61,466 nt of DNA from an uncultured Alphaproteobacteria bacterium (GTDB lineage Bacteria > Pseudomonadota > Alphaproteobacteria > HIMB59 > GCA-002718135), in the NCBI GenBank assembly GCA_902539825.1, contig CACBMH010000004.1:1-61466 (forward strand), given 5' to 3'. The first letter of the stretch is position 1; the number at the start of each line of letters is the position of its first letter. The notes under the pieces were generated by a model. It worked only from the letters and a program-made list of their open reading frames with translations, was not told the DNA's origin and ran no database searches. Below are positions 1 to 61,466 of this stretch, piece by piece. The translations under genes were made by a program, and so were the position numbers.

Positions 1-271
1 TTTTGATATTAAGAGCAGGAATATCGCCTAATCTACCTTTAATTTTTAATTTATTTTCTTCAGTATGCAAGAATGCAATTTTAAAATATTCTTTAGTAAA
101 TGGAATTGGTGAACCTTCAAAATTTTCCCCTATAAATATATTTGCCATAGCTTTTTCATTATCTGATAAGTGATAATTTATTGGATCAATCCAAAATTCA
201 TGACTTAAAGAGATTTTTGATATTGAACTTAGAATAATTATAAATATTAACCTTTTTATATAAAATTTCAT
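1..271 (-). CDS. DUF4198-like secreted protein, 3' part cut by window edge
   Basis: The minus strand is open from an ATG at 269-271 to the window edge, about 90 residues. It starts with a hydrophobic signal peptide (residues 1-22) followed by HEFWIDP, which resembles the N-terminus of DUF4198 proteins. These are periplasmic, often sit beside metal transport genes, and have no firmly known function. The start lies 1 bp from the start of the divergent HupE/UreJ-like gene, so the two were probably selected as a pair, perhaps for metal or cofactor uptake (inference). The stop codon is outside the window. Confidence 0.6.
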   Translation of the reverse strand, partial: MKFYIKRLIFIIILSSISKISLSHEFWIDPINYHLSDNEKAMANIFIGENFEGSPIPFTKEYFKIAFLHTEENKLKIKGRLGDIPALNIK

Positions 272-272
272 T

Positions 273-1430
273 ATGTTCTCTTATATTAAAATTATAAAAT
301 TATATCTATTTTTAATTCTTACTGTTTTTGTAAATTTATTTTCATCATCTTCTATTAGTCATGAAATCAAGCCATCTATTGCAGATTTTACTTATGATGA
401 AAGTTATTTGAATTTTAAAATAAGATTAAATGCTGAATTGATTTTATCTAATATTGATGCATCTACTGTTTCTAATACAGACTCTTCATCACTAAGTGAA
501 ATTTACGATAAATTTAGACTTTTAAGCAAAAAAGACCTTGAAGAAATGTTTCAAAATTCTTGGAGTGAAATAAGTTCAAATATTGATATTAAAATTAATA
601 ATGAAACAAAGAAAATAAATTTAATTAAAACTGAAGTTGAAAATATAAAAAATTTTGAAATAACTAGAGATACAAATGTTTATTTTAGAGTTTTATTGGA
701 TGAAAATTCTGAACAATTCACATTTAGGTGGGTAAAAAACTATGGCCCAATTATTTTAAGAGAGAATAATAATAACAAATTAGAAGATGATTTAGTTACA
801 GAATATTTGCAATCAGGAATTGAATCAAATAAATTTTCATTTAAGGAAAATAATTTTAGTCAAACATTTAATAGCTTCGCAAAATTTTTTGTACTAGGAA
901 TTCAACATATAATTCCAAAAGGATTAGATCATATTTTGTTCATATTTGGACTTTTTTTATTTTCATCATCTTTAAAAAAATTAATTTCTCAAATAACGAT
1001 CTTTACTATTGCTCATTCAATTACACTTATATTTGTTTCTTTATCTTTAATGAGAATTAATCCTCAAATTGTTGAACCTATTATTGCACTTTCTATAGTT
1101 TATATTGGATTAGAAAATATTTTTAAAAAATATATAAAAGAATATTTACGATATGTTGTAATCTTATTTTTTGGATTACTTCATGGTCTAGGATTTGCAT
1201 TAGTTTTGAGTGATATAGGTTATAAGAGTAGTGATTTATTTGTAAATCTCATCTCGTTTAATCTAGGTATTGAAGTTGCTCAAATATCTATAGTATTGGT
1301 TCTATATGTATTAGTTGCTTTAAACTTTGCAAAAAATAAAAATTATAGAAACTTTTTTCAAGTTCCATCTTCTATATTAATATCTATTATTGGTTTATAT
1401 TGGTTTTTAGAAAGAATTAGATTTATTTAA
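273..1430 (+). CDS. HupE/UreJ-like membrane protein
   Basis: A 385-residue protein with a signal peptide (about residues 1-29), a soluble extracytoplasmic region to about residue 200, and a C-terminal multi-helix domain of HupE/UreJ_2 type. The domain opens with a conserved HIIPKGLDHILF stretch (about 212-223) and a later AHS motif; these His and Asp residues are candidate metal ligands. HupE/UreJ relatives are linked to nickel or other divalent metal uptake, but this long secreted-plus-membrane form is functionally uncharacterised as far as I know. It is divergent from a DUF4198-like gene 1 bp away, which supports a shared metal-related role. No Shine-Dalgarno is possible without entering the neighbour gene. 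Confidence 0.7.
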   Translation: MFSYIKIIKLYLFLILTVFVNLFSSSSISHEIKPSIADFTYDESYLNFKIRLNAELILSNIDASTVSNTDSSSLSEIYDKFRLLSKKDLEEMFQNSWSEISSNIDIKINNETKKINLIKTEVENIKNFEITRDTNVYFRVLLDENSEQFTFRWVKNYGPIILRENNNNKLEDDLVTEYLQSGIESNKFSFKENNFSQTFNSFAKFFVLGIQHIIPKGLDHILFIFGLFLFSSSLKKLISQITIFTIAHSITLIFVSLSLMRINPQIVEPIIALSIVYIGLENIFKKYIKEYLRYVVILFFGLLHGLGFALVLSDIGYKSSDLFVNLISFNLGIEVAQISIVLVLYVLVALNFAKNKNYRNFFQVPSSILISIIGLYWFLERIRFI

Positions 1431-1476
1431 AAAAAACTTATTAATTAAAATAAGTATAATTTTATGCATTTAAAAA

Positions 1477-1509
1477 AACTTTTGACCCACTATGGGTTTA
1501 CCAAAAGTT
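1477..1509. terminator. Nested inverted repeat downstream of the HupE-like gene
   Basis: AACTTTTG at 1477-1484 pairs with CAAAAGTT at 1502-1509, and inside it ACCCA (1485-1489) pairs with TGGGT (1493-1497). It is flanked by an A-run on the left and an AT-rich stretch with several T on the right. It lies 47 bp after the HupE-like stop, so it is most likely a terminator; the T-run is imperfect. Confidence 0.5.
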
Positions 1510-1621
1510 AAATTTTATTAAGTTTATCGTACATATATAATGATTTATTTTAATAGTTAAATTTTCCTAAAATTGTTATAAGAATTGCAAGGTAAATGGA
1601 TATATAAAAAAAATATTTAAA

Positions 1622-2431
1622 ATGATAAAGAATAAATTTTTACAGATTTCGAACAAAAAAATTTTTAGAGCTCTTTTTGCTTTGAGAGATATGGATAAAA
1701 ATTGGGATAGCTTAAATGAAATTCAGAGAAAAAGTTTATCTAAAAATGATTTTATGTGGAACTTTGGACATACGACTGCTGCTGAAAAAAATATAGGTAC
1801 TTTTAAGTCTTACTCTAATAGATTAGATCAATTTGAAGGATTTGAATTAAATAATTATTTAAATATGTACAAACCTAAAAAAATTTTAGAAATTGGAAGT
1901 GGTCGAGGTTATTTCTCAAAATTATTATTTGATAAAAAATTTGTTGAAGTGATTGATTTTTTTGATGTTTCTCAAGATATAAAGATATTAGAAAAAGAAA
2001 TCTCTGAAATTAAAACTAGTATTAATGTAAATTTTTATAATAATGATTTAAATTTAATCAAAGAAAAGTACGACTCAATAATTATTTTAAACACTCTTCA
2101 TCATATAAATGATAGAAAAGAATTCTTTAAAAAAATAAATAATTTATTAAATCATAGTTCATCAATTTTTCTTTCTGAACCTACAAATGCACTAGTTAGA
2201 AAACACTATACATTAAAAAAAATACTTTACCAAAAAGAATTCTTTACCAAGCCAATGGTGACACATCATCCTATTTCAAGGAGTGAAATAAAAAGGCTTA
2301 CTAAAGATAACTTTGTTATTAAATATATGAATTATAAATATATTGATAAAATTAAAAAAAATTTTTTATTAAATTTAATTAAAGGATATTATATTTCCTC
2401 ATTTATCTCTATTGTGTTAAAAAAAGTGTAA
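1622..2431 (+). CDS. Class I SAM-dependent methyltransferase
   Basis: A 269-residue protein with a Rossmann methyltransferase core. Motif I is ILEIGSGRGYF at about residues 88-98, and a later IIILNTLHHIND stretch (about 153-164) matches the post-motif region of Methyltransf_11/12-type enzymes. The N-terminal 80 residues and the basic C-terminus are not recognised, and the substrate cannot be told. It is a single gene between two hairpins (1477-1509 and 2441-2480) just before a tRNA gene, so it looks independently transcribed and could be a lineage-specific insertion. No Shine-Dalgarno is visible; the leader is A-rich. Confidence 0.7.
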   Translation: MIKNKFLQISNKKIFRALFALRDMDKNWDSLNEIQRKSLSKNDFMWNFGHTTAAEKNIGTFKSYSNRLDQFEGFELNNYLNMYKPKKILEIGSGRGYFSKLLFDKKFVEVIDFFDVSQDIKILEKEISEIKTSINVNFYNNDLNLIKEKYDSIIILNTLHHINDRKEFFKKINNLLNHSSSIFLSEPTNALVRKHYTLKKILYQKEFFTKPMVTHHPISRSEIKRLTKDNFVIKYMNYKYIDKIKKNFLLNLIKGYYISSFISIVLKKV

Positions 2432-2440
2432 TTAATTTAC

Positions 2441-2480
2441 TACTCTTAAAGTTCACTTTACACTATCTATATTAAGAGTA
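2441..2480. repeat. Perfect 9-bp inverted repeat after the methyltransferase
   Basis: TACTCTTAA at 2441-2449 pairs perfectly with TTAAGAGTA at 2472-2480, with a 22-nt loop. It starts 10 bp after the methyltransferase stop. It may be a weak terminator or a binding site; there is no clear T-run. The rest of the 206-bp gap before the tRNA is AT-rich with no open frame that I would call. Confidence 0.35.
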
Positions 2481-2579
2481 TTGTATCAATATGATGGAAT
2501 AAAAATGAAAATAAATTCATAAATATCATCAAAAGAATTTAAAAAAATAATAATATTGTCAATTTTTGATCTAATATTG

Positions 2580-2608
2580 TTGAGTTAGTTTGATTATTTC
2601 GATATTAC
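2580..2608 (+). promoter_or_regulatory. Possible promoter of tRNA-Ser and dapA
   Basis: TTGAGT (2580-2585) and TATTAC (2603-2608) are spaced by 17 bp. Each matches 4 of 6 consensus positions, and the predicted start lies about 23 bp before the tRNA. This is a pattern match only. Confidence 0.3.
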
Positions 2609-2637
2609 ACATAATTACGAACAATGAAGAAACAACA

Positions 2638-2729
2638 GGAGAGATGGGTGAGTGGCTTAAACCACAGGTTTGCTAAACCTGCGAAGGAAGTAATTCCTTC
2701 CGAGGGTTCGAATCCCTCTCTCTCCGCCA
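2638..2729 (+). tRNA. tRNA-Ser(GCT)
   Basis: The acceptor GGAGAGA (2638-2644) pairs with TCTCTCC (2719-2725), followed by discriminator G and an encoded CCA (2727-2729). The anticodon stem CAGGT/ACCTG encloses the loop TTGCTAA with anticodon GCT at 2672-2674. A long variable arm (GAAGGAAG...CTTCC) fits class II tRNA-Ser. It decodes AGC/AGU. The 3' end lies only 7 nt before the dapA start codon. Confidence 0.97.
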
Positions 2730-2736
2730 TATAGAA

Positions 2737-3609
2737 ATGTTTAGAGGAAGTATACCAGCAGTTATTACTCCATTTTCTGAAGACAAAGTTGATTATGACT
2801 CGTTAACAAAAGTTTTAACTCATTTAATTGATAATGGATCTCATGGACTAGTTCCTTGCGGAACAACTGGGGAATCACCAACTTTATCGCATGACGAACA
2901 TAAAAAAATAATTGAAGAAACGATTAGAGTTACAGATAAAAGAATTCCTGTTATAGCTGGTACCGGTTCAAACAATACTTTAGAAGCTATAGAATATACT
3001 GAACATGCTGAAAATTCTGGAGCAGATGCTGCTTTAATTGTAACACCATATTATAATAAACCAACTCAATCAGGTTTATATGAGCATTTTAGAGTTATAG
3101 CTGAAAAAACTAATATTCCGATAATTATTTATAATATACCTGGTAGATCAATCGTTGATATGTCTATTGAAACAATGATCGAATTATCAAAAATTAAAAA
3201 TATTATTGGGGTTAAGGATGCAACAAATGATTTATTTAGACCATTACTTACTAGAAAAAAAATGCAAAATGAATTTTGTTTTCTTTCTGGAGAAGATGGG
3301 ACAGCATTAGCATATTTAGCACAAGAAGGTCATGGATGTATATCAGTTACTGCTAATGTAGCACCAAAATTGTGTTCAGAAATGCATATTGCTTGGCAAG
3401 AGTCTAATATTTCCAAAGCTCAAGAAATTAATCTAAAATTATCATCTTTGCACAATGCTTTATTTATAGAATCAAGTCCTGGACCAGTTAAATATGCAGC
3501 TTCATTGTTGGGCTTATGTAATGAAAAAACAAGATTGCCCTTAACACAAATTAAAGATGATACAAAAAAAGCAGTCAAAAATTGCCTTCAAGAATTACAA
3601 CTACTATAA
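2737..3609 (+). CDS. dapA: 4-hydroxy-tetrahydrodipicolinate synthase
   Basis: This 290-residue cytoplasmic enzyme condenses pyruvate with aspartate semialdehyde, the first committed step to diaminopimelate and lysine. It shows the full family pattern: GTTGES at 42-47, the catalytic Tyr in IIYNIPGR (Y132), and the Schiff-base Lys in IGVKDATND (K160). Length is normal. Its ATG is 7 nt after the mature 3' end of tRNA-Ser with no room for a Shine-Dalgarno, so tRNA 3' processing would leave an almost leaderless mRNA unless another promoter is used. smpB follows with no gap. Confidence 0.95.
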   Translation: MFRGSIPAVITPFSEDKVDYDSLTKVLTHLIDNGSHGLVPCGTTGESPTLSHDEHKKIIEETIRVTDKRIPVIAGTGSNNTLEAIEYTEHAENSGADAALIVTPYYNKPTQSGLYEHFRVIAEKTNIPIIIYNIPGRSIVDMSIETMIELSKIKNIIGVKDATNDLFRPLLTRKKMQNEFCFLSGEDGTALAYLAQEGHGCISVTANVAPKLCSEMHIAWQESNISKAQEINLKLSSLHNALFIESSPGPVKYAASLLGLCNEKTRLPLTQIKDDTKKAVKNCLQELQLL

Positions 3610-4056
3610 ATGAAAATTATAGCCGCAAACAATAGGGCTAATTATAACTTTACAATATCAAATAAAATTGAAGCTGGTATTGTGTTAACTGGATCAGAGG
3701 TTAAATCTTTACGAATAAATACAGGCTCTATAAGAGGTTCATATATTATAGAACAAAATGGTGAACTATGGCTTTCAAATTCTTTTATAAAAAAATATCA
3801 AAATTCAAATGAGAACAACTATGATCCAACTAGAAAAAGAAAATTATTAGTTACAAAAAGAGAATTTGATAAAATATCAGGTTCTATTAAACAAGGTGGA
3901 TTTACAATAATTCCACTTTCTTTATATTTTTCAGATAAGGGTTTCGCAAAATTATCATGTGGAATTGCTAAAGGTAAGAAGAAAATTGATAAAAGAGAGT
4001 CAATAAAACAAAGAGATTGGAATATTAAAAAGCAAAGATTGCTTAAAAATAATTAA
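3610..4056 (+). CDS. smpB: SsrA-binding protein SmpB
   Basis: A 148-residue RNA-binding protein that works with tmRNA to rescue stalled ribosomes. The N-terminal half shows the oligonucleotide-binding barrel signature, including [13 protein letters not shown] at about 23-35 and GSYI near 44. The C-terminus is a basic tail ([11 protein letters not shown]..., about 119-148) that becomes helical on the ribosome in known SmpB. Its ATG directly follows the dapA TAA, so the two are co-translated from one mRNA. The dapA-smpB-rpoZ-rel order is common in alphaproteobacteria. No tmRNA gene was found in the window. Confidence 0.95.
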
Positions 4057-4093
4057 CTATTTACTTTTAAAAATTCATAACTATAAGCCCATT

Positions 4094-4513
4094 ATGGCAA
4101 GAATAACAGTTGAAGATTGTATTGATAAATTTCCAAGTAGGTTTGAGTTAGTTTTGGTAGCTTCAAATAGAGCCAGAAAATTATATTCTGGTGAAAATCC
4201 AACTGTAGAGATTGATAATGATAAAAATACCGTTATTGCACTTAGGGAAATAGCAGAAGAAACTCTTACAACAGAACAACTAAAAAATGATTTAATTGAA
4301 GAATATCAAACTAATACATTTAGTGAAGATGAAGAAATAAGTGAAATAGAAGATAATAGTGATGAAAGTGAAGCTGGTGATAACGAATTAAATAGCTCCG
4401 AAATTCAAGAAAATAATGAAGATCCTAATAATCACTCAGAAAACACTAATATTGAAACTGCGCAAGATAATTTAGAAAACTCATCAGATGATGAGAAAGT
4501 GCAGGATATATAA
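4094..4513 (+). CDS. rpoZ: RNA polymerase omega subunit with long acidic tail
   Basis: The first 65 residues are a standard omega subunit ([24 protein letters not shown] region, then about [11 protein letters not shown] at 48-58), which helps assemble beta prime and in other bacteria mediates ppGpp effects. After residue 70 the protein becomes a low-complexity tail of about 70 residues rich in Glu, Asp, Asn and Ser, giving 139 residues in total. It lies 43 bp before rel, the ppGpp synthetase gene, a common pairing. The tail is predicted to be disordered; whether it binds anything is unknown. Confidence 0.93.
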
Positions 4514-4556
4514 TAAAACTAAACTATAATAAAAATAAATAATTTAAATATTATTT

Positions 4557-6680
4557 ATGACTTATAAAATTCATAAAGAGATAGAATTAATTACTTCGTA
4601 TCTTACTAATGAAGAAAAAGATAAAGTAAGACATGCGCTTAAATTGAGTGAACAAGCTCACAGTAATCAGCTAAGAAAATCTGGAGATCCTTTTATAACT
4701 CACCCACTAGAAGTAGCGAAAATTCTGACATCAATAAAATTAGATGCTGACTCAATAGTAGCAGGCTTACTTCATGATACTTTAGAAGATACAAGTTTAA
4801 ATATAGAAGAGATTAATAAAAATTTTGGAAAAGAAATTGTAGAGCTTGTAGATGGGTTAACAAAAATAAATAAATATTCTTTAAAGGTCAACAATCAAAA
4901 GTTTGGAGAGAATTATAAAAAATTAATTTTAGCAACAACAAAAGATTTAAGAGTAATTTTAGTAAAGTTAGCTGATAGATTACACAATATGAGAACAATT
5001 CAATTTATTAAAGACGAAAATAAAAAAACTAAAATAGCATTAGAAACACTTGAAGTATTTGCCCCCTTAGCTCAAAGATTAGGAATGAAGGAATGGCAAG
5101 ATGAATTAGAAGATATTTCATTTGAAATAATAAATCCTGATGCAAAAAAAACAATAATAGAAAGATTGGAATATTTAAAATCAAAGGATGACAATATTGT
5201 TGATGGAATAAGATATGAGTTAAAAAAAATTTTTTTTCAAGAAGATTTATTCTGTAAGGTAGAAGGTAGGATTAAGTCTCCATATTCAATATGGAATAAG
5301 ATTAAAAATAAAAATATTTCTTTCGATCAACTTTCTGATATTATGGCTTTTAGAGTTATTACTAATTCAACTAGAGAATGTTACAGATGCTTAGGAATTA
5401 TCCATAGGCAATATCCCTATATTCAGGGTCGATTTAAAGATTTTATTTCTGCACCAAAATCAAATGGGTACAGAGCTCTTCATACTTCAGTAATGGGACC
5501 AAAAAATAAAAAAATTGAAATACAATTTAGATCAAACATTATGGATCAAATTGCTGATTTTGGTATTGCGTCTCATTGGAAATATAAAGATCCGAAAAAA
5601 ATAAAAGAAAAAGACGCAAGAGAATATAAGTGGGTATATGATTTAGTAGATTCAATGAATTCTTCAGTTAATCAAGATGAATTAATTCAAAACTCAAAAT
5701 TAAAAGTATTTCAGAATGATATTTTTGTATTTACTCCAAAAGGAGATCTTATAGAATTACCTAAAAATGCAACTCCTGTAGATTTTGCATATGCAATACA
5801 TAGTCAGATAGGTGATAAATGTGTAGCAGCTAAAATTAATGATAAGCTGCAACCACTAAAAACAATTTTAAATAATGGCGATCAAATAGAAATTGTTACT
5901 TCGGAATCTTCACAGCCTTCGCCTCTTTGGCAGAGATTTGCAGTAACAACAAAGGTAAAATCACAACTAAGAAGATTTTTTAAATTTAAGAAGAGAGAAG
6001 AGCATATAATATTTGGTAGAGAAATATTAATAAATTATTTTCAAAAAGAAAATTACGAATTTAATAAAAATACTGAACAAAAAATATTGGATGATTATAA
6101 ATATAAATCAATAAACGATTTATATGCATTAATCGGATCAGGTGAAATTACAGCACTTTCTGTAATCAAAAAAATTTATCCTGAGTATAATTATATTCCA
6201 GTTTCAAAATTTAATGAAAATATCCAAAATCCTATAAAATTAAAGGGGTTGACAGCTGGAATGTCTTACCATCTCGCGGGTTGCTGCTCTCCTTTAAAAG
6301 GAGATAGTATAGTTGGAATAGTTACTGCAGGAATAGGTGTTGCCGTTCATACACTTGATTGTGAAACCCTTTCATCATATCAAGATGCACCTGATAGATG
6401 GTTAAATATTTCTTGGGATAATGACAATAATTTAGATACAATATCAAATGCTAGGATTGTTGTAGTATTATTTAATAAACCGGGAAGTCTTGGTAAAGTT
6501 ACAACAGTTATTGCAAAAAATAATGGAAATATTTCTAATATTCTTTTTTCAGTAAGGAAACCTGATTTTTTTGAGATTATAATAGACATTGAGGTTAGAG
6601 ACGCTAATCATTTACAAAATATAATTGCAGCATTAAGAATGGAAAAAGAAGTATCCTCTTTAGAGAGATTAAAAGGTTAA
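4557..6680 (+). CDS. rel: Bifunctional (p)ppGpp synthetase/hydrolase, RelA/SpoT family
   Basis: A 707-residue Rel enzyme, the expected single long RSH protein of alphaproteobacteria. The order is an N-terminal HD hydrolase domain with LLHDTLEDT (H73, D74), a synthetase domain with RFKDFISAPKSNGYRALH (about 293-310), a TGS domain starting at VFTPKGDLIELP (about 391) and a C-terminal ACT domain (about 630-707). The hydrolase and synthetase motifs both look intact, so it should make and degrade ppGpp. It follows rpoZ and lies 2 nt before acpS. The synthetase motif is of RXKD type, as in bifunctional enzymes rather than E. coli RelA. Confidence 0.95.
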   Translation: MTYKIHKEIELITSYLTNEEKDKVRHALKLSEQAHSNQLRKSGDPFITHPLEVAKILTSIKLDADSIVAGLLHDTLEDTSLNIEEINKNFGKEIVELVDGLTKINKYSLKVNNQKFGENYKKLILATTKDLRVILVKLADRLHNMRTIQFIKDENKKTKIALETLEVFAPLAQRLGMKEWQDELEDISFEIINPDAKKTIIERLEYLKSKDDNIVDGIRYELKKIFFQEDLFCKVEGRIKSPYSIWNKIKNKNISFDQLSDIMAFRVITNSTRECYRCLGIIHRQYPYIQGRFKDFISAPKSNGYRALHTSVMGPKNKKIEIQFRSNIMDQIADFGIASHWKYKDPKKIKEKDAREYKWVYDLVDSMNSSVNQDELIQNSKLKVFQNDIFVFTPKGDLIELPKNATPVDFAYAIHSQIGDKCVAAKINDKLQPLKTILNNGDQIEIVTSESSQPSPLWQRFAVTTKVKSQLRRFFKFKKREEHIIFGREILINYFQKENYEFNKNTEQKILDDYKYKSINDLYALIGSGEITALSVIKKIYPEYNYIPVSKFNENIQNPIKLKGLTAGMSYHLAGCCSPLKGDSIVGIVTAGIGVAVHTLDCETLSSYQDAPDRWLNISWDNDNNLDTISNARIVVVLFNKPGSLGKVTTVIAKNNGNISNILFSVRKPDFFEIIIDIEVRDANHLQNIIAALRMEKEVSSLERLKG

Positions 6681-6682
6681 AT

Positions 6683-7069
6683 ATGATAATTGGCAATGGA
6701 ATAGATATTATTGACATTAATAGAATTAGAAAAGTAATAGATAAATATGGTAATAGATTTAAAAAAAGATGTTTTAGTATTTCTGAGATAGAAAGATCAG
6801 AAAAAAGATTAAATTCGGTAGAATCTTATGCAAAAAGATACGCTGCCAAGGAAGCTTGCGCTAAAGCTTTAGGTACAGGTCTGGCTAGAGGTGTATTTTG
6901 GAAAGATATTGAAGTCAAAAACAACCAATTTGGCAAACCATTTATTACACTTCATGGCAATGCAAAAAAAATTTTAAAAAATATAAATAAAACTTCGAAT
7001 ACAAAAATCGAAGTATCGCTTTCTGATGAAAAAAAATATGCAATAGCAAATGTTACAATTTATGACTAA
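6683..7069 (+). CDS. acpS: Holo-[acyl-carrier-protein] synthase
   Basis: A 128-residue enzyme that transfers phosphopantetheine from CoA to acyl carrier protein. Family motifs are seen at the N-terminus (GNGIDIIDINRI, with the metal-binding Asp at 8) and in the YAAKEACAKALGTG stretch (about 53-66), with the conserved Glu and Lys. Length is typical. It starts 2 nt after rel and overlaps the next gene lepB. The acpS-lepB-rnc-era order is conserved in alphaproteobacteria. Confidence 0.94.
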   Translation: MIIGNGIDIIDINRIRKVIDKYGNRFKKRCFSISEIERSEKRLNSVESYAKRYAAKEACAKALGTGLARGVFWKDIEVKNNQFGKPFITLHGNAKKILKNINKTSNTKIEVSLSDEKKYAIANVTIYD

Positions 7070-7796
7070 AGGTAAAAAAAATAGTTTTTTTGCTAATTTA
7101 AAATCAATATTTATAGCAATCTTTATAGCTTTATTGATTAGATCATTTATATTTGAACCGTTCAACATACCTTCAGGATCAATGAAGCCAAATCTTCTTG
7201 TAGGAGACTTTATTTTTGTTTCAAAATATTCATACGGTTTTTCAAAACACTCTCTTCCATTTTCCATACCTATAATACCCGGTAAAATATTCTCAAACAC
7301 GCCTGAAAGAGGTGATGTAGTAGTTTTTAAAACTCCTGAAAATAATAGAACTGATTATATTAAAAGAGTTATTGGTCTACCTGGTGATAAAATAGAAATT
7401 AAAAATGGTATTATTTTTATTAATGGATCAGAAATTCTAAGAAAAAAACTAAATGATTTTATAGATACAGATAACAAAACAACTAACAAAAGAGTTAGAA
7501 TGTATAATGAATATTTTTTTAACAAAGAAATCACTATTCTTGATATTACAGACAATGGTATAGCGGATAATACCCAGTTATTTAACGTCCCAGAAAATCA
7601 TTTCTTTGTAATGGGTGATAATAGAGATAATTCACAAGATAGTAGATTTATAAGTACAGTTGGATTCATTCCTTATGAAAATTTAGTTGGTAAAGCGCAG
7701 TTTATTTTCTTTTCTTTGGAAAATGCAAGATTTTTACAGATATGGAAATGGCCTAACTCAATTAGATATGAAAGAATTTTTCAAAAAATTCAATGA
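7062..7796 (+). CDS. lepB: Signal peptidase I
   Basis: Membrane-anchored endopeptidase that removes signal peptides from exported proteins. One N-terminal membrane helix (about 13-30) is followed by the catalytic serine in PSGSMKP (S40) and the general-base lysine in YIKRVIGLPGD (K101); MGDNRDNS.DSR is the family's third signature. I chose ATG 7062, giving 244 residues and an 8-nt overlap (ATGACTAA) with acpS; an in-frame ATG at 7050 would add 4 residues. The end overlaps rnc by 4 nt, so translational coupling is likely. Confidence 0.94.
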   Translation: MTKGKKNSFFANLKSIFIAIFIALLIRSFIFEPFNIPSGSMKPNLLVGDFIFVSKYSYGFSKHSLPFSIPIIPGKIFSNTPERGDVVVFKTPENNRTDYIKRVIGLPGDKIEIKNGIIFINGSEILRKKLNDFIDTDNKTTNKRVRMYNEYFFNKEITILDITDNGIADNTQLFNVPENHFFVMGDNRDNSQDSRFISTVGFIPYENLVGKAQFIFFSLENARFLQIWKWPNSIRYERIFQKIQ

Positions 7797-8500
7797 TAGA
7801 AAGTAAAAAAATTAAACTATTTGAAAAAAAAATAAATTATAGGTTTAAAAACAGCAAATTGTTAATTCAATCCTTAACTCATCCAAGTTTCTATTTAGAA
7901 AATGAAAAAAAAATTAAAATAAATCAATTTGAAAGATTTGAATTTTTAGGTGATCGAGTACTAGGATTAATAATAGCAAATTTATTATTTTCAAAATATA
8001 AAAAGTTTAATGAAGGTGATTTATCTAAAAAATATTCTTATTTAGTTCAAAAAAAATTTTTGTTTAAAATTTCTCAAGAATTGCAAATAGAAGATGTGCT
8101 TCAATATAATTTTAAGAAAAAAAATAATAAAATGTTAAATTCAATTTTTTCAGATTCAGTAGAGTCATTAATTGGAGCAATCTTTCTAGATGGAGGATAT
8201 AATGCTTCATTTGATTTTATAAGTAAATTTTGGTCAAAACATCTAGATATTGAAGTTTCTAAAACCTTAGATCCAAAAACTTTATTACAAGAAATGTCAC
8301 AACAACTTTTTAAAAAACTTCCTGAATATAAATTAATCAAAAAAGAAGGGCCACCTCACTCACCCACATTCACCGTTTCAGTTAAAGTTGTAAATTTAAA
8401 TAAGATTAATTCAAAAGGTTCCTCAATAAGAGATGCAGAGAGAAATGCAGCAGAAATTGCATTAAAAAAAATTAATGAAAAGAAAAATATTAAAAATTAG
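7793..8500 (+). CDS. rnc: Ribonuclease III
   Basis: A 235-residue double-strand-specific endoribonuclease that processes rRNA precursors and structured mRNAs. The catalytic signature FERFEFLGDRVLGL (about 46-59) and the second acidic pair in DSVESLIGAIFLDGG (D121, E124) are intact. The C-terminal third (about 160-230) is a double-stranded RNA-binding domain ending in ERNAAEIALKKI. It overlaps lepB by 4 nt (ATGA) and era by 26 nt, an unusually deep overlap for this operon. Confidence 0.95.
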   Translation: MIESKKIKLFEKKINYRFKNSKLLIQSLTHPSFYLENEKKIKINQFERFEFLGDRVLGLIIANLLFSKYKKFNEGDLSKKYSYLVQKKFLFKISQELQIEDVLQYNFKKKNNKMLNSIFSDSVESLIGAIFLDGGYNASFDFISKFWSKHLDIEVSKTLDPKTLLQEMSQQLFKKLPEYKLIKKEGPPHSPTFTVSVKVVNLNKINSKGSSIRDAERNAAEIALKKINEKKNIKN

Positions 8501-9332
8501 TCTTGTCGGTAAGACTAATGCAGGCAAATCAACTCTATTAAATAACCTAGTTGGTGAGAAAATTTCAATAACAAACAAAAAAATTAATACTACTGAAGAT
8601 TTTGTAATTGGTATTGTTAATATTAAAAATACTCAACTAGTTCTATATGATACACCTGGTATCAGCTTTCTTAGAGATAATAAATCTCAAAAAACTAAAT
8701 TGAAGAAAAATTTATGGGAAGGCTTAAATCAATCAGATATTATCTTGTATTTAATTGATTCAAAAAGGATTGAATTGAATGATTTAAAAAATGACTTTCC
8801 TAAACTTTATGAATTAAAAAAGAATATTTCAATTATTTTTAATAAAACCGATTTAATAAAAGCTGAAAATTTACTTAAGCATATAAAATTAATTACAGAA
8901 AAATATAATATAGAGAAATTTTTTAACATATCAGCTAAAAAAAAATTAGGTTTTGAAAATTTAATTGATTATCTTTTACAAAAATCAAAATATGGGAGGT
9001 GGCTATATAAGGATGATGAAATCACAGACAAAGATGATATTTTTATCACCAATGAATGTACAAGAAATGAAGTACTATCATTAATTCATAAAGAAATTCC
9101 ATATAATATAGAAGTAACTAATAAAACTTTTAAATATTTGAAAAATGGACAGCTAAAAATAAAACAAGATATTATTATTAAAAATGATAGATACAAAAAA
9201 ATATTATTGGGCAGGAAAGGATCAAAAATAAAAGATATTAGAATAAAAAGTCAAAAAGAAATTTCTAATATTTTAGATGTAAAAACTCATCTTTATATCA
9301 ATATAATATTATCAGATGCAAAAAAAATTTAA
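8475..9332 (+). CDS. era: GTPase Era
   Basis: A 285-residue ribosome-assembly GTPase that binds the 3' end of 16S rRNA. G1 is GKTNAGKST (12-20), G3 is DTPG (59-62) and G4 is NKTD (123-126). A C-terminal KH domain is seen around 205-285, with GRKGSKIKDI as its GXXG region. The start lies inside rnc; the N-terminus is short before G1, normal for Era. It overlaps recO by 17 nt. Membrane-associated ribosome maturation is the known family role. Confidence 0.94.
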   Translation: MKRKILKISLVGKTNAGKSTLLNNLVGEKISITNKKINTTEDFVIGIVNIKNTQLVLYDTPGISFLRDNKSQKTKLKKNLWEGLNQSDIILYLIDSKRIELNDLKNDFPKLYELKKNISIIFNKTDLIKAENLLKHIKLITEKYNIEKFFNISAKKKLGFENLIDYLLQKSKYGRWLYKDDEITDKDDIFITNECTRNEVLSLIHKEIPYNIEVTNKTFKYLKNGQLKIKQDIIIKNDRYKKILLGRKGSKIKDIRIKSQKEISNILDVKTHLYINIILSDAKKI

Positions 9333-10032
9333 CGGAATACTTATACATTCAAAAGTTTTCAAAGATAATGATCTATTAATTAAATTTTTATCAGATACGG
9401 ATGAAGTATTCTCAGGAATTGTATATGGGGGACTTTCAAAAAATAAGAAAAATATAATGCAACTTGGTTTTTTTTTAAATTTGGATGTAACATATATTGG
9501 TAATCGTCCACCATCAATAAAAGCTGAATTATCAAAACCTTATTTATCAAGTGTTATTAATGATAAATATAAACTAAGCTGCCTACTTTCAGTTGTATCT
9601 TTAATTAATGCCTCAATAATTGAAGGACAGAAAATAAACCAAATATATAAAATTTCTAAAGAGTTTTTAGAAATTATGATTAGTAAAAAAAAATGGTTAA
9701 ATTTCTTTTGTATCTACTTATTTGATTTACTTAAATATATTGGATACGAATTAGATTATGTTAACAATAATAGATTTAAATATTTTGATACAGATACTTT
9801 AGAATTTAAAGAAAATTACTCAAACTATACTATTGATTTTCCTCATCATCTTTTTGTGAGTAATTCAAATATTGCATTCGATTATTACTCTTTAAATAAT
9901 TTTTTTAAAATTTTTGAAATTATTTTTATTAAAAATCATTTATCAAATTTAAATCATAAATTGCCAAATCAGTATATTTTATTTAAGAAAAATATAATCA
10001 GTTTTTTAGCAAAGAATGAACAAAATAATTGA
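9316..10032 (+). CDS. recO: DNA repair protein RecO
   Basis: A 238-residue recombination mediator that helps RecA load on single-stranded DNA. The N-terminal OB fold is recognisable: a G(I/V)L(I/V)HSKVFKDND-type opening, then GIVYGGLSKNKK (about 35-46). The helical C-terminal half is poorly conserved and lacks the zinc-finger cysteines of some RecO proteins. Placement between era and parC is the usual alphaproteobacterial order and supports the call. It overlaps parC by 17 nt. Confidence 0.85.
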   Translation: MQKKFNGILIHSKVFKDNDLLIKFLSDTDEVFSGIVYGGLSKNKKNIMQLGFFLNLDVTYIGNRPPSIKAELSKPYLSSVINDKYKLSCLLSVVSLINASIIEGQKINQIYKISKEFLEIMISKKKWLNFFCIYLFDLLKYIGYELDYVNNNRFKYFDTDTLEFKENYSNYTIDFPHHLFVSNSNIAFDYYSLNNFFKIFEIIFIKNHLSNLNHKLPNQYILFKKNIISFLAKNEQNN

Positions 10033-12208
10033 ATCTAAATTAGATACCATACTTAGTGAAAAGTATCTTTCTTATGCAATATCAACTATTGTTTCAAGGT
10101 CATTACCTGATGTGAGGGACGGATTAAAACCTGTTCATCGCAGAATAATTTATTCAATGTATCAGCTAAAACTTTTCAAAAGTTCAAGTTATAAAAAATG
10201 TGCAAGAATTGTTGGCGATGTGATGGGTAAATTTCATCCGCATGGAGATCAAGCTATTTATGATAGTTTAGTAAGGATGGCTCAGGATTTTTCCACAAGA
10301 ATTACATTAGTCGATGGTCAGGGCAATTTTGGAAATATTGATGGTGATAATCCTGCAGCAATGCGATACACCGAGGCAAGATTACAAGATTATACAAATT
10401 ATTTTTTTGATGGTATCGAGGAAAATTCTGTAGATTTTAAAGATAATTACGATGGTCAAAATTTAGAACCAGTAGTACTGCCATCTCAGCTTCCTAATAT
10501 TTTAATTAATGGAGCAATGGGAATAGCTGTAGGCATGGCCACAAACATTCCTCCCCATAATATCGTTGAATTAATTGATGCATTAAAACTAATAATAAAA
10601 AAAGATAAAGCCTCACTTACTGAAATTTTAAAAATTATTAATGGACCAGATCTTCCCACAGGTGGTGAAATAATTTTAGATAATAATGAAAAAAAGCAAA
10701 TTTATAAGAATGGCAAGGGATCATTTAATATTAATGCTAAATACCAAATAGAAGAATTAAAAAATGGTTTATATCAAATAATTATTACTGAAATTCCATA
10801 TCAAGTTAATAAAGTTAAGATTATCGAACAACTTGCTAATAACATCAATAATAAAAAATTACCTTTGGATGATGTTGTTGATGAGTCAGATGAAAATATT
10901 AGAATTGTCTTAAAACCAAAGACCAGAAATATTGATTCTGAAAAATTAATAAGCTTATGTTTTAAATTAACTGACCTATCAATTAAGTACTCTTGTAATT
11001 TTAATGTTTTAATTGATGGTATAGAGCCTAAACAAATTGGAATTATTGAAATACTATTTAATTTTTTAGAACATCGAAAAGTTACCATTAAAAGAAAATC
11101 AAAATTTAATATAGAAAAAATTAAAAAGAGATTAGAAATTCTTAAGGGTTATCAAATTGTCTTTAAAAATTTAAATTCTATAATAAAAATAATAAGAACT
11201 AAGGATAACCCCAAAAAAGAAATAATAAAAAAATATAAATTATCTGATTTACAATGTGAGTCAATTTTAAGTATGCGTTTAGGATCTCTAAGAAAGATTG
11301 ATGAAAAAAATATTAAAGATGAAATCCAAAAATTAAATGAAGAACTAAAATATCTTAATAAATTAATAAAAGATAAAAAAACATTAGATAAATTTATAGT
11401 AAGTGAATTAGATCTTATAAAGAGTGATTTAGATACTGATATAAAGGAAAGAAAATCTTTAATTTCATCAGAACAAAATAATGATATTGATATTAGTATT
11501 GATGAATTTAAAGAAATTGAAAAATTCACCATTATCATTAATAAAGATTTTCAGCTTAAGAGAATTAAAGAGATAACTGATGAAAAGGAAATTGAAAAAA
11601 TAAAAAAAGAAAATCTATTTACAGTTAATTTAAATTCAAACGAAAAAATACTTTTGTTTGTTTCTTCTGGTAAAGTTTACACTATAGATCCAAATATTCT
11701 ACCAGGTGGAAATAGCAATCCTAAATCATTTATTTATTTTGTTGATAGTATGCCTAAAGATAAGATTGCTGGATTACTTTCATCAATCAATGATGACCTC
11801 TTAATTGTATCCAAAAATGGTAAAGGATTTATAGGTAATACTGAAACTCTTGTAACAAACCAAAAGAAAGGTAAGCAATTATTTAATTTAAAAAATAATG
11901 ATGTAGTTATTAAAGTATTAAATCTTTCAAAAAAACACATAGCTTGCGTTACAAAGTTACAAAAAATGCTAATTTTTGAAATTGATGTTTTGCCAAAATT
12001 ACAAAAGGGTGGAGGAGTTCAATTAATTAAAATTAAGAAAGATGATTTTTTATCGGATGTTACTCAGTTAACTATCGAAGATGGATTAGAATGGAGCACT
12101 GGTTCTAAAAATAGAAAGTTAGAAGATGTTGAGTTCTGGATGGGTAAAAGAGCCCAGGCAGGAAAAAAAGTCCCTAAATATTTTAATAAAAATCTTAAAT
12201 TTGATTAA
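10016..12208 (+). CDS. parC: DNA topoisomerase IV subunit A
   Basis: A 730-residue type II topoisomerase breakage-reunion subunit that decatenates daughter chromosomes with ParE. The start has ISTIVSRSLPDVRDGLKPVHRRI (quoted in part, residues 22-44), and the catalytic Tyr lies in AAMRYTEARL (Y118). In the quinolone region the position matching E. coli ParC Ser80 is Gln (Q79) and the Glu84 position is Asp (D83). The C-terminal beta-propeller is shorter and more degenerate than GyrA's, which with the recO neighbour favours ParC over GyrA. It is the last gene of the dapA-to-parC run. Confidence 0.92.
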   Translation: MNKIIESKLDTILSEKYLSYAISTIVSRSLPDVRDGLKPVHRRIIYSMYQLKLFKSSSYKKCARIVGDVMGKFHPHGDQAIYDSLVRMAQDFSTRITLVDGQGNFGNIDGDNPAAMRYTEARLQDYTNYFFDGIEENSVDFKDNYDGQNLEPVVLPSQLPNILINGAMGIAVGMATNIPPHNIVELIDALKLIIKKDKASLTEILKIINGPDLPTGGEIILDNNEKKQIYKNGKGSFNINAKYQIEELKNGLYQIIITEIPYQVNKVKIIEQLANNINNKKLPLDDVVDESDENIRIVLKPKTRNIDSEKLISLCFKLTDLSIKYSCNFNVLIDGIEPKQIGIIEILFNFLEHRKVTIKRKSKFNIEKIKKRLEILKGYQIVFKNLNSIIKIIRTKDNPKKEIIKKYKLSDLQCESILSMRLGSLRKIDEKNIKDEIQKLNEELKYLNKLIKDKKTLDKFIVSELDLIKSDLDTDIKERKSLISSEQNNDIDISIDEFKEIEKFTIIINKDFQLKRIKEITDEKEIEKIKKENLFTVNLNSNEKILLFVSSGKVYTIDPNILPGGNSNPKSFIYFVDSMPKDKIAGLLSSINDDLLIVSKNGKGFIGNTETLVTNQKKGKQLFNLKNNDVVIKVLNLSKKHIACVTKLQKMLIFEIDVLPKLQKGGGVQLIKIKKDDFLSDVTQLTIEDGLEWSTGSKNRKLEDVEFWMGKRAQAGKKVPKYFNKNLKFD

Positions 12209-12249
12209 TAAATACTTTTATTATTATTCAATAGGTTTAAAATTATTAC

Positions 12250-13368
12250 ATGAACAAACCTAATCTAAATACACAATCTGTTTTATCAATGAAAGGTGAG
12301 GGTTATTACTCTCAAAAAACTGTTGGGGCAAAAAATGCTATAGATAAAGTGGAAGTATTAATTGAAGAAGCCTTTAAATATATCCCTAAAGTTGACATAC
12401 TTAGAATAGCTGATTTCGGCAGTGCTGATGGTGGTACAAGTCAAGAAATGTGGTTTAATATTATTGAAAAAATAAAAAAATCTGGAGATAATAGAGAAAT
12501 TGAGATGTTATATACTGATTTAGCATCTAATGACTTTTCAGTTTTATTTAGAATGATGCAAGGAATGCAAGGTAATAATAATTTTGCTTACCAGAATAAA
12601 TTTGAAAATGTTTTTGTGCACGGATGCGGTACAGGTTTTCATAAACAATTGATGTCTAAAAATAGTTTATCCTTAGGATTCTCTGCGACTGCAATGCACT
12701 ATGTTTCAGAAAGACCATGTTTGATAAATAATCATGTTCATATGGTAGGTTCAAATGAAGAAGAAAAAAAACAATTTAAAAATCAAGCTCTAAAAGATTG
12801 GGAAACAATTTTATTAAATAGATCAAATGAATTAGTTCCAGGTGGAAGGTTTATTTGTATAAATTTTGGAATAGATGAAAAGGGTAGATATTTGGGTAAC
12901 ACTGGTGGTCATAACATGTTCAATAATTTTACTAAACATTGGAAAAATTTAGAGCAAAAAGGAATTATTACAAATGAAGAATTTGTTAACGCTACTTTTA
13001 CTCAACATTATAGAACTGTTGAAGAATTTAGAAAACCTTTTGATGACCCTAATTCAGAAATATCAAAATCTGGGTTAATTCTTAAAAAATGTGAAACAAT
13101 GTTTACCGATTGTCCTTTTAAAGTTCATTATAATAAAAATCAATCTACTATGTCATCAAGGGAATATGCTGAAACATTAATACCAACAATGAGAAGTTGG
13201 TCAGAAACTGTATTTAAAACAGCATTAGAAAAAAGAAATCCTAATGAGATAAATCAAATTGTCGATCAATTTTATAATTCTTATCTTGAAGAAATAACAG
13301 AAAATCCAATAGGTCATGCAATGGATTATATTCATATAGTAATGGATATAGAAAAAAAAATTAATTAA
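12250..13368 (+). CDS. SABATH-like carboxyl methyltransferase
   Basis: A 372-residue protein resembling the SAM-dependent carboxyl methyltransferase (SABATH, Methyltransf_7) family, best known from plants where it methylates carboxylic acids such as salicylate. The N-terminal MKGEGYYSQKT (14-24) matches the family's M.GG.GE.SYA opening, and RIADFGSADGGTS (about 54-66) is the SAM-binding motif. SATAMHYVSERP (about 147-158) sits where the family has its SSSLHWLS-type motif. The substrate is unknown. It stands alone, 41 bp after parC, and its stop codon overlaps the stop of the convergent TRAP permease inside the palindrome TTAATTAA. Confidence 0.7.
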   Translation: MNKPNLNTQSVLSMKGEGYYSQKTVGAKNAIDKVEVLIEEAFKYIPKVDILRIADFGSADGGTSQEMWFNIIEKIKKSGDNREIEMLYTDLASNDFSVLFRMMQGMQGNNNFAYQNKFENVFVHGCGTGFHKQLMSKNSLSLGFSATAMHYVSERPCLINNHVHMVGSNEEEKKQFKNQALKDWETILLNRSNELVPGGRFICINFGIDEKGRYLGNTGGHNMFNNFTKHWKNLEQKGIITNEEFVNATFTQHYRTVEEFRKPFDDPNSEISKSGLILKKCETMFTDCPFKVHYNKNQSTMSSREYAETLIPTMRSWSETVFKTALEKRNPNEINQIVDQFYNSYLEEITENPIGHAMDYIHIVMDIEKKIN

Positions 13369-16007
13369 AAATATAAAGAAATATCTTCATGTACAGATTT
13401 ACATGAAGCTAAATAAATAGCTTGTTCTTTATTAAGTTTGTCTTGCTTTCTTAACCCAAAAGTCTCAGTACCAGTTTTAGATAATTTAATTAAATCACTT
13501 AAGATAATCTTATTACCATTCAATCTCCATTTTTTTTCAAATTTGTATATTTTTTTTGCTTCATTAATCAAATCTAATGCTTCATTTTTCTTATTGTAAT
13601 TTTTTTTCAACAATTTTCTTGCTTTTTTGATTGGTTTTGTAATTTCTGAAGTGTCAGTGAAAGAATTAAATAATCTCTCAAAATTTTTTATTATTTCTTC
13701 AATTCCATCCCTTTCTTCATTAACATTATTTAATAACTCATTAAAATTAATTTCTAATTTTGAAAATTCTTCAGCATTTTGAAAAATTTTGATAAATTTT
13801 TGTAAATCATTAAATGAGTTATCTACTGATTTATTATAACTAAGTTTCTTTTTCTTAAAATTATCTAATATTGTTTTGAAATTATTATTTTCCTCTTTCC
13901 AATTTGGAGGAATTGTCATTTTTATACTCTCAATTTCATTTTCTAATTCAAAAATTTCCTCTTCAAACTTCTGAATTTCATTAAGTTCAGTTTCAAGTCT
14001 AATTTCTTTTTTAATTTTTTCTATCTTTGATAATTTTTTATAAATATTTTTCTCAATATTCCTTACTTTTGTATGAAGTGGTTTATAATTAATTGAGTAA
14101 TCATTAAAATTTTTACGTGATAATTTTACTTCTTCAATTAAATTCTTTGAATCATTGATATTATTAATCATATTCGTAAAATTTTTATTTTGTTTTTCTG
14201 GTAAAAAATCAATATTGGTAGTCATTAGGTCATTTGTAATTAATATTGATTCAGAAAAATTTTCTTCATATTTATTATAAGAATAATCTACTAAACATTC
14301 TTGAAGTTTAGGATTAATTGGAGGAGGAGAAACTTCTGATGAATAATAAGACCTAAGAGGTAAATAATTTACTAATTGTGGAAAATATCCAACTACACCT
14401 AAACCTACTAGTTGAAGTAGTATAAACACGCTTGCACCTTTCCAGATTTCAGTCGTTTTTATTGATTTTGGTGCTACACCTCTTAGATAAAATAGTGAAA
14501 ATCCAAATGGTGGAGTTAAAAATGAAGTTTGCATATTTACACCAATCATTACACCCAGCCAAACCGCGGTAACATTTGCTGATGTTTCAGCTAATAGTAT
14601 CGGTGCAACTATAGGAACAACAACAATTGCAATTTCTATAAAATCTAAAAAAAAACCTAGTACAAATATAACTACCATTACAACTATAAATTGTGTCCAA
14701 AAACCTCCAGGAAGACTAGTAAGAAAATCCTTAACTATTTCTTCACCTCCAAAACCTCTAAACGCTGCTGTTAACATTGCAGCACCAATCAGAATTATAA
14801 AAACCATTGAAGTAGTTAAACTTGTTTCTATCATTACGTTTTTTAAAACATTATTTATTTTAAATGTTCTCCAAAAACTCCAAACAACACCAACAATTAA
14901 AAATATAACTGCAAATATTGCAATTACTAAAGCTACCACTTCTGATGTTGATGAAATATTTTTAACATTAAGTTGAAAATTTATTACAATAAAAGTTATT
15001 ACTATTAATGAAATTATAGTTATTAAAGCTGGTGTATATTTGTTTTTTTTATCATACAATCTATAACCACCCATCACACCTGCACCCACAGCACCTATGG
15101 CGCCTGCTTGATTTACTGTTGCTATACCAAGTAATATTGAACCTAAAACTACAAAAATTAATGCTAATGGCGGGACAAGCGATAGAAAAACTCTCCTAAA
15201 GAAATCTCTGTCATAATTTCCTTCATACTCTACTGGAGGTACTGCTTCTTTTTTAAATATTCCAATCAGTAAAACATATAACATGTATAGACCAACAAGA
15301 ACTAAACCAGGTAAGAAAGCTCCTAAAAACATATTCCCAGCACTGACTGAGTCTACACTAAATTGACTTGGTATATTTGTAGAACCAGTTACGTTTTTAT
15401 AATTTTCTATCCTCATATTATCTGCTGCATCTGAAGCAGACGCTAATTGGTCTGACAAAATAATAAGGACAATTGAAGGTGGGATTATTTGACCAAGTGT
15501 GCCAGAAGAACAAACAATTCCAGACGCAAGTGATCTATTATAATTATTTTTCATCATTGCTGGTAAAGAAATTAAACCCATCGCAACTACTGTAGCCCCT
15601 ACAATGCCTGTCGTAGCGGCTAATAATGCACCAACAAATATTACAGAAATCCCTAATCCCCCCGGAATAGGTCCAAATAATTGTCCCATACTTATCAATA
15701 GGTCTTCTGCAATTTTTGATTTTTCAAGCATTATTCCCATAAAAATAAAAAGAGGTATCGCTATCAATGTATCTCTTTCTACCTCCCAATATACTCCTCG
15801 AAAATTTGTTATTCCTGCATTTAGCCATTGAAAAGGACCATCAGATATAAAATATTCATTTGGGTTACCTTCAATTAAATATCCTGCTAAACCAGCTAAA
15901 AATATTGATATTATAGCTGAACCAGGAAGAGCGAAAGCTAATGGATATCCAGAAGCAAGTGCAAATGCCATTAAAAATATTAATAAAAAAAGAAAAAATA
16001 ATTCCAT
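13365..16007 (-). CDS. dctM: TRAP transporter large permease (DctM) with long coiled-coil-like C-terminal tail
   Basis: An 880-residue protein. Residues 1 to about 545 are a DctM-type permease with many membrane helices; conserved stretches include PLFIFMGIMLEKS (near 82-94), GATVVAMGLISLPAM, and near the end of the membrane part TPPFGFSLFYLRGVAPKSI. The remaining 330 or so residues have no membrane segment and are rich in Lys, Glu, Asn and Ile, with long helical runs that look like coiled coil (about 640-720). Common DctM proteins are 420-450 residues; larger forms exist, but I do not recognise this tail. The start follows dctQ after 2 nt. Confidence 0.88.
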   Translation of the reverse strand: MELFFLFLLIFLMAFALASGYPLAFALPGSAIISIFLAGLAGYLIEGNPNEYFISDGPFQWLNAGITNFRGVYWEVERDTLIAIPLFIFMGIMLEKSKIAEDLLISMGQLFGPIPGGLGISVIFVGALLAATTGIVGATVVAMGLISLPAMMKNNYNRSLASGIVCSSGTLGQIIPPSIVLIILSDQLASASDAADNMRIENYKNVTGSTNIPSQFSVDSVSAGNMFLGAFLPGLVLVGLYMLYVLLIGIFKKEAVPPVEYEGNYDRDFFRRVFLSLVPPLALIFVVLGSILLGIATVNQAGAIGAVGAGVMGGYRLYDKKNKYTPALITIISLIVITFIVINFQLNVKNISSTSEVVALVIAIFAVIFLIVGVVWSFWRTFKINNVLKNVMIETSLTTSMVFIILIGAAMLTAAFRGFGGEEIVKDFLTSLPGGFWTQFIVVMVVIFVLGFFLDFIEIAIVVVPIVAPILLAETSANVTAVWLGVMIGVNMQTSFLTPPFGFSLFYLRGVAPKSIKTTEIWKGASVFILLQLVGLGVVGYFPQLVNYLPLRSYYSSEVSPPPINPKLQECLVDYSYNKYEENFSESILITNDLMTTNIDFLPEKQNKNFTNMINNINDSKNLIEEVKLSRKNFNDYSINYKPLHTKVRNIEKNIYKKLSKIEKIKKEIRLETELNEIQKFEEEIFELENEIESIKMTIPPNWKEENNNFKTILDNFKKKKLSYNKSVDNSFNDLQKFIKIFQNAEEFSKLEINFNELLNNVNEERDGIEEIIKNFERLFNSFTDTSEITKPIKKARKLLKKNYNKKNEALDLINEAKKIYKFEKKWRLNGNKIILSDLIKLSKTGTETFGLRKQDKLNKEQAIYLASCKSVHEDISLYF

Positions 16008-16009
16008 TA

Positions 16010-16930
16010 TTAATTCTTTCTAATTACTTCTAAACTTCTTAATGAATAAATTATAAATTGTATCAGCATTGTAAGAGCAAATATTATTAAAAAACCCGCC
16101 ATTAAATATTTTATATTCATTCCTTGAGTACTTTGAGATGTTTCAAAATTCATTATTGGTTGGTTTAAAACACATTGTTTGCAGTACATCCCAAGAAAGA
16201 ACACAGTTAAACAAAGTGGAATACCCAGTAATAAACTTCCAAAAAGATTTACTCTTGCTTTATTTTTTTCACTAAAATTAGTATACAAAACATCAACTCT
16301 AACATGGCCATCTTTAATTAAAGTATAATAACTTCCAAATAAAAATAAGCTTCCATACCAAAATCTTACAAGATCACTCATTAAAGTTTGTTCATATGAA
16401 AAAACAAATCTTAAAATGACAATTTGAAATTCTGCTATTACAACAAGAAATGCTAACCAGTAAAAATTTAGAGATCTGAAGTAATATGCAAATAATAATG
16501 AAACAAATAATAAAGGAAAATGAACATATGGGGCTCGAAAAGAATTATTTGAAAATTTTATGTTCCAACTTTTTCCAATCATTTGTTCAAGGAAACCTTC
16601 AATTATTAGAAAAGAAATTATGGCGTCAATTATTCCTATTATTAATACTGACCAAAAGCCAAATCTAATTATATAATCATTCACTCTTTCAAGGTTATTG
16701 GCTAGAGTCAGATTATCCAATTTTTTATTATAATTAATCAATATTAATGGAACAATAATTGCTAATACATAAAGAAAAAATTGTATCGATGAATATATAT
16801 TTGCTGAATTATATATTGTAAACGCTCCAGGCCAATCACCTGCGAAAGTTAAATAGTTATTAATTAAAAATGCAAATACTATTAAGATTAAACAAATTGA
16901 AAAAAATTTAGAAATATTTGAGATATTCAT
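16010..16930 (-). CDS. dctQ: TRAP transporter small permease (DctQ), large variant
   Basis: The small membrane subunit of the TRAP transporter, which pairs with DctM for sodium-driven uptake of substrate delivered by DctP. An upstream in-frame ATG exists at 16958-16960, but the first ten codons from there lie in a perfect hairpin, so I place the start at 16928-16930 (MNISNISKFF), giving 306 residues. That is about twice a typical DctQ (160-200); there are roughly eight hydrophobic segments. The C-terminal half (about 185-300: RFWYGSLFLFGSYYTLIKDGHVRVDVLY) carries the DctQ signature, and the N-terminal half is extra. Confidence 0.85.
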   Translation of the reverse strand: MNISNISKFFSICLILIVFAFLINNYLTFAGDWPGAFTIYNSANIYSSIQFFLYVLAIIVPLILINYNKKLDNLTLANNLERVNDYIIRFGFWSVLIIGIIDAIISFLIIEGFLEQMIGKSWNIKFSNNSFRAPYVHFPLLFVSLLFAYYFRSLNFYWLAFLVVIAEFQIVILRFVFSYEQTLMSDLVRFWYGSLFLFGSYYTLIKDGHVRVDVLYTNFSEKNKARVNLFGSLLLGIPLCLTVFFLGMYCKQCVLNQPIMNFETSQSTQGMNIKYLMAGFLIIFALTMLIQFIIYSLRSLEVIRKN

Positions 16931-16938
16931 AAAAATAA

Positions 16939-16958
16939 GTGGGGAGTAAACTCCCCAC
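16939..16958 (-). terminator. Intra-operon hairpin between dctP and dctQ
   Basis: On the minus strand GTGGGGAG (16951-16958), loop TTTA, then CTCCCCAC (16939-16946) forms a perfect 8-bp GC-rich stem, followed by TTATTTTTATG running into the dctQ start. It sits 12 nt after the dctP stop. It probably acts as a partial terminator and mRNA 3' stabiliser, so the binding protein is made in excess of the permease subunits (inference; such arrangements are known for binding-protein transporters). Confidence 0.75.
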
Positions 16959-16970
16959 ATGATTTAAAAT

Positions 16971-18077
16971 TTAACCTTCAAGTACTCTATTTCTTTGAGT
17001 AAAGAAAGCTGAGTCAGCTTTTTCTAACCAACCACTTATTTCACTTCTTGATTTTCTAAAGCTTGCAAGAATTCTTCCGGTTAATTCATTACCTTCAGCA
17101 AGTTCTTCATACAGTTGTTCTGCTGCTTCACCCATTGCATCGATAACATCTTCGTTGAATTCTCTTAGCTCAACACCATGATCATTCACAAGTCTCTGCA
17201 ATGCAGCTCCATTATTTGCATTATATTCAGTCAACATTCTTTCATTTTGAACTGTTGAAGCATGCTCAATAATCATTTGATCTGTTTTGCTTAAACTTGT
17301 TAACCAAGATTTATTACAACCTAGTGTTATTAATGTTCCTGGTTCATGACATCCAGGCCAGTAATAATACTTTGCGGCTTCATAGAATCTTGATCTTTCA
17401 TCATTCCATGGTCCTACCCATTCTGTTGCATCGATTGTTCCATTGATCAAGTTTTCATATATTTGTCCACCAGGCACACCTACAACAGATAAACCAAGTT
17501 TAGACATCATCATTCCACCTAATCCAGGAATTCTCATTTTAAGACCTTTGAAATCATCTGGAGAATTAATTTCTTTATTAAACCATCCACCCATTTGAAC
17601 ACCAGAGTTTCCAGCCATAAAGTTTTTCAAACCAAATTCATCACCAAGTTCATCCCAAAGTTCTTGTCCGCCACCATGTCGTATCCATCCGTTGATTTCA
17701 GTTGCTATCATTCCAAAAGGAACTGCTGCAAAGAAACCCCAACCGGGATGTTGTCCAACCCAATAGTAGTCAGCACTATTATACATTTGAGCATTTCCAG
17801 ATGTAACTTCAGTAAATACATCTAATGGTCCTACTCTTTCTCCACCAGCAAAGTGATTAACAACAATACGACCATCACTTAAGTCTGATATTCTTTGAGA
17901 AACAGCTTCTGCGCCTGTACCTAATCCAGGATAGCCTCTACCCCAAGTAGCAACGCAGTTGACTTCTATTCTATCAGCTGCAATAGCTGGAGCTGGGAAA
18001 GATGAAACGGCTGTTGCAGCTGCTGCACCAATTCCTGCTTTTTTTAGGAAGTCACGTCTTTTAAAGTTTTTTTTCAT
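16971..18077 (-). CDS. dctP: TRAP transporter substrate-binding protein (DctP family, TakP-like)
   Basis: A 368-residue periplasmic binding protein, first gene of a dctPQM operon. The N-terminus has a twin-arginine signal KRRDFLKK (6-13) with an Ala-rich hydrophobic stretch and likely cleavage after AIA at 33, so it is exported folded by Tat. The mature part contains LKMRIPGLGG (conserved Arg) and ATEWVGPWND (about 220-229), patterns of TakP-like proteins that bind 2-oxo acids or other organic acids. The precise ligand cannot be read. A strong Shine-Dalgarno (18081-18087) and TATAAT at 18125-18130 on the minus strand suggest high expression. Confidence 0.9.
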   Translation of the reverse strand: MKKNFKRRDFLKKAGIGAAAATAVSSFPAPAIAADRIEVNCVATWGRGYPGLGTGAEAVSQRISDLSDGRIVVNHFAGGERVGPLDVFTEVTSGNAQMYNSADYYWVGQHPGWGFFAAVPFGMIATEINGWIRHGGGQELWDELGDEFGLKNFMAGNSGVQMGGWFNKEINSPDDFKGLKMRIPGLGGMMMSKLGLSVVGVPGGQIYENLINGTIDATEWVGPWNDERSRFYEAAKYYYWPGCHEPGTLITLGCNKSWLTSLSKTDQMIIEHASTVQNERMLTEYNANNGAALQRLVNDHGVELREFNEDVIDAMGEAAEQLYEELAEGNELTGRILASFRKSRSEISGWLEKADSAFFTQRNRVLEG

Positions 18078-18080
18078 ATG

Positions 18081-18087
18081 TCCTCCC
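18081..18087 (-). promoter_or_regulatory. Strong ribosome binding site of dctP
   Basis: GGGAGGA lies 3 nt before the dctP ATG on the minus strand. It is one of only a few clear Shine-Dalgarno sequences in the window, and all lie before genes expected to be highly expressed or regulated. Confidence 0.75.
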
Positions 18088-18181
18088 GAGATTATATGAA
18101 TAAATTAATTAATTTATTTATAGAATTATACAAAAATAGAAAATCTATCAATTTCAAATCATATAAATAATAGGAAAATTA

Positions 18182-19357
18182 TTAAAAACTAGAAATTCCT
18201 GTCTGATTTTTGCCTAAAATTAGTGAATGAATATCTTCTGCACCCTCGTAAGTTTTAACTGTTTCTAAGTTAACCAAATGTCTCATGATATGATATTCTT
18301 CTAATAACCCATTTGCCCCAAGCATATCACGGGCATTTCTAATTATATCTAAAGATTTTTTACAGTTATTTTTTTTTAAAATACTAATTGCATTAATGAT
18401 ATCCTTTTCATCATCTAGAGCTTTAGAACTTAAAAGACATGATGCTAATCCTAAATTTATTTCTATTTGCATCTCAGATAATTTTTTTTGAATTAATTGA
18501 TTTGATGCTAAAGGTTTTTTAAACATAATTCTATTTTCTACATAGTCTTTTGCAATTAACCAACATTCAGATGCTGAACCTAATACACCCCAGCTAATTC
18601 CAAATCTTGCTTTATTGAGACAACTGAAAACTGATTTCCATCCTTCTGTATTTTCTAAACACAAATTATTTGGAACAAAAACATTGTTTAAAATTATTTG
18701 ACCAGTTGGACTAATTTTTAAGCTTGTTTTATTTTCTATTGTTGAAGTATTTAATCCTTCAGTATTTTTTTCAATTATAAAACCTTTTATACTTTTATGG
18801 TCTTTATTTTCTTCAATAGCCCAAATAATAAATATGTCAGCAATTGGAGCATTCGTAATCCAGTTTTTAGATCCATTTATAATATATCCATTTTTAGTTT
18901 TTTTAAATGAAGTTTTCATTGAAGTAGGATCAGAGCCAGCTTCGCTTTCTGTCAAACCAAAGCAACCAATTTTTTCTCCTTTAATTAATGGAGGAAGGTA
19001 TTTATCTTTTTGTTCTTGCGACCCAAATTCATTAATTGGATGTATCACTAGCGACGATTGAACAGATATTGAAGATCTATAGCTGCTATCTATTTTTTCA
19101 AATTCATATGCTACAAGTCCATACGCTAAATTTGATGTACCAGAACCACCGTGTGTTTTAACTGTTTGTCCCAAAACTCCAAGTGATCCAAATTTTGGAT
19201 AGAGGTCTTGATCAAATTCATTTTTTCTGTTTCTTTCAACTACTGTAGGTTTAAGTTCATTATTACAAAAATCCCTAACATTTTTTTGAATATTACTTTC
19301 TTCTTCACTTAAATGACTTTGAATATAAAATGGATCAAACCAATTATTTTCTTTCAT
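18182..19357 (-). CDS. gcdH: Glutaryl-CoA dehydrogenase
   Basis: A 391-residue acyl-CoA dehydrogenase that should oxidise and decarboxylate glutaryl-CoA to crotonyl-CoA in lysine, tryptophan or glutarate breakdown. It has GCFGLTESEAGSDPTSM (about 132-148) for FAD and substrate binding, and the catalytic Glu in TYEGAEDIHSLILG near the C-terminus. The YEG..DIHxLILGxxQTG ending is typical of GcdH rather than short-chain acyl-CoA dehydrogenases. It is a single minus-strand gene 104 bp upstream of the dctP start, and divergent from rpiB by 51 bp. The lysine-pathway partners are not in the window. Confidence 0.85.
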   Translation of the reverse strand: MKENNWFDPFYIQSHLSEEESNIQKNVRDFCNNELKPTVVERNRKNEFDQDLYPKFGSLGVLGQTVKTHGGSGTSNLAYGLVAYEFEKIDSSYRSSISVQSSLVIHPINEFGSQEQKDKYLPPLIKGEKIGCFGLTESEAGSDPTSMKTSFKKTKNGYIINGSKNWITNAPIADIFIIWAIEENKDHKSIKGFIIEKNTEGLNTSTIENKTSLKISPTGQIILNNVFVPNNLCLENTEGWKSVFSCLNKARFGISWGVLGSASECWLIAKDYVENRIMFKKPLASNQLIQKKLSEMQIEINLGLASCLLSSKALDDEKDIINAISILKKNNCKKSLDIIRNARDMLGANGLLEEYHIMRHLVNLETVKTYEGAEDIHSLILGKNQTGISSF

Positions 19358-19408
19358 ACAATATTAGCCAATATCATCATTTTAATGTAAATAACCACAA
19401 AAATTAAT

Positions 19409-19828
19409 ATGCAAAATAAGAATATATACATTGCTTCAGACCATGCTGGATTTGATCTCAAAACCAAATTATTGAAGAATTTTCCAAAAATTAATGATTT
19501 AGGAACAAAGACAGATGAGAGTGTTGACTATCCTGATTTTGCACACAAATTAACTAAAGAGGTTCTTAAGAATAAGAAAAACGTTGGTATTCTAATCTGT
19601 GGAACTGGTGTTGGTATGAGTATTGCAGCTAATAGAAAAAAAGGAATAAGGGCTGGTCTTGCTAATAATTCAAAAATAGCAAGATTGATAAGAAAGCACA
19701 ATGATGCTAATGTACTTGTTTTACCAGGCAGATTTATAAATACTAGCGAGGCAAAAAAAAGTGTTCAGGCTTTTCTTTCTACAAAGTTTGAGTCAGGACG
19801 ACATAAAAGAAGGATTAAAAAACTATGA
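19409..19828 (+). CDS. rpiB: Ribose-5-phosphate isomerase B
   Basis: A 139-residue LacAB/RpiB sugar isomerase that interconverts ribose 5-phosphate and ribulose 5-phosphate. It begins with [13 protein letters not shown] (5-17), and [16 protein letters not shown] (about 61-76) supplies the catalytic Cys and the phosphate loop. It overlaps glyA by 4 nt. The rpiB-glyA-nrdR-rib order is common in alphaproteobacteria. Ribulose 5-phosphate made here is also the RibB substrate, a possible reason for the linkage (inference). Confidence 0.93.
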
Positions 19829-21114
19829 TTTCAGATTTGTTTACTAAAGGAATTAAAGAAGCAGACCCAGAGGTTTATGGGACTCTAAGCCGTGAACTAG
19901 AAAGACAGCAAAACCAAATAGAGTTGATAGCATCTGAAAATATTGCTTCAAGATCAATTTTAAATGCTCAAGGCTCTGTCATGACAAATAAATATGCAGA
20001 AGGTTATCCTGGTAAACGATATTATGGTGGGTGTGAATTTGTTGATCAAGCTGAAGAGATTGCTCTAGAAAGAGTTAAAAAACTTTTTAATTGTAAATTT
20101 GCAAATCTACAACCGCATAGTGGAGCTCAGGCAAACCAAGCAGTCTTTCTAGCGTTACTTCAACCACATGATACTATTTTAGGTATGTCTCTTGCATCAG
20201 GCGGTCACTTAACTCATGGAGCAAAACCTAATCTATCTGGTAAATGGTTTAATGCTGTTCAATACGGTGTAAAAAAAGATGGCAATGATAAAGATTTAAT
20301 TGATTATGATGAAGTTGAAGCTTTAGCTTTAGAGCATAAACCAAAAATGATAATAGCGGGAGCATCCGCTTATCCTAGGACAATAGATTGGAAAAAATTT
20401 AGAGAAATAGCTGATAAAGTAGGAGCATATTTTTTAGTTGATATGGCTCACTATTCTGGTTTGGTTGCTGGTAAACAATATCCAAATCCGATTGAGCATG
20501 CCCATGTAGTAACTTCAACAACTCACAAAACTTTAAGAGGCGCAAGAAGTGCAATGATTTTAACTAATCATGAAGATTTATATAAAAAAATTAATTCTGC
20601 TGTTTTCCCCGGATTACAAGGTGGTCCACTAATGCATGTAATTGCAGCTAGAGCTGTCTGCTTTGGTGAAGCACTTAAACCTGAATTCGAAGAATATATT
20701 AAAAACGTAATTGCTAGTGCCAAAGTTATGGCAAAAACTTTAGTTGATAGAGGATTTAGAATTGTAACTGGGGGCACAGATTCACATATAGTTTGGTTAG
20801 ACTTGACACCAAAAGGTTTAACTGGAGACAAAGCTGAAAAAATTTTAGAAGAAGTTGGATTAGCATGTAACAAAAATGCAATTCCATATGATCCTAATCC
20901 ACCAAAAATAACTAGTGGACTTAGATTTGGTACAGCAGCTGCTACGACCAGAGGTTTTAATCAGAAAGATTTTGAACAAGTTGGAAATATGATAGCTGAT
21001 ATTTTGGATAGTCTTTTACTTGAAGAAAATGAGAGAAATGTAGTTTTTAATAAAACAAGAAAAGATGTAATTGAGCTTTGCAATAAATATCCAATTTATA
21101 GTGAGGCATTTTAA
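19825..21114 (+). CDS. glyA: Serine hydroxymethyltransferase
   Basis: A 429-residue PLP enzyme that interconverts serine and glycine and loads tetrahydrofolate with a one-carbon unit. Family motifs are all present: [12 protein letters not shown] (30-41), [15 protein letters not shown] (about 55-69), and the PLP lysine in [13 protein letters not shown] (about residue 229). Length is normal. It overlaps rpiB by 4 nt and its stop is followed at once by the nrdR ATG. I saw no glycine riboswitch before it, which matters because such switches occur in related marine alphaproteobacteria. Confidence 0.96.
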
Positions 21115-21567
21115 ATGAGATGCCCCTTCTGTAGTAATGAAGATACACAAGTAAAAGACTCAAGACCTACAGAAGATAATACAGCAATTAGAAGAAGAAG
21201 AGTTTGTGATGCTTGCGGCTCTAGATTTACAACTTTTGAGAGAATTCAGCTAAGAGATTTGGTCGTAATGAAAAGTAACGGTCAAAAAGAAAATTTTGAT
21301 AGAGATAAAATGTATAGATCTCTCTCTTTAGCTTTAAGAAAAAGAAATGTTGATAATGAAAAAATTGAAAAAATTGTTAATGCTATTGTAAGAAAATTAG
21401 AAAACTCAGGAGAAACTGATATAAAATCTAATATTATCGGTCAGTACATTATGGAAGCTTTAATGCATTTAGATCAGGTAGCATACGTCAGATTTGCATC
21501 TGTTTACAAAAATTTTAGAGAAGCAAAAGATTTTGAAGATTTCTTAGGTAATTTAGAAGATAAATAA
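21115..21567 (+). CDS. nrdR: Transcriptional repressor NrdR
   Basis: A 150-residue regulator of ribonucleotide reductase genes. The N-terminal zinc ribbon CPFC...CDACGSRF (3-34) and [16 protein letters not shown] are diagnostic, followed by an ATP-cone domain (about 46-136) that senses nucleotides. Length is standard. It abuts glyA and lies 6 nt before ribD, the usual alphaproteobacterial position. Its targets (nrd promoters) are outside the window. Confidence 0.95.
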
Positions 21568-21573
21568 TTTTTA

Positions 21574-22656
21574 GTGTCTCAACAAAATGTAAAGATGATT
21601 AATTTAGCTCATGATATTGCTAAAAAAAAATTTGGAAAAACTTTCCCTAACCCCACAGTGGGCTGTGTAATAGCAAAAAATTCAAAAATAATCTCTAAAG
21701 CTGTAACGAATAAATCTGGAAGGCCTCATGCCGAAGAAATAGCTCTAGCTAAAGCTGGTCATAAAGCTAAAGGAGCTTCAATGTATGTTACTTTAGAACC
21801 ATGTTTTCATAGTTCAAAAGATGGATCATGCACAGATCAAATATTAAGATCAGGAATTAAAGAAATATTTATATCTGCGGCTGATCCAGATGTTAGAACT
21901 AATTATAAAAGTATTAAAAAGTTAAAAAAAAATAATGTAATTGTAAATGTAGGTTTAGAAAAGAATAGAACATATAATTTAAATAAATTTTTTTTTAAAA
22001 GTGTTTTAAAGAAAAAACCATTTACAAAAGTTAAAATTGCAACTTCTGCAGATGAAAAAATTGCATGGCATGATTATAAAAGTAAATGGATATCTAATAA
22101 ATCAAGCAGAGAATATGCGCATAAGTTAAGATCAATGAGTCAAGCTATTTTAACTACTTCAAAAACTGTATTAAAAGATGATCCAAGATTAACTATAAGA
22201 TTAAAAAAAACTTTAGAGCAACATATTCCAATAATAATAATTGATAATAATCTAAAAATACCAATGAAATCAAAAATATTAAAAGATATATCTAAAAAAA
22301 GAATTATTATTTTTACATCTAAAAAAAATAAAAAATCTGAAAATTTAATTAAATTAGGATGTGAAATTATATTTTGTAAATTAAATAAAAACAAAAAACT
22401 AAATTTAAAAAATATTTTTAGTAAAATATACTCATTAAAAATATCAGATTTATTAGTTGAAGCAGGGGGTATTTTTTTTACAGAATTGTTAAATAAAAAT
22501 TTAGTGGATGAAATTCATTTATTTAAATCCAAAATTATTATAGGAAAACATGGTAAGCCAGCAATTGTTGGAAAAAAACTTAGTCAATTAAATTTATTTT
22601 TAAATGAAAGAAAAAAATTCAAAGACGATATATATGCGAACTACCAGGTGAATTAA
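21574..22656 (+). CDS. ribD: Riboflavin biosynthesis protein RibD (deaminase/reductase)
   Basis: A 360-residue bifunctional enzyme: the N-terminal deaminase (about 1-145) and C-terminal reductase (about 146-360) carry out steps 2 and 3 of riboflavin synthesis. The zinc site is present: HAEEIALA, then EPCFHSSKDGSC, where the usual PCxHxGxTPPC is changed but the His and both Cys remain. The reductase half shows the KSKWISNKSSREYAH substrate region. The start is GTG at 21574; no upstream ATG fits. Its stop overlaps the ribE start by 1 nt. Confidence 0.92.
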   Translation: MSQQNVKMINLAHDIAKKKFGKTFPNPTVGCVIAKNSKIISKAVTNKSGRPHAEEIALAKAGHKAKGASMYVTLEPCFHSSKDGSCTDQILRSGIKEIFISAADPDVRTNYKSIKKLKKNNVIVNVGLEKNRTYNLNKFFFKSVLKKKPFTKVKIATSADEKIAWHDYKSKWISNKSSREYAHKLRSMSQAILTTSKTVLKDDPRLTIRLKKTLEQHIPIIIIDNNLKIPMKSKILKDISKKRIIIFTSKKNKKSENLIKLGCEIIFCKLNKNKKLNLKNIFSKIYSLKISDLLVEAGGIFFTELLNKNLVDEIHLFKSKIIIGKHGKPAIVGKKLSQLNLFLNERKKFKDDIYANYQVN

Positions 22657-23246
22657 TGTTTACAGGTATTATTCAAGATTTAGGAACAATAAAAAACAAA
22701 GATGTGGGACTTTACCAAATATCTACGAATCTTGATTTGAGTAATTGTAAGGAAGGTTCTTCAATTTCTTGTAATGGAGTGTGTCTTACAGCAAAGAATA
22801 TAACTCCATCAAACAACAAATCATTTAGCTTTGATGTGAACATAGGAGAAGAAACCTTGCTAAGAACAAATCTAGCTAATTCTATTTTAAAAAATGAAAA
22901 AATTAATTTAGAAAAATCTCTTTTGATAGGTGATGAAATCAGTGGTCACTTTGTTTATGGTCATGTTGACACCACAACTGTCGTTAGTGAAATTTTAGAA
23001 CTTGAAAATAGTTGGGAATATCATTTTGAAAAAAAATTTAATAAAAATAATAGATTTATTGTTGAAAAGGGATCTATTTCAATAAATGGTATTTCTTTAA
23101 CAGTAGCAAAAGTAGAAAACAATACTTTTATGATTTCTGTAATAGACCATACATTTAATCATACTAATTTAAAATATTTACAAAAAAGTGATCAAGTAAA
23201 TATTGAATTTGATTATCTTGCGCGCTTTATACTTAACAATGAATAA
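22656..23246 (+). CDS. ribE: Riboflavin synthase alpha chain
   Basis: A 196-residue enzyme that dismutates two lumazines into riboflavin in the last pathway step. The two lumazine-binding repeats are visible: MFTGIIQDLG at the start with SCNGVCLTA (about 38-46), and a second repeat around GHFVYGHVDTTT and SISINGISLTVA (about 142-153). Length is normal. It lies between ribD and ribB with overlaps at both ends (1 nt and 8 nt), so the genes are translationally coupled. No FMN riboswitch is seen upstream. Confidence 0.94.
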   Translation: MFTGIIQDLGTIKNKDVGLYQISTNLDLSNCKEGSSISCNGVCLTAKNITPSNNKSFSFDVNIGEETLLRTNLANSILKNEKINLEKSLLIGDEISGHFVYGHVDTTTVVSEILELENSWEYHFEKKFNKNNRFIVEKGSISINGISLTVAKVENNTFMISVIDHTFNHTNLKYLQKSDQVNIEFDYLARFILNNE

Positions 23247-24342
23247 AGATAACATTGAAGAAAGTTTATCTTCTATTGAAGAAATCATAGAAGATGCAAG
23301 AAGTGGTAAAATGTATATTCTTGTCGATGATCCCGATAGAGAAAATGAAGGTGATTTAATCATTCCTGCTCAATATGCTAGCCCTCAAACTATTAATTTT
23401 ATGGCAAAGCATGGAAGGGGATTAATTTGTTTAGCATTAACTAAGGATAGAATAGAAGAATTGGAACTCCCCTTAATGAACCCAAGTAATATAAAGAATG
23501 ATTTAACTGCTTTTACTGTTTCGATTGAGGCAAAAGAAGGAGTGACAACCGGAATATCTGCAGCTGATAGAGCTCATACAATATCAGTAGCTGTGAATAA
23601 TAATAAAAACAAGAATGATCTTGTTTATCCTGGTCACGTTTTTCCTCTTATGGCATGGGATGGGGGCGTATTAGTACGTGCTGGTCATACAGAGGCAGCA
23701 GTTGACATATCAAAACTTGCAAATCTAAATCCTTCTGGCGTTATTTGTGAAATTATGAGCGAAGATGGATCTATGGCGAGATTACCAGAAATTATCGAGT
23801 TTGCAAAATTACATAATTTGAAAGTAGGAACGGTTAGTGATTTAATTAAGTTTAGGCTTAAAAAAACTAAAATTGTCGAACAGATCTCCGAAAGACCATT
23901 TGAAAGTGAGATGGGGTCACAATTGACTCTAAAAGTTTTTCAAAATACTATTTCCGGTGAAAAGCATTACGCTCTAGTAAAAAATCTAAGTAATGTAAAT
24001 GAAGCTGTACTTGTTAGAATGCACAGATTGGATGTAACAAAGGATATATTTGAAGAAAAAAATATTTTTGGAAGTGAAATTAAGTCTGCCTTTAAACTTA
24101 TAGAGAAGAATGGATCAGGAGCTATAGTTTTAATAAATAGTGACATGTCACCAAACATACTAAAAGCTTTTAATAAAAGAAAAAGATCAAAAAATAAATT
24201 AGAACTAAGAGAATATGGTGTAGGTGCTCAGATTTTATCATTACTTCAAATAAATAAAATTATATTATTAACAAACACTAAGAAAAGAATTATTGCCTTG
24301 GATGGATTTAATATTGAAATAGTCGATCAGAGAAAAATATGA
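23239..24342 (+). CDS. ribB: 3,4-dihydroxy-2-butanone 4-phosphate synthase with degenerate GTP cyclohydrolase II-like domain
   Basis: A 367-residue RibBA-type protein. The first 205 residues are an intact RibB domain (DDPDRENEGDLI at 30-41, HAEAAVD-type motif as HTEAAVD) that converts ribulose 5-phosphate into dihydroxybutanone phosphate. The C-terminal part aligns with GTP cyclohydrolase II but lacks the three zinc-binding cysteines; where active enzymes have C..DxFGSxRCxC this has VTKDIFEEKNIFGSEIKSAF. So only RibB activity is expected. I chose ATG 23239, giving an 8-nt overlap with ribE; an ATG at 23203 would add 12 residues inside ribE. Confidence 0.9.
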   Translation: MNKDNIEESLSSIEEIIEDARSGKMYILVDDPDRENEGDLIIPAQYASPQTINFMAKHGRGLICLALTKDRIEELELPLMNPSNIKNDLTAFTVSIEAKEGVTTGISAADRAHTISVAVNNNKNKNDLVYPGHVFPLMAWDGGVLVRAGHTEAAVDISKLANLNPSGVICEIMSEDGSMARLPEIIEFAKLHNLKVGTVSDLIKFRLKKTKIVEQISERPFESEMGSQLTLKVFQNTISGEKHYALVKNLSNVNEAVLVRMHRLDVTKDIFEEKNIFGSEIKSAFKLIEKNGSGAIVLINSDMSPNILKAFNKRKRSKNKLELREYGVGAQILSLLQINKIILLTNTKKRIIALDGFNIEIVDQRKI

Positions 24343-24740
24343 AAAATAGAATTCTAATAGTTTCAGCAAATTATTATAAAGAAATATCAAAAAATCTTGA
24401 GTTGGGTGCAATCAATGCACTTAAAGAGAATGGTTTTGAATACGAAGTTATTAATGCACCGGGTTGTTTCGAAATTCCTTACCTAATTAAAAAAAATATT
24501 AGTAATTTTAAAGGATTTATTTCTTTAGGATGTATAATTAAGGGTGACACATATCACTTCGAAGTTATCGCTAATGAAACTTCTAGAAAAATTATTGATT
24601 TATCAGTTGATTTTAATGTTCCAATTGGATTTGGTGTCTTAACATGTTACGATTTAGAGCAAGCAATAATAAGAAGTGATGTTTATCAAAAAAATAAAGG
24701 TCAAGAAGCTGCATTAGCTTGCATAGAGTTATTGAAATAA
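24339..24740 (+). CDS. ribH: 6,7-dimethyl-8-ribityllumazine synthase
   Basis: A 133-residue enzyme joining the RibB product to the pyrimidine from RibD, making the substrate of RibE. Family motifs are present: SANYYKEISKNL near the N-terminus, APGCFEIPY (about 45-53), GCIIKGDTYHFE (about 66-77, catalytic His), and PIGFGVLT (about 94-101). It is short (usual length 140-160). It overlaps ribB by 4 nt (ATGA) and is 3 nt before nusB. Confidence 0.94.
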   Translation: MKNRILIVSANYYKEISKNLELGAINALKENGFEYEVINAPGCFEIPYLIKKNISNFKGFISLGCIIKGDTYHFEVIANETSRKIIDLSVDFNVPIGFGVLTCYDLEQAIIRSDVYQKNKGQEAALACIELLK

Positions 24741-24743
24741 AAA

Positions 24744-25214
24744 ATGCAAAATTATATCAAGTCACAAACAAGACTTGCATTTGTTCAATATATTTTTCAG
24801 AATGAATTCTTAAATGCAGATTCTTTAGAAAGCATTGATGATTTTCAAAAGCATTTTTATAATACTAATATTGCTATAATTGAGGAGAAAAAAGAAATTA
24901 AACTCAAATTTAATAAAAATTTTTTAAATAGACTTTTTTCTAGTTTTAAAATCAATATTGATAAAAAAAATATTACAGAGGATTTAAATGCTTTTATCGA
25001 TATCAATCGTAGATTTGAAAAATGGGATAATATTTTAAAATCAATAATATTTGCAATAATTGCAGAATTATTAATTACTGAAAAAAATAAATTTAAAATT
25101 GTTTTTAATGATTACTTAAATATTAGTAAAAGTCTTGTTTCTCAAAAAGAAACTAATTTAATTAATGCTGTAATTCAAAAATATATAGATAAAAATGAAA
25201 TTATTAAAAAGTAA
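24744..25214 (+). CDS. nusB: Transcription antitermination factor NusB
   Basis: A 156-residue helical RNA-binding protein that, with NusE/S10, supports antitermination on rRNA operons. Sequence conservation is weak, but the start (SQTRLAFVQYIFQNEF) and the region around RRFEKWDNILKSIIFAIIAELL (about 92-113) fit the NusB fold, and its position between ribH and thiL is diagnostic. It overlaps thiL by 20 nt. Lys- and Asn-rich composition is like its neighbours. Confidence 0.87.
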   Translation: MQNYIKSQTRLAFVQYIFQNEFLNADSLESIDDFQKHFYNTNIAIIEEKKEIKLKFNKNFLNRLFSSFKINIDKKNITEDLNAFIDINRRFEKWDNILKSIIFAIIAELLITEKNKFKIVFNDYLNISKSLVSQKETNLINAVIQKYIDKNEIIKK

Positions 25215-26175
25215 TTTATCTGAAAAATTAATAATTAATAAATATTTAAAAAAATTAAATTTTAAAAATAAGGGAACATTTGATTTTGAAAATGATGGAG
25301 CATATTTAGACTTTAACAATAAAAATTATAAACTAACTGTTACAACTGACAGTATTTCTGAGAATATAGATTTTTTCTCTAATGATGATCCTAAATCAAT
25401 AGCCCAAAAAATTACAACTGTAAATTTATCTGATATTTTTGCTATGGGAGCCTTACCCCATTCTTATCTTTTGAATTTATATTTACCAAATCATATTAAT
25501 GAAAATTGGTTAAATTTATTTTCAAATCAATTAAAGAAAATACAAAATAAATATGGATTTTATCTTTTGGGAGGTGATTTATCAAAATCAAATAAACTTA
25601 TTGTTTCTGCAACTTTTTTTGGTTCTATAAAAAAGAAATTAGAATTATTTCAAAATAAATTTGATTTAAACGATGATATTTTGGTAACAGGTAATATTGG
25701 TGAGTCAAAGATTGGTTTAGAAATTTTAAAAAAAAATAATTCATTAAGTATAAATTTAAACCAATATTTTATTAAAAAATATTTATATCCCACACCTTGT
25801 AAACTTGGACCATTGATTGCAAATTATGTTAATTCAATGAAAGATATTTCTGATGGCCTTATTGGAGATTTAATTGATATGTTAAATGATAAATATGGTG
25901 CATTGATTAATGTAAATAAAATTCCATTAAGTGTTAAAACAAAAAAAATTCTTAACAATAAAAATAATTTTAGATTAGAAGATCTTTTAAATGCTGGTGA
26001 TGATTACGGACTGATAATTATATCTAGTAAAAAAAATAGAAATAAAATTTTTAATATTGCTAATAAAAATAATATTAATGTTACTTTAATAGGGAAAATA
26101 ATAAGTGAAAAAGGAATTCATTTCGATTCACATTTAAATATAAAGAATATCAAGAAATTTGATCATTTCTTCTAA
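25195..26175 (+). CDS. thiL: Thiamine-monophosphate kinase
   Basis: A 326-residue ATP-dependent kinase turning thiamine monophosphate into the active cofactor TPP. TVTTDSISENIDFF (about 43-56) matches the family's TTDxLVEGVHF, LLGGDLSKS (about 122-130) and AGDDYGLII (about 266-274) are also recognisable. The first metal-binding motif, usually GDDAAV, reads ENDGAYLD (about 32-39), so one Asp appears as Asn. The window also holds a TPP-riboswitch-controlled thiamine importer, so this strain probably salvages thiamine compounds and phosphorylates them here (inference). Confidence 0.88.
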   Translation: MKLLKSNLSEKLIINKYLKKLNFKNKGTFDFENDGAYLDFNNKNYKLTVTTDSISENIDFFSNDDPKSIAQKITTVNLSDIFAMGALPHSYLLNLYLPNHINENWLNLFSNQLKKIQNKYGFYLLGGDLSKSNKLIVSATFFGSIKKKLELFQNKFDLNDDILVTGNIGESKIGLEILKKNNSLSINLNQYFIKKYLYPTPCKLGPLIANYVNSMKDISDGLIGDLIDMLNDKYGALINVNKIPLSVKTKKILNNKNNFRLEDLLNAGDDYGLIIISSKKNRNKIFNIANKNNINVTLIGKIISEKGIHFDSHLNIKNIKKFDHFF

Positions 26176-26220
26176 AAACTTGATTTTTTCAATAGTTTCT
26201 GACATATCAGCCAAAATTTT

Positions 26221-26226
26221 AAGGAG
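26221..26226 (+). promoter_or_regulatory. Ribosome binding site of hppA
   Basis: AAGGAG lies 6 nt before the hppA ATG. Clear Shine-Dalgarno sequences are rare in this window, so this one probably marks strong translation. Confidence 0.75.
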
Positions 26227-26232
26227 TTTTCA

Positions 26233-28338
26233 ATGACAACACTGCAGGTATTAATTGTTTTATGCGGTCTAGCAGCCGTACTATATGGTCTAGTAACATC
26301 TAGGCAAATTTTATCACTTGGTTCTGGAAATGATAAAATGCAAGAAATTGCTGGCGCAATTCAAGAAGGTGCTAGAGCTTATTTAAACAGACAGTACATG
26401 ACAATAGCAATTGTAGGGGTTGTTATTTTTGCTCTTATTTGGATAGTTTTTGATTTGGCATCTGGAATTGGCTTTTTGATTGGAGCATTTTTTTCTGGTG
26501 CTGCAGGTTATGTTGGAATGAATATATCGGTTAGATCTAATGTTCGTACAACTCATGCTGCAAGTAATAGCTTAGCTGAAGGTTTATCAGTATCATTTAA
26601 AGCAGGTGCTGTAACTGGAATGCTAGTTGCAGGATTTGCACTTCTTTCTATTGCAATTTTTTATTTTGTTTTGCATAACTCTGGTTCATTTCCGGGGAGA
26701 GAGATTGTTGCTCCTTTAGTATCGCTTGGATTTGGAGCATCATTAATTTCAATTTTTGCAAGACTAGGTGGAGGTATTTTTACCAAGGGTGCAGATGTTG
26801 GAGCAGATTTGGTTGGAAAAGTTGAAGCTGGTATTCCTGAAGATGACCCAAGAAATCCTGCTGTTATTGCAGACAATGTTGGTGATAATGTCGGTGATTG
26901 CGCAGGTATGGCTGCAGATCTTTTTGAAACTTATGTTGTAACAGTAGTAGCTACAATGGTCCTGGCATCAATATTTTTCATAGAAAATTCTTATACAATG
27001 ATGATTTTTCCTCTAGCTATTGCAGGAGTTTGTGCATTAACAAGTATAATTGGCACTTATTTTGTTAGACTTGGTAAAAATAACAATATTATGGCTGCAC
27101 TTTATAGAGGATTTGCAGTATCGGCTATTTTATCTGCAGTTTTATTATATTTTGTTACAGATTATATAGTTGGTTTAAATAATGTTTTAGTTGTTGAAGG
27201 TACATCTACTCAATTTACAGGAATGTCACTTTTTATTTGTGGCTTACTTGGATTGATAATTACAGGATTAATAATTTGGGTAACTGAATATTATACAGGT
27301 ACTAATTATAGACCTGTTCAAAGTATCGCTCAATCATCAACAACCGGTCATGGTACAAATGTAATACAAGGTCTTGCAATAAGTTTAGAAGCAACTGCTT
27401 TACCAGCTTTAATTATTGTAGCAGGAATAATTTCAACATATTCACTTGCAGGTTTATTTGGTATTGCGATTGCGGTTACGACTATGTTAGCTTTAGCAGG
27501 AATGGTTGTTGCATTAGATGCGTATGGACCTGTAACTGATAATGCTGGCGGCATTGCAGAGATGTCAAATTTAGATGAAAATGTAAGAAAGACAACTGAT
27601 GCGCTTGATGCTGTTGGTAACACAACTAAAGCTGTAACCAAGGGGTATGCAATAGGATCAGCAGGATTAGGTGCTCTTGTTTTATTTGCAGCTTATACTG
27701 AAGATCTTGATCATTTTGCGAAAGATCCAAGTAGTCCTTTATATGGAATAGAAGTTTCATTTGATCTATCCAATCCTTATGTGGTTGTTGGTTTATTGCT
27801 AGGTGGGTTATTACCTTTCTTGTTTGGAGCCCTAAGTATGACTGCTGTTGGAAGAGCAGCTGGTTCAGTTGTATTAGAGGTTAGAAGACAGTTTAAAGAA
27901 ATTCCAGGTATAATGGAAGGTAAAGGAAAGCCTGAATACGGAACATGTGTTGATATTCTAACTAAATCTGCAATTAAGGAAATGATTATACCATCAATGC
28001 TACCTGTATTATCACCTGTTGTTGTCTATTTTGTTATATTATTAATAGCAGGACAAGCAGCAGCTTTATCATGTTTAGGAGCATTATTACTTGGTGTTAT
28101 TATAACTGGTTTATTTGTTGCAATTAGCATGACTGCAGGTGGTGGTGCTTGGGATAATGCAAAAAAATATATTGAAGATGGTAATCATGGAGGTAAAGGA
28201 AGTGAAGCGCATAAAGCAGCTGTAACAGGTGACACTGTAGGTGATCCTTATAAAGATACTGCTGGACCGGCAGTTAACCCAATGATTAAAATTACTAATA
28301 TTGTTGCATTATTACTTTTAGCCGCAATATCATTATAA
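26233..28338 (+). CDS. hppA: Membrane-bound proton-translocating pyrophosphatase
   Basis: A 701-residue integral membrane pump with about 16 helices that hydrolyses pyrophosphate and exports protons. The substrate-binding region is intact: [24 protein letters not shown] (in part, about 194-217) then [14 protein letters not shown]. The [10 protein letters not shown] motif (about 462-471) has Lys where potassium-dependent pumps have Ala, so it should be the potassium-independent proton type. The gene has its own leader and a clear ribosome binding site. With proteorhodopsin nearby, it gives a second route to a proton gradient without respiration. Confidence 0.95.
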
Positions 28339-28340
28339 AA

Positions 28341-28769
28341 TTAAGGAGTAGTTGGTAATTCTTGTTGAGTTCCAACTCCTCCAAATATTTTCTCTAGCAG
28401 TCCTCTTTTAACTATTTCATTAGATGTCTTGTCATCAGAAAATTTAATATTTTTTATATCCTTAGTATTAAAAACTTTAGTATCAATTATTGTATCATTG
28501 TTATCTAATTTAAATACAAAAACATAGCTGTATTTTATTTCTTTTTTAAGTATTGATTTTTTTTCACTTACTTCAGAAAAATAAAAAAATTTATTTTCTA
28601 TTGGATCTACATAACTTGGGTGTCCAAGTTTGATTATTAAATTTTCTTTATTTTTAAAATTTATATTTTCAATATCCTTTTGATTTAAAATTTTACCAGA
28701 ATGTGTAGTTTTAATAGAACAATTTGCTAAAATAAAAAAAATACATATATAAATAACTATCTTATTCAT
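28341..28769 (-). CDS. bamE: Outer membrane assembly lipoprotein BamE (SmpA/OmlA)
   Basis: A 142-residue lipoprotein of the BAM complex that inserts beta-barrel proteins in the outer membrane. The signal peptide ends in the lipobox ILANC (lipidated Cys17). The body has LIIKLGHPSYVDP (about 45-57) and FFYFSEVSEKK (about 61-71), matching the xLGxPs...WYYxS pattern of BamE, and the GLLEKIFGGVGT ending is like alphaproteobacterial members. It is divergent from the Cbp3-like gene, with 3 bp between the two start codons, the usual alphaproteobacterial arrangement. Confidence 0.85.
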   Translation of the reverse strand: MNKIVIYICIFFILANCSIKTTHSGKILNQKDIENINFKNKENLIIKLGHPSYVDPIENKFFYFSEVSEKKSILKKEIKYSYVFVFKLDNNDTIIDTKVFNTKDIKNIKFSDDKTSNEIVKRGLLEKIFGGVGTQQELPTTP

Positions 28770-28772
28770 TAA

Positions 28773-29264
28773 ATGATATTACAATACTTAAAAAAAAAAG
28801 AAAATAAAGAGCAAATAATTGCTTATCATCAATATGAAAAAATCTTATCTGAAAGTAAAAAATTTTTAAATGATAATAACTTCTTTAAAATAAAAGATTA
28901 TAAATCATCTTTTGAAATTGTTTCTATTTTTTTAATTATGTTCATTCGTAAAAATTTATCAGGAGATAATAAAAAGCTTTTTTTTAAAGTTAATGATGAA
29001 TTAGTATCATTATTTATATCAGATCTTGATGAATCTTTGAGACAAAAAGGAATTGGAGATATGTCAATCGGAAAATATGTTAAATCTTATGTAAAAAAAT
29101 TTTATTTTAGAATAAGTAAATTTCCTGATGACAATAATCTTTATAAAAATGAATCTTTTATCGAATATTTAAAAATAACAGATTTAATTAAAAATGATGA
29201 TTATGTTGATGTTTCCAGAAAATTTAATGATAAATTTACTTATTTCATAAATTATGACAAATAA
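28773..29264 (+). CDS. Ubiquinol-cytochrome c chaperone (Cbp3) family protein
   Basis: A 163-residue protein with the Ubiq_cyt_C_chap pattern: FEIVSIFLIMFIRKNL (about 49-64), then LFISDLDESLRQKGIGDMSIGKYVK (in part, about 84-108). The DMDxxLRExGVGDxxVxKxVK motif is characteristic. In mitochondria Cbp3 assists cytochrome b synthesis and assembly into complex III; the bacterial role is assumed similar. Divergence from bamE and proximity to rpmF-plsX is the standard neighbourhood. The DUF177/YceD gene that usually follows is missing here. Confidence 0.82.
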   Translation: MILQYLKKKENKEQIIAYHQYEKILSESKKFLNDNNFFKIKDYKSSFEIVSIFLIMFIRKNLSGDNKKLFFKVNDELVSLFISDLDESLRQKGIGDMSIGKYVKSYVKKFYFRISKFPDDNNLYKNESFIEYLKITDLIKNDDYVDVSRKFNDKFTYFINYDK

Positions 29265-29334
29265 TTAATAAATTTTTACTAAAAATGAAGTAGATTTGTC
29301 TTGAATTAATTTTAAAAACTAATAATTGGAAAAA

Positions 29335-29526
29335 ATGGCTGTTCCTAAAAGAAAAACAAGTGTTTCAAAAAGAAATATGAGAAGATCTCACGACTCTTTA
29401 AAAAAAATAAATGTAATTTTAGATAAAAATTCAGGAGAGCCAAGATTATCTCATAAGATTGATCCATCTACCGGAATGTATAACGGTCGAGAAATTTTTA
29501 AAAAGAAAACAAAAGAAAATAATTAA
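29335..29526 (+). CDS. rpmF: 50S ribosomal protein L32
   Basis: A 63-residue basic ribosomal protein. The start [20 protein letters not shown] is diagnostic, so I use ATG 29335 rather than an in-frame ATG 9 nt upstream. [16 protein letters not shown] (about 41-56) matches the alphaproteobacterial C-terminus, which has no zinc cysteines. It precedes plsX by 4 nt, a widely conserved pair linking translation and phospholipid synthesis. Confidence 0.95.
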
Positions 29527-29530
29527 AACT

Positions 29531-30544
29531 ATGTCTGAAAGGCAAGTGGTAATTGCCATAGATGCAATGGGTGGAGAGAATAGCCCCTATAAGGTCCTAA
29601 AAGGAGTTGAAATTTTTCTCCGAAATGAAAAAAAAACAAAAATTATATTTTTTGGAGATGAGGTATTAATTAATCAAAACATAAAAAATAATAATTTAAA
29701 TATATTCAACTTTGAAATCATTAATACCACTGAAACCATTTCAGATGAAGATAGTGTAAATACTATTTTAAGATCAAAAAAAAATAGTAGTATTTATAGA
29801 GGTTTAGAGTTTGCAAAAAATAATAACAACTCTGGTTTTGTTTCTTCTGGAAGTACCGCTGCTATTATGGTCCTTTCAAGACTTCATATGGGAATGATAG
29901 AGGGTATTGATAGGCCTGCAATTTGCTCTTTAGTTCCAAATAAAAAAAATTACTCACTAATGTTAGATTTAGGAGCGAATGTCATTGTTAGTGGTTCAAA
30001 CCTATTTCAATTTGCTTTGATGGGTTTTTGTTATTATTCAATAATAAATCCAAATATCAAACCAAAAATAGGTATCCTTAACATCGGAACAGAAAACAAT
30101 AAGGGACTAGAATTTTTACAGGATGCTGCAGACCTCATACAATCAAGTTTTTTAAAAGATAATTTTGTGGGCTTTATAGAACCAAATAAAATTACCTCTG
30201 GAGATTGTGATATCATTGTATCTGATGGTTATACTGGAAACATAATGCTAAAATCTGCAGAAGGTATTTCGAATTTTATAACTTCAAATTTAAGAGAAAT
30301 ATTTAATAAATCATTAATTAATAAAATTTCATACAAACTCATTGAAAAAGACTTAAAAATACTAAAGGATCAAGTTAATCCAGATATGTATAATGGAGCA
30401 ACTTTAATTGGTTTAAACGGCATTTCAGTAAAAAGTCATGGTAACGCAAATCCGTTAGCATTTAGTTATGCGTTGAAACAATGTCATAATTTCATTATTA
30501 ATGATCTTAATGAGAAAATTATTAATTCTGTAAAAAATAAATAA
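29531..30544 (+). CDS. plsX: Phosphate acyltransferase PlsX
   Basis: A 337-residue enzyme making acyl-phosphate from acyl-ACP for phospholipid synthesis. The family start VVIAIDAMGGENSP (6-19) fixes the start at ATG 29531; an ATG at 29459 would run through rpmF. VSSGSTAAIMVLSR (about 101-114) and IVSDGYTGNIMLKSAEG (about 226-242) are family motifs. fabH normally follows plsX, but here the plsX stop overlaps the ihfA start by 1 nt and no fabH is seen. Confidence 0.94.
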   Translation: MSERQVVIAIDAMGGENSPYKVLKGVEIFLRNEKKTKIIFFGDEVLINQNIKNNNLNIFNFEIINTTETISDEDSVNTILRSKKNSSIYRGLEFAKNNNNSGFVSSGSTAAIMVLSRLHMGMIEGIDRPAICSLVPNKKNYSLMLDLGANVIVSGSNLFQFALMGFCYYSIINPNIKPKIGILNIGTENNKGLEFLQDAADLIQSSFLKDNFVGFIEPNKITSGDCDIIVSDGYTGNIMLKSAEGISNFITSNLREIFNKSLINKISYKLIEKDLKILKDQVNPDMYNGATLIGLNGISVKSHGNANPLAFSYALKQCHNFIINDLNEKIINSVKNK

Positions 30545-30846
30545 TGGATAAGCACAATATATCGAGAGATGAAATTGCTGAAGCAATGAAAAATGAATTT
30601 GGCTTTAATAGGAAATTATGTTTGGACATGGTAAATGATATTATTGATATAATTATTGAAGGTCTAAAATTAGATGAAAAAGTAAAAATACATAATTTTG
30701 GAACATTTAAAATGAATAACAAAAGAAGTAGAATTGGTAGGAATCCAAAAACAAAGGAAGAATATAAAATTTCTAGTAGAAACGTAATAACCTTTAAGGC
30801 TAGCAAGATTTTATTAAAATATATTAATGATAAAATTAGTGACTAA
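30544..30846 (+). CDS. ihfA: Integration host factor alpha subunit
   Basis: A 100-residue DNA-bending protein of the HU/IHF family. The arm motif GRNPKTKEEYKISSRNVITF (about 63-82) is complete, and Pro at the tip and following residues fit IHF-alpha. Its place between plsX and a MerR-type regulator is the conserved alphaproteobacterial site of ihfA and separates it from HU. It overlaps plsX by 1 nt and the next gene by 20 nt. Confidence 0.88.
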   Translation: MDKHNISRDEIAEAMKNEFGFNRKLCLDMVNDIIDIIIEGLKLDEKVKIHNFGTFKMNNKRSRIGRNPKTKEEYKISSRNVITFKASKILLKYINDKISD

Positions 30847-31222
30847 TAAAAAATATTTAAATATCTCAGAAGTATCTAAAATGCTTCAGATAGAAGAACA
30901 TAAAATTAGATATTGGGATTCTATTGATCCTAAAACTCATAAATATAGGGTTGAGGGAATATCTACTAAGAGTAAAGGTGGGACCAGGTATTTTAATAAA
31001 GAAAATATAAAGAAGTTAAAAACACTCAAAAATATCCTCTACGATGGTGAAAAATACAATTACTCTATTAAGTTGGCAGACAAAATCTTATCTTCCAATA
31101 TTAGTAAAAATCCACAAATAGATAGAAATAATTTAGAATATCAATCTCTAAATAATGATGAAAAAATTGAACAGATTCTTAATAAAATGAGACTTTTGTT
31201 GAAAAACAATAAAGATAATTAA
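30827..31222 (+). CDS. MerR-family transcriptional regulator
   Basis: A 131-residue protein with a MerR-type winged helix: LNISEVSKMLQIEEHKIRYWDS (in part, about 11-32) followed by GGTRYFNKENIKKLKTLK (about 48-65). It is the short form usually found after ihfA in alphaproteobacteria, without recognised metal-binding cysteines, so the effector is unknown. Translation may instead start at GTG 30839, which would give an 8-nt GTGACTAA overlap with ihfA like others in this window. Confidence 0.85.
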   Translation: MIKLVTNKKYLNISEVSKMLQIEEHKIRYWDSIDPKTHKYRVEGISTKSKGGTRYFNKENIKKLKTLKNILYDGEKYNYSIKLADKILSSNISKNPQIDRNNLEYQSLNNDEKIEQILNKMRLLLKNNKDN

Positions 31223-31367
31223 TCAATAAAAAAAAAATCCATATTTTTCAATAACTTATATTGATAATTTATACAAAAAATTAGAAAAAAAAAATTATTT
31301 TTAATGTTTTATTTGTTCGTCAATTAAAATATATGAAGCTCATCTTATTAGTAAGGAAACAAACTAT

Positions 31368-31373
31368 AAGGAG
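31368..31373 (+). promoter_or_regulatory. Ribosome binding site of proteorhodopsin
   Basis: AAGGAG sits 5 nt before the proteorhodopsin ATG. The 156-bp gap upstream (31223-31378) is mostly A/T runs, with TCAATA/TATTGA inverted repeat at 31248-31264; I could not place a convincing -35/-10 pair in it. Confidence 0.8.
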
Positions 31374-31378
31374 TTTTT

Positions 31379-32143
31379 ATGTTAAATAAGACTAGTCTAC
31401 TAGGCATTATTGCTGCAACAATAGCTTTTATAGCTGTACCAGCATTTGCCGCAGATACTTTCTTAGGTGAAGGTGATTTCGTAGGTATCACGTTTTGGAT
31501 TGTTTCAATTGGAATGTGGGCATCTACTATTTTCTTCTTTTACGAAGGTATGAGAGTTTCTTCTAAATGGAGAACTTCAATGGTTGTTGCAGGGCTAATT
31601 ACGTTTATAGCTGCTGTACACTACATGTATATGAGAGACTTTTGGGTTGCTACAGGTGAGTCACCAACAGTATATAGATATATTGACTGGATACTAACTG
31701 TACCACTTCAAATGGTTGAATTCTTTTTAATTCTTGTTGCTGCTGGCGCAGCTGTATCTAGTGGTGCTTTCTACAGATTGCTCATTGGTACACTTGTTAT
31801 GATAGTTGGTGGATACCTTGGGGAAGCGGGTCATATTTCAGTATTACTTGGTTTCATTATAGGTATGATCGGTTGGGCTGTAATCATTTGGGAAATCTTC
31901 CGAGGTGAGGCAAGTCAAGCTGCTACAACTAAAGAATCAGTAACATCTGCATTTAATGCAATGAGATTAATTGTATTAGTTGGATGGGCAATCTATCCTC
32001 TAGGATATGTATTCGGTTTAATGATGGGTTCAGTTGATGCTGATACTCTAAACTGGATTTATAACCTTGCAGATTTTATTAATAAAATCCTATTTGGTTT
32101 AATTATCTGGAACGCTGCTGCTAAAGACTCAGCAACTGCATAA
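31379..32143 (+). CDS. Proteorhodopsin, blue-tuned proton pump
   Basis: A 254-residue seven-helix retinal protein with a signal peptide (about 1-25) that pumps protons out in light. Key residues by alignment to the known green proteorhodopsin: His81, proton acceptor Asp103 (RYIDW), proton donor Glu114 (VEF) and retinal lysine Lys236 (ADFINKILFG). The spectral tuning site is Gln111 (TVPLQM), expected to give blue absorption as in open-ocean variants. It is monocistronic: a leader with a strong ribosome binding site in front and a strong terminator behind. No carotenoid or retinal genes are in the window. Confidence 0.97.
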   Translation: MLNKTSLLGIIAATIAFIAVPAFAADTFLGEGDFVGITFWIVSIGMWASTIFFFYEGMRVSSKWRTSMVVAGLITFIAAVHYMYMRDFWVATGESPTVYRYIDWILTVPLQMVEFFLILVAAGAAVSSGAFYRLLIGTLVMIVGGYLGEAGHISVLLGFIIGMIGWAVIIWEIFRGEASQAATTKESVTSAFNAMRLIVLVGWAIYPLGYVFGLMMGSVDADTLNWIYNLADFINKILFGLIIWNAAAKDSATA

Positions 32144-32163
32144 TTAAATATCAAAATAATATC

Positions 32164-32193
32164 AAAAAACCCTCTATTTAGAGGGTTTTTTTT
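32164..32193 (+). terminator. Rho-independent terminator of proteorhodopsin
   Basis: CCCTCT (32170-32175), loop ATTT, AGAGGG (32180-32185), then eight T (32186-32193); an A-run upstream of the stem can pair with the T-run. It lies 21 bp after the stop codon and is the cleanest terminator in the window together with the one at 56417. Confidence 0.93.
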
Positions 32194-32202
32194 ATTAAAT
32201 TA

Positions 32203-32231
32203 TTGACTTAATTTTTCAATATATGTATTTG
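32203..32231 (+). promoter_or_regulatory. Possible promoter of rplM
   Basis: TTGACT (32203-32208) and TATTTG (32226-32231) are spaced by 17 bp. The -35 matches 5 of 6 and the -10 only 3 of 6. The predicted start is within a few bases of the rplM ATG at 32240, which would make the mRNA nearly leaderless. Confidence 0.3.
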
Positions 32232-32239
32232 AGCACGCG

Positions 32240-32698
32240 ATGAAAACATTCTCTCTAAAAAGAAGTGAAATTAATAAAAAGTGGGTCTTAATTGACGCAA
32301 AAAATGTAGTTTTAGGAAGACTTGCAGTTATTTCTGCTAACATTTTAAGAGGTAAAAATAAGCCTGAATATACTCCTAATCAAGATTGTGGAGATAATTT
32401 GATTATAATCAATTCTGATAAAATTCATCTAAAAGGCAAAAAGGCTGACAATAAAATCTATTACAGACACACTGGGTATCCAGGTGGTATTAAAGAAACA
32501 ACTCCTAACAAAATGAAGGAGAAAAATAAATCTGATGAAATGGTTAAACTTGCTATAAAAAGAATGATTCCAAAAGGACCACTAGGAAGAAAACAATTAT
32601 CTAACTGTAAGATATTTAGAGATGAAAATCATAAGCATGAAGCTCAAAACCCTCAAACAATTGATATAGCATCAATGAATATTAAAAATAAAATTTAA
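32240..32698 (+). CDS. rplM: 50S ribosomal protein L13
   Basis: A 152-residue ribosomal protein. [17 protein letters not shown] (about 14-30), [15 protein letters not shown] (about 39-53) and [13 protein letters not shown] (about 74-86) are diagnostic. It begins the rplM-rpsI unit, 2 nt before rpsI, directly downstream of the proteorhodopsin terminator. Confidence 0.96.
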
Positions 32699-32700
32699 CT

Positions 32701-33129
32701 ATGGAAAATCAAGAAATTCAAACTGACAGTATTTTAGATAACAAAGAAAGAGCTTACGCTACAGGAAAAAGAAAAAATTCTATTGCTAGAGTCTGGTTAA
32801 AAAGAGGTAGTGGTGAGATTAAAATCAATGGCAAACCTTTGGATAAATACTTTTCTAGACCAGTGCTTCAAATGATAGTAAATCAACCATTAGATGTTGT
32901 GAATTCAGACAACGTGTATGAGATAATGGCTACGGTTAAAGGTGGAGGCCTTTCAGGTCAAGCTGGTGCTATAAGACATGGTATTAGCAAAGCACTAAGC
33001 TTATATGATCAATCAAATAGACCTCCTTTAAAAAAAGTAGGCTTTCTTACAAGAGATCCAAGAGTTGTTGAAAGAAAAAAAGCTGGCCTTGCAAAAGCCA
33101 GAAGAAGTTACCAATTCTCTAAGAGATAA
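32701..33129 (+). CDS. rpsI: 30S ribosomal protein S9
   Basis: A 142-residue ribosomal protein. [19 protein letters not shown] (about 18-36), [19 protein letters not shown] (about 81-99) and the C-terminal [18 protein letters not shown] tail, which reaches the P site in known ribosomes, are all present. It pairs with rplM and precedes argC by 6 nt. Confidence 0.96.
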
Positions 33130-33135
33130 ATTTTC

Positions 33136-34164
33136 ATGAAAGATAAGATTAGAGTAGCCGTTTTAGGCTCAACTGGCTATGTTGGTATGGAGTTGGTAAA
33201 GATTCTATCAAATCATTCTCACGTAGATATAAATTTTTTAGGATCAGAAACTATTCATGAAAGGTATCTAAATAATATTGAAAATACAAAAGAATATAAC
33301 CAACTTCCTCTATTAAAACCAAATGATGGTTTCAATGCTGATGATAGTGATTATGTATTCTTAGCCCTACCTCATGCAGTATCTAACAAATATGTAAAAA
33401 AATATTTTGATAAAATTAATATTATAGATTTATCAGCTGATTTTAGATTAGATAATTTTGATGATTATAAAAAAAATTATGGCAATGAACATGAATGCAA
33501 AGAGTATTTAAACAGCTTTATTTATGGTCTTGTTGAAATAAATAGAGAAAAAATATTAAATTCAAAAAATATTGCAGTACCTGGTTGTTACCCAACTTCT
33601 ATTTTATTACCATTAATACCTTTAATAAAAAATAAGTTTATCAATACGGAGAATATAATTATAGATTCAAAATCAGGCTATAGTGGAGCAGGAAAGAAAT
33701 TTGATTTCAATAAAATGAAATCAAAAAATGATTATAATTTCTATAATTATAATACAAATAATCACAGGCATATTGCAGAAATTAAACAAGAGCTTAATAA
33801 GCATAATTCAGAAAATGAAATAAAATTTTCATTTAATCCTCACATTCTACCTAATTTTAGAGGTATGATTTCTACAATTTACTGTGATCTCAATAATAGT
33901 GTTAAAAAAAATGATATTATAAATCTTTTTCACGAATTACAAAACATAAATCCTTTTTTAAAATATATTGATAATGATGAACCTCTTGATTTTTTTTCTG
34001 TTCAAAATTCAAATTATTGTAAAATTAAAATATTTAATCATCATAGTGACAACAAAATAATTATAGTGAGTGCAATAGATAATTTAATCAAGGGTGCTGC
34101 TGGTCAAGCAGTACAATGTTTTAATATAGTTGAAAATATTGAAGAAACAGTATCTTTAGTATGA
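33136..34164 (+). CDS. argC: N-acetyl-gamma-glutamyl-phosphate reductase
   Basis: A 342-residue NADPH-dependent enzyme of arginine synthesis. The N-terminal nucleotide motif is VLGSTGYVGMELVKIL (9-24), the catalytic Cys lies in VAVPGCYPTS (about 147-156) and SKSGYSGAGKK (about 179-189) is a family signature. The length fits the long argC class. rpsI-argC adjacency is a known alphaproteobacterial feature. It overlaps the next small gene by 4 nt. Confidence 0.93.
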   Translation: MKDKIRVAVLGSTGYVGMELVKILSNHSHVDINFLGSETIHERYLNNIENTKEYNQLPLLKPNDGFNADDSDYVFLALPHAVSNKYVKKYFDKINIIDLSADFRLDNFDDYKKNYGNEHECKEYLNSFIYGLVEINREKILNSKNIAVPGCYPTSILLPLIPLIKNKFINTENIIIDSKSGYSGAGKKFDFNKMKSKNDYNFYNYNTNNHRHIAEIKQELNKHNSENEIKFSFNPHILPNFRGMISTIYCDLNNSVKKNDIINLFHELQNINPFLKYIDNDEPLDFFSVQNSNYCKIKIFNHHSDNKIIIVSAIDNLIKGAAGQAVQCFNIVENIEETVSLV

Positions 34165-34346
34165 ATAAATATTTTACAATTTTTCTTCTATTTTTTTCTA
34201 TCGTTTCCTGCGGATATCCTGATATTGATAATGTACCTGATTTTAAAGACACAAAATTGAATGATGAAGAAATATTAGAATATTGTAGTATTTCTAATAC
34301 TGATAAAAAAGATATAGATAAATGTATTAATGATTATAAAAACTAA
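34161..34346 (+). CDS. Small predicted lipoprotein
   Basis: A 61-residue protein with a signal peptide and a lipobox (FSIVSC, lipidated Cys17), followed by a short acidic mature part (about 44 residues) with two more cysteines (residues 42 and 54) that could form a disulfide. I do not recognise the family. The 4-nt ATGA overlap with argC and 8 nt gap to hom support a real, co-translated gene. Membrane sorting cannot be told because the residue after Cys is Gly. Confidence 0.65.
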   Translation: MNKYFTIFLLFFSIVSCGYPDIDNVPDFKDTKLNDEEILEYCSISNTDKKDIDKCINDYKN

Positions 34347-34354
34347 ATATTATT

Positions 34355-35653
34355 ATGAATAAGCTTAATATTGGTATAGCGGGATTAGGAAATGTTGGAT
34401 CAGCATTGGTTGAGTCAATTGAAGAAAATAAAAATTATTTTTTAGCTAAAACAGATGTTGAATTTAATATCATTGGAATATCTGCCAAAACTAAAAATAA
34501 AAAAAGAAACTTCAATATATCAAATTATACTTGGTATGACGATCCAAGAGAAATGTCTAAAGATGATAATTGTAACGTAATTGTTGAATTAATTGGCGAA
34601 GAAAAAGGAATTAGCTATGAAATAATTGAAACAGCATTAAAAAATAAAAAACATGTAGTAACAGGAAATAAAGCTTTAATAGCTAATTATGGAAAAGAAT
34701 TATTTGAATTAGCTAATATACATTCACTAGCCTTATCGTATGAGGCTGCTGTTGCAGGTGGTATCCCAATTATAAAAACAATAAAAAATTCTATTAGCTT
34801 AGATAGAATTAATAAAATTTCTGGAATTTTAAATGGAACTACAAATTACATTTTAACTAAAATGCAACAAGATAATTTGTCTTTTGATGAAGTTCTTAAA
34901 ATTGCTAAAGATAAAGGATTTACTTCTGATCAGGAATCAAAATTAGATATTGGTGGATATGATGCAGCTCACAAGCTAACAATATTATCAACTCTATGTT
35001 TTAAATCAAATTTAGATTTTAATAATAACTATATTGAAGGAATATCTAATATTAAAATTGAAGATATAAATTTTGCTAAAAAATTAGGATATAAGATAAA
35101 GTTAATATCTGAAGCAAGTATAATTGAAGGAAAAATTTCAAACTTTACTTCACCAAAACTAGTTTCAATGGATAATCCTTTAGCAAGTGTTGATAATGCC
35201 CTTAATGCAATTAATATTGAAACAATACATCTAGAAAATTTATTTTTAGAGGGTGAAGGAGCAGGGGGGAAGCCAACTGCCAGCTCTGTCTTGTCTGATT
35301 TATATGATATATCTCAGAATGAAAAATTTGATAATTTGGGTTTTAAAATTGATAACTTACAAACTTTTGAAAAATATTCAGCAGAAAATATAATTAATAG
35401 CTATTACCTAAGAATAATGACAGAAGACAAACCTGGTGTTCTTTCATCAATTACTAATTATTTTAGTGATTTTGATATATCTGTTAAAAAAATACTTCAA
35501 CTTCCCGAGAGTTCTGAAACAGATAATCCTATACCTATTATAATAACTACTCATAATATTCAGAGAGAAAAATTAAGTAATGTTATTAATAAAATTGAAG
35601 GTTTAGAATTTGTAAAAGAAAAAATTACTGTTCTTGCTATTCATGATAATTAA
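34355..35653 (+). CDS. hom: Homoserine dehydrogenase
   Basis: A 432-residue enzyme that reduces aspartate semialdehyde to homoserine, the branch point to threonine and methionine. GIAGLGNVGSALVE (about 7-20) binds NAD(P), and GILNGTTNYILTKM and KGFTSDQESKLDIGGYDAAHKL (in part, about 155-208) are catalytic-domain signatures. The C-terminal 80 residues (MTEDKPGVLSSITNYF) form an ACT domain, likely for threonine feedback. It shares its substrate with dapA earlier in the window. hom-recJ adjacency is common in alphaproteobacteria. Confidence 0.94.
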   Translation: MNKLNIGIAGLGNVGSALVESIEENKNYFLAKTDVEFNIIGISAKTKNKKRNFNISNYTWYDDPREMSKDDNCNVIVELIGEEKGISYEIIETALKNKKHVVTGNKALIANYGKELFELANIHSLALSYEAAVAGGIPIIKTIKNSISLDRINKISGILNGTTNYILTKMQQDNLSFDEVLKIAKDKGFTSDQESKLDIGGYDAAHKLTILSTLCFKSNLDFNNNYIEGISNIKIEDINFAKKLGYKIKLISEASIIEGKISNFTSPKLVSMDNPLASVDNALNAINIETIHLENLFLEGEGAGGKPTASSVLSDLYDISQNEKFDNLGFKIDNLQTFEKYSAENIINSYYLRIMTEDKPGVLSSITNYFSDFDISVKKILQLPESSETDNPIPIIITTHNIQREKLSNVINKIEGLEFVKEKITVLAIHDN

Positions 35654-35658
35654 TTAAT

Positions 35659-37404
35659 GTGAATATTGAAAAATCACTATCTGATAAATTTTGGGAAGAA
35701 AAGGAAATAGACTTTAAGCACATTCAAGCTCTTTCACAAAAGAAATCAATTTCTGAAATTTTTTCAAAACTTCTAATTTCAAGAGGTGTCTTCGAAGATA
35801 ATTATGATCACTATATAAATCCTAATCTTTTAGATAATCTTCCAGATCCTTTTGAACTTAAAGATATGAAAAAAGGAATTGAAAGATGTATTGAGGCTTT
35901 AAAAAACAATGAAAAGATTGGAATAATCGCTGATTATGATGTTGATGGATCCACTTCTGCATCAATTTTATATAGGTTTTTAAATAATTATACCAACAAT
36001 CTTGTTTGCAAAATACCTAATAGATTGTCAGAGGGTTATGGTCCAAATGTCAGACTTATGAATGAAATGCTTAATGAAAATACTACACTCTTGTTTACAC
36101 TGGATTGTGGAACATCAGCATTTAACTCAATTGATTTGCCTGATTTCAAAAGTATTGAGGTTATAGTAATAGATCATCATTTAAGTGAATTTAAACTTCC
36201 AAAAGTCCATTCAGTAATTAATCCAAATCGTTTTGATGAAAACAATAATTATAAAGATTTTGCTGCAGTAGCAGTAACATTTCTATTTTTAATGGGATTA
36301 AGGAAGCAAATTAGAGAATTAAATTTATTTCCAAATATAAAAGAACCGAATTTAATGTCATATTTAGACTTAGTTGCTGTTGGAACAATTTGCGATATTG
36401 TCAATATTAACAATTACAATAGATCAATTGTTAGTAAGGGTTTGGAACTCATTAGAAGTCGAAAAAATAAATCAATAACAAAAATATTAGATAACTCTAA
36501 TATTAATCATGAGCCTTTATCCAAAGATATTGGATTTGTTTTAGGGCCACAAATTAATGCTGCGAGTAGAATTGATGATTCTTCTTTATCTTCCAAACTT
36601 TTGATAACAAATGATGATTCTGAAATTGAAACTATTTCTAGAAAACTATTTTTAATCAATGAAAAAAGAAAATTAATTGAACAAAATATATTTAATGAAG
36701 CAATTGAGCAAATAAAAGATCAAGAAAATAAAAAATTTATTATTGTCTATAAAGAGAATTGGCATCAAGGTGTTTTAGGTATAGTTGCCAGTAAAATAGT
36801 AGCTCTTTATAATAAGCCAACATTTGTATTTTCTTTTATTAATAATACTGGATCTGGCTCAGGTAGATCTATAGATCAAATTGATATTGGTAGTATTGTT
36901 CTTGAACTTAAGGCAAATGATTTAATAGAAGATGGTGGCGGTCATACAATGGCCGTAGGCTTAAAAATAAATAAAAAAAAATTAGATAAAATAGATAATT
37001 TTTTAGTTAAAAAATTTGATTCATATCATGATAATTTTTTTGAAAAAAAAATATTTTATGACAGTGAAATTTCTGTAAATCAAATAAACAAAGATTTTTT
37101 AGATAATTTAGAATTATTAGAACCTCACGGCAAAGGAAATGAAGAACCTCAATTTTTAATCAAAGATATAGTAATTGATCAGGTTAAAAATCTAAAAAAT
37201 AAACATATTTTAATTTTTTTTAAAAATGATTTAGGTGAAAATATAAAGGGGATTTCATTCAATAGTATTAATACTCCAGTTGGTGATTATCTTATGAAGT
37301 TTAATAAATTTAAATTTCATATCTTGTGTTCTATTAAAAAAGATAACTTTTCAAATACTCAGATGCCCCAAATACTGATTCATGACGTGAAAGTAATCAA
37401 TTAA
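35659..37404 (+). CDS. recJ: Single-stranded-DNA-specific exonuclease RecJ
   Basis: A 581-residue 5'-3' exonuclease of recombination and repair. The DHH-family motifs are clear: IADYDVDGSTSASI (about 93-106), DHH in VIDHHLSEF (about 170-178), and the DHHA1 part with DIGSIVLEL and EDGGGHTMAVGL (about 426-437). The start is GTG at 35659, 5 nt after hom. It is followed by the tRNA-Glu promoter. Confidence 0.93.
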   Translation: MNIEKSLSDKFWEEKEIDFKHIQALSQKKSISEIFSKLLISRGVFEDNYDHYINPNLLDNLPDPFELKDMKKGIERCIEALKNNEKIGIIADYDVDGSTSASILYRFLNNYTNNLVCKIPNRLSEGYGPNVRLMNEMLNENTTLLFTLDCGTSAFNSIDLPDFKSIEVIVIDHHLSEFKLPKVHSVINPNRFDENNNYKDFAAVAVTFLFLMGLRKQIRELNLFPNIKEPNLMSYLDLVAVGTICDIVNINNYNRSIVSKGLELIRSRKNKSITKILDNSNINHEPLSKDIGFVLGPQINAASRIDDSSLSSKLLITNDDSEIETISRKLFLINEKRKLIEQNIFNEAIEQIKDQENKKFIIVYKENWHQGVLGIVASKIVALYNKPTFVFSFINNTGSGSGRSIDQIDIGSIVLELKANDLIEDGGGHTMAVGLKINKKKLDKIDNFLVKKFDSYHDNFFEKKIFYDSEISVNQINKDFLDNLELLEPHGKGNEEPQFLIKDIVIDQVKNLKNKHILIFFKNDLGENIKGISFNSINTPVGDYLMKFNKFKFHILCSIKKDNFSNTQMPQILIHDVKVIN

Positions 37405-37409
37405 ATAAT

Positions 37410-37438
37410 TTGAAAAAAATCAAAATATCTACTATATA
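37410..37438 (+). promoter_or_regulatory. Promoter of tRNA-Glu
   Basis: TTGAAA (37410-37415) and TATATA (37433-37438) are spaced by exactly 17 bp, each 5 of 6 to consensus. The predicted start is about 4 nt before the mature tRNA 5' end at 37449. Confidence 0.65.
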
Positions 37439-37448
37439 CCAACCACGT

Positions 37449-37523
37449 GTCCCCTTCGTCTATCGGTTAGGACATCAGGTTTTCATCCTGAAAAGAGGAG
37501 TTCGACTCTCCTAGGGGATGCCA
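37449..37523 (+). tRNA. tRNA-Glu(TTC)
   Basis: Acceptor GTCCCCT (37449-37455) pairs with AGGGGAT (37513-37519), with a terminal G-U pair; discriminator G and encoded CCA (37521-37523) follow. The anticodon arm TCAGG/CCTGA encloses TTTTCAT with TTC at 37482-37484. It ends 5 nt before the stop codon of the convergent quinone reductase gene. Confidence 0.97.
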
Positions 37524-37528
37524 CTAAT

Positions 37529-38515
37529 TTAGGGGCACAGAATTATTGACCCCACTGAATTCCTTGATTGAATTAGCTCATGAGCCTCACTAGCTTCGGA
37601 TAATTTAAATTTTTTGAATATATTAGGCTTAATTTCTTTATTTTTAATTTTTAAAAACAATTTGTTACTACACTCTTCTAGCTCTTCTGAATTACGAATA
37701 TAATGCATTAATGTTGGTCTAGTATAATATAAACTTTTAGGATTAAATGTACTGTGAAGATTTACATCATTTACCATTCCGGAGGATTGTCCAAAAGATA
37801 CCATTAGCCCTCTAAATTTTAAGCATTTTAAAGATATATTAAATGTATCTTTTCCGACTCCATCATAAACAACATTTACTCCTTCATTGTTTGTTAATTT
37901 TAAAACATTACTATGAACATCATCTTGTTTATAATTTATAGTGAATTCACATCCATTTTTTTTTGCTAATGATTCTTTTTCATCAGTACTAACGGTGCCT
38001 ATCATTTTAGCTCCTATGGATTTTGCCCATTGACTAGCAATTAAGCCAACACCTCCTGCAGCTGCATGAAATAAAAAAACTTCATCTTTTTGTAATTTAT
38101 ACAATCTTTCAAAAAGGTATTCGACGGTCATTCCCTGCAATAATATTGAAGCAGCTTCATCATTTGAAATATATTCTGGTAATTTTACAACCCTTCGGGC
38201 ATCAAAATCTCTAACTTCACAATAAGCACCAATTGGAGGGCTAAAGGAGTAAGCTACTCTATCACCAACTTTTAAGTTCGATACATTATCTCCAATTTCT
38301 ATAACATCTCCTGCTGCTTCTACTCCTAAACAGAAAGGGATTTCTATAGGTAACGGATATATTCCTGTTCTATGATACGTATCTATGTAATTAATACCAA
38401 TTGAAGTTTGGTTAATTCTGACCATATTTTCTTCAATATTTTTAGGTAAGTCATAGTTTTCATATTTTAAAACTTCTGGACCACCTAGCTTACTGACTAC
38501 AACTCTATTTGGCAT
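37529..38515 (-). CDS. qor: NADPH:quinone reductase-like MDR oxidoreductase
   Basis: A 328-residue zinc-free medium-chain dehydrogenase. YRTGIYPLPIPF-type N-terminal region (THRTGIYPLP, about 45-55), and a nucleotide-binding HAAAGGVGLIASQWAKSIGA (about 150-169) match quinone oxidoreductases, which reduce quinones or enones with NADPH. No structural-zinc cysteines are seen. It overlaps the acetoacetyl-CoA synthetase by 11 nt and is the last gene of the minus-strand irr unit. The physiological substrate is not certain. Confidence 0.85.
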   Translation of the reverse strand: MPNRVVVSKLGGPEVLKYENYDLPKNIEENMVRINQTSIGINYIDTYHRTGIYPLPIEIPFCLGVEAAGDVIEIGDNVSNLKVGDRVAYSFSPPIGAYCEVRDFDARRVVKLPEYISNDEAASILLQGMTVEYLFERLYKLQKDEVFLFHAAAGGVGLIASQWAKSIGAKMIGTVSTDEKESLAKKNGCEFTINYKQDDVHSNVLKLTNNEGVNVVYDGVGKDTFNISLKCLKFRGLMVSFGQSSGMVNDVNLHSTFNPKSLYYTRPTLMHYIRNSEELEECSNKLFLKIKNKEIKPNIFKKFKLSEASEAHELIQSRNSVGSIILCP

Positions 38516-40454
38516 AATTATTCTTTAAGTTTTTATACACTAATTCGAATTCTTTTAAACATTCTGGATTAGCCAATGATTCTTCATTTTCAATACTTTC
38601 ACCATTAATTAATTTTTTAATTAAAATTTCAACTATTTTACCACTTCTAGTTCTTGGTATTTCACTAATAGCATATATTTGTGAGGGAATATGCTTGTAA
38701 GAAAGATTAATTTTTATTTCATCTATAATTTTAGACCTTAAATTTTCATTAAATTCAAAATTATTATTCAAGACAACAAATAATATAATTTGTGTATCAT
38801 TTTTTAATTTATATTCCACTGCAACAGCTTCCTGAACTTCTGTAATATTTTCAATTACTCTATAAATTTCTGCAGTACCTATTCTTACTCCTCCAGAATT
38901 TAGAGTTGCATCTGATCGGCCATAAATTACATAACCACCATTTATAGTTTTTTCAATATAATCCCCATGATACCAAATGTTTTCATATTTACTAAAATAA
39001 GAATTAAAATATTTTTTATTATCATGATCGTTCCAAAAATATAAAGGCATTGATGGAAAAGAAGATTTACATACTAGCTCTCCTTTTTGATTTTCAATTG
39101 AATTTCCTTTTTCATCAAATACATCAACATCCATTCCAAGAGCTTTACACTGAATTTCACCACTATAGACATCCATTAACGGATTACCGGTAACAAAACA
39201 CGAAACTAAATCAGTACCACCACTTATAGATTCAAGATGAATATTTGATTTGATGTTTTCATAAACGTATTCAAATGATTCATTAACCAAAGGAGATCCT
39301 GTTGAAGCTAGTGTATTTAAACTATTTAATTTAAAACTTTCTTTAATTTTAATTTTATTATTTTTTAAAGTATCTAAATATTTTGCACCAGTGCCAAAAA
39401 AATTAATGCCTTCTTCTTCTGCTATTTCAAAAAGATGTTTATTATCGGGAATAAAAGGCGATCCATCATATAAAATTATTGTTGCTTTTGACGCCAAAGC
39501 AGAAACTAACCAATTCCACATCATCCACCCACAAGTAGTAAAATAAAAAACTCTATCTTTTTCATTAATATTACAATGTAATACGTGTTCTTTTTTATGT
39601 TGTATTAGCGCTCCGCCAGAACTGTGAACAATACATTTTGGTACTCCAGTAGTTCCACTCGAATAAAGAATATACAGTGGGTGATTAAAATTAAACCTTT
39701 CAAATTTACTATACGCAATTTCTTGTTGTAAAATCTTGCACAAATTATCGTATTCAAAATCTAATTGATAATCTGTTTCATTAAATTCATATGGTATTAA
39801 AATAATTTTTTCTATACTTGGGATATTATATACAACATCTTTTATAATTTTTGTCGTATCAACTTTTTTATTGTTATAAAAATAATAATCTGAAAATAAT
39901 AATACTTTTGGTTCAATTTGTTTAAATCTATCTATAATTGCTTTTTTACCAAAATCTGATGAACATGATGACCAAATAGCACCTAATTGTGCTGTAGATA
40001 AAAATGAAATTACAGTTTCAGGTATATTAGGAAGTATGGCAGCTATCCTATCATTTTTTTCAATGTTATTATTTTTTAAATAATTTGCAAATTTCAAAAC
40101 TGCACTTTTAAGCTCTCTCCAAGAGTAATTTCTTTTAATTTTTTTTTCAGAGTGAAATATTATTGCATCATCATTATCATCTCTTGTTAAACAATTTTCA
40201 GCATAATTTATCTTACATTCATCAAAAAATTTATTATTAGTAAATTCAGGTGCTGATTTAAAAATTTTACCTTTTTTTTCACCAACAAAATTTGTGAAAT
40301 CCCAAACATTAGTCCAAAATTCATTTTTATGTTTTATGCTCCAATTATGCAAGTCAGCATAATTTTTTATATTTAAACTTTTATCTAGTTGATTAATAAA
40401 CTTGTGGAGGTTTGTTTTTTTATTATTTGGAGACCACAACTTTATGTTGTGCAT
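38505..40454 (-). CDS. Acetoacetyl-CoA synthetase
   Basis: A 649-residue ANL-family ligase that activates acetoacetate with ATP and CoA. The N-terminus has the ACAS-like helical region with LHNWSIKHKNEFW; LYSSGTTGVPKCIVHSSGG (about 262-280) is the ATP motif, SISGGTDLVSCFV (about 404-416) and the C-terminal PRTRSGKIVE lysine are typical of AacS rather than acetyl-CoA synthetase. It lets the cell use ketone bodies or polyhydroxybutyrate-derived acetoacetate. It starts 6 nt after the irr stop, so the two are probably co-transcribed. Confidence 0.88.
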   Translation of the reverse strand: MHNIKLWSPNNKKTNLHKFINQLDKSLNIKNYADLHNWSIKHKNEFWTNVWDFTNFVGEKKGKIFKSAPEFTNNKFFDECKINYAENCLTRDDNDDAIIFHSEKKIKRNYSWRELKSAVLKFANYLKNNNIEKNDRIAAILPNIPETVISFLSTAQLGAIWSSCSSDFGKKAIIDRFKQIEPKVLLFSDYYFYNNKKVDTTKIIKDVVYNIPSIEKIILIPYEFNETDYQLDFEYDNLCKILQQEIAYSKFERFNFNHPLYILYSSGTTGVPKCIVHSSGGALIQHKKEHVLHCNINEKDRVFYFTTCGWMMWNWLVSALASKATIILYDGSPFIPDNKHLFEIAEEEGINFFGTGAKYLDTLKNNKIKIKESFKLNSLNTLASTGSPLVNESFEYVYENIKSNIHLESISGGTDLVSCFVTGNPLMDVYSGEIQCKALGMDVDVFDEKGNSIENQKGELVCKSSFPSMPLYFWNDHDNKKYFNSYFSKYENIWYHGDYIEKTINGGYVIYGRSDATLNSGGVRIGTAEIYRVIENITEVQEAVAVEYKLKNDTQIILFVVLNNNFEFNENLRSKIIDEIKINLSYKHIPSQIYAISEIPRTRSGKIVEILIKKLINGESIENEESLANPECLKEFELVYKNLKNNYAK

Positions 40455-40460
40455 AACAAT

Positions 40461-40916
40461 TTAATTCTTTTTTTGGTCTTCTTTAAGAGATCTAACTCTG
40501 ACAATAACATCAATATTATGCAATGAGAGACAAGCAGGAATAGAAGGTATATCAAGATTAATATTTTTCGTAGGTATATCATGAATCTTACCTTCATCTT
40601 CAATATACAAATGATAATGAGATTTATTATTATTACAATAGAGTGATTTATTTTGATCAACAACTATTTCTCTTATTAATCCTAATGAGGTAAATTGTTT
40701 TAAAGTGTTATAAATTGTAGCCATAGAAATTTTTCTATCTTCTTTTTTTACTTCATCAAAAAGATTTTCAGCAGAAATATGCCTGTCACCTTTTTCAAAA
40801 ATTAATTTAGCTAAAATTCTTCTTTGTTTTGTAGGTCTTATGCCACTTTCCTCTATTTTTTTCAGTGCGCGGCTGTAAGGACTTAGAGGATCAATTACTT
40901 TGTTTTCTATTCTCAT
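40461..40916 (-). CDS. irr: Fur-family iron response regulator Irr
   Basis: A 151-residue Fur-family protein with the Irr pattern: ESGIRPTKQRRILAKLIFEKGDRHISAENLF (in part, about 23-53) and KISMATIYNTLKQFTSLGLIRE (about 64-85). The GDRHxxAE and TIYNTL segments match alphaproteobacterial Irr, which responds to haem rather than free iron. SHYHLYIEDEG (about 102-112) sits at the Irr His-rich site. It is divergent from a hydrolase gene by 16 bp, and its start codon lies in the palindrome ATAATATTAT (40915-40924), a possible autoregulatory site. Confidence 0.85.
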   Translation of the reverse strand: MRIENKVIDPLSPYSRALKKIEESGIRPTKQRRILAKLIFEKGDRHISAENLFDEVKKEDRKISMATIYNTLKQFTSLGLIREIVVDQNKSLYCNNNKSHYHLYIEDEGKIHDIPTKNINLDIPSIPACLSLHNIDVIVRVRSLKEDQKKN

Positions 40917-40932
40917 AATATTATAATAAGTA

Positions 40933-41730
40933 ATGAATTACATTTTTTCTGCAATTTTTCTATATTTTTTTTTAGGTTTTCTCTTGTATATCTTTCAAAG
41001 ACGCATTGTTTTTAATAAATCAGGACATCCAGGCGTACCAAAGGATTATAACTTGGATAATACAGAAGAAGTTTATATTAAAACTGAGGATAACTTAAAG
41101 CTATTATCATGGTATTATAAAGGTAATAATTCACTCCCTTTACTAGTTTATTTTCATGGTAATTCTTTTCATATCGGAGATAGAGCTTACAGAATCCAGA
41201 GGTATATCGAAAAAAATTGGAGCGTACTTTTAGTTTCCTGGAGAGGCTTTGGAGGTAACAAAGGAAATCCAACAGAAAAAAATTTATATAAAGATGCAGA
41301 AGCAGTATTAAAATGGATTAAAAATAATACTGAATTTAAATTCAAAGAATTAGTGATTTATGGAGAATCACTCGGATCTGGTGCTGCAGTAGAAATGGGT
41401 ACAAAGTACGAATTTTTATCTATTGTTTTAGAAGCGCCATTTACATCTATCAATGATATTGCAAAAAAAAGATATAAAATATTTCCAACAAAATATTTAG
41501 TTAAAGATAAATTCGATAACTTCAGTAAAATTGATAAAATAACTTCGCCATTACTTATTATTAGTGGAAAAAAGGATGAAATTGTACCGCATGAACACAG
41601 TATTAAGCTTTATGATAAAGCAAAAGTAATAAAAAAGAGTGTTTTTATTGACGAAGCAATACACAATAATCTATATGATTTCGGGATTGAAAAAGACGTA
41701 ATTGGCTTTAATTTAAAACTATGGAAATAG
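40933..41730 (+). CDS. Membrane-anchored alpha/beta hydrolase (Bem46-like)
   Basis: A 265-residue serine hydrolase with an N-terminal membrane anchor (about 1-17). LVYFHGNSFHIGDR (about 71-84) forms the oxyanion region, YGESLGSGAA (about 139-148) the nucleophile elbow, ISGKKDEIVP (about 210-219) the acid, and the His lies in DEAIHNNLYDF (about 236-246). This matches Bem46/ABHD13-type proteins, whose substrates are unknown. It overlaps nhaD by 10 nt. Divergence from irr could place it under iron control (inference). Confidence 0.82.
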   Translation: MNYIFSAIFLYFFLGFLLYIFQRRIVFNKSGHPGVPKDYNLDNTEEVYIKTEDNLKLLSWYYKGNNSLPLLVYFHGNSFHIGDRAYRIQRYIEKNWSVLLVSWRGFGGNKGNPTEKNLYKDAEAVLKWIKNNTEFKFKELVIYGESLGSGAAVEMGTKYEFLSIVLEAPFTSINDIAKKRYKIFPTKYLVKDKFDNFSKIDKITSPLLIISGKKDEIVPHEHSIKLYDKAKVIKKSVFIDEAIHNNLYDFGIEKDVIGFNLKLWK

Positions 41731-43022
41731 ATCTAACAACATCATATGTAGGCATTTTAAGCCTTATTGTATTTGTTCTTGCATATGCTGTTGTAATGGC
41801 TGAAGAATTTAGCCATCTAAGAAAATCTAAACCAGTTATTATTTCAGCTGCTGTAATATGGGGCATTATAGCTTTCCATTTTTCTTCTGATAAGCAATAT
41901 GCCAAAGAAATTGAGTATGCTTTAGAGCATAATATCTTAGAATTTGCAGAACTTTTCCTATTTCTTCTCGTTGCTATGACTTACATCAATGCTTTAGAAG
42001 AAAGAAAAGTTTTTGATGTAGTCAGATATCAATTAACATCAAGGGGATTTAGCTTTAGACAATTATTTATATTCACAGGTATAATTACTTTTTTCTTATC
42101 TCCTATAGCTGATAACTTAACAACTGCACTAGTCATGTGCTCTGTAGTAATGGCCTGTGGTAAAGGTAATACAAAATTTATATCGATTGGTTGTATTAAT
42201 ATAGTTGTTGCAGCAAATGCAGGTGGTGCTTTTAGTCCATTTGGAGATATAACTACCTTAATGGTATGGCAGGCTGGTATTGTCGAATTTTTTACATTTT
42301 TTAAAATATTTTTTCCTTCTGTGGTTAATTACATAATTCCTGCAGCAGTTATGTATTTCTTTATTCCAAATGAAAAACCACAAATTAGTTCTGATAGAGA
42401 ATATATGAAAAGAGGAGGACGAGTAATTATTTTTTTAGGTTTGCTTACAATTTTTAGTGCTGTAAACTTCCATAATATTCTTCACTTGCCTCCAATGCTT
42501 GGCATGATGTTTGGTCTTGGTCTTCTTGGGTTATATTCTTTTTATTTACAAATTACACATGATCCATCTGTTGAAGACGAAAAATTTGATTTCTTTAGAA
42601 AAGTTTCAAGAGCTGAATGGGACACTTTGTTATTCTTCTTTGGAGTTATCCTAAGTGTTGGTGGCTTAGGATTTATAGGTTACCTAACTGTTGTTTCAGA
42701 ATTCTTATATATTGGTCTTGGCCCAACAATGGCAAATTCTATAGTAGGTGTTCTTTCAGCTATCGTAGATAATATACCAGTGATGTTTGCTGTAATTACT
42801 ATGAGACCGGAAATGTCAATTGATCAGTGGTTGCTAGTTACATTAACAACAGGAGTGGGCGGTAGCCTATTGTCAATTGGTTCAGCTGCAGGTGTAGCAC
42901 TTATGGGACAAGCGAGAGGATATTACACTTTTTTTGGACATTTAAAATGGACTCCAGTTATATTTATTGGTTATGTAGCAAGTATTTATCTTCACGTTTT
43001 AATGGCTGACTTGCCTTGGTAA
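41721..43022 (+). CDS. nhaD: Sodium:proton antiporter NhaD
   Basis: A 433-residue membrane protein of the ion transporter superfamily with about 11-12 helices. LSPIADNLTTALVM (about 115-128) and ANAGGAFSPFGDITTLMVW (about 157-175) are the repeated family signatures, with a second copy near AIVDNIPVMFAV. NhaD exports sodium in exchange for protons, which fits the sodium-driven TRAP uptake in this genome and the light- and PPi-driven proton pumps. Its 3' end overlaps the convergent thiP by 31 nt. Confidence 0.92.
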   Translation: MEIDLTTSYVGILSLIVFVLAYAVVMAEEFSHLRKSKPVIISAAVIWGIIAFHFSSDKQYAKEIEYALEHNILEFAELFLFLLVAMTYINALEERKVFDVVRYQLTSRGFSFRQLFIFTGIITFFLSPIADNLTTALVMCSVVMACGKGNTKFISIGCINIVVAANAGGAFSPFGDITTLMVWQAGIVEFFTFFKIFFPSVVNYIIPAAVMYFFIPNEKPQISSDREYMKRGGRVIIFLGLLTIFSAVNFHNILHLPPMLGMMFGLGLLGLYSFYLQITHDPSVEDEKFDFFRKVSRAEWDTLLFFFGVILSVGGLGFIGYLTVVSEFLYIGLGPTMANSIVGVLSAIVDNIPVMFAVITMRPEMSIDQWLLVTLTTGVGGSLLSIGSAAGVALMGQARGYYTFFGHLKWTPVIFIGYVASIYLHVLMADLPW

Positions 43023-44581
43023 TTTAAATTATCAATTAATAAAAAAATAATTATACTAAGTATTAAAATTACACCAGCAACAAAAGAAGCTTCGTTAAAT
43101 TTATAGACACTAATCAATTTATATAAGTAAGATGGCAAGGTATCAAAGTTTTGATCTTTAAAAAAAGATATTATTGTAAAATCACCAAAAGTAATAACCG
43201 TCGAAAATGCAAAAACAAAAATTATATTTTTTTTAATCATTGGTAGCAAAATAATAAAATAGTTTCTTATGCTTATTCGGAAAGTTTGCTGAAAATTTTC
43301 AAAATTTAAAAAAATATTTTTCAGGTTATTAAAAAGTATTAATATAGAAAAAGGTAATAAGAATAGACAATTTATCAAAACTATCACAAAATATTTAAAA
43401 AATTGCACATATCTTAATTCACCTAATATAATAAAATAACCAAGACTAAATATAATTGGAGAAATAATTATTATTGAAGAGCTTATTAAAAAAATTGATT
43501 GCTGAAAAATCATATTTTTATAATTTATTACAAGTATGGATGAAATTATAAACCCAGATATACTAACAATTATTCCTGTAGTAACTGAAATAATAACAGA
43601 GTTAAAAAAAGATCCTAAAAATTTTTTATTAATTAAAGATAAATAAATACCATTATTTATAAAATGATAAATTACAGAAATTATTGGAGAAAAAAGAAAT
43701 ATCGAAAAAAATACAATTATTAAAAAATCTAATATTTTTATGGCTTTGTATTCTTTATGAGGATGAATAAAATTAATTTGATCTATTTCAAAAAAATTTG
43801 AACCTTTTAATTTGTAAAAACCAATGAATAAAAAAAATAAACAGATAAAAATTTGTAGAAAACTAAGTAATATTGCTTTATTAAAATTTAGTTCAAAAAG
43901 TGCATATTGATAAATTGCCACCTCAATTGTAGAATACATAGGTCCACCACCTAACGCCATTACTATTGCAAAACTTAAAAAACAAAGAGAGAATATTATT
44001 GAGAACACAGTAAAAAAATTTTGTTTTATATAAGGCATCTCTAATTTTAGAAGATTGCCAAAAAAAGTAATGTTTAGAGAGCTAGATATTTCATAATATT
44101 TTAAAGGAATACTATTTAAGGATTGAAAAAATAATCTGGTAGCAAATGGTGTATTTAGAAGTATATGTGCAATTAAAATTGCTTTTATTCCAAAAATTGT
44201 CTCTATCGAAAAATTCTCGTACAAATTAAAATATGAGTTATAAAAACCATTATTTCCAAAGAGTTTAATTACAGCAAACACTATTAAGATTGTAGGTATT
44301 ACAAAGCAAAAACCACAAAGAGAAATGATAAATTTAATAATTTTTAAATCCTTATGTCTATTTAATGCTAATGCGAATGGAATAGCTAAAAAACAACTTA
44401 ATAGTGCTGAAAGAAAAGCTTGATATAATGAAAAATAAATTAGACGATGTGTATATGAATTTTGAAAAAAATTATAAATATTGTCTAAATCAAAGTCAAT
44501 TTTTGAAAAAATACCTATGAAAGGTAATAGGATTATTAATCCAAAAAAAAATAATACTGAATAATTATATTTATAATACAA
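42992..44581 (-). CDS. thiP: Thiamine ABC transporter permease
   Basis: A 529-residue permease made of two fused ABC permease halves, about 12 helices; this double form is the ThiP/FbpB type. Each half holds an EAA-like loop (around YYEISSSLNITFFGNLLKLEMPYIK, in part, and FRISIRNYFIILLPMIKKN). It lies 5 nt after thiB on the minus strand under the same TPP riboswitch. No thiQ ATPase gene follows: the 3' end runs into nhaD on the other strand, with which it overlaps by 31 nt. Confidence 0.87.
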   Translation of the reverse strand: MYYKYNYSVLFFFGLIILLPFIGIFSKIDFDLDNIYNFFQNSYTHRLIYFSLYQAFLSALLSCFLAIPFALALNRHKDLKIIKFIISLCGFCFVIPTILIVFAVIKLFGNNGFYNSYFNLYENFSIETIFGIKAILIAHILLNTPFATRLFFQSLNSIPLKYYEISSSLNITFFGNLLKLEMPYIKQNFFTVFSIIFSLCFLSFAIVMALGGGPMYSTIEVAIYQYALFELNFNKAILLSFLQIFICLFFLFIGFYKLKGSNFFEIDQINFIHPHKEYKAIKILDFLIIVFFSIFLFSPIISVIYHFINNGIYLSLINKKFLGSFFNSVIISVTTGIIVSISGFIISSILVINYKNMIFQQSIFLISSSIIIISPIIFSLGYFIILGELRYVQFFKYFVIVLINCLFLLPFSILILFNNLKNIFLNFENFQQTFRISIRNYFIILLPMIKKNIIFVFAFSTVITFGDFTIISFFKDQNFDTLPSYLYKLISVYKFNEASFVAGVILILSIIIFLLIDNLNYQGKSAIKT

Positions 44582-44586
44582 TTTAT

Positions 44587-45570
44587 TTACGAGGCATTAA
44601 GCCACTCATCAATCCATTTTTCTTTATTCTTATTAATTTCTTTTGGATCCATTTGAATAAAGTTAGGAACATCTAGTTTATCAAATGCCTCAGGTAAATC
44701 TTTTATATTTGTAATTGGATACATAATATTTGTTGATGGTATTACTGATTGAAATTCTTCTGACAACATAAAGTTAAGAAATTTATTTGCTAAATCTTTA
44801 TTTTGTGAATTATTCAAAATACCTGCAAATTCAATTGTTATATAATTTCCTTCTTCAAAAGTTGTAGCAAGAATATCATACCTTTCTTCAAACATAATAT
44901 GTGCAGCTGGAGATGTAGTATAACTTAAAACCATGTCAGCTTCTCCTGCCATAAAAAAATTATAATATGCATCTGTCCATCCTTTGGTAACAGAAATAAT
45001 TTTCTTATTTAATTTTTTCCATTCATCTCCAGCTTTTTCTCCATATAATGCTTTCATCCAAGTTAATAATCCTAATCCAGGGGTAGAAGTTCTCGGGTCT
45101 TGAATTACAATTCTGGCATTAGTAGAATTAATCAACTCGTCCATTGATTTAGGAGGTGTTTCTAAATTTGCTTCATTATACACAAAAGAAAAGTATCCAT
45201 AATTATATGGAACAAATTTATTACTTTCCCAATTTAATGGTAAATTAATTAAGTTGTTTATGTCATCGATATTATGAGTTGTAAAAAGCCCAGATTGTTC
45301 AGCTAAATCAAATAAATTCATATCAAGACCTAAAACTATATCTGCCTTAGAAGTATCACCTTCTAAAATAACTTTATTCAATAATGTTGCGGCACTGTCT
45401 ACAGCAACAAATTCTACATCTGCATTATGTTTTTCTTCAAATATTTTTTCAATTATGGGTCCTGGACCCCACTCTGAAACAAAAGAGTCGTAAGTATATA
45501 TAGTTAGTTTCTCTGCATAGATTGTGAAAGAGATAAATAAGGTAGTTAAAAAAATTAGTATTGTTTTCAT
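44587..45570 (-). CDS. thiB: Thiamine-binding periplasmic protein
   Basis: A 327-residue periplasmic binding protein with a Sec signal peptide (about 1-19, ending IYA). KLTIYTYDSFVSEWGPGP (about 21-38) and LGLDMNLFDLAEQSGLF are ThiB-like, as is IQDPRTSTPGLGLLTWMKALYG (in part, about 150-171). ThiB binds thiamine and its phosphates. It is the first gene of the thiBP unit, directly under a TPP riboswitch that overlaps its ribosome binding site. With thiL in the window it points to thiamine salvage. Confidence 0.92.
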   Translation of the reverse strand: MKTILIFLTTLFISFTIYAEKLTIYTYDSFVSEWGPGPIIEKIFEEKHNADVEFVAVDSAATLLNKVILEGDTSKADIVLGLDMNLFDLAEQSGLFTTHNIDDINNLINLPLNWESNKFVPYNYGYFSFVYNEANLETPPKSMDELINSTNARIVIQDPRTSTPGLGLLTWMKALYGEKAGDEWKKLNKKIISVTKGWTDAYYNFFMAGEADMVLSYTTSPAAHIMFEERYDILATTFEEGNYITIEFAGILNNSQNKDLANKFLNFMLSEEFQSVIPSTNIMYPITNIKDLPEAFDKLDVPNFIQMDPKEINKNKEKWIDEWLNAS

Positions 45571-45641
45571 GTTTCCTCCGCTGGCATTATCCAGATCAGG
45601 TTAAAAGGGTATAAATCTCAGCATTTAAGCACCCCTATTTT
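45571..45641 (-). promoter_or_regulatory. TPP riboswitch (THI-box) controlling thiBP
   Basis: On the minus strand the conserved THI-box parts are all present in order: TAGGGGTGC, GCTGAGA, ATACCC, then ACCTGATCTGGATAATGCC with AGCGGAGG. The last part includes GGAGG at 45575-45579, the ribosome binding site 4 nt before the thiB ATG. Because it can pair with the CCT just before GATCTGG, TPP binding should hide it, so control is likely translational (inference). The variable arm is very short. Confidence 0.95.
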
Positions 45642-45682
45642 TAATTATAATAAATATTATTTTAGAAAACAAACATAAAAGA

Positions 45683-45710
45683 TTGTTTTTAGGTTATTTA
45701 TGAATATAAC
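45683..45710 (+). promoter_or_regulatory. Likely promoter of tRNA-Pro
   Basis: TTGTTT (45683-45688) and TATAAC (45705-45710) are spaced by 16 bp; the -10 matches 5 of 6. The predicted start lies about 3 nt before the tRNA at 45720. Confidence 0.5.
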
Positions 45711-45719
45711 AAATTTTTT

Positions 45720-45796
45720 CGGGGAGTAGCGCAGCCTGGTAGCGCACCTGGTTTGGGACCAGGGGGTCGAAGGTTCGAATCCTTTCTCCCCGACCA
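45720..45796 (+). tRNA. tRNA-Pro(TGG)
   Basis: Acceptor CGGGGAG (45720-45726) pairs with CTCCCCG (45786-45792), then A and encoded CCA (45794-45796). The anticodon arm CCTGG/CCAGG encloses TTTGGGA with TGG at 45754-45756. The stretch between the tRNA and the next gene (45797-45921) holds only an ACACAA/TTGTGT hairpin at 45891-45909. Confidence 0.97.
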
Positions 45797-45921
45797 TATA
45801 TTCAGCCAATTTTTATATCTGTAATATTGTACTTTTAAATTTCTAAAGCTATTTATTATACCAAGTTATTAATTTTAAACACCTGTCTTCACACAAGGTG
45901 GTTTTGTGTTATAAAACAAAT

Positions 45922-46938
45922 ATGCCTCAGATAAAAGTTAATGATAAAATATATTATTTAACTGATTTTGCAAACGAAGAAGAGTTAGAAGATAATCTTG
46001 AAAAGCTATCAAATGATATTTTTGGTCCAGGTAAAATTTTTTTAAGATTTAAAAAAAGAATTGGAATTTCTACAAAAACTATTCCTGATGGATATCTTTT
46101 AGATTTATCTTCTAAAAAACCTGAACTATATTTTGTTGAGTCAGAATTAGATACTCATGATGTTGTAAGGCATATTTCAGTTCAGTTAATGAATTTTTAT
46201 TTCTCATATAATGAAGATCATACCGGTTTGCGCAATATTTTAAGTGAACAAATTAATAATGATCAATTTAAAAAGAAAAAATGTGATGAATATGTAAGTT
46301 CAAATAATTATTCTAGCTTTGATAAATTTATTGATGAAGTAACAAGAAATTCAGCATTCAAATCTATTGTTGTTATAAATGAAGAACCAGAAAAACTTTC
46401 AAAGCTTGATAGTATAGTCAAATTTGATGTTGAGGTTTTATGTATTAGAAAATACGAGTCCTCTGATGGAGATCAAATTTTTGAGTATGATACTTTTCAA
46501 GACAATATTTTAACAGAAACTTCTTCTGAAAATTCTAAATCAATGAAATTGGTTGATAAAAGTACTTTTGATACAATCGTAGTTCCAGCAAGGAAGGAAG
46601 GTTTTGATAAAGTTTTTATTGGTGAAGACAGATGGTATGCAATTAAATTTTCAGAAGCTATGCAAAAACAAATCAAATATATAGCTGGATATCAAGTTAA
46701 ACCAATATCAAAAATTACTCATATTGCAGAAATAAAAGATGTAGTTCCATACGAAGGCAATATTGAATCTTATGAAGGAAAATTTGTAATTAATTTCAAA
46801 GCTTCTGCAAAAAAATTAAATAACCCAATTGAATACAACCCATCAGGTAAAATAAAACCTCTATACGGTCCAATATTTGCAAAATATTCAAAATTAATCG
46901 AATCAAAAAATTTTGATGATCTTTGGTATGAAGAATAA
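45922..46938 (+). CDS. Hypothetical protein with PD-(D/E)XK nuclease-like N-terminus and unrecognised C-terminal domain
   Basis: A 338-residue soluble protein I cannot name. Residues about 13-90 look like a PD-(D/E)XK fold: an acidic helix (EEELEDNLEKL), IPDGYLLDL (about 54-62) and ELYFVESELD (about 68-77), i.e. the D...ExE pattern, though the usual Lys is absent. A second domain (about 205-330) starts with DTIVVPARKEGFDKVFIGEDRWYAIKFS and contains YIAGYQVKPISKITHIAEI, reminiscent of small beta-barrel (PUA/EVE-like) domains (inference). I place the start at ATG 45922; a GTG at 45898 lies inside a hairpin. The next gene, 23 bp away, is unrelated. Confidence 0.6.
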   Translation: MPQIKVNDKIYYLTDFANEEELEDNLEKLSNDIFGPGKIFLRFKKRIGISTKTIPDGYLLDLSSKKPELYFVESELDTHDVVRHISVQLMNFYFSYNEDHTGLRNILSEQINNDQFKKKKCDEYVSSNNYSSFDKFIDEVTRNSAFKSIVVINEEPEKLSKLDSIVKFDVEVLCIRKYESSDGDQIFEYDTFQDNILTETSSENSKSMKLVDKSTFDTIVVPARKEGFDKVFIGEDRWYAIKFSEAMQKQIKYIAGYQVKPISKITHIAEIKDVVPYEGNIESYEGKFVINFKASAKKLNNPIEYNPSGKIKPLYGPIFAKYSKLIESKNFDDLWYEE

Positions 46939-46961
46939 ATGATTATATCAGACATTTTTTG

Positions 46962-48119
46962 ATGTTTAATTACTTCTCTAATGCAGAACTAATTTTTGGT
47001 AATGATACTTCTGTTAATGCACATGATCAGATAATTAATATACTAGGTAAAAATATATTTGTTGTTACTGATAAAGGTTTGACTGAATTAGGTTTGTTCG
47101 AACCTGTCGTTAATAAACTAAAAAAAAATTCAAATATAAAAATATTTAATGATGTAGAGTCTGATCCATCAAAAAATACATTGCTTGAGGCATACAAAAA
47201 AGCATCTAGCTTTAAATCTTCTGGTGTTTTAGGTTTTGGAGGCGGTTCATCTATGGATGTTGCAAAACTTGTATCTTTACTTCTTGGGTCTAATCAGAAT
47301 ATCGATACGATATGGGGGGTTAATAATGCAAAAGGCCCAAGAATACCACTTGTACTAATTCCTACAACAGCAGGAACTGGTTCAGAAGTTACGCCAATTT
47401 CAATAATTACGATGGATGACAAAGAAAAAAAAGGTGTTTCTTCAAAACTTATTTTACCTGATCTTGCTATTTTAGATCCATTATTAACTATTAATCTACC
47501 TCCAAATATAACTGCATCAACCGGAATAGATGCTATGGTTCATGCAATCGAAGCTTACACTTCTATAAATCCTAACAACAATCCTATTTCAAAAATGTTA
47601 TCTATAGAAGCACTCAAGTTTCTCGGATCATCAATTAAAACTGCTGTATTTGATGGACATAATATAATTGCAAGATCAAATATGCTATTTGGATCAATGT
47701 TAGCAGGTAAAGCTTTTGCAAATTCTCCAGTAGCAGCAGTACATGCTTTGGCATATCCCATAGGAGGTCTATTTAATATATCTCATGGACTTTCAAACTC
47801 TTTAGTTCTTCCAAGTGTTATGAAATTCAATTCTATACATAAAGAAACAAAAAAAAATTACGCTAATCTTGCACCATTTGTATTTAAAGATTTAGATAAT
47901 AGCAAAAGTGATGAGATTGTGTGTAATAATTTTATAGATAGTTTAGAAAGTTTGTCTAAGGAACTGAAATTACCTTATAGGCTAAGAGATCTAGAAATTC
48001 CTGAGAAAGCTTGCCAATTGATGGCTAGTGAAGCAATGAAGCAAACAAGATTATTAGTAAATAACCCGCGTAAAATTGAAGAATCTGATGCCTTTAATAT
48101 ATACAAATCTGTTTGGTAG
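46962..48119 (+). CDS. Iron-containing alcohol dehydrogenase
   Basis: A 385-residue group III (Fe-dependent) alcohol dehydrogenase. GFGGGSSMDVAKLVSLL (about 91-107) binds NAD(P), and the metal site is built from Asp and His in GIDAMVHAIEAY (about 191-202) and the two His of HALAYPIGGLFNISHG (about 261-276). Substrates in the family range from simple alcohols to lactaldehyde and hydroxy acids, so the specificity is open. ATG 46962 follows a TTG codon that could also initiate. It is followed by the SulP gene 50 bp away. Confidence 0.88.
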   Translation: MFNYFSNAELIFGNDTSVNAHDQIINILGKNIFVVTDKGLTELGLFEPVVNKLKKNSNIKIFNDVESDPSKNTLLEAYKKASSFKSSGVLGFGGGSSMDVAKLVSLLLGSNQNIDTIWGVNNAKGPRIPLVLIPTTAGTGSEVTPISIITMDDKEKKGVSSKLILPDLAILDPLLTINLPPNITASTGIDAMVHAIEAYTSINPNNNPISKMLSIEALKFLGSSIKTAVFDGHNIIARSNMLFGSMLAGKAFANSPVAAVHALAYPIGGLFNISHGLSNSLVLPSVMKFNSIHKETKKNYANLAPFVFKDLDNSKSDEIVCNNFIDSLESLSKELKLPYRLRDLEIPEKACQLMASEAMKQTRLLVNNPRKIEESDAFNIYKSVW

Positions 48120-48169
48120 ATTTTGTTTACTTATAACTTAATTTACCTATTTAAATAAAATAGACCTTA

Positions 48170-49780
48170 ATGATAAAATCAACAGTTAATCAATTTGCAA
48201 ATTCTCTTGGGTTAAACAAAGATGAATATATTCCAGAGGGCAGAGCTTCCTTTTCACTGTTTAAAATTGAAATTCTATCTGGATTAACTGTTGCAATCGC
48301 CCTTGTTCCAGAAGCAATTGCATTCGCTTTTGTAGCAGGTGTAGCACCTCTTTCAGGTTTGTACGCAGCTTTTATTGTAGGATTAGTAACTGCAATTTTT
48401 GGTGGGAGACCTGGAATGATTTCGGGGGCAACAGGAGCATTGGCTGTTGTTATGGTTTCATTAGTATCGGAACATGGAGTTCAATATTTATTTGCCACAG
48501 TAATACTTATGGGAATCTTACAATTTCTTGCGGGAATTTTTAAATTAGGAAAATTTATGAGAATGGTTCCTCAACCTGTAATGCTAGGTTTTGTAAACGG
48601 GTTAGCTATAGTAATTGGTTTATCACAATTACATCAATTTCAAATATATAACTTTGATGGAACATTTACATGGATGTCAGGGGAAGTTCTTACATATTCT
48701 TTAGTATTAGTTTTCTTAACCATGTTAATTATATGGTACTTACCAAGGGTTACTAAATTCATACCATCTACATTAGCTGCAATTCTACTTGTTACTTTTC
48801 TAGTTTTACTTTTAGATTTACCTGTTCCAAGAGTAGGTGATTTAGCAAGTGTAGCAGGAGGGCTTCCCAATTTTTCTATTCCAACAGTTCCACTTAATTT
48901 AGATACTTTTTTCATTATTTTTCCTTATGCAATTATTTTGGCAGCTATTGGATTAATTGAAAGTCTTCTAACTCTTAATCTAGTAGGAGAAATAACAAAC
49001 AAAAAGGGCGGGACAAGACAAGAATGTTTAGCGCAAGGTGTTGCTAATGGTATCACAGGCTTTTTTGGTGGTATGGGTGGTTGTGCTATGATTGGTCAAT
49101 CAATGATAAATGTAAAATCTGGAGGTAGAACAAGAATTGCTGGCATATCAGCAGCAATTTTTTTACTAATTTTCATTCTTTATACTTCAAATTTAATTGA
49201 ACTTATTCCTATTGCATCATTAGTAGGAGTTATGTTTATGGTCGTAATCGGAACATTTGCTTGGAATTCACTAAAATTATTATTTGTTGTTCCTCGTTCG
49301 GATGCATTGGTAATTGTTTTAGTTACTTTAATAACTGTATTAGAAGATTTAGCAGTTGCTGTAGTTGCTGGTGTTATTATTAATGCACTAGTATTTGCGT
49401 GGAAATCTGCTTCAAGAATTAGAGCAATTGAGAGACAATCAAGAACAGAAAAGGGCGCCAAGGTATATGAAATTGAAGGACCACTTTTTTTTAGTTCCAC
49501 TAATAGTTTTTTAGATATTTTTAAGCCCGCCGAAGATCCTAATTTAGTAATAATAGATTTTGCAAATTCAAAAGTAATTGATCAATCTGCTTTAAAAGCA
49601 ATTGAGGATATTGCAGAAAGATATTCAAAATTAGGCAAACAAGTAAAGTTAAGACGTCTTACGAAGGACTGCCACAGCCTTTTAAGAAAAACAGGTCAAT
49701 TAATAGTTGATAGTGATGATGATCCTGATTATGGAATAGCTGTTGACTACGGTGTTAAATTAGGAATTTTTGGCAAATAA
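48170..49780 (+). CDS. SulP-family anion transporter with STAS domain
   Basis: A 536-residue inner-membrane transporter with about 12-14 helices. AIALVPEAIAFAFVAGVAPLSGLYAAFI (in part, about 38-65) is the SulP signature, followed by GGRPGMISGATGALAVV. The C-terminus (about 430-536) is a cytoplasmic STAS domain, with VIIDFANSKVIDQSALKAIE. The family carries sulfate, bicarbonate or dicarboxylates; no local sulfur genes help decide. Its stop abuts the stop of the convergent ytoQ. Confidence 0.88.
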   Translation: MIKSTVNQFANSLGLNKDEYIPEGRASFSLFKIEILSGLTVAIALVPEAIAFAFVAGVAPLSGLYAAFIVGLVTAIFGGRPGMISGATGALAVVMVSLVSEHGVQYLFATVILMGILQFLAGIFKLGKFMRMVPQPVMLGFVNGLAIVIGLSQLHQFQIYNFDGTFTWMSGEVLTYSLVLVFLTMLIIWYLPRVTKFIPSTLAAILLVTFLVLLLDLPVPRVGDLASVAGGLPNFSIPTVPLNLDTFFIIFPYAIILAAIGLIESLLTLNLVGEITNKKGGTRQECLAQGVANGITGFFGGMGGCAMIGQSMINVKSGGRTRIAGISAAIFLLIFILYTSNLIELIPIASLVGVMFMVVIGTFAWNSLKLLFVVPRSDALVIVLVTLITVLEDLAVAVVAGVIINALVFAWKSASRIRAIERQSRTEKGAKVYEIEGPLFFSSTNSFLDIFKPAEDPNLVIIDFANSKVIDQSALKAIEDIAERYSKLGKQVKLRRLTKDCHSLLRKTGQLIVDSDDDPDYGIAVDYGVKLGIFGK

Positions 49781-50236
49781 TTAAAACTCTAATGATCCTT
49801 TAACAGAATACTGTAAAATATTTACAATCTCATCAACGTTTTTTGTAACAGCAAGTGCTGCTGCATCTACTTCTTTTAAAGCATGTTGATGTTCATCACT
49901 ATGCATTATTATGAGAGATTTATTCAAGGCTGATGCATACCCTGCATCAAAAGCAGCATTCCATTGTTTATATTTCTCACCAAAACGTACTACAACTATA
50001 TCTGCTTTTTCAATCGAATTTCTAGTTCGTATAGCATTTATTTTAGCTCCTTTGTTATCGTGCCAAAATTTTTTTTCTTCATCACCAAGTATTTTTACAC
50101 CAACATCATCTGATAATTCATGATTGGTAGTCGGGCTTGAAAATTCTATTTCTAAATTCTTAGATTTACATTTATCTATAATCTCATTTCGCCAATTAGT
50201 ATGAATTTCACCTGATAAGTAAACTTTTAATTTCAT
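49781..50236 (-). CDS. ytoQ: YtoQ family protein
   Basis: A 151-residue cytoplasmic protein of the YtoQ family, related to nucleoside 2-deoxyribosyltransferase-like folds; its function is unknown. KVYLSGEIHTNWRNEI (3-18), FSSPTTNHELSDDVG (about 33-47), and FGEKYKQWNAAFDAGYASALNK (in part, about 106-127) are characteristic. It is 8 nt downstream of a methyltransferase gene on the same strand. Confidence 0.85.
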   Translation of the reverse strand: MKLKVYLSGEIHTNWRNEIIDKCKSKNLEIEFSSPTTNHELSDDVGVKILGDEEKKFWHDNKGAKINAIRTRNSIEKADIVVVRFGEKYKQWNAAFDAGYASALNKSLIIMHSDEHQHALKEVDAAALAVTKNVDEIVNILQYSVKGSLEF

Positions 50237-50244
50237 TTTTTAAA

Positions 50245-51015
50245 TTAACCTAAATATGCCGCAGTTAATACTGGAAAACTTGTAAATCCGAAATTACCTG
50301 CTTTTTCAGATTTATTTAATTGTTTTTTCCAATCATCTACTTTGTCTTCTGAAACACCTTGGCTTAAAGCAAACTTACCTAACATAGTTTCATAAAAAAT
50401 TGCTGGTGAATTATTATCTCTATTTGTAATTAAATACGATAAATTTTGAGAACTTATATTTTTATACCCAAGTTTTTTTAATTTACCATTTAAATCAAGT
50501 GGAAGCATTTGGTGAAAACAATGGGCTCTAAATGCCTCATGAATAAGATCATTAATTTCTTTTTCTGGTCCATAAAATCTAAAATAGTCCCAGAGAATTG
50601 AGACGTTAACAAATTTAGAATTAGTTTTAGAAATTCTTTTTATTTCTTTTAAGGACGTATCTATATCCTCGATATATTCTAATGTTTGAGTAGCTGTAAT
50701 TTTATCACATGAAACATCTTCTATATTGATATCATCGGCTGTAGTACAAATAAGTTCCACATTATTTTGATCTTTACATTTATCGCTTGCAACATCTAAC
50801 TGATCTTGACTGGGATCAATCCCTATTACTTTACCTTGTTCTCCTATAGATAATGACATTTCTTGGACTAAATGACCACCACCACAACCAATATCAATAA
50901 CAGTTTCATTAGTCTCTAAATTTAAGGCATTTACAATAGCTAGTCTTCGTGAAACTCCAGCATAACCGTTCGCTATTTTTTGTTGAATAATACTAGTTTC
51001 ATTATCAAATTTCAT
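50245..51015 (-). CDS. Class I SAM-dependent methyltransferase (Methyltransf_11-like)
   Basis: A 256-residue enzyme with VIDIGCGGGHLVQEM (about 39-53) as motif I, GIDPSQDQLDVA (about 65-76) as motif II, and TATQTLEYIEDIDTSLKEIKRI (in part, about 108-129). The N-terminal segment and the C-terminal 90 residues are not recognised. The overall form resembles arsenite or ubiquinone-type methyltransferases, but no cysteine pattern for arsenite is seen. It starts 49 bp from the divergent small membrane protein gene and precedes ytoQ. Confidence 0.75.
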   Translation of the reverse strand: MKFDNETSIIQQKIANGYAGVSRRLAIVNALNLETNETVIDIGCGGGHLVQEMSLSIGEQGKVIGIDPSQDQLDVASDKCKDQNNVELICTTADDINIEDVSCDKITATQTLEYIEDIDTSLKEIKRISKTNSKFVNVSILWDYFRFYGPEKEINDLIHEAFRAHCFHQMLPLDLNGKLKKLGYKNISSQNLSYLITNRDNNSPAIFYETMLGKFALSQGVSEDKVDDWKKQLNKSEKAGNFGFTSFPVLTAAYLG

Positions 51016-51064
51016 TTTATTATTTTTCTTATTTATTTTTTAGTTATATAAAAAATACATATAA

Positions 51065-51475
51065 ATGGAATATCAAATAACTAAAATATTAATTATTTCT
51101 TTTTTTAGCTCGATATTAATTTCATTATTTTTAAACACAAGATATATTATTTTTTTCAAAAAATTTTCAAAAAATAAAAAAATCTTATTAAATTTATTTA
51201 TTTATTCTTTTTCTTCTTTGACATTGATTTTTATTAATTATTTGTTGAGTCTAAATGGATTAACTTCTTTAATAATTTTTAATGCTGCAATTATTACAAT
51301 TATATACTTTGAATTAGCTCTATATTTAGAAAAAGTTTTTTGGGATGATTTTTTAGGAAATTCACTCCCTAAATCGATCAATATGCTTATTAGTTTTGTT
51401 GTAATGATGAATTTTGGTTATTTTACTCTTATGTTTTACATAAAGATTTTAGACATTGATTATTTTGTCACATAA
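51065..51475 (+). CDS. Small hypothetical membrane protein
   Basis: A 136-residue protein with four predicted membrane helices (about 7-24, 41-62, 66-88, 107-129) and a basic loop FFKKFSKNKK between the first two. I recognise no family. Codon and base usage is like its neighbours. Next to it is a promoter-plus-palindrome that begins the following gene, so it is probably transcribed on its own. Confidence 0.55.
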   Translation: MEYQITKILIISFFSSILISLFLNTRYIIFFKKFSKNKKILLNLFIYSFSSLTLIFINYLLSLNGLTSLIIFNAAIITIIYFELALYLEKVFWDDFLGNSLPKSINMLISFVVMMNFGYFTLMFYIKILDIDYFVT

Positions 51476-51481
51476 GTATCA

Positions 51482-51511
51482 TTGTAAATTAATATACAAA
51501 ATACTTATAAT
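51482..51511 (+). promoter_or_regulatory. Promoter before the GATase-like gene
   Basis: TTGTAA (51482-51487) and a perfect TATAAT (51506-51511) are spaced by 18 bp. The predicted start falls in the palindrome at 51515-51534. Confidence 0.5.
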
Positions 51512-51514
51512 TTT

Positions 51515-51534
51515 TATGAAATAATATTTTCATA
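51515..51534. repeat. Perfect 7-bp inverted repeat at the predicted transcription start
   Basis: TATGAAA (51515-51521), spacer TAATAT, TTTCATA (51528-51534). It lies just downstream of a perfect -10 box and 32 bp before the ATG of the next gene. It could be a repressor operator, or a weak hairpin ending the upstream gene. Confidence 0.45.
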
Positions 51535-51565
51535 ATAATAAAATATTTATTATTAATAATTTAGT

Positions 51566-52264
51566 ATGAATAAAGTTCTGTTTGTATTGCATCAAAAAAC
51601 TTCAGTTCCAGGAGATGTAGGAAATAAATTTAGAGATAGGGGATATGTTGCTGAAATATGTAGACCCCCTTTAGGTGAAGAACTTCCTTTAAATATTATC
51701 CAATACTCAGCAATAGTTGTATTTGGTGCACCAGGAAGCATAAACGATGAAGATGAATATATAAATAAAGAATTAGAATGGATAAACAAAGTTATAAAAA
51801 CTGATATTCCTTATCTTGGAATTTGTTTTGGTGCACAGTTATTAGCTAAATGTTTAGGTTCAGAAATAACAACTAATAAAGACGGGCTTTCAGAAATTGG
51901 TTTTTATAAAATTGAACCAACTGAAAATGCAAAAAATCTTTTTAATTCTCAAAAGATTTTTTTTCAATTCCATTCTGAAGGATTTTCCCTTCCTACGGGC
52001 TGTGAGTTATTAGCAAGGGGTGATATTTTTAATAATCAAGCTTTTAAATATCATAATTGTTATGCGCTCCAATTTCATCCAGAAGTAAATTTTAAACTTC
52101 ATATGAGATGGTTGTATTTAGTTTTATTAAAAAATCCTAAAAAATTATTCGTTAAAGGTGCTCAAAATATATTTGTTCAACTTTATTATCGTTATAAATA
52201 TAATAAGAATATATCAAATTGGTTAGATTCATTTTTAGATCAGTATTTTTTAAAAAAAACTTAA
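51566..52264 (+). CDS. Class I glutamine amidotransferase-like protein
   Basis: A 232-residue stand-alone GATase-1 domain. The nucleophile elbow is YLGICFGAQLLA (Cys87), and the His lies in ALQFHPEV near residue 171. Such free-standing proteins resemble the GMP synthase glutaminase part or gamma-glutamyl-polyamine hydrolases; which one cannot be told. The C-terminal 50 residues beyond the domain are basic and not recognised. A promoter with a palindrome lies upstream, so it may be regulated. Confidence 0.82.
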   Translation: MNKVLFVLHQKTSVPGDVGNKFRDRGYVAEICRPPLGEELPLNIIQYSAIVVFGAPGSINDEDEYINKELEWINKVIKTDIPYLGICFGAQLLAKCLGSEITTNKDGLSEIGFYKIEPTENAKNLFNSQKIFFQFHSEGFSLPTGCELLARGDIFNNQAFKYHNCYALQFHPEVNFKLHMRWLYLVLLKNPKKLFVKGAQNIFVQLYYRYKYNKNISNWLDSFLDQYFLKKT

Positions 52265-52276
52265 ATGCTAATATAA

Positions 52277-53035
52277 GTGAAAATTAAAAACCTATATTTT
52301 TCACCTGTAAAATCTCTTTCTTTTAATAATGTAGATAATTTAGAGATAATTAAAAATATTGGTATAAAAAATGATCGAATATTTGCTTTCACTAATAATC
52401 TTAATCTTAAAGATATAGAATTAATAAAAAATAATCCTTTAAAACGAGAAATATACAAATTTTTATCATTAAAAAAATATCCTGAGTTAAATGAATATAA
52501 TTTTTTATTAGAAGATAATTTTTTAATACTAGAATTTGAAAATAGAATAATTTTAAAAACAGATATTGATAATCAACATGAAGTAAAAATCTTATGTAGT
52601 AAACTTGAGGATATTTTACCAAATATAAATAAAATTAATTTATTAAAAGATAGAATTAATCCTTTTTTTGATACAATGCCCAATAAATCAATATCATTAA
52701 TAAATTTAAACAGTATTAAAGACTTTGAAAACCTATCTAATCATCAAGTTGAACATGAGCGTTTTAGAGGAAATATATATGTAGAAGATTTAGATAAATG
52801 GGAAGAAAGGAAGCTGGTAGGTAAAGTTTTATTAATCAGTGATATAAAATTTAAAGTTATTAAAGAAATTCCCAGATGTTCAGCAACTAATATTAAGCCC
52901 AAAACTTCTGATATAAATCTTAATATTCCTTTAAGCCTAAAAAAAATATACAACCATATAAATTTAGGAATATATTTAGATCCTCTAAATGATGGTAAAA
53001 TAAATAAAGGTGATCTTATAAAAATTAATGAATAA
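52277..53035 (+). CDS. MOSC domain-containing protein
   Basis: A 252-residue protein with an N-terminal MOSC_N beta-barrel (KNLYFSPVKSL at 4-14) and a C-terminal MOSC domain. FRGNIYVEDLDKWEER (about 161-176) and the Cys in IPRCSATNI (about 198-206) are the expected MOSC features; the Cys may bind molybdenum cofactor or carry sulfur. YcbX/mARC-like proteins reduce N-hydroxylated compounds, but no ferredoxin domain is attached. The start is GTG at 52277. It overlaps the following ABC permease by 8 nt. Confidence 0.85.
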   Translation: MKIKNLYFSPVKSLSFNNVDNLEIIKNIGIKNDRIFAFTNNLNLKDIELIKNNPLKREIYKFLSLKKYPELNEYNFLLEDNFLILEFENRIILKTDIDNQHEVKILCSKLEDILPNINKINLLKDRINPFFDTMPNKSISLINLNSIKDFENLSNHQVEHERFRGNIYVEDLDKWEERKLVGKVLLISDIKFKVIKEIPRCSATNIKPKTSDINLNIPLSLKKIYNHINLGIYLDPLNDGKINKGDLIKINE

Positions 53036-54152
53036 ATTCTTATTAAATCATTCAGAAAAACTTACAGGATATCTATTAATTTTTCCTGCTGTTTTAATAA
53101 TCAGTTTATTTGGAATTTTTCCTGTTTTTTTTGGAATGTATATGAGTGTACACAAGTGGAAAGTTTTTAAAGGAAGATTTTTAGGATTTGAGAATTACCA
53201 AAGAATACTTGGAGACATACCAGCTTTTTGGTTATTTGTTTTAGGATTATTATTATTGATATTGAGTTATGGACTGTGGAATGAATTTAAAAATAAAGTA
53301 AAAAATAAAATCTATTTAGCATTTTTATCTATAGCAATATTAATTATTGGAATAATATTAATTAATATCAACTGGGAAAAAATGCTTTTAACCGGTGATG
53401 AAGACTATCTTTACTCTCTTATTTACACTTTTTATTATTCATTTTTCACTATAATTTTTGAGGTTGGATTAGGATTAGTAATAGCATTTGCTTTGTACCA
53501 AAAACTAGCTGGTAAACAATTCTTTCAAATGATTTTACTTTTTCCTTACATTACTCCTGCAGTAATGGGTGCTGCAGTATTTTTTTTAATATTTGGTAAA
53601 GCTGAAAATTCTTTTTTAAATCAGCTTATAGGAGTTTTTGGTTTTGAGCCTCAAATGTGGTTATTTGATAAAAGACCTATTACTGAAGTTTTATTTGGAA
53701 TAAAAATAGAAGGTCTACTTGCTGGACCAAGTTTAGCTCTAATGTCATCAATCATATATGGAATATGGTCTTATACTGGCTATTATGCAATAATTTTACT
53801 CGCGGGTTTATCAATTATTCCCTCTGATTTATATGAGGCTGCGAAAGCAGAGGGGGCTAGTAGATGGCAAACATTTATTAAAATTACCATACCATTATTA
53901 ATGCCTATTATATTTTTTCTGATGTTGACTGGTTTTATAAATACCTTTCAAGCTTTCAATAGTATTTTTGTTATGCAAACTTCTTCTGCTGGAGATACAA
54001 TGGATGTTGTTACAATAGAAATTTTTGATCATTTTTGGGGTAGAGTGAAATATGGTTATGCTGCAGCTGAAGGAGTAATTTTATTTATACTTCTAAATAT
54101 TTTAGCAATATCACAATATGTAATTTTTAGAAAAAGGTTAAGCTATGACTAG
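53028..54152 (+). CDS. Carbohydrate ABC transporter permease (MalF/UgpA type)
   Basis: A 374-residue inner-membrane permease. The first helix starts near residue 13 and the EAA loop is YEAAKAEGASRWQTFIKITIPLL (in part, about 268-290). Between the first helix and the core there is an extra pair of helices (about 62-112), making it longer than the usual 290-310 residues. It overlaps the second permease by 8 nt. The solute-binding gene follows, but no ATP-binding subunit gene is in the cluster. Confidence 0.88.
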   Translation: MNKFLLNHSEKLTGYLLIFPAVLIISLFGIFPVFFGMYMSVHKWKVFKGRFLGFENYQRILGDIPAFWLFVLGLLLLILSYGLWNEFKNKVKNKIYLAFLSIAILIIGIILININWEKMLLTGDEDYLYSLIYTFYYSFFTIIFEVGLGLVIAFALYQKLAGKQFFQMILLFPYITPAVMGAAVFFLIFGKAENSFLNQLIGVFGFEPQMWLFDKRPITEVLFGIKIEGLLAGPSLALMSSIIYGIWSYTGYYAIILLAGLSIIPSDLYEAAKAEGASRWQTFIKITIPLLMPIIFFLMLTGFINTFQAFNSIFVMQTSSAGDTMDVVTIEIFDHFWGRVKYGYAAAEGVILFILLNILAISQYVIFRKRLSYD

Positions 54153-54990
54153 AATTATTAATGCTGAAACAAGGATACCTTATTTAATTTTATTAATAGT
54201 TTTTATTATTTCAATTTACCCATTTTTTTATATGATATCCACATCATTGATGACAGCTGGAGAAGCATCAAATCAATATTTATTTCCAAAAAAATTGATG
54301 TTTGAAAATTATTATGAAGTTTGGACATCAAATAGATTCCAACGTTATACATTTAATAGTTTAATAATTAGTTCAATAATTGTCATTGGTGTTTTATTAA
54401 CTAGTATTCCAGCAGCATACTCTTTTGCCAAAATAGAATTCCCATTTAAAAATATAATATTCTACATGTTGTTACTTTCATTAATGATTCCTGAAATCAT
54501 TACATTATTACCTCATTTATTAATTATTAGAGGGGAAATTATTCCATTGCCATTTGGACCTTCTTGGATGAATAGTCTTCAAGGTTTAACAGTTCCATTT
54601 ATGGGAAATATATTTGTAATTTTCTTATTAAGACAATATTTTAAAAAGATACCAAATGAGCTCTGGGATGCTGCAAGGCTTGATGGATCTTCTCATTTAA
54701 ATTTTTTACTCAAGGTAGTGATCCCAATGAGCAAACCTATTATTGTGACAGTCTCTTTATTTACTTTTATTATAGCGTGGAATAGTTTTGCTTGGCCTTT
54801 GCTTATATTAACTAGAGATGATTGGTATCCAGTAACAGTTTCTATCTATAGTTTTGTAAGAGAAGTAGGACCTAATTTTAATTTATTGATGGCTGCCTGC
54901 TTAATTGCAATTTTTCCAATTTTAGTATTATACTTTTTTACTCAGAAGTTATTCATAGAAAGTATATCAAACTTTGGATTAAAAGAATAA
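54145..54990 (+). CDS. Carbohydrate ABC transporter permease (MalG/UgpE type)
   Basis: A 281-residue permease with six helices. PYLILLIVFIISIYPFFYMISTSL (in part) forms the first helix, and the EAA loop is ELWDAARLDGSSHLNFLLKVVIPM (in part, about 172-195). It completes the heterodimeric channel with the preceding gene (8-nt overlap) and lies 68 bp before the binding-protein gene. CUT1-type importers of this form take up oligosaccharides or glycerol phosphate. Confidence 0.9.
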   Translation: MTRIINAETRIPYLILLIVFIISIYPFFYMISTSLMTAGEASNQYLFPKKLMFENYYEVWTSNRFQRYTFNSLIISSIIVIGVLLTSIPAAYSFAKIEFPFKNIIFYMLLLSLMIPEIITLLPHLLIIRGEIIPLPFGPSWMNSLQGLTVPFMGNIFVIFLLRQYFKKIPNELWDAARLDGSSHLNFLLKVVIPMSKPIIVTVSLFTFIIAWNSFAWPLLILTRDDWYPVTVSIYSFVREVGPNFNLLMAACLIAIFPILVLYFFTQKLFIESISNFGLKE

Positions 54991-55058
54991 ATCATTAAAT
55001 TTTTTGTAACAAAACTTTAATTTTACCTCTATATTGATTAATATTTTACGGGGTGATT

Positions 55059-56393
55059 ATGAAATTTTATAAATATATTTTAAATTTCTTCTTAGCTTGT
55101 TTATTTTTTATCTCCTCGCAATCATTCGCAATTACTGCACAAGATATTGAAAATGCAGATCCTTCAGGTCAAACTGTTGAATTCTGGGTTCAATATTCAG
55201 ATGAAAGATTAGATGCAATGATGGCAAGAGCTGAAAGATTTGAAGCTGAAACAGGAATAAAAGTTAATGTTGTTCACAAAGGGCATTATGGAAAAGTTCA
55301 ATCTGCTATGATGTCTGCTGCAGGAACAAAAGATATAGCAGACGTTGCAAGAGGTTATGGTAATGCTGCTGCAGATATGTACTTAATTGGTGCTTCAATT
55401 GATCAAAATATTTTAGCAAATAGTAAAAAATGGGGTGTTTCTCAAGATGATATAGCAGATTGGGGTGCAAACTGGACAGTTGGCTTTTCACCATATTTTG
55501 ATGGAAATCCAAAACTTTTACATGAAGTTGGAAAATCAATAGAGATCCTTTACTACAATGCAGATTGGTTAAAGGAACTAGGTTTAGATGCTCCTAAAAC
55601 TCCTGCTGATTTTGCTGAAGCAGCATGTGCTGCGACCAATCAAGATTACAGTGGTAAGATGGGTGAAGACGTTCCAAGTTATGGATATGAAATAGATACT
55701 GATGCAAGTAACTTTGCAGCATGGGTATTTGCGCATGGAGGTGATGTATTTGACTATGATAATGGTCAGTATATTTACAATGGCCCTAAAGCCATAGAAG
55801 CTATGGAATTCATTCAAGGAATGGCTAATAAAGGATGTGCAATAGTTGCAAGAGGTAAATACACTGATCAGCAATATTTAGGACAAGGTTCTGTTTTATT
55901 TGCTGCTGGCTCTACTTCCGGTATTACATATTTTCAAAAAGCCATTGAAGAGGGATACAATGGTAATTGGGATGTAGCTCCAATATCGTACACGACTAAT
56001 GAACCAGTACTTAACTTATATGGCGGTGGTTTAATTATGGGAAATTCAGGTGATGCTAATAGAATGGTAGCAGCATATCAGTGGATGAAATATATTTCTA
56101 ATACTGAGAACTCAGCAGTTTGGTCAACTGAAAGTGGGTATGGTTTTGTAAGAACTTCTTCTGCAGATCATCCATTAATTGCTGAAAAAAGAGCTGAATT
56201 ACCTCAATATGATAAATCATTAACAATGGTTCAATACGGAAAAGGTGAACCATCAGTTCCTGGTTATTATTCAGTTAGAGGTGAGGTTGAAAAAGCTTAT
56301 GCAGCAATCATTAATGGTGATGATATCATTTCAACTTTAAATCAATTAAATGAAGATGCTAATGCAATATTAGCTGATGCAACTGCAGAGTAG
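55059..56393 (+). CDS. Carbohydrate ABC transporter substrate-binding protein
   Basis: A 444-residue periplasmic binding protein of family 1. A Sec signal peptide (about 1-24, ending SFA) precedes the mature part beginning ITAQDIENADPSGQTVEFWVQYS. KSIEILYYNADWLKELGLDAPKTPADF (in part, about 162-188) is typical of MalE/UgpB-like proteins that bind sugars or glycerol-phosphate compounds. I use ATG 55059; a GTG at 55053 is possible. It is closed by a strong terminator at 56417. The ligand is unknown. Confidence 0.9.
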   Translation: MKFYKYILNFFLACLFFISSQSFAITAQDIENADPSGQTVEFWVQYSDERLDAMMARAERFEAETGIKVNVVHKGHYGKVQSAMMSAAGTKDIADVARGYGNAAADMYLIGASIDQNILANSKKWGVSQDDIADWGANWTVGFSPYFDGNPKLLHEVGKSIEILYYNADWLKELGLDAPKTPADFAEAACAATNQDYSGKMGEDVPSYGYEIDTDASNFAAWVFAHGGDVFDYDNGQYIYNGPKAIEAMEFIQGMANKGCAIVARGKYTDQQYLGQGSVLFAAGSTSGITYFQKAIEEGYNGNWDVAPISYTTNEPVLNLYGGGLIMGNSGDANRMVAAYQWMKYISNTENSAVWSTESGYGFVRTSSADHPLIAEKRAELPQYDKSLTMVQYGKGEPSVPGYYSVRGEVEKAYAAIINGDDIISTLNQLNEDANAILADATAE

Positions 56394-56416
56394 TTTAATT
56401 ATTTTACATTTAATAG

Positions 56417-56441
56417 GGGTGGTTTATACCACCCTTTTTTT
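56417..56441 (+). terminator. Rho-independent terminator of the sugar ABC operon
   Basis: GGGTGGT (56417-56423), loop TTAT, ACCACCC (56428-56434), then seven T (56435-56441). The ATG of the next gene begins at 56442, right after the T-run. Confidence 0.9.
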
Positions 56442-57002
56442 ATGATCATAGTTTGTTCTCTTAATGATTTACCGAATGTTTGTGAAAGCATACAGCCCAA
56501 ATATCTTGTATCAGTAATTGATCCTGGATATGCACCAGAAACACCCAAGGGTGTAAAAAATCATTTAAAGTTAGGATTTGACGATATTATTGAAATTAGT
56601 AGCAATAATAAAATATTTCGATTGAATACTGATGAAATACCACAAATTCTACCTGCGGAAGAACATGTAAATTCAATAGCTAATTTTACTTCTTCATATA
56701 CTTATGATGAAGATATCGTTATTCATTGTTGGTGTGGTGTCTCAAGATCAATGGCAACAGCTACTTATTTACTATGTAGAGAAAACAAAACTAATATTGA
56801 AAATACAATTAAATATATTAGAAATCTTGCACCGCATGCAAACCCAAATAAATTATTGATAAATCACTTTGAAAAGAAATTAGATGTTAGCAATCAAATC
56901 TCAAAATCATTTTTAAAATTTCCTTATACTAAAACATACGATTGTTCTTCAAATTTTGCACCTGTTACTTTATTTAATATAAAAGAGATTGAAAAAAACT
57001 AA
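56442..57002 (+). CDS. Protein-tyrosine-phosphatase-like protein
   Basis: A 186-residue cytoplasmic protein with the cysteine-phosphatase signature HCWCGVSRSMAT: Cys96 and Arg102 give the CX5R loop of dual-specificity phosphatases. Residues about 20-30 (YLVSVIDPGYAP) fit the start of the fold. The substrate is unknown. Its ATG lies directly after the T-run of a terminator, so it needs a promoter inside the terminator or read-through. It overlaps apt by 1 nt. Confidence 0.75.
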   Translation: MIIVCSLNDLPNVCESIQPKYLVSVIDPGYAPETPKGVKNHLKLGFDDIIEISSNNKIFRLNTDEIPQILPAEEHVNSIANFTSSYTYDEDIVIHCWCGVSRSMATATYLLCRENKTNIENTIKYIRNLAPHANPNKLLINHFEKKLDVSNQISKSFLKFPYTKTYDCSSNFAPVTLFNIKEIEKN

Positions 57003-57517
57003 TGAAAGAATACGTTCGAACAATTGCTGATTATCCTGTTGAAGGAATTCAATTCAGAGATATTACAACATTATTGCAAAATGCAGGACACTTTAAACAA
57101 GTCATTGATGATATGGTAAAACCATGGCAAAATATAAAAATAGACGCAGTTTTAAGTATAGAATCACGTGGATTTATTATGGCAGGGGCAATAGCTTATT
57201 TTTTAAATGCAGCATTTGTTCCTTTGAGAAAGCCTCATAAGCTTCCATTTGATACTTTCAAAACCTCATACGATTTAGAATATGGATCAACTGAAATGCA
57301 TATTCATACTGATGCTTTAGATGCTCATAAAGATTTATTAATTATTGATGATCTTTTAGCAACAGGTGGAACCGCACTTGCGGCAGTAGAGTTAATTAAA
57401 AAGTTTGAAGACAAAAATATTGTTGGTGCAGGTTTTATTATAAATTTACCAGATTTAAGTGGTGATAAAAAACTAATTGAAAAAGGAATTGAGATACATT
57501 CTTTAATGGAGTTTTAA
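57002..57517 (+). CDS. apt: Adenine phosphoribosyltransferase
   Basis: A 171-residue salvage enzyme that makes AMP from adenine and PRPP. IQFRDITTLLQN (16-27) and VLSIESRGFIMAGAIAY (about 52-68) are Apt-specific, and LLIIDDLLATGGTALAAVE (about 114-132) is the PRPP-binding motif. It overlaps the phosphatase gene by 1 nt and is followed at once by the thiolase ATG. Confidence 0.95.
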   Translation: MKEYVRTIADYPVEGIQFRDITTLLQNAGHFKQVIDDMVKPWQNIKIDAVLSIESRGFIMAGAIAYFLNAAFVPLRKPHKLPFDTFKTSYDLEYGSTEMHIHTDALDAHKDLLIIDDLLATGGTALAAVELIKKFEDKNIVGAGFIINLPDLSGDKKLIEKGIEIHSLMEF

Positions 57518-58657
57518 ATGAGAAATGCAGTTATTGTTGGTTACAAAAGATCACCTTTCACTTTTGCTCGTAAAGGTGAAATGGCTAATATAAGACCAGA
57601 AGACATTCTATCACAAACAATAAATCAATTACTTAATGAAATACAAATTAATAAAAATGACATTGAGGACATTATTACTGGTTGTGCGTATCCTGAAGGA
57701 GCACAAGGTAATAATATTGCTAAAATTGTCTCTTTCATGACAGATATGCCAGAACATGTAGCAGGTATGACAGTTAACAGATGGTGCGGTTCTTCAATGC
57801 AAGCTATTCATGATGCAACTGGTGCGATTGCAATTAACTCTGGAGAAGTTTTTTTATGTTGCGGTGTAGAAAGTATGACATTTATACCTATGAATGGATT
57901 AACATACGATCCTCACCCTCAATTAAGTAAAGATAATCCAAATGTATATATGTCTATGGGGATTACAGCAGAAAATGTTGCAAAAAAATTTGATATTTCT
58001 CGGAAAGAACAACAAGAATTTGCTATTAGCAGTCATTACAAAGCTAATTTAGCTAGAGAATCAAAAATGTTTGACAATGAAATAGTGTCTATCACAAATA
58101 ATGATGAGAAAATTAATAAAGATGGTGGCATTCGACCTAACACCTCACATGAAATTTTAGATGGGTTAAAACTTGCTTTTGATGAAAATGGAACAGTAAC
58201 AGCTGGTACAGCCTCACCATTAACAGATGGAGCATCAGCAGTAATTGTTTGTGAGGAAGAATATGCAAAAAAAAATAATCTAAATATTTTAGCTCGTATT
58301 AAATCTACAGCTGTAGTTGGTTGTCCACCAGAATTAATGGGTCTTGGCCCAATTAATGCATCTAAAAAAGCTCTAAAAAGAGCTAATTTATCTATTTCTG
58401 ATATTGATATTGTGGAACTAAATGAGGCATTTGCTTCTCAATCTTTAGCATGTATTAAAGAATTAAAGATGGACATAAATAAAGTAAATATACATGGTGG
58501 AGCAATAGCATTAGGCCACCCTTTGGGTGCTACTGGAGCAAGGATTACAGGTAAAGTTGCAACTCTATTGCAAAATAAAAATAAAAAGTATGGATTAGCG
58601 ACACAATGTATAGGTTTAGGTCAAGGTATTGCAACTGTGTTAGAAAATATTAATTAA
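57518..58657 (+). CDS. fadA: Acetyl-CoA acyltransferase (thiolase)
   Basis: A 379-residue degradative thiolase that splits 3-ketoacyl-CoA with CoA. The active Cys is in VNRWCGSSMQAI (Cys90), and the C-terminal catalytic His and Cys are in GGAIALGHPLGATGARI and TQCIGLGQGIA (about 335-375). Length is normal for FadA. It abuts apt and lies 5 nt before an acyl-CoA dehydrogenase, so the pair serves beta-oxidation; the fadB hydratase/dehydrogenase is not here. Confidence 0.88.
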   Translation: MRNAVIVGYKRSPFTFARKGEMANIRPEDILSQTINQLLNEIQINKNDIEDIITGCAYPEGAQGNNIAKIVSFMTDMPEHVAGMTVNRWCGSSMQAIHDATGAIAINSGEVFLCCGVESMTFIPMNGLTYDPHPQLSKDNPNVYMSMGITAENVAKKFDISRKEQQEFAISSHYKANLARESKMFDNEIVSITNNDEKINKDGGIRPNTSHEILDGLKLAFDENGTVTAGTASPLTDGASAVIVCEEEYAKKNNLNILARIKSTAVVGCPPELMGLGPINASKKALKRANLSISDIDIVELNEAFASQSLACIKELKMDINKVNIHGGAIALGHPLGATGARITGKVATLLQNKNKKYGLATQCIGLGQGIATVLENIN

Positions 58658-58662
58658 ATATT

Positions 58663-60438
58663 ATGCAAATTTATAAAACACCCCTACGTGAGTTTAAATT
58701 TTTAATTGAAGATTTTTTAAATCTTAAGGAAAGTGAAACATTAAAAAAATTAGATTTAGAAACAGGTGATCTAATGCTTATTATTGAAGAAGCAGCAAAA
58801 CTTTGTGAAGAAACCTTACTCCCGCTTAATCAAAGTGGAGATAGTGAAGGATGTTCATTTAATAATGGAGTTGTGACTGCTCCAAAAGGATTTAAAGAAG
58901 CTTATAAAACTTTTTCTGAAAATGGCTGGCAAGGACTAAAAGTAAAAGAAGAATTTGGTGGTCAAAACCTACCTTATATTATGAATATGATTTTAGATGA
59001 AATGATAAGCTCTACTAATATGTCATTTGGTCTTTATCCAGGTCTTACAGCAAATGCAATTGATGCAATTGAAAAGAGTGCTAATGAAGATTTGAAAAAT
59101 ACTTATCTGCCAAATTTAACTAGTGGTAAGTGGACAGGCACAATGAATTTAACTGAACCTCAATGTGGAACAGATCTTGGATTAAGTAAAACAATGGCAA
59201 CACCATTAGATGATGGAAGTTACAGTATTACTGGTACCAAAATTTTTATTACATGTGGAGAGCATGATTTAAGTGATAACATTATTCATTTAGTACTAGC
59301 AAGAACACCAAATGCGCCCCCTGGTATAAAAGGTATAAGTTTATTCTTGGTTCCTAAATTTTTACCAAATGAAAGTGGTGATTTTGTTGATAGAAATAAA
59401 GTTGAATGTGGATCAATAGAAAAGAAGATGGGTATTCATGCTAGTCCAACCTGTGTCATGCACTACAATGAAGCTAAGGGCTGGCTAGTAGGTGATCTTA
59501 ATAAAGGAATGAGAGCGATGTTTATAATGATGAATGGAGCTCGTTTGTTTGTAGGAATACAAGGATTAGGTTTATCAGAAACTGCTTATCAATCAGCACT
59601 TTATTATTCGAAAGAGCGTTTACAAGGAAAATTATCTTCCAGCAATCAGGTAGCTGATCCTATAATTGTTCATCCTGAAATAAGAAAAAACTTATTATAT
59701 ATAAAATCCATAAATGAAGCAGTTAGAGGTTTAACTTTATTGGCTGGAAATCACTTTGATAATATTGAAAATTCTTCAGATGATAAAGAAAAGAAATTAT
59801 CTGAAAATTTTATAGCACTAATGACGCCAATTATTAAATCGTATGCTTCAGATAAATCTGTAGAGAATACAAACAGAGCTATGCAAATCTATGGTGGTCA
59901 TGGTTTTATTACTGACCATGGAATGGAACAATTAGTAAGAGATGCTAGAATTACAACAATTTATGAAGGAACGAACGGAATTCAAGCTCTAGATTTGATA
60001 GGAAGAAAATTACAAACTGACAACGGTGCATTATTTAATGAATTTTTTACTATGATTGATAATTATCAAGTTAAAATTTCCAATAATCAAGATATGAAAA
60101 AATATATTGATTTATTTATGCCTTCATATGATTCTTACAAAAGTATTTTTGAATATATTAAATCATTAGATGATGAAAATGAGATTAATTCTCATGCTGT
60201 AGAATTTTTAAATTTATCATCTTTGATTTCTCTAGGTTATATTTGGTTGCACTATATAGAAATTTCATTAGCAAAATTAGAAAAGCATGATGAAAGTTTT
60301 TATAAATCTAAAATAGAAACTGGTAACTTCTTTTTAACTAAATTATTAGGTGAAACACAAGTTCTTTGTCAAAATATAAGATCTGGTGGAAAATACTATA
60401 ATGATTATAATGATAAATATTTTGAAACAGCAATCTAA
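58663..60438 (+). CDS. Acyl-CoA dehydrogenase, long form with C-terminal domain
   Basis: A 591-residue flavoprotein. WTGTMNLTEPQCGTDLGL (about 161-178) is the FAD/substrate motif, and RLFVGIQGLGLSE and IYEGTNGIQALDLIGRK (about 434-450) contain the catalytic region. The extra C-terminal 130 residues are the Acyl-CoA_dh_C-type domain found in FadE-like and DmdC enzymes. DmdC (3-methylmercaptopropionyl-CoA dehydrogenase) has this architecture but dmdA, dmdB and dmdD are not here, so I call it a general long-form enzyme. It overlaps the next gene by 1 nt. Confidence 0.88.
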   Translation: MQIYKTPLREFKFLIEDFLNLKESETLKKLDLETGDLMLIIEEAAKLCEETLLPLNQSGDSEGCSFNNGVVTAPKGFKEAYKTFSENGWQGLKVKEEFGGQNLPYIMNMILDEMISSTNMSFGLYPGLTANAIDAIEKSANEDLKNTYLPNLTSGKWTGTMNLTEPQCGTDLGLSKTMATPLDDGSYSITGTKIFITCGEHDLSDNIIHLVLARTPNAPPGIKGISLFLVPKFLPNESGDFVDRNKVECGSIEKKMGIHASPTCVMHYNEAKGWLVGDLNKGMRAMFIMMNGARLFVGIQGLGLSETAYQSALYYSKERLQGKLSSSNQVADPIIVHPEIRKNLLYIKSINEAVRGLTLLAGNHFDNIENSSDDKEKKLSENFIALMTPIIKSYASDKSVENTNRAMQIYGGHGFITDHGMEQLVRDARITTIYEGTNGIQALDLIGRKLQTDNGALFNEFFTMIDNYQVKISNNQDMKKYIDLFMPSYDSYKSIFEYIKSLDDENEINSHAVEFLNLSSLISLGYIWLHYIEISLAKLEKHDESFYKSKIETGNFFLTKLLGETQVLCQNIRSGGKYYNDYNDKYFETAI

Positions 60439-60743
60439 TGACTATAAAAATTTATAAACCATCAAAAACTTCTATGCAATCGGGTTTTAAAAAAACTAAA
60501 TTATGGTTAGCTGAATATATTTCTGAAGTAGAAAAAGTAAAAGATTCTTTAATGGGGTGGAATAGTTCATTAGATACCAAATCTCAGATTAAACTTTTTT
60601 TTGATACCAAAGAACAAGCTATTGAATGGGCAAAAAAAAATAATTATCAATATTTTGTCGAAGAACCAAAGCAAAGAAAAATTAAACCAAAAAGTTATGC
60701 TTCAAATTTTGATACAAATAGAAAAGAGCCTTGGACACATTAA
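60438..60743 (+). CDS. ETC complex I subunit, NDUFS4-like
   Basis: A 101-residue protein of the ETC_C1_NDUFA4/NDUFS4 family, a supernumerary complex I subunit shared by alphaproteobacteria and mitochondria. IYKPSKTSMQSGFKKTKLWLAEY (in part, about 5-27), MGWNSSLDTKSQIKLFFDTKEQAIEWAKK (in part, about 39-67) and the SNFDTNRKEPWTH end are diagnostic. It is last in the apt-thiolase-dehydrogenase run, just before tRNA-Arg. Confidence 0.88.
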   Translation: MTIKIYKPSKTSMQSGFKKTKLWLAEYISEVEKVKDSLMGWNSSLDTKSQIKLFFDTKEQAIEWAKKNNYQYFVEEPKQRKIKPKSYASNFDTNRKEPWTH

Positions 60744-60790
60744 GTATAATTTCTTTCTTTATTTTTTAGACTATGATAAATGCAAACTAT

Positions 60791-60866
60791 GCGCCCGTAG
60801 CTCAGTGGATAGAGCAACCGCCTTCTAAGCGGTAGGTCAAATGTTCGAATCATTTCGGGCGCGCCA
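60791..60866 (+). tRNA. tRNA-Arg(TCT)
   Basis: Acceptor GCGCCCG (60791-60797) pairs with CGGGCGC (60856-60862), then G and encoded CCA (60864-60866). The anticodon arm ACCGC/GCGGT encloses CTTCTAA with TCT at 60824-60826. A TATGAT -10 box at 60772-60777 is placed for transcription just upstream, but no good -35 is seen. It ends 4 nt before the stop of the convergent oxygenase gene. Confidence 0.97.
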
Positions 60867-60870
60867 AATA

Positions 60871-61466
60871 TTAAAATTTTGCTGCCTCCTCATCAATAAA
60901 TGCATTGAAAGAAACTGATCTTCTTTCCTCATCAGAAAAGAATGGATAGACTGTATGCATCATATAACTAGGAAATATAAATAAATCTCCAACTTCAGGT
61001 TTAACATCATACACGGAGGAAACTAAAAGCTGTGTTGATCCATGAATAAAAGCAATTTTTCCATTCTTATTTTGATCTTTGTACGATGAGCCTAAGTCCT
61101 TTGGCATTTTTGTGTACATTACTCCTGACAGATGACCATCATGCCAATGAATTGGATTATAATCACTCTCAAATTGACAAACTGCCCAACTAGATTTTAA
61201 ATCAAATTTCTTAATTTCTTTTTGTAATGTTGATTTAACAAAATTAAATACAAATTGATGAAGAACATCATTTAAATTTTGATCAAGAAATTCTTTTGTT
61301 AATCTAATTTCATATTTAATTTCACCTGCTAATTGTTTGCCATGGTATAATTCATCAATTTTATTTTCATCTTTTAATATTTCATCAATATGATTGTTGA
61401 GTGTAGTTATTGTATCATCTGATAATTTATATTTACCTATAGCTGGTGAAAATGGTCGTATAATTT
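60871..61466 (-). CDS. 2OG-Fe(II) oxygenase, 5' end cut by window edge
   Basis: The minus strand is open from the window edge to the stop at 60871-60873, about 197 residues without the start. The His-rich iron site NPIHWHDGHLSGVMY (H and D) is followed about 65 residues later by HTVYPF and the 2-oxoglutarate-binding Arg in DEERRSVSFNAF. This is the 2OG-Fe(II) oxygenase (prolyl 4-hydroxylase-like) fold, as in TIGR02466-type and cyanophage proteins. The substrate is not known. The first in-frame ATG inside the window (61119) is internal and not the real start. Confidence 0.85.
   Translation of the reverse strand, partial: IIRPFSPAIGKYKLSDDTITTLNNHIDEILKDENKIDELYHGKQLAGEIKYEIRLTKEFLDQNLNDVLHQFVFNFVKSTLQKEIKKFDLKSSWAVCQFESDYNPIHWHDGHLSGVMYTKMPKDLGSSYKDQNKNGKIAFIHGSTQLLVSSVYDVKPEVGDLFIFPSYMMHTVYPFFSDEERRSVSFNAFIDEEAAKF

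Follow-up and report, generated by a model that had tools for sequence, protein, structure and literature searches.

A conserved helical domain, predicted to be periplasmic, at the C-terminus of DctM in an alphaproteobacterial subfamily of TRAP transporters

The structurally characterized SiaQM and SiaPQM systems (PMC9971032, PMC9352664; PDB entries 7qha and 7qe5) share with the locus described here the P-Q-M organization and an M core that is homologous as far as the canonical C-terminus. The M subunit of PpSiaQM has an N-out/C-out topology and its transmembrane helices 10–12 are part of the transport domain, which moves as an elevator (PMC9971032). SiaT carries no periplasmic domain and SiaQ no extra N-terminal module, which sets both apart from the present system. 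A periplasmic addition to M has been described in the TAXI-type VcGluQM of Vibrio cholerae, in which the so-called claw (DUF3394) is predicted to stabilize docking of the soluble receptor (PMC11574862). Its authors liken the claw to a domain of MalEFGK2 and state that no DctP-type TRAP transporter is known with such an extension (PMC11574862). The closest solved homologue of our receptor is TakP from the TakPQM system of Rhodobacter sphaeroides (PMC1839085; PDB entries 2hzk and 2hzl), whose cation- and substrate-site motifs (GVQMGGW, TEWVGP, a later Glu and KMR) are retained.

The stretch of DNA analysed (the window; 61 466 nucleotides from an uncultured alphaproteobacterium) encodes a TRAP operon on the reverse strand, in which the large permease gene is divided as follows.

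13365–16007, reverse strand: TRAP large permease DctM, 880 residues (Pfam DctM, E = 1.1e-63), with a C-terminal arm that is periplasmic by homology
14373–16007, reverse strand: membrane core of M (residues 1–545), elevator and scaffold
13368–14372, reverse strand: tail or helical arm of M (residues 546–880, 335 residues), a conserved family

The M reading frame starts with ATG and contains no internal stops. The DctM profile matches over the membrane core and is confined to the first ~550 of the 880 residues; against TIGR00786 the protein scores 261.8 bits (E = 9.1e-78), slightly below the curated cut-off of 268.45. The final hydrophobic helix comprises residues 521–539 and the membrane part is over by residue ~545. 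When the family profile is aligned with solved TRAP permeases, position 552 corresponds to residue 612 of the 616-residue HiSiaT, which ends only four residues further on. The canonical protein thus finishes at this point, and the 335 residues that follow are a true addition. Relatives without the tail stop 3–8 residues past the same point, apart from two that stop after 28. The original prediction that a tail of ~330 residues beyond the last helix (at ~545) is unusual for DctM is borne out. Where DctM is expected to end soon after its last helix, the window protein continues for 335 residues more; the long C-terminus is a variant feature of M and not a defining trait of the DctM core. A hairpin within the core (about residues 320–383) was considered as a mark of the subfamily and was rejected, since some tail-less relatives also have it.

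A profile of the tail matched 32 of 385 genomes sampled across the Alphaproteobacteria, 31 of them credibly, and a phylum-wide sample of 399 genomes again gave credible matches in this class alone. Weak matches in two genomes (G180, where the match is short, and G547) are attributed to coiled-coil chance, as no DctM core was found in the stretches of flanking DNA retrieved. Within the family of the window, 46 of 110 genomes matched, and many of the others are incomplete. The owners include uncultured marine bacteria and cultured Sneathiella, among them the isolates S. sedimenti, S. chungangensis and S. litorea. Among plasmids, 486 records contained a relative, none of which covered 80% of the query. 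Tail length is kept at 317–349 residues in the members measured, although identity to the window protein drops to 22–30%. Against close relatives, dN/dS is 0.08–0.24 for the tail and 0.015–0.057 for the core; the tail is therefore under purifying selection, yet evolves faster than the core. The earlier view that the tail is in frame and no artefact of read-through agrees with an open tail in 31 of the 385 class genomes as well as in the Sneathiella isolates and with these ratios, which also speak against an assembly artefact. The tail proves to be a domain of one alphaproteobacterial TRAP subfamily rather than a peculiarity of the window protein.

Cores at least 57% identical to that of the window all bear a tail unless a contig end cuts them, and those at most 47% identical are all tail-less. 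A FastTree phylogeny of 56 cores separates 33 tail-bearing from 23 tail-less sequences with a support of 1.0 on a branch of length 0.82, a split that, at the level of sequence comparison, speaks for a single, old origin of the tail. A parC-like gene for topoisomerase IV subunit A (10016–12208, forward strand) converges on the TRAP operon in the window, and of the distant loci examined about half (L144, L146, L148–L151, L153, L156, L157 and others) have such a neighbour near P-Q-M. This neighbourhood is a very old conserved synteny, and its recurrence would point to old vertical inheritance with losses and not to recent transfer. One locus (L044; NYXO01000065.1) comes from a bin labelled 'Euryarchaeota archaeon' and has a core 98.9% identical to that of the window; this contig was almost certainly binned wrongly and is alphaproteobacterial.

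The tail is rich in Lys (14.6%), Asn (12.8%), Glu (11.6%) and Ile (10.1%), as had been noted originally together with its long helical runs, and both the composition and a near-all-helical structure prediction agree with that description. The Lys, Asn and Ile content is probably merely the bias of an AT-rich genome, because the same domain in distant relatives spans net charges from −25 to +33. The elements of the tail discussed below are

14283–14372, reverse strand: membrane-proximal base of the arm, NYLPxR...SExxPPPxNPxLQxC
13995–14198, reverse strand: longest helix of the arm in the structure predictions, residues 604–671 (68 residues)
13368–13472, reverse strand: C-terminal closing segment, TxGLRxQ...C...DISxxF-COOH
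14295–14297, reverse strand: Cys571, proposed disulfide partner of Cys869, invariant (tail position 26 of the 32-row alignment A3)
13401–13403, reverse strand: Cys869, proposed disulfide partner of Cys571, invariant (tail position 324 of the same alignment)

The two ends are the best conserved parts of the tail. Column entropy is lowest in the base of the arm (0.95 bits, compared with 2.10 bits for the tail overall) and is 1.42 bits in the closing segment, and the C-terminal end is fixed in all tails, usually as [DN]-[IV]-S-x-x-F; the middle helices vary in sequence. All 29 tails checked contain exactly two cysteines, one near each end. The invariance of the pair suggests that a Cys571–Cys869 disulfide may close the arm, which would suit an oxidizing compartment and agrees with a periplasmic location.

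AlphaFold predicts the tail alone (32 alignment rows) to be all-helical, with a mean pLDDT of 91.6 and a pTM of 0.81. The membrane part of a full-length model built from 13 rows is poor (pLDDT about 25–65), probably because these rows are too alike in that region, and the model was not used for geometry. Foldseek searches of the PDB with both models returned nothing below an E value of 0.001; the best matches were designed helix bundles, SMC coiled coils and α-helical pore-forming proteins with low TM-scores, and were discarded as generic helices. Matches to COG4_N, EzrA, SMC, Rad50 and Ppl in Pfam and NCBIfam were likewise rejected as scattered, far below the cut-offs and typical of coiled coils. 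No family that would explain the tail was found in Pfam, NCBIfam or the PDB. The condition set originally against the prediction, that such tails be common and annotated in many DctM proteins, holds half-way: they are common in one clade, and they are absent from the domain libraries searched. A full-text literature search for a C-terminal extension, periplasmic domain or coiled coil of DctM, with most subscription papers outside its reach, returned no description of the domain. We conclude that an alphaproteobacterial TRAP subfamily is defined by this tail, a conserved helical domain that has no name in the libraries searched and is predicted to be periplasmic.

Coiled-coil matches of this generic kind in long helical segments could be taken to indicate that the arm dimerizes or clusters the transporter, perhaps as a counterpart to a TakP-like receptor that is itself dimeric, TakP being a helix-swapped dimer (PMC1839085). 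The arm is, however, predicted confidently as a single chain and the literature describes TRAP transporters as elevators that likely function as monomers (PMC9971032, PMC9352664), so that the earlier suggestion of a tail joining copies of the transporter finds no support and we consider dimerization rather unlikely.

Since the M subunit is N-out/C-out in solved homologues and the tail starts beyond the final transport-domain helix, the tail should be periplasmic and should move with the elevator. In these respects the proposed arm resembles the VcGluQM claw, which is likewise a periplasmic addition to the C-terminal region of M on the transport domain. The claw, however, is mainly β-sheet, is inserted between the second and third of three extra membrane helices and is part of a TAXI-type system, whereas the arm of the window protein is all-helical, C-terminal, bracketed by two cysteines and part of a DctP-type system. 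The receptor in the window is a DctP (PF03480), Q and M are encoded separately rather than fused as in the claw's TAXI-type system, and Pfam scans gave no match to DUF3394. The arm would be analogous but unrelated to the claw, an independent helical solution. A further parallel is the maltose ABC importer, in which the periplasmic P2 domain of MalF, carried on the membrane part, meets the binding protein; this likeness is functional only, as that class of transporter is unrelated to TRAP.

By analogy with the claw, the reading that we favour, at a probability of about 45%, is that the arm docks or couples the receptor P. An all-helical, disulfide-closed periplasmic arm fused to the last helix of the elevator domain would dock or hold the TakP-like receptor, exported by Tat, above the transporter. 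Receptor binding would thereby be coupled to the elevator stroke, and Q, enlarged in a way unique to these systems, would strengthen the static scaffold as a counterweight. The contact between the tail and P, like its effect on transport, is something that we infer only. The conservation of the membrane-proximal ends counts in favour of docking, as do the invariant cysteines, the confident prediction of the tail on its own, the constant P-Q-M order and the joint occurrence of the tail with an enlarged Q. Against it, the tail evolves fast and varies widely in charge, whereas P is always acidic, which is unlike a fixed electrostatic dock, and SiaP-type systems function without a tail.

The same features can be read differently. 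The longest helix would measure ~10 nm if straight, and middle helices that vary while their length is kept are what might be expected of a spacer or stalk; together with the fixed C-terminal end of each tail, this would suit an arm that extends outward to anchor the transporter to a porin, a lipoprotein or the cell wall for local hand-over of substrate. Binding to a partner in the cell envelope was a reasonable guess in the original prediction, and the periplasmic side of the tail follows from the topology of solved M subunits. No cell-wall or outer-membrane binding family in Pfam or NCBIfam is matched by the tail, however, and only P, Q and M are constant at the loci, with no further constant partner gene at those examined, so that we regard such a tie as unlikely. 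A periplasm-spanning lever mounted on the elevator, which would link the transport domain beyond the receptor to a porin or the cell wall and couple substrate entry to the stroke, appears highly doubtful. The partner genes of M at the locus are as follows.

16010–16960, reverse strand: TRAP small permease DctQ, 316 residues as called (Pfam DctQ, E = 4.9e-11, residues 180–305 only)
16466–16960, reverse strand: extra N-terminal membrane module of Q (residues 1–165), found only with tail-bearing M
16971–18077, reverse strand: TRAP receptor DctP, TakP-like, with a twin-arginine signal (Pfam DctP, E = 4.5e-49; PDB entry 2hzk, E = 1e-72)

The order P-Q-M on one strand is constant across the loci, with Q and P of one locus (L145) cut by a contig end. 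P matches the TAT signal profile and an RRxF Tat motif is present in all 29 P proteins examined; P appears from this signal to be a soluble, untethered receptor, like that of the transporter with the claw, which counts in favour of docking. The TakP motifs align with GVQMGGW, TEWVGP, CHEPG and KMR of the window protein, and Gln161, Arg182, Glu219, Trp220 and Glu245 are invariant in the 29 proteins; the cation ligands of TakP are listed in PMC1839085. The receptor family suggests that the substrates are likely to be 2-oxoacids such as pyruvate.

The true start of Q is probably Met11 (about 16930) and not the first ATG at 16960, as judged from close homologues. Its N-terminal module of ~165 residues has conserved hydrophobic segments that would correspond to about four additional membrane helices, and Pfam assigns it no consistent family. 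Arg99, Asp112, Arg119 and Glu121, in or beside predicted membrane helices, are invariant or nearly so, and a PG motif is invariant. The module occurs in 32 of the 385 class genomes, 30 of which also belong to the set with a tail (~2.6 expected by chance). Where contigs are complete the two occur together in 30 of 30 genomes, and the tail is accompanied there by a TakP-like, Tat-exported receptor as well. The three mismatches are explained by contig ends: the contig of G269, which has no Q, is just 4865 bases long, and in G168 and G196 the contig breaks off inside M or ahead of it.

This strict co-occurrence could mean that the arm mainly aids the folding, assembly or stability of an enlarged Q–M pair in the membrane. 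A periplasmic domain of 335 residues is large for such a task, however, and with core and P controlled the divergence of the tail does not track that of Q (partial r = 0.02), making this explanation very unlikely. Co-occurrence with an enlarged scaffold Q, fusion to the moving domain and a conserved base set against the membrane would also fit a regulatory lid or brake that shields Q and M on their periplasmic side and restricts the elevator until a loaded receptor displaces it; a lid would usually need contact surfaces more conserved than the variable middle of the arm, and we think this quite unlikely. For docking of the receptor, the corresponding correlation of tail with P is 0.28 when core and Q are controlled, and with the core alone controlled the values are 0.31 for P and 0.15 for Q. 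That tail divergence tracks P above Q counts in favour of docking, although these correlations are weak and are figures without a significance test.

In relation to the statement made for the claw, the subfamily is a counter-example, with a larger and unrelated domain on a DctP-type M, which would mean at least two separate gains of such periplasmic domains among TRAP transporters. The arm also offers a defined, removable part for testing how the elevator is coupled to a soluble receptor. At seven loci (L069–L071, L073, L074, L149 and L159) a second, tail-less TRAP system lies beside the tail-bearing one. The M gene of the window stands tail to tail, with a 4-base overlap, with a gene for a SAM-dependent carboxyl methyltransferase (12250–13368, forward strand; Methyltransf_7, PF03492, E = 1.5e-33), of a family (SABATH) best known from plants. 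This methyltransferase gene is also retained beside the operon in several relatives of the window and at one distant locus (L158).
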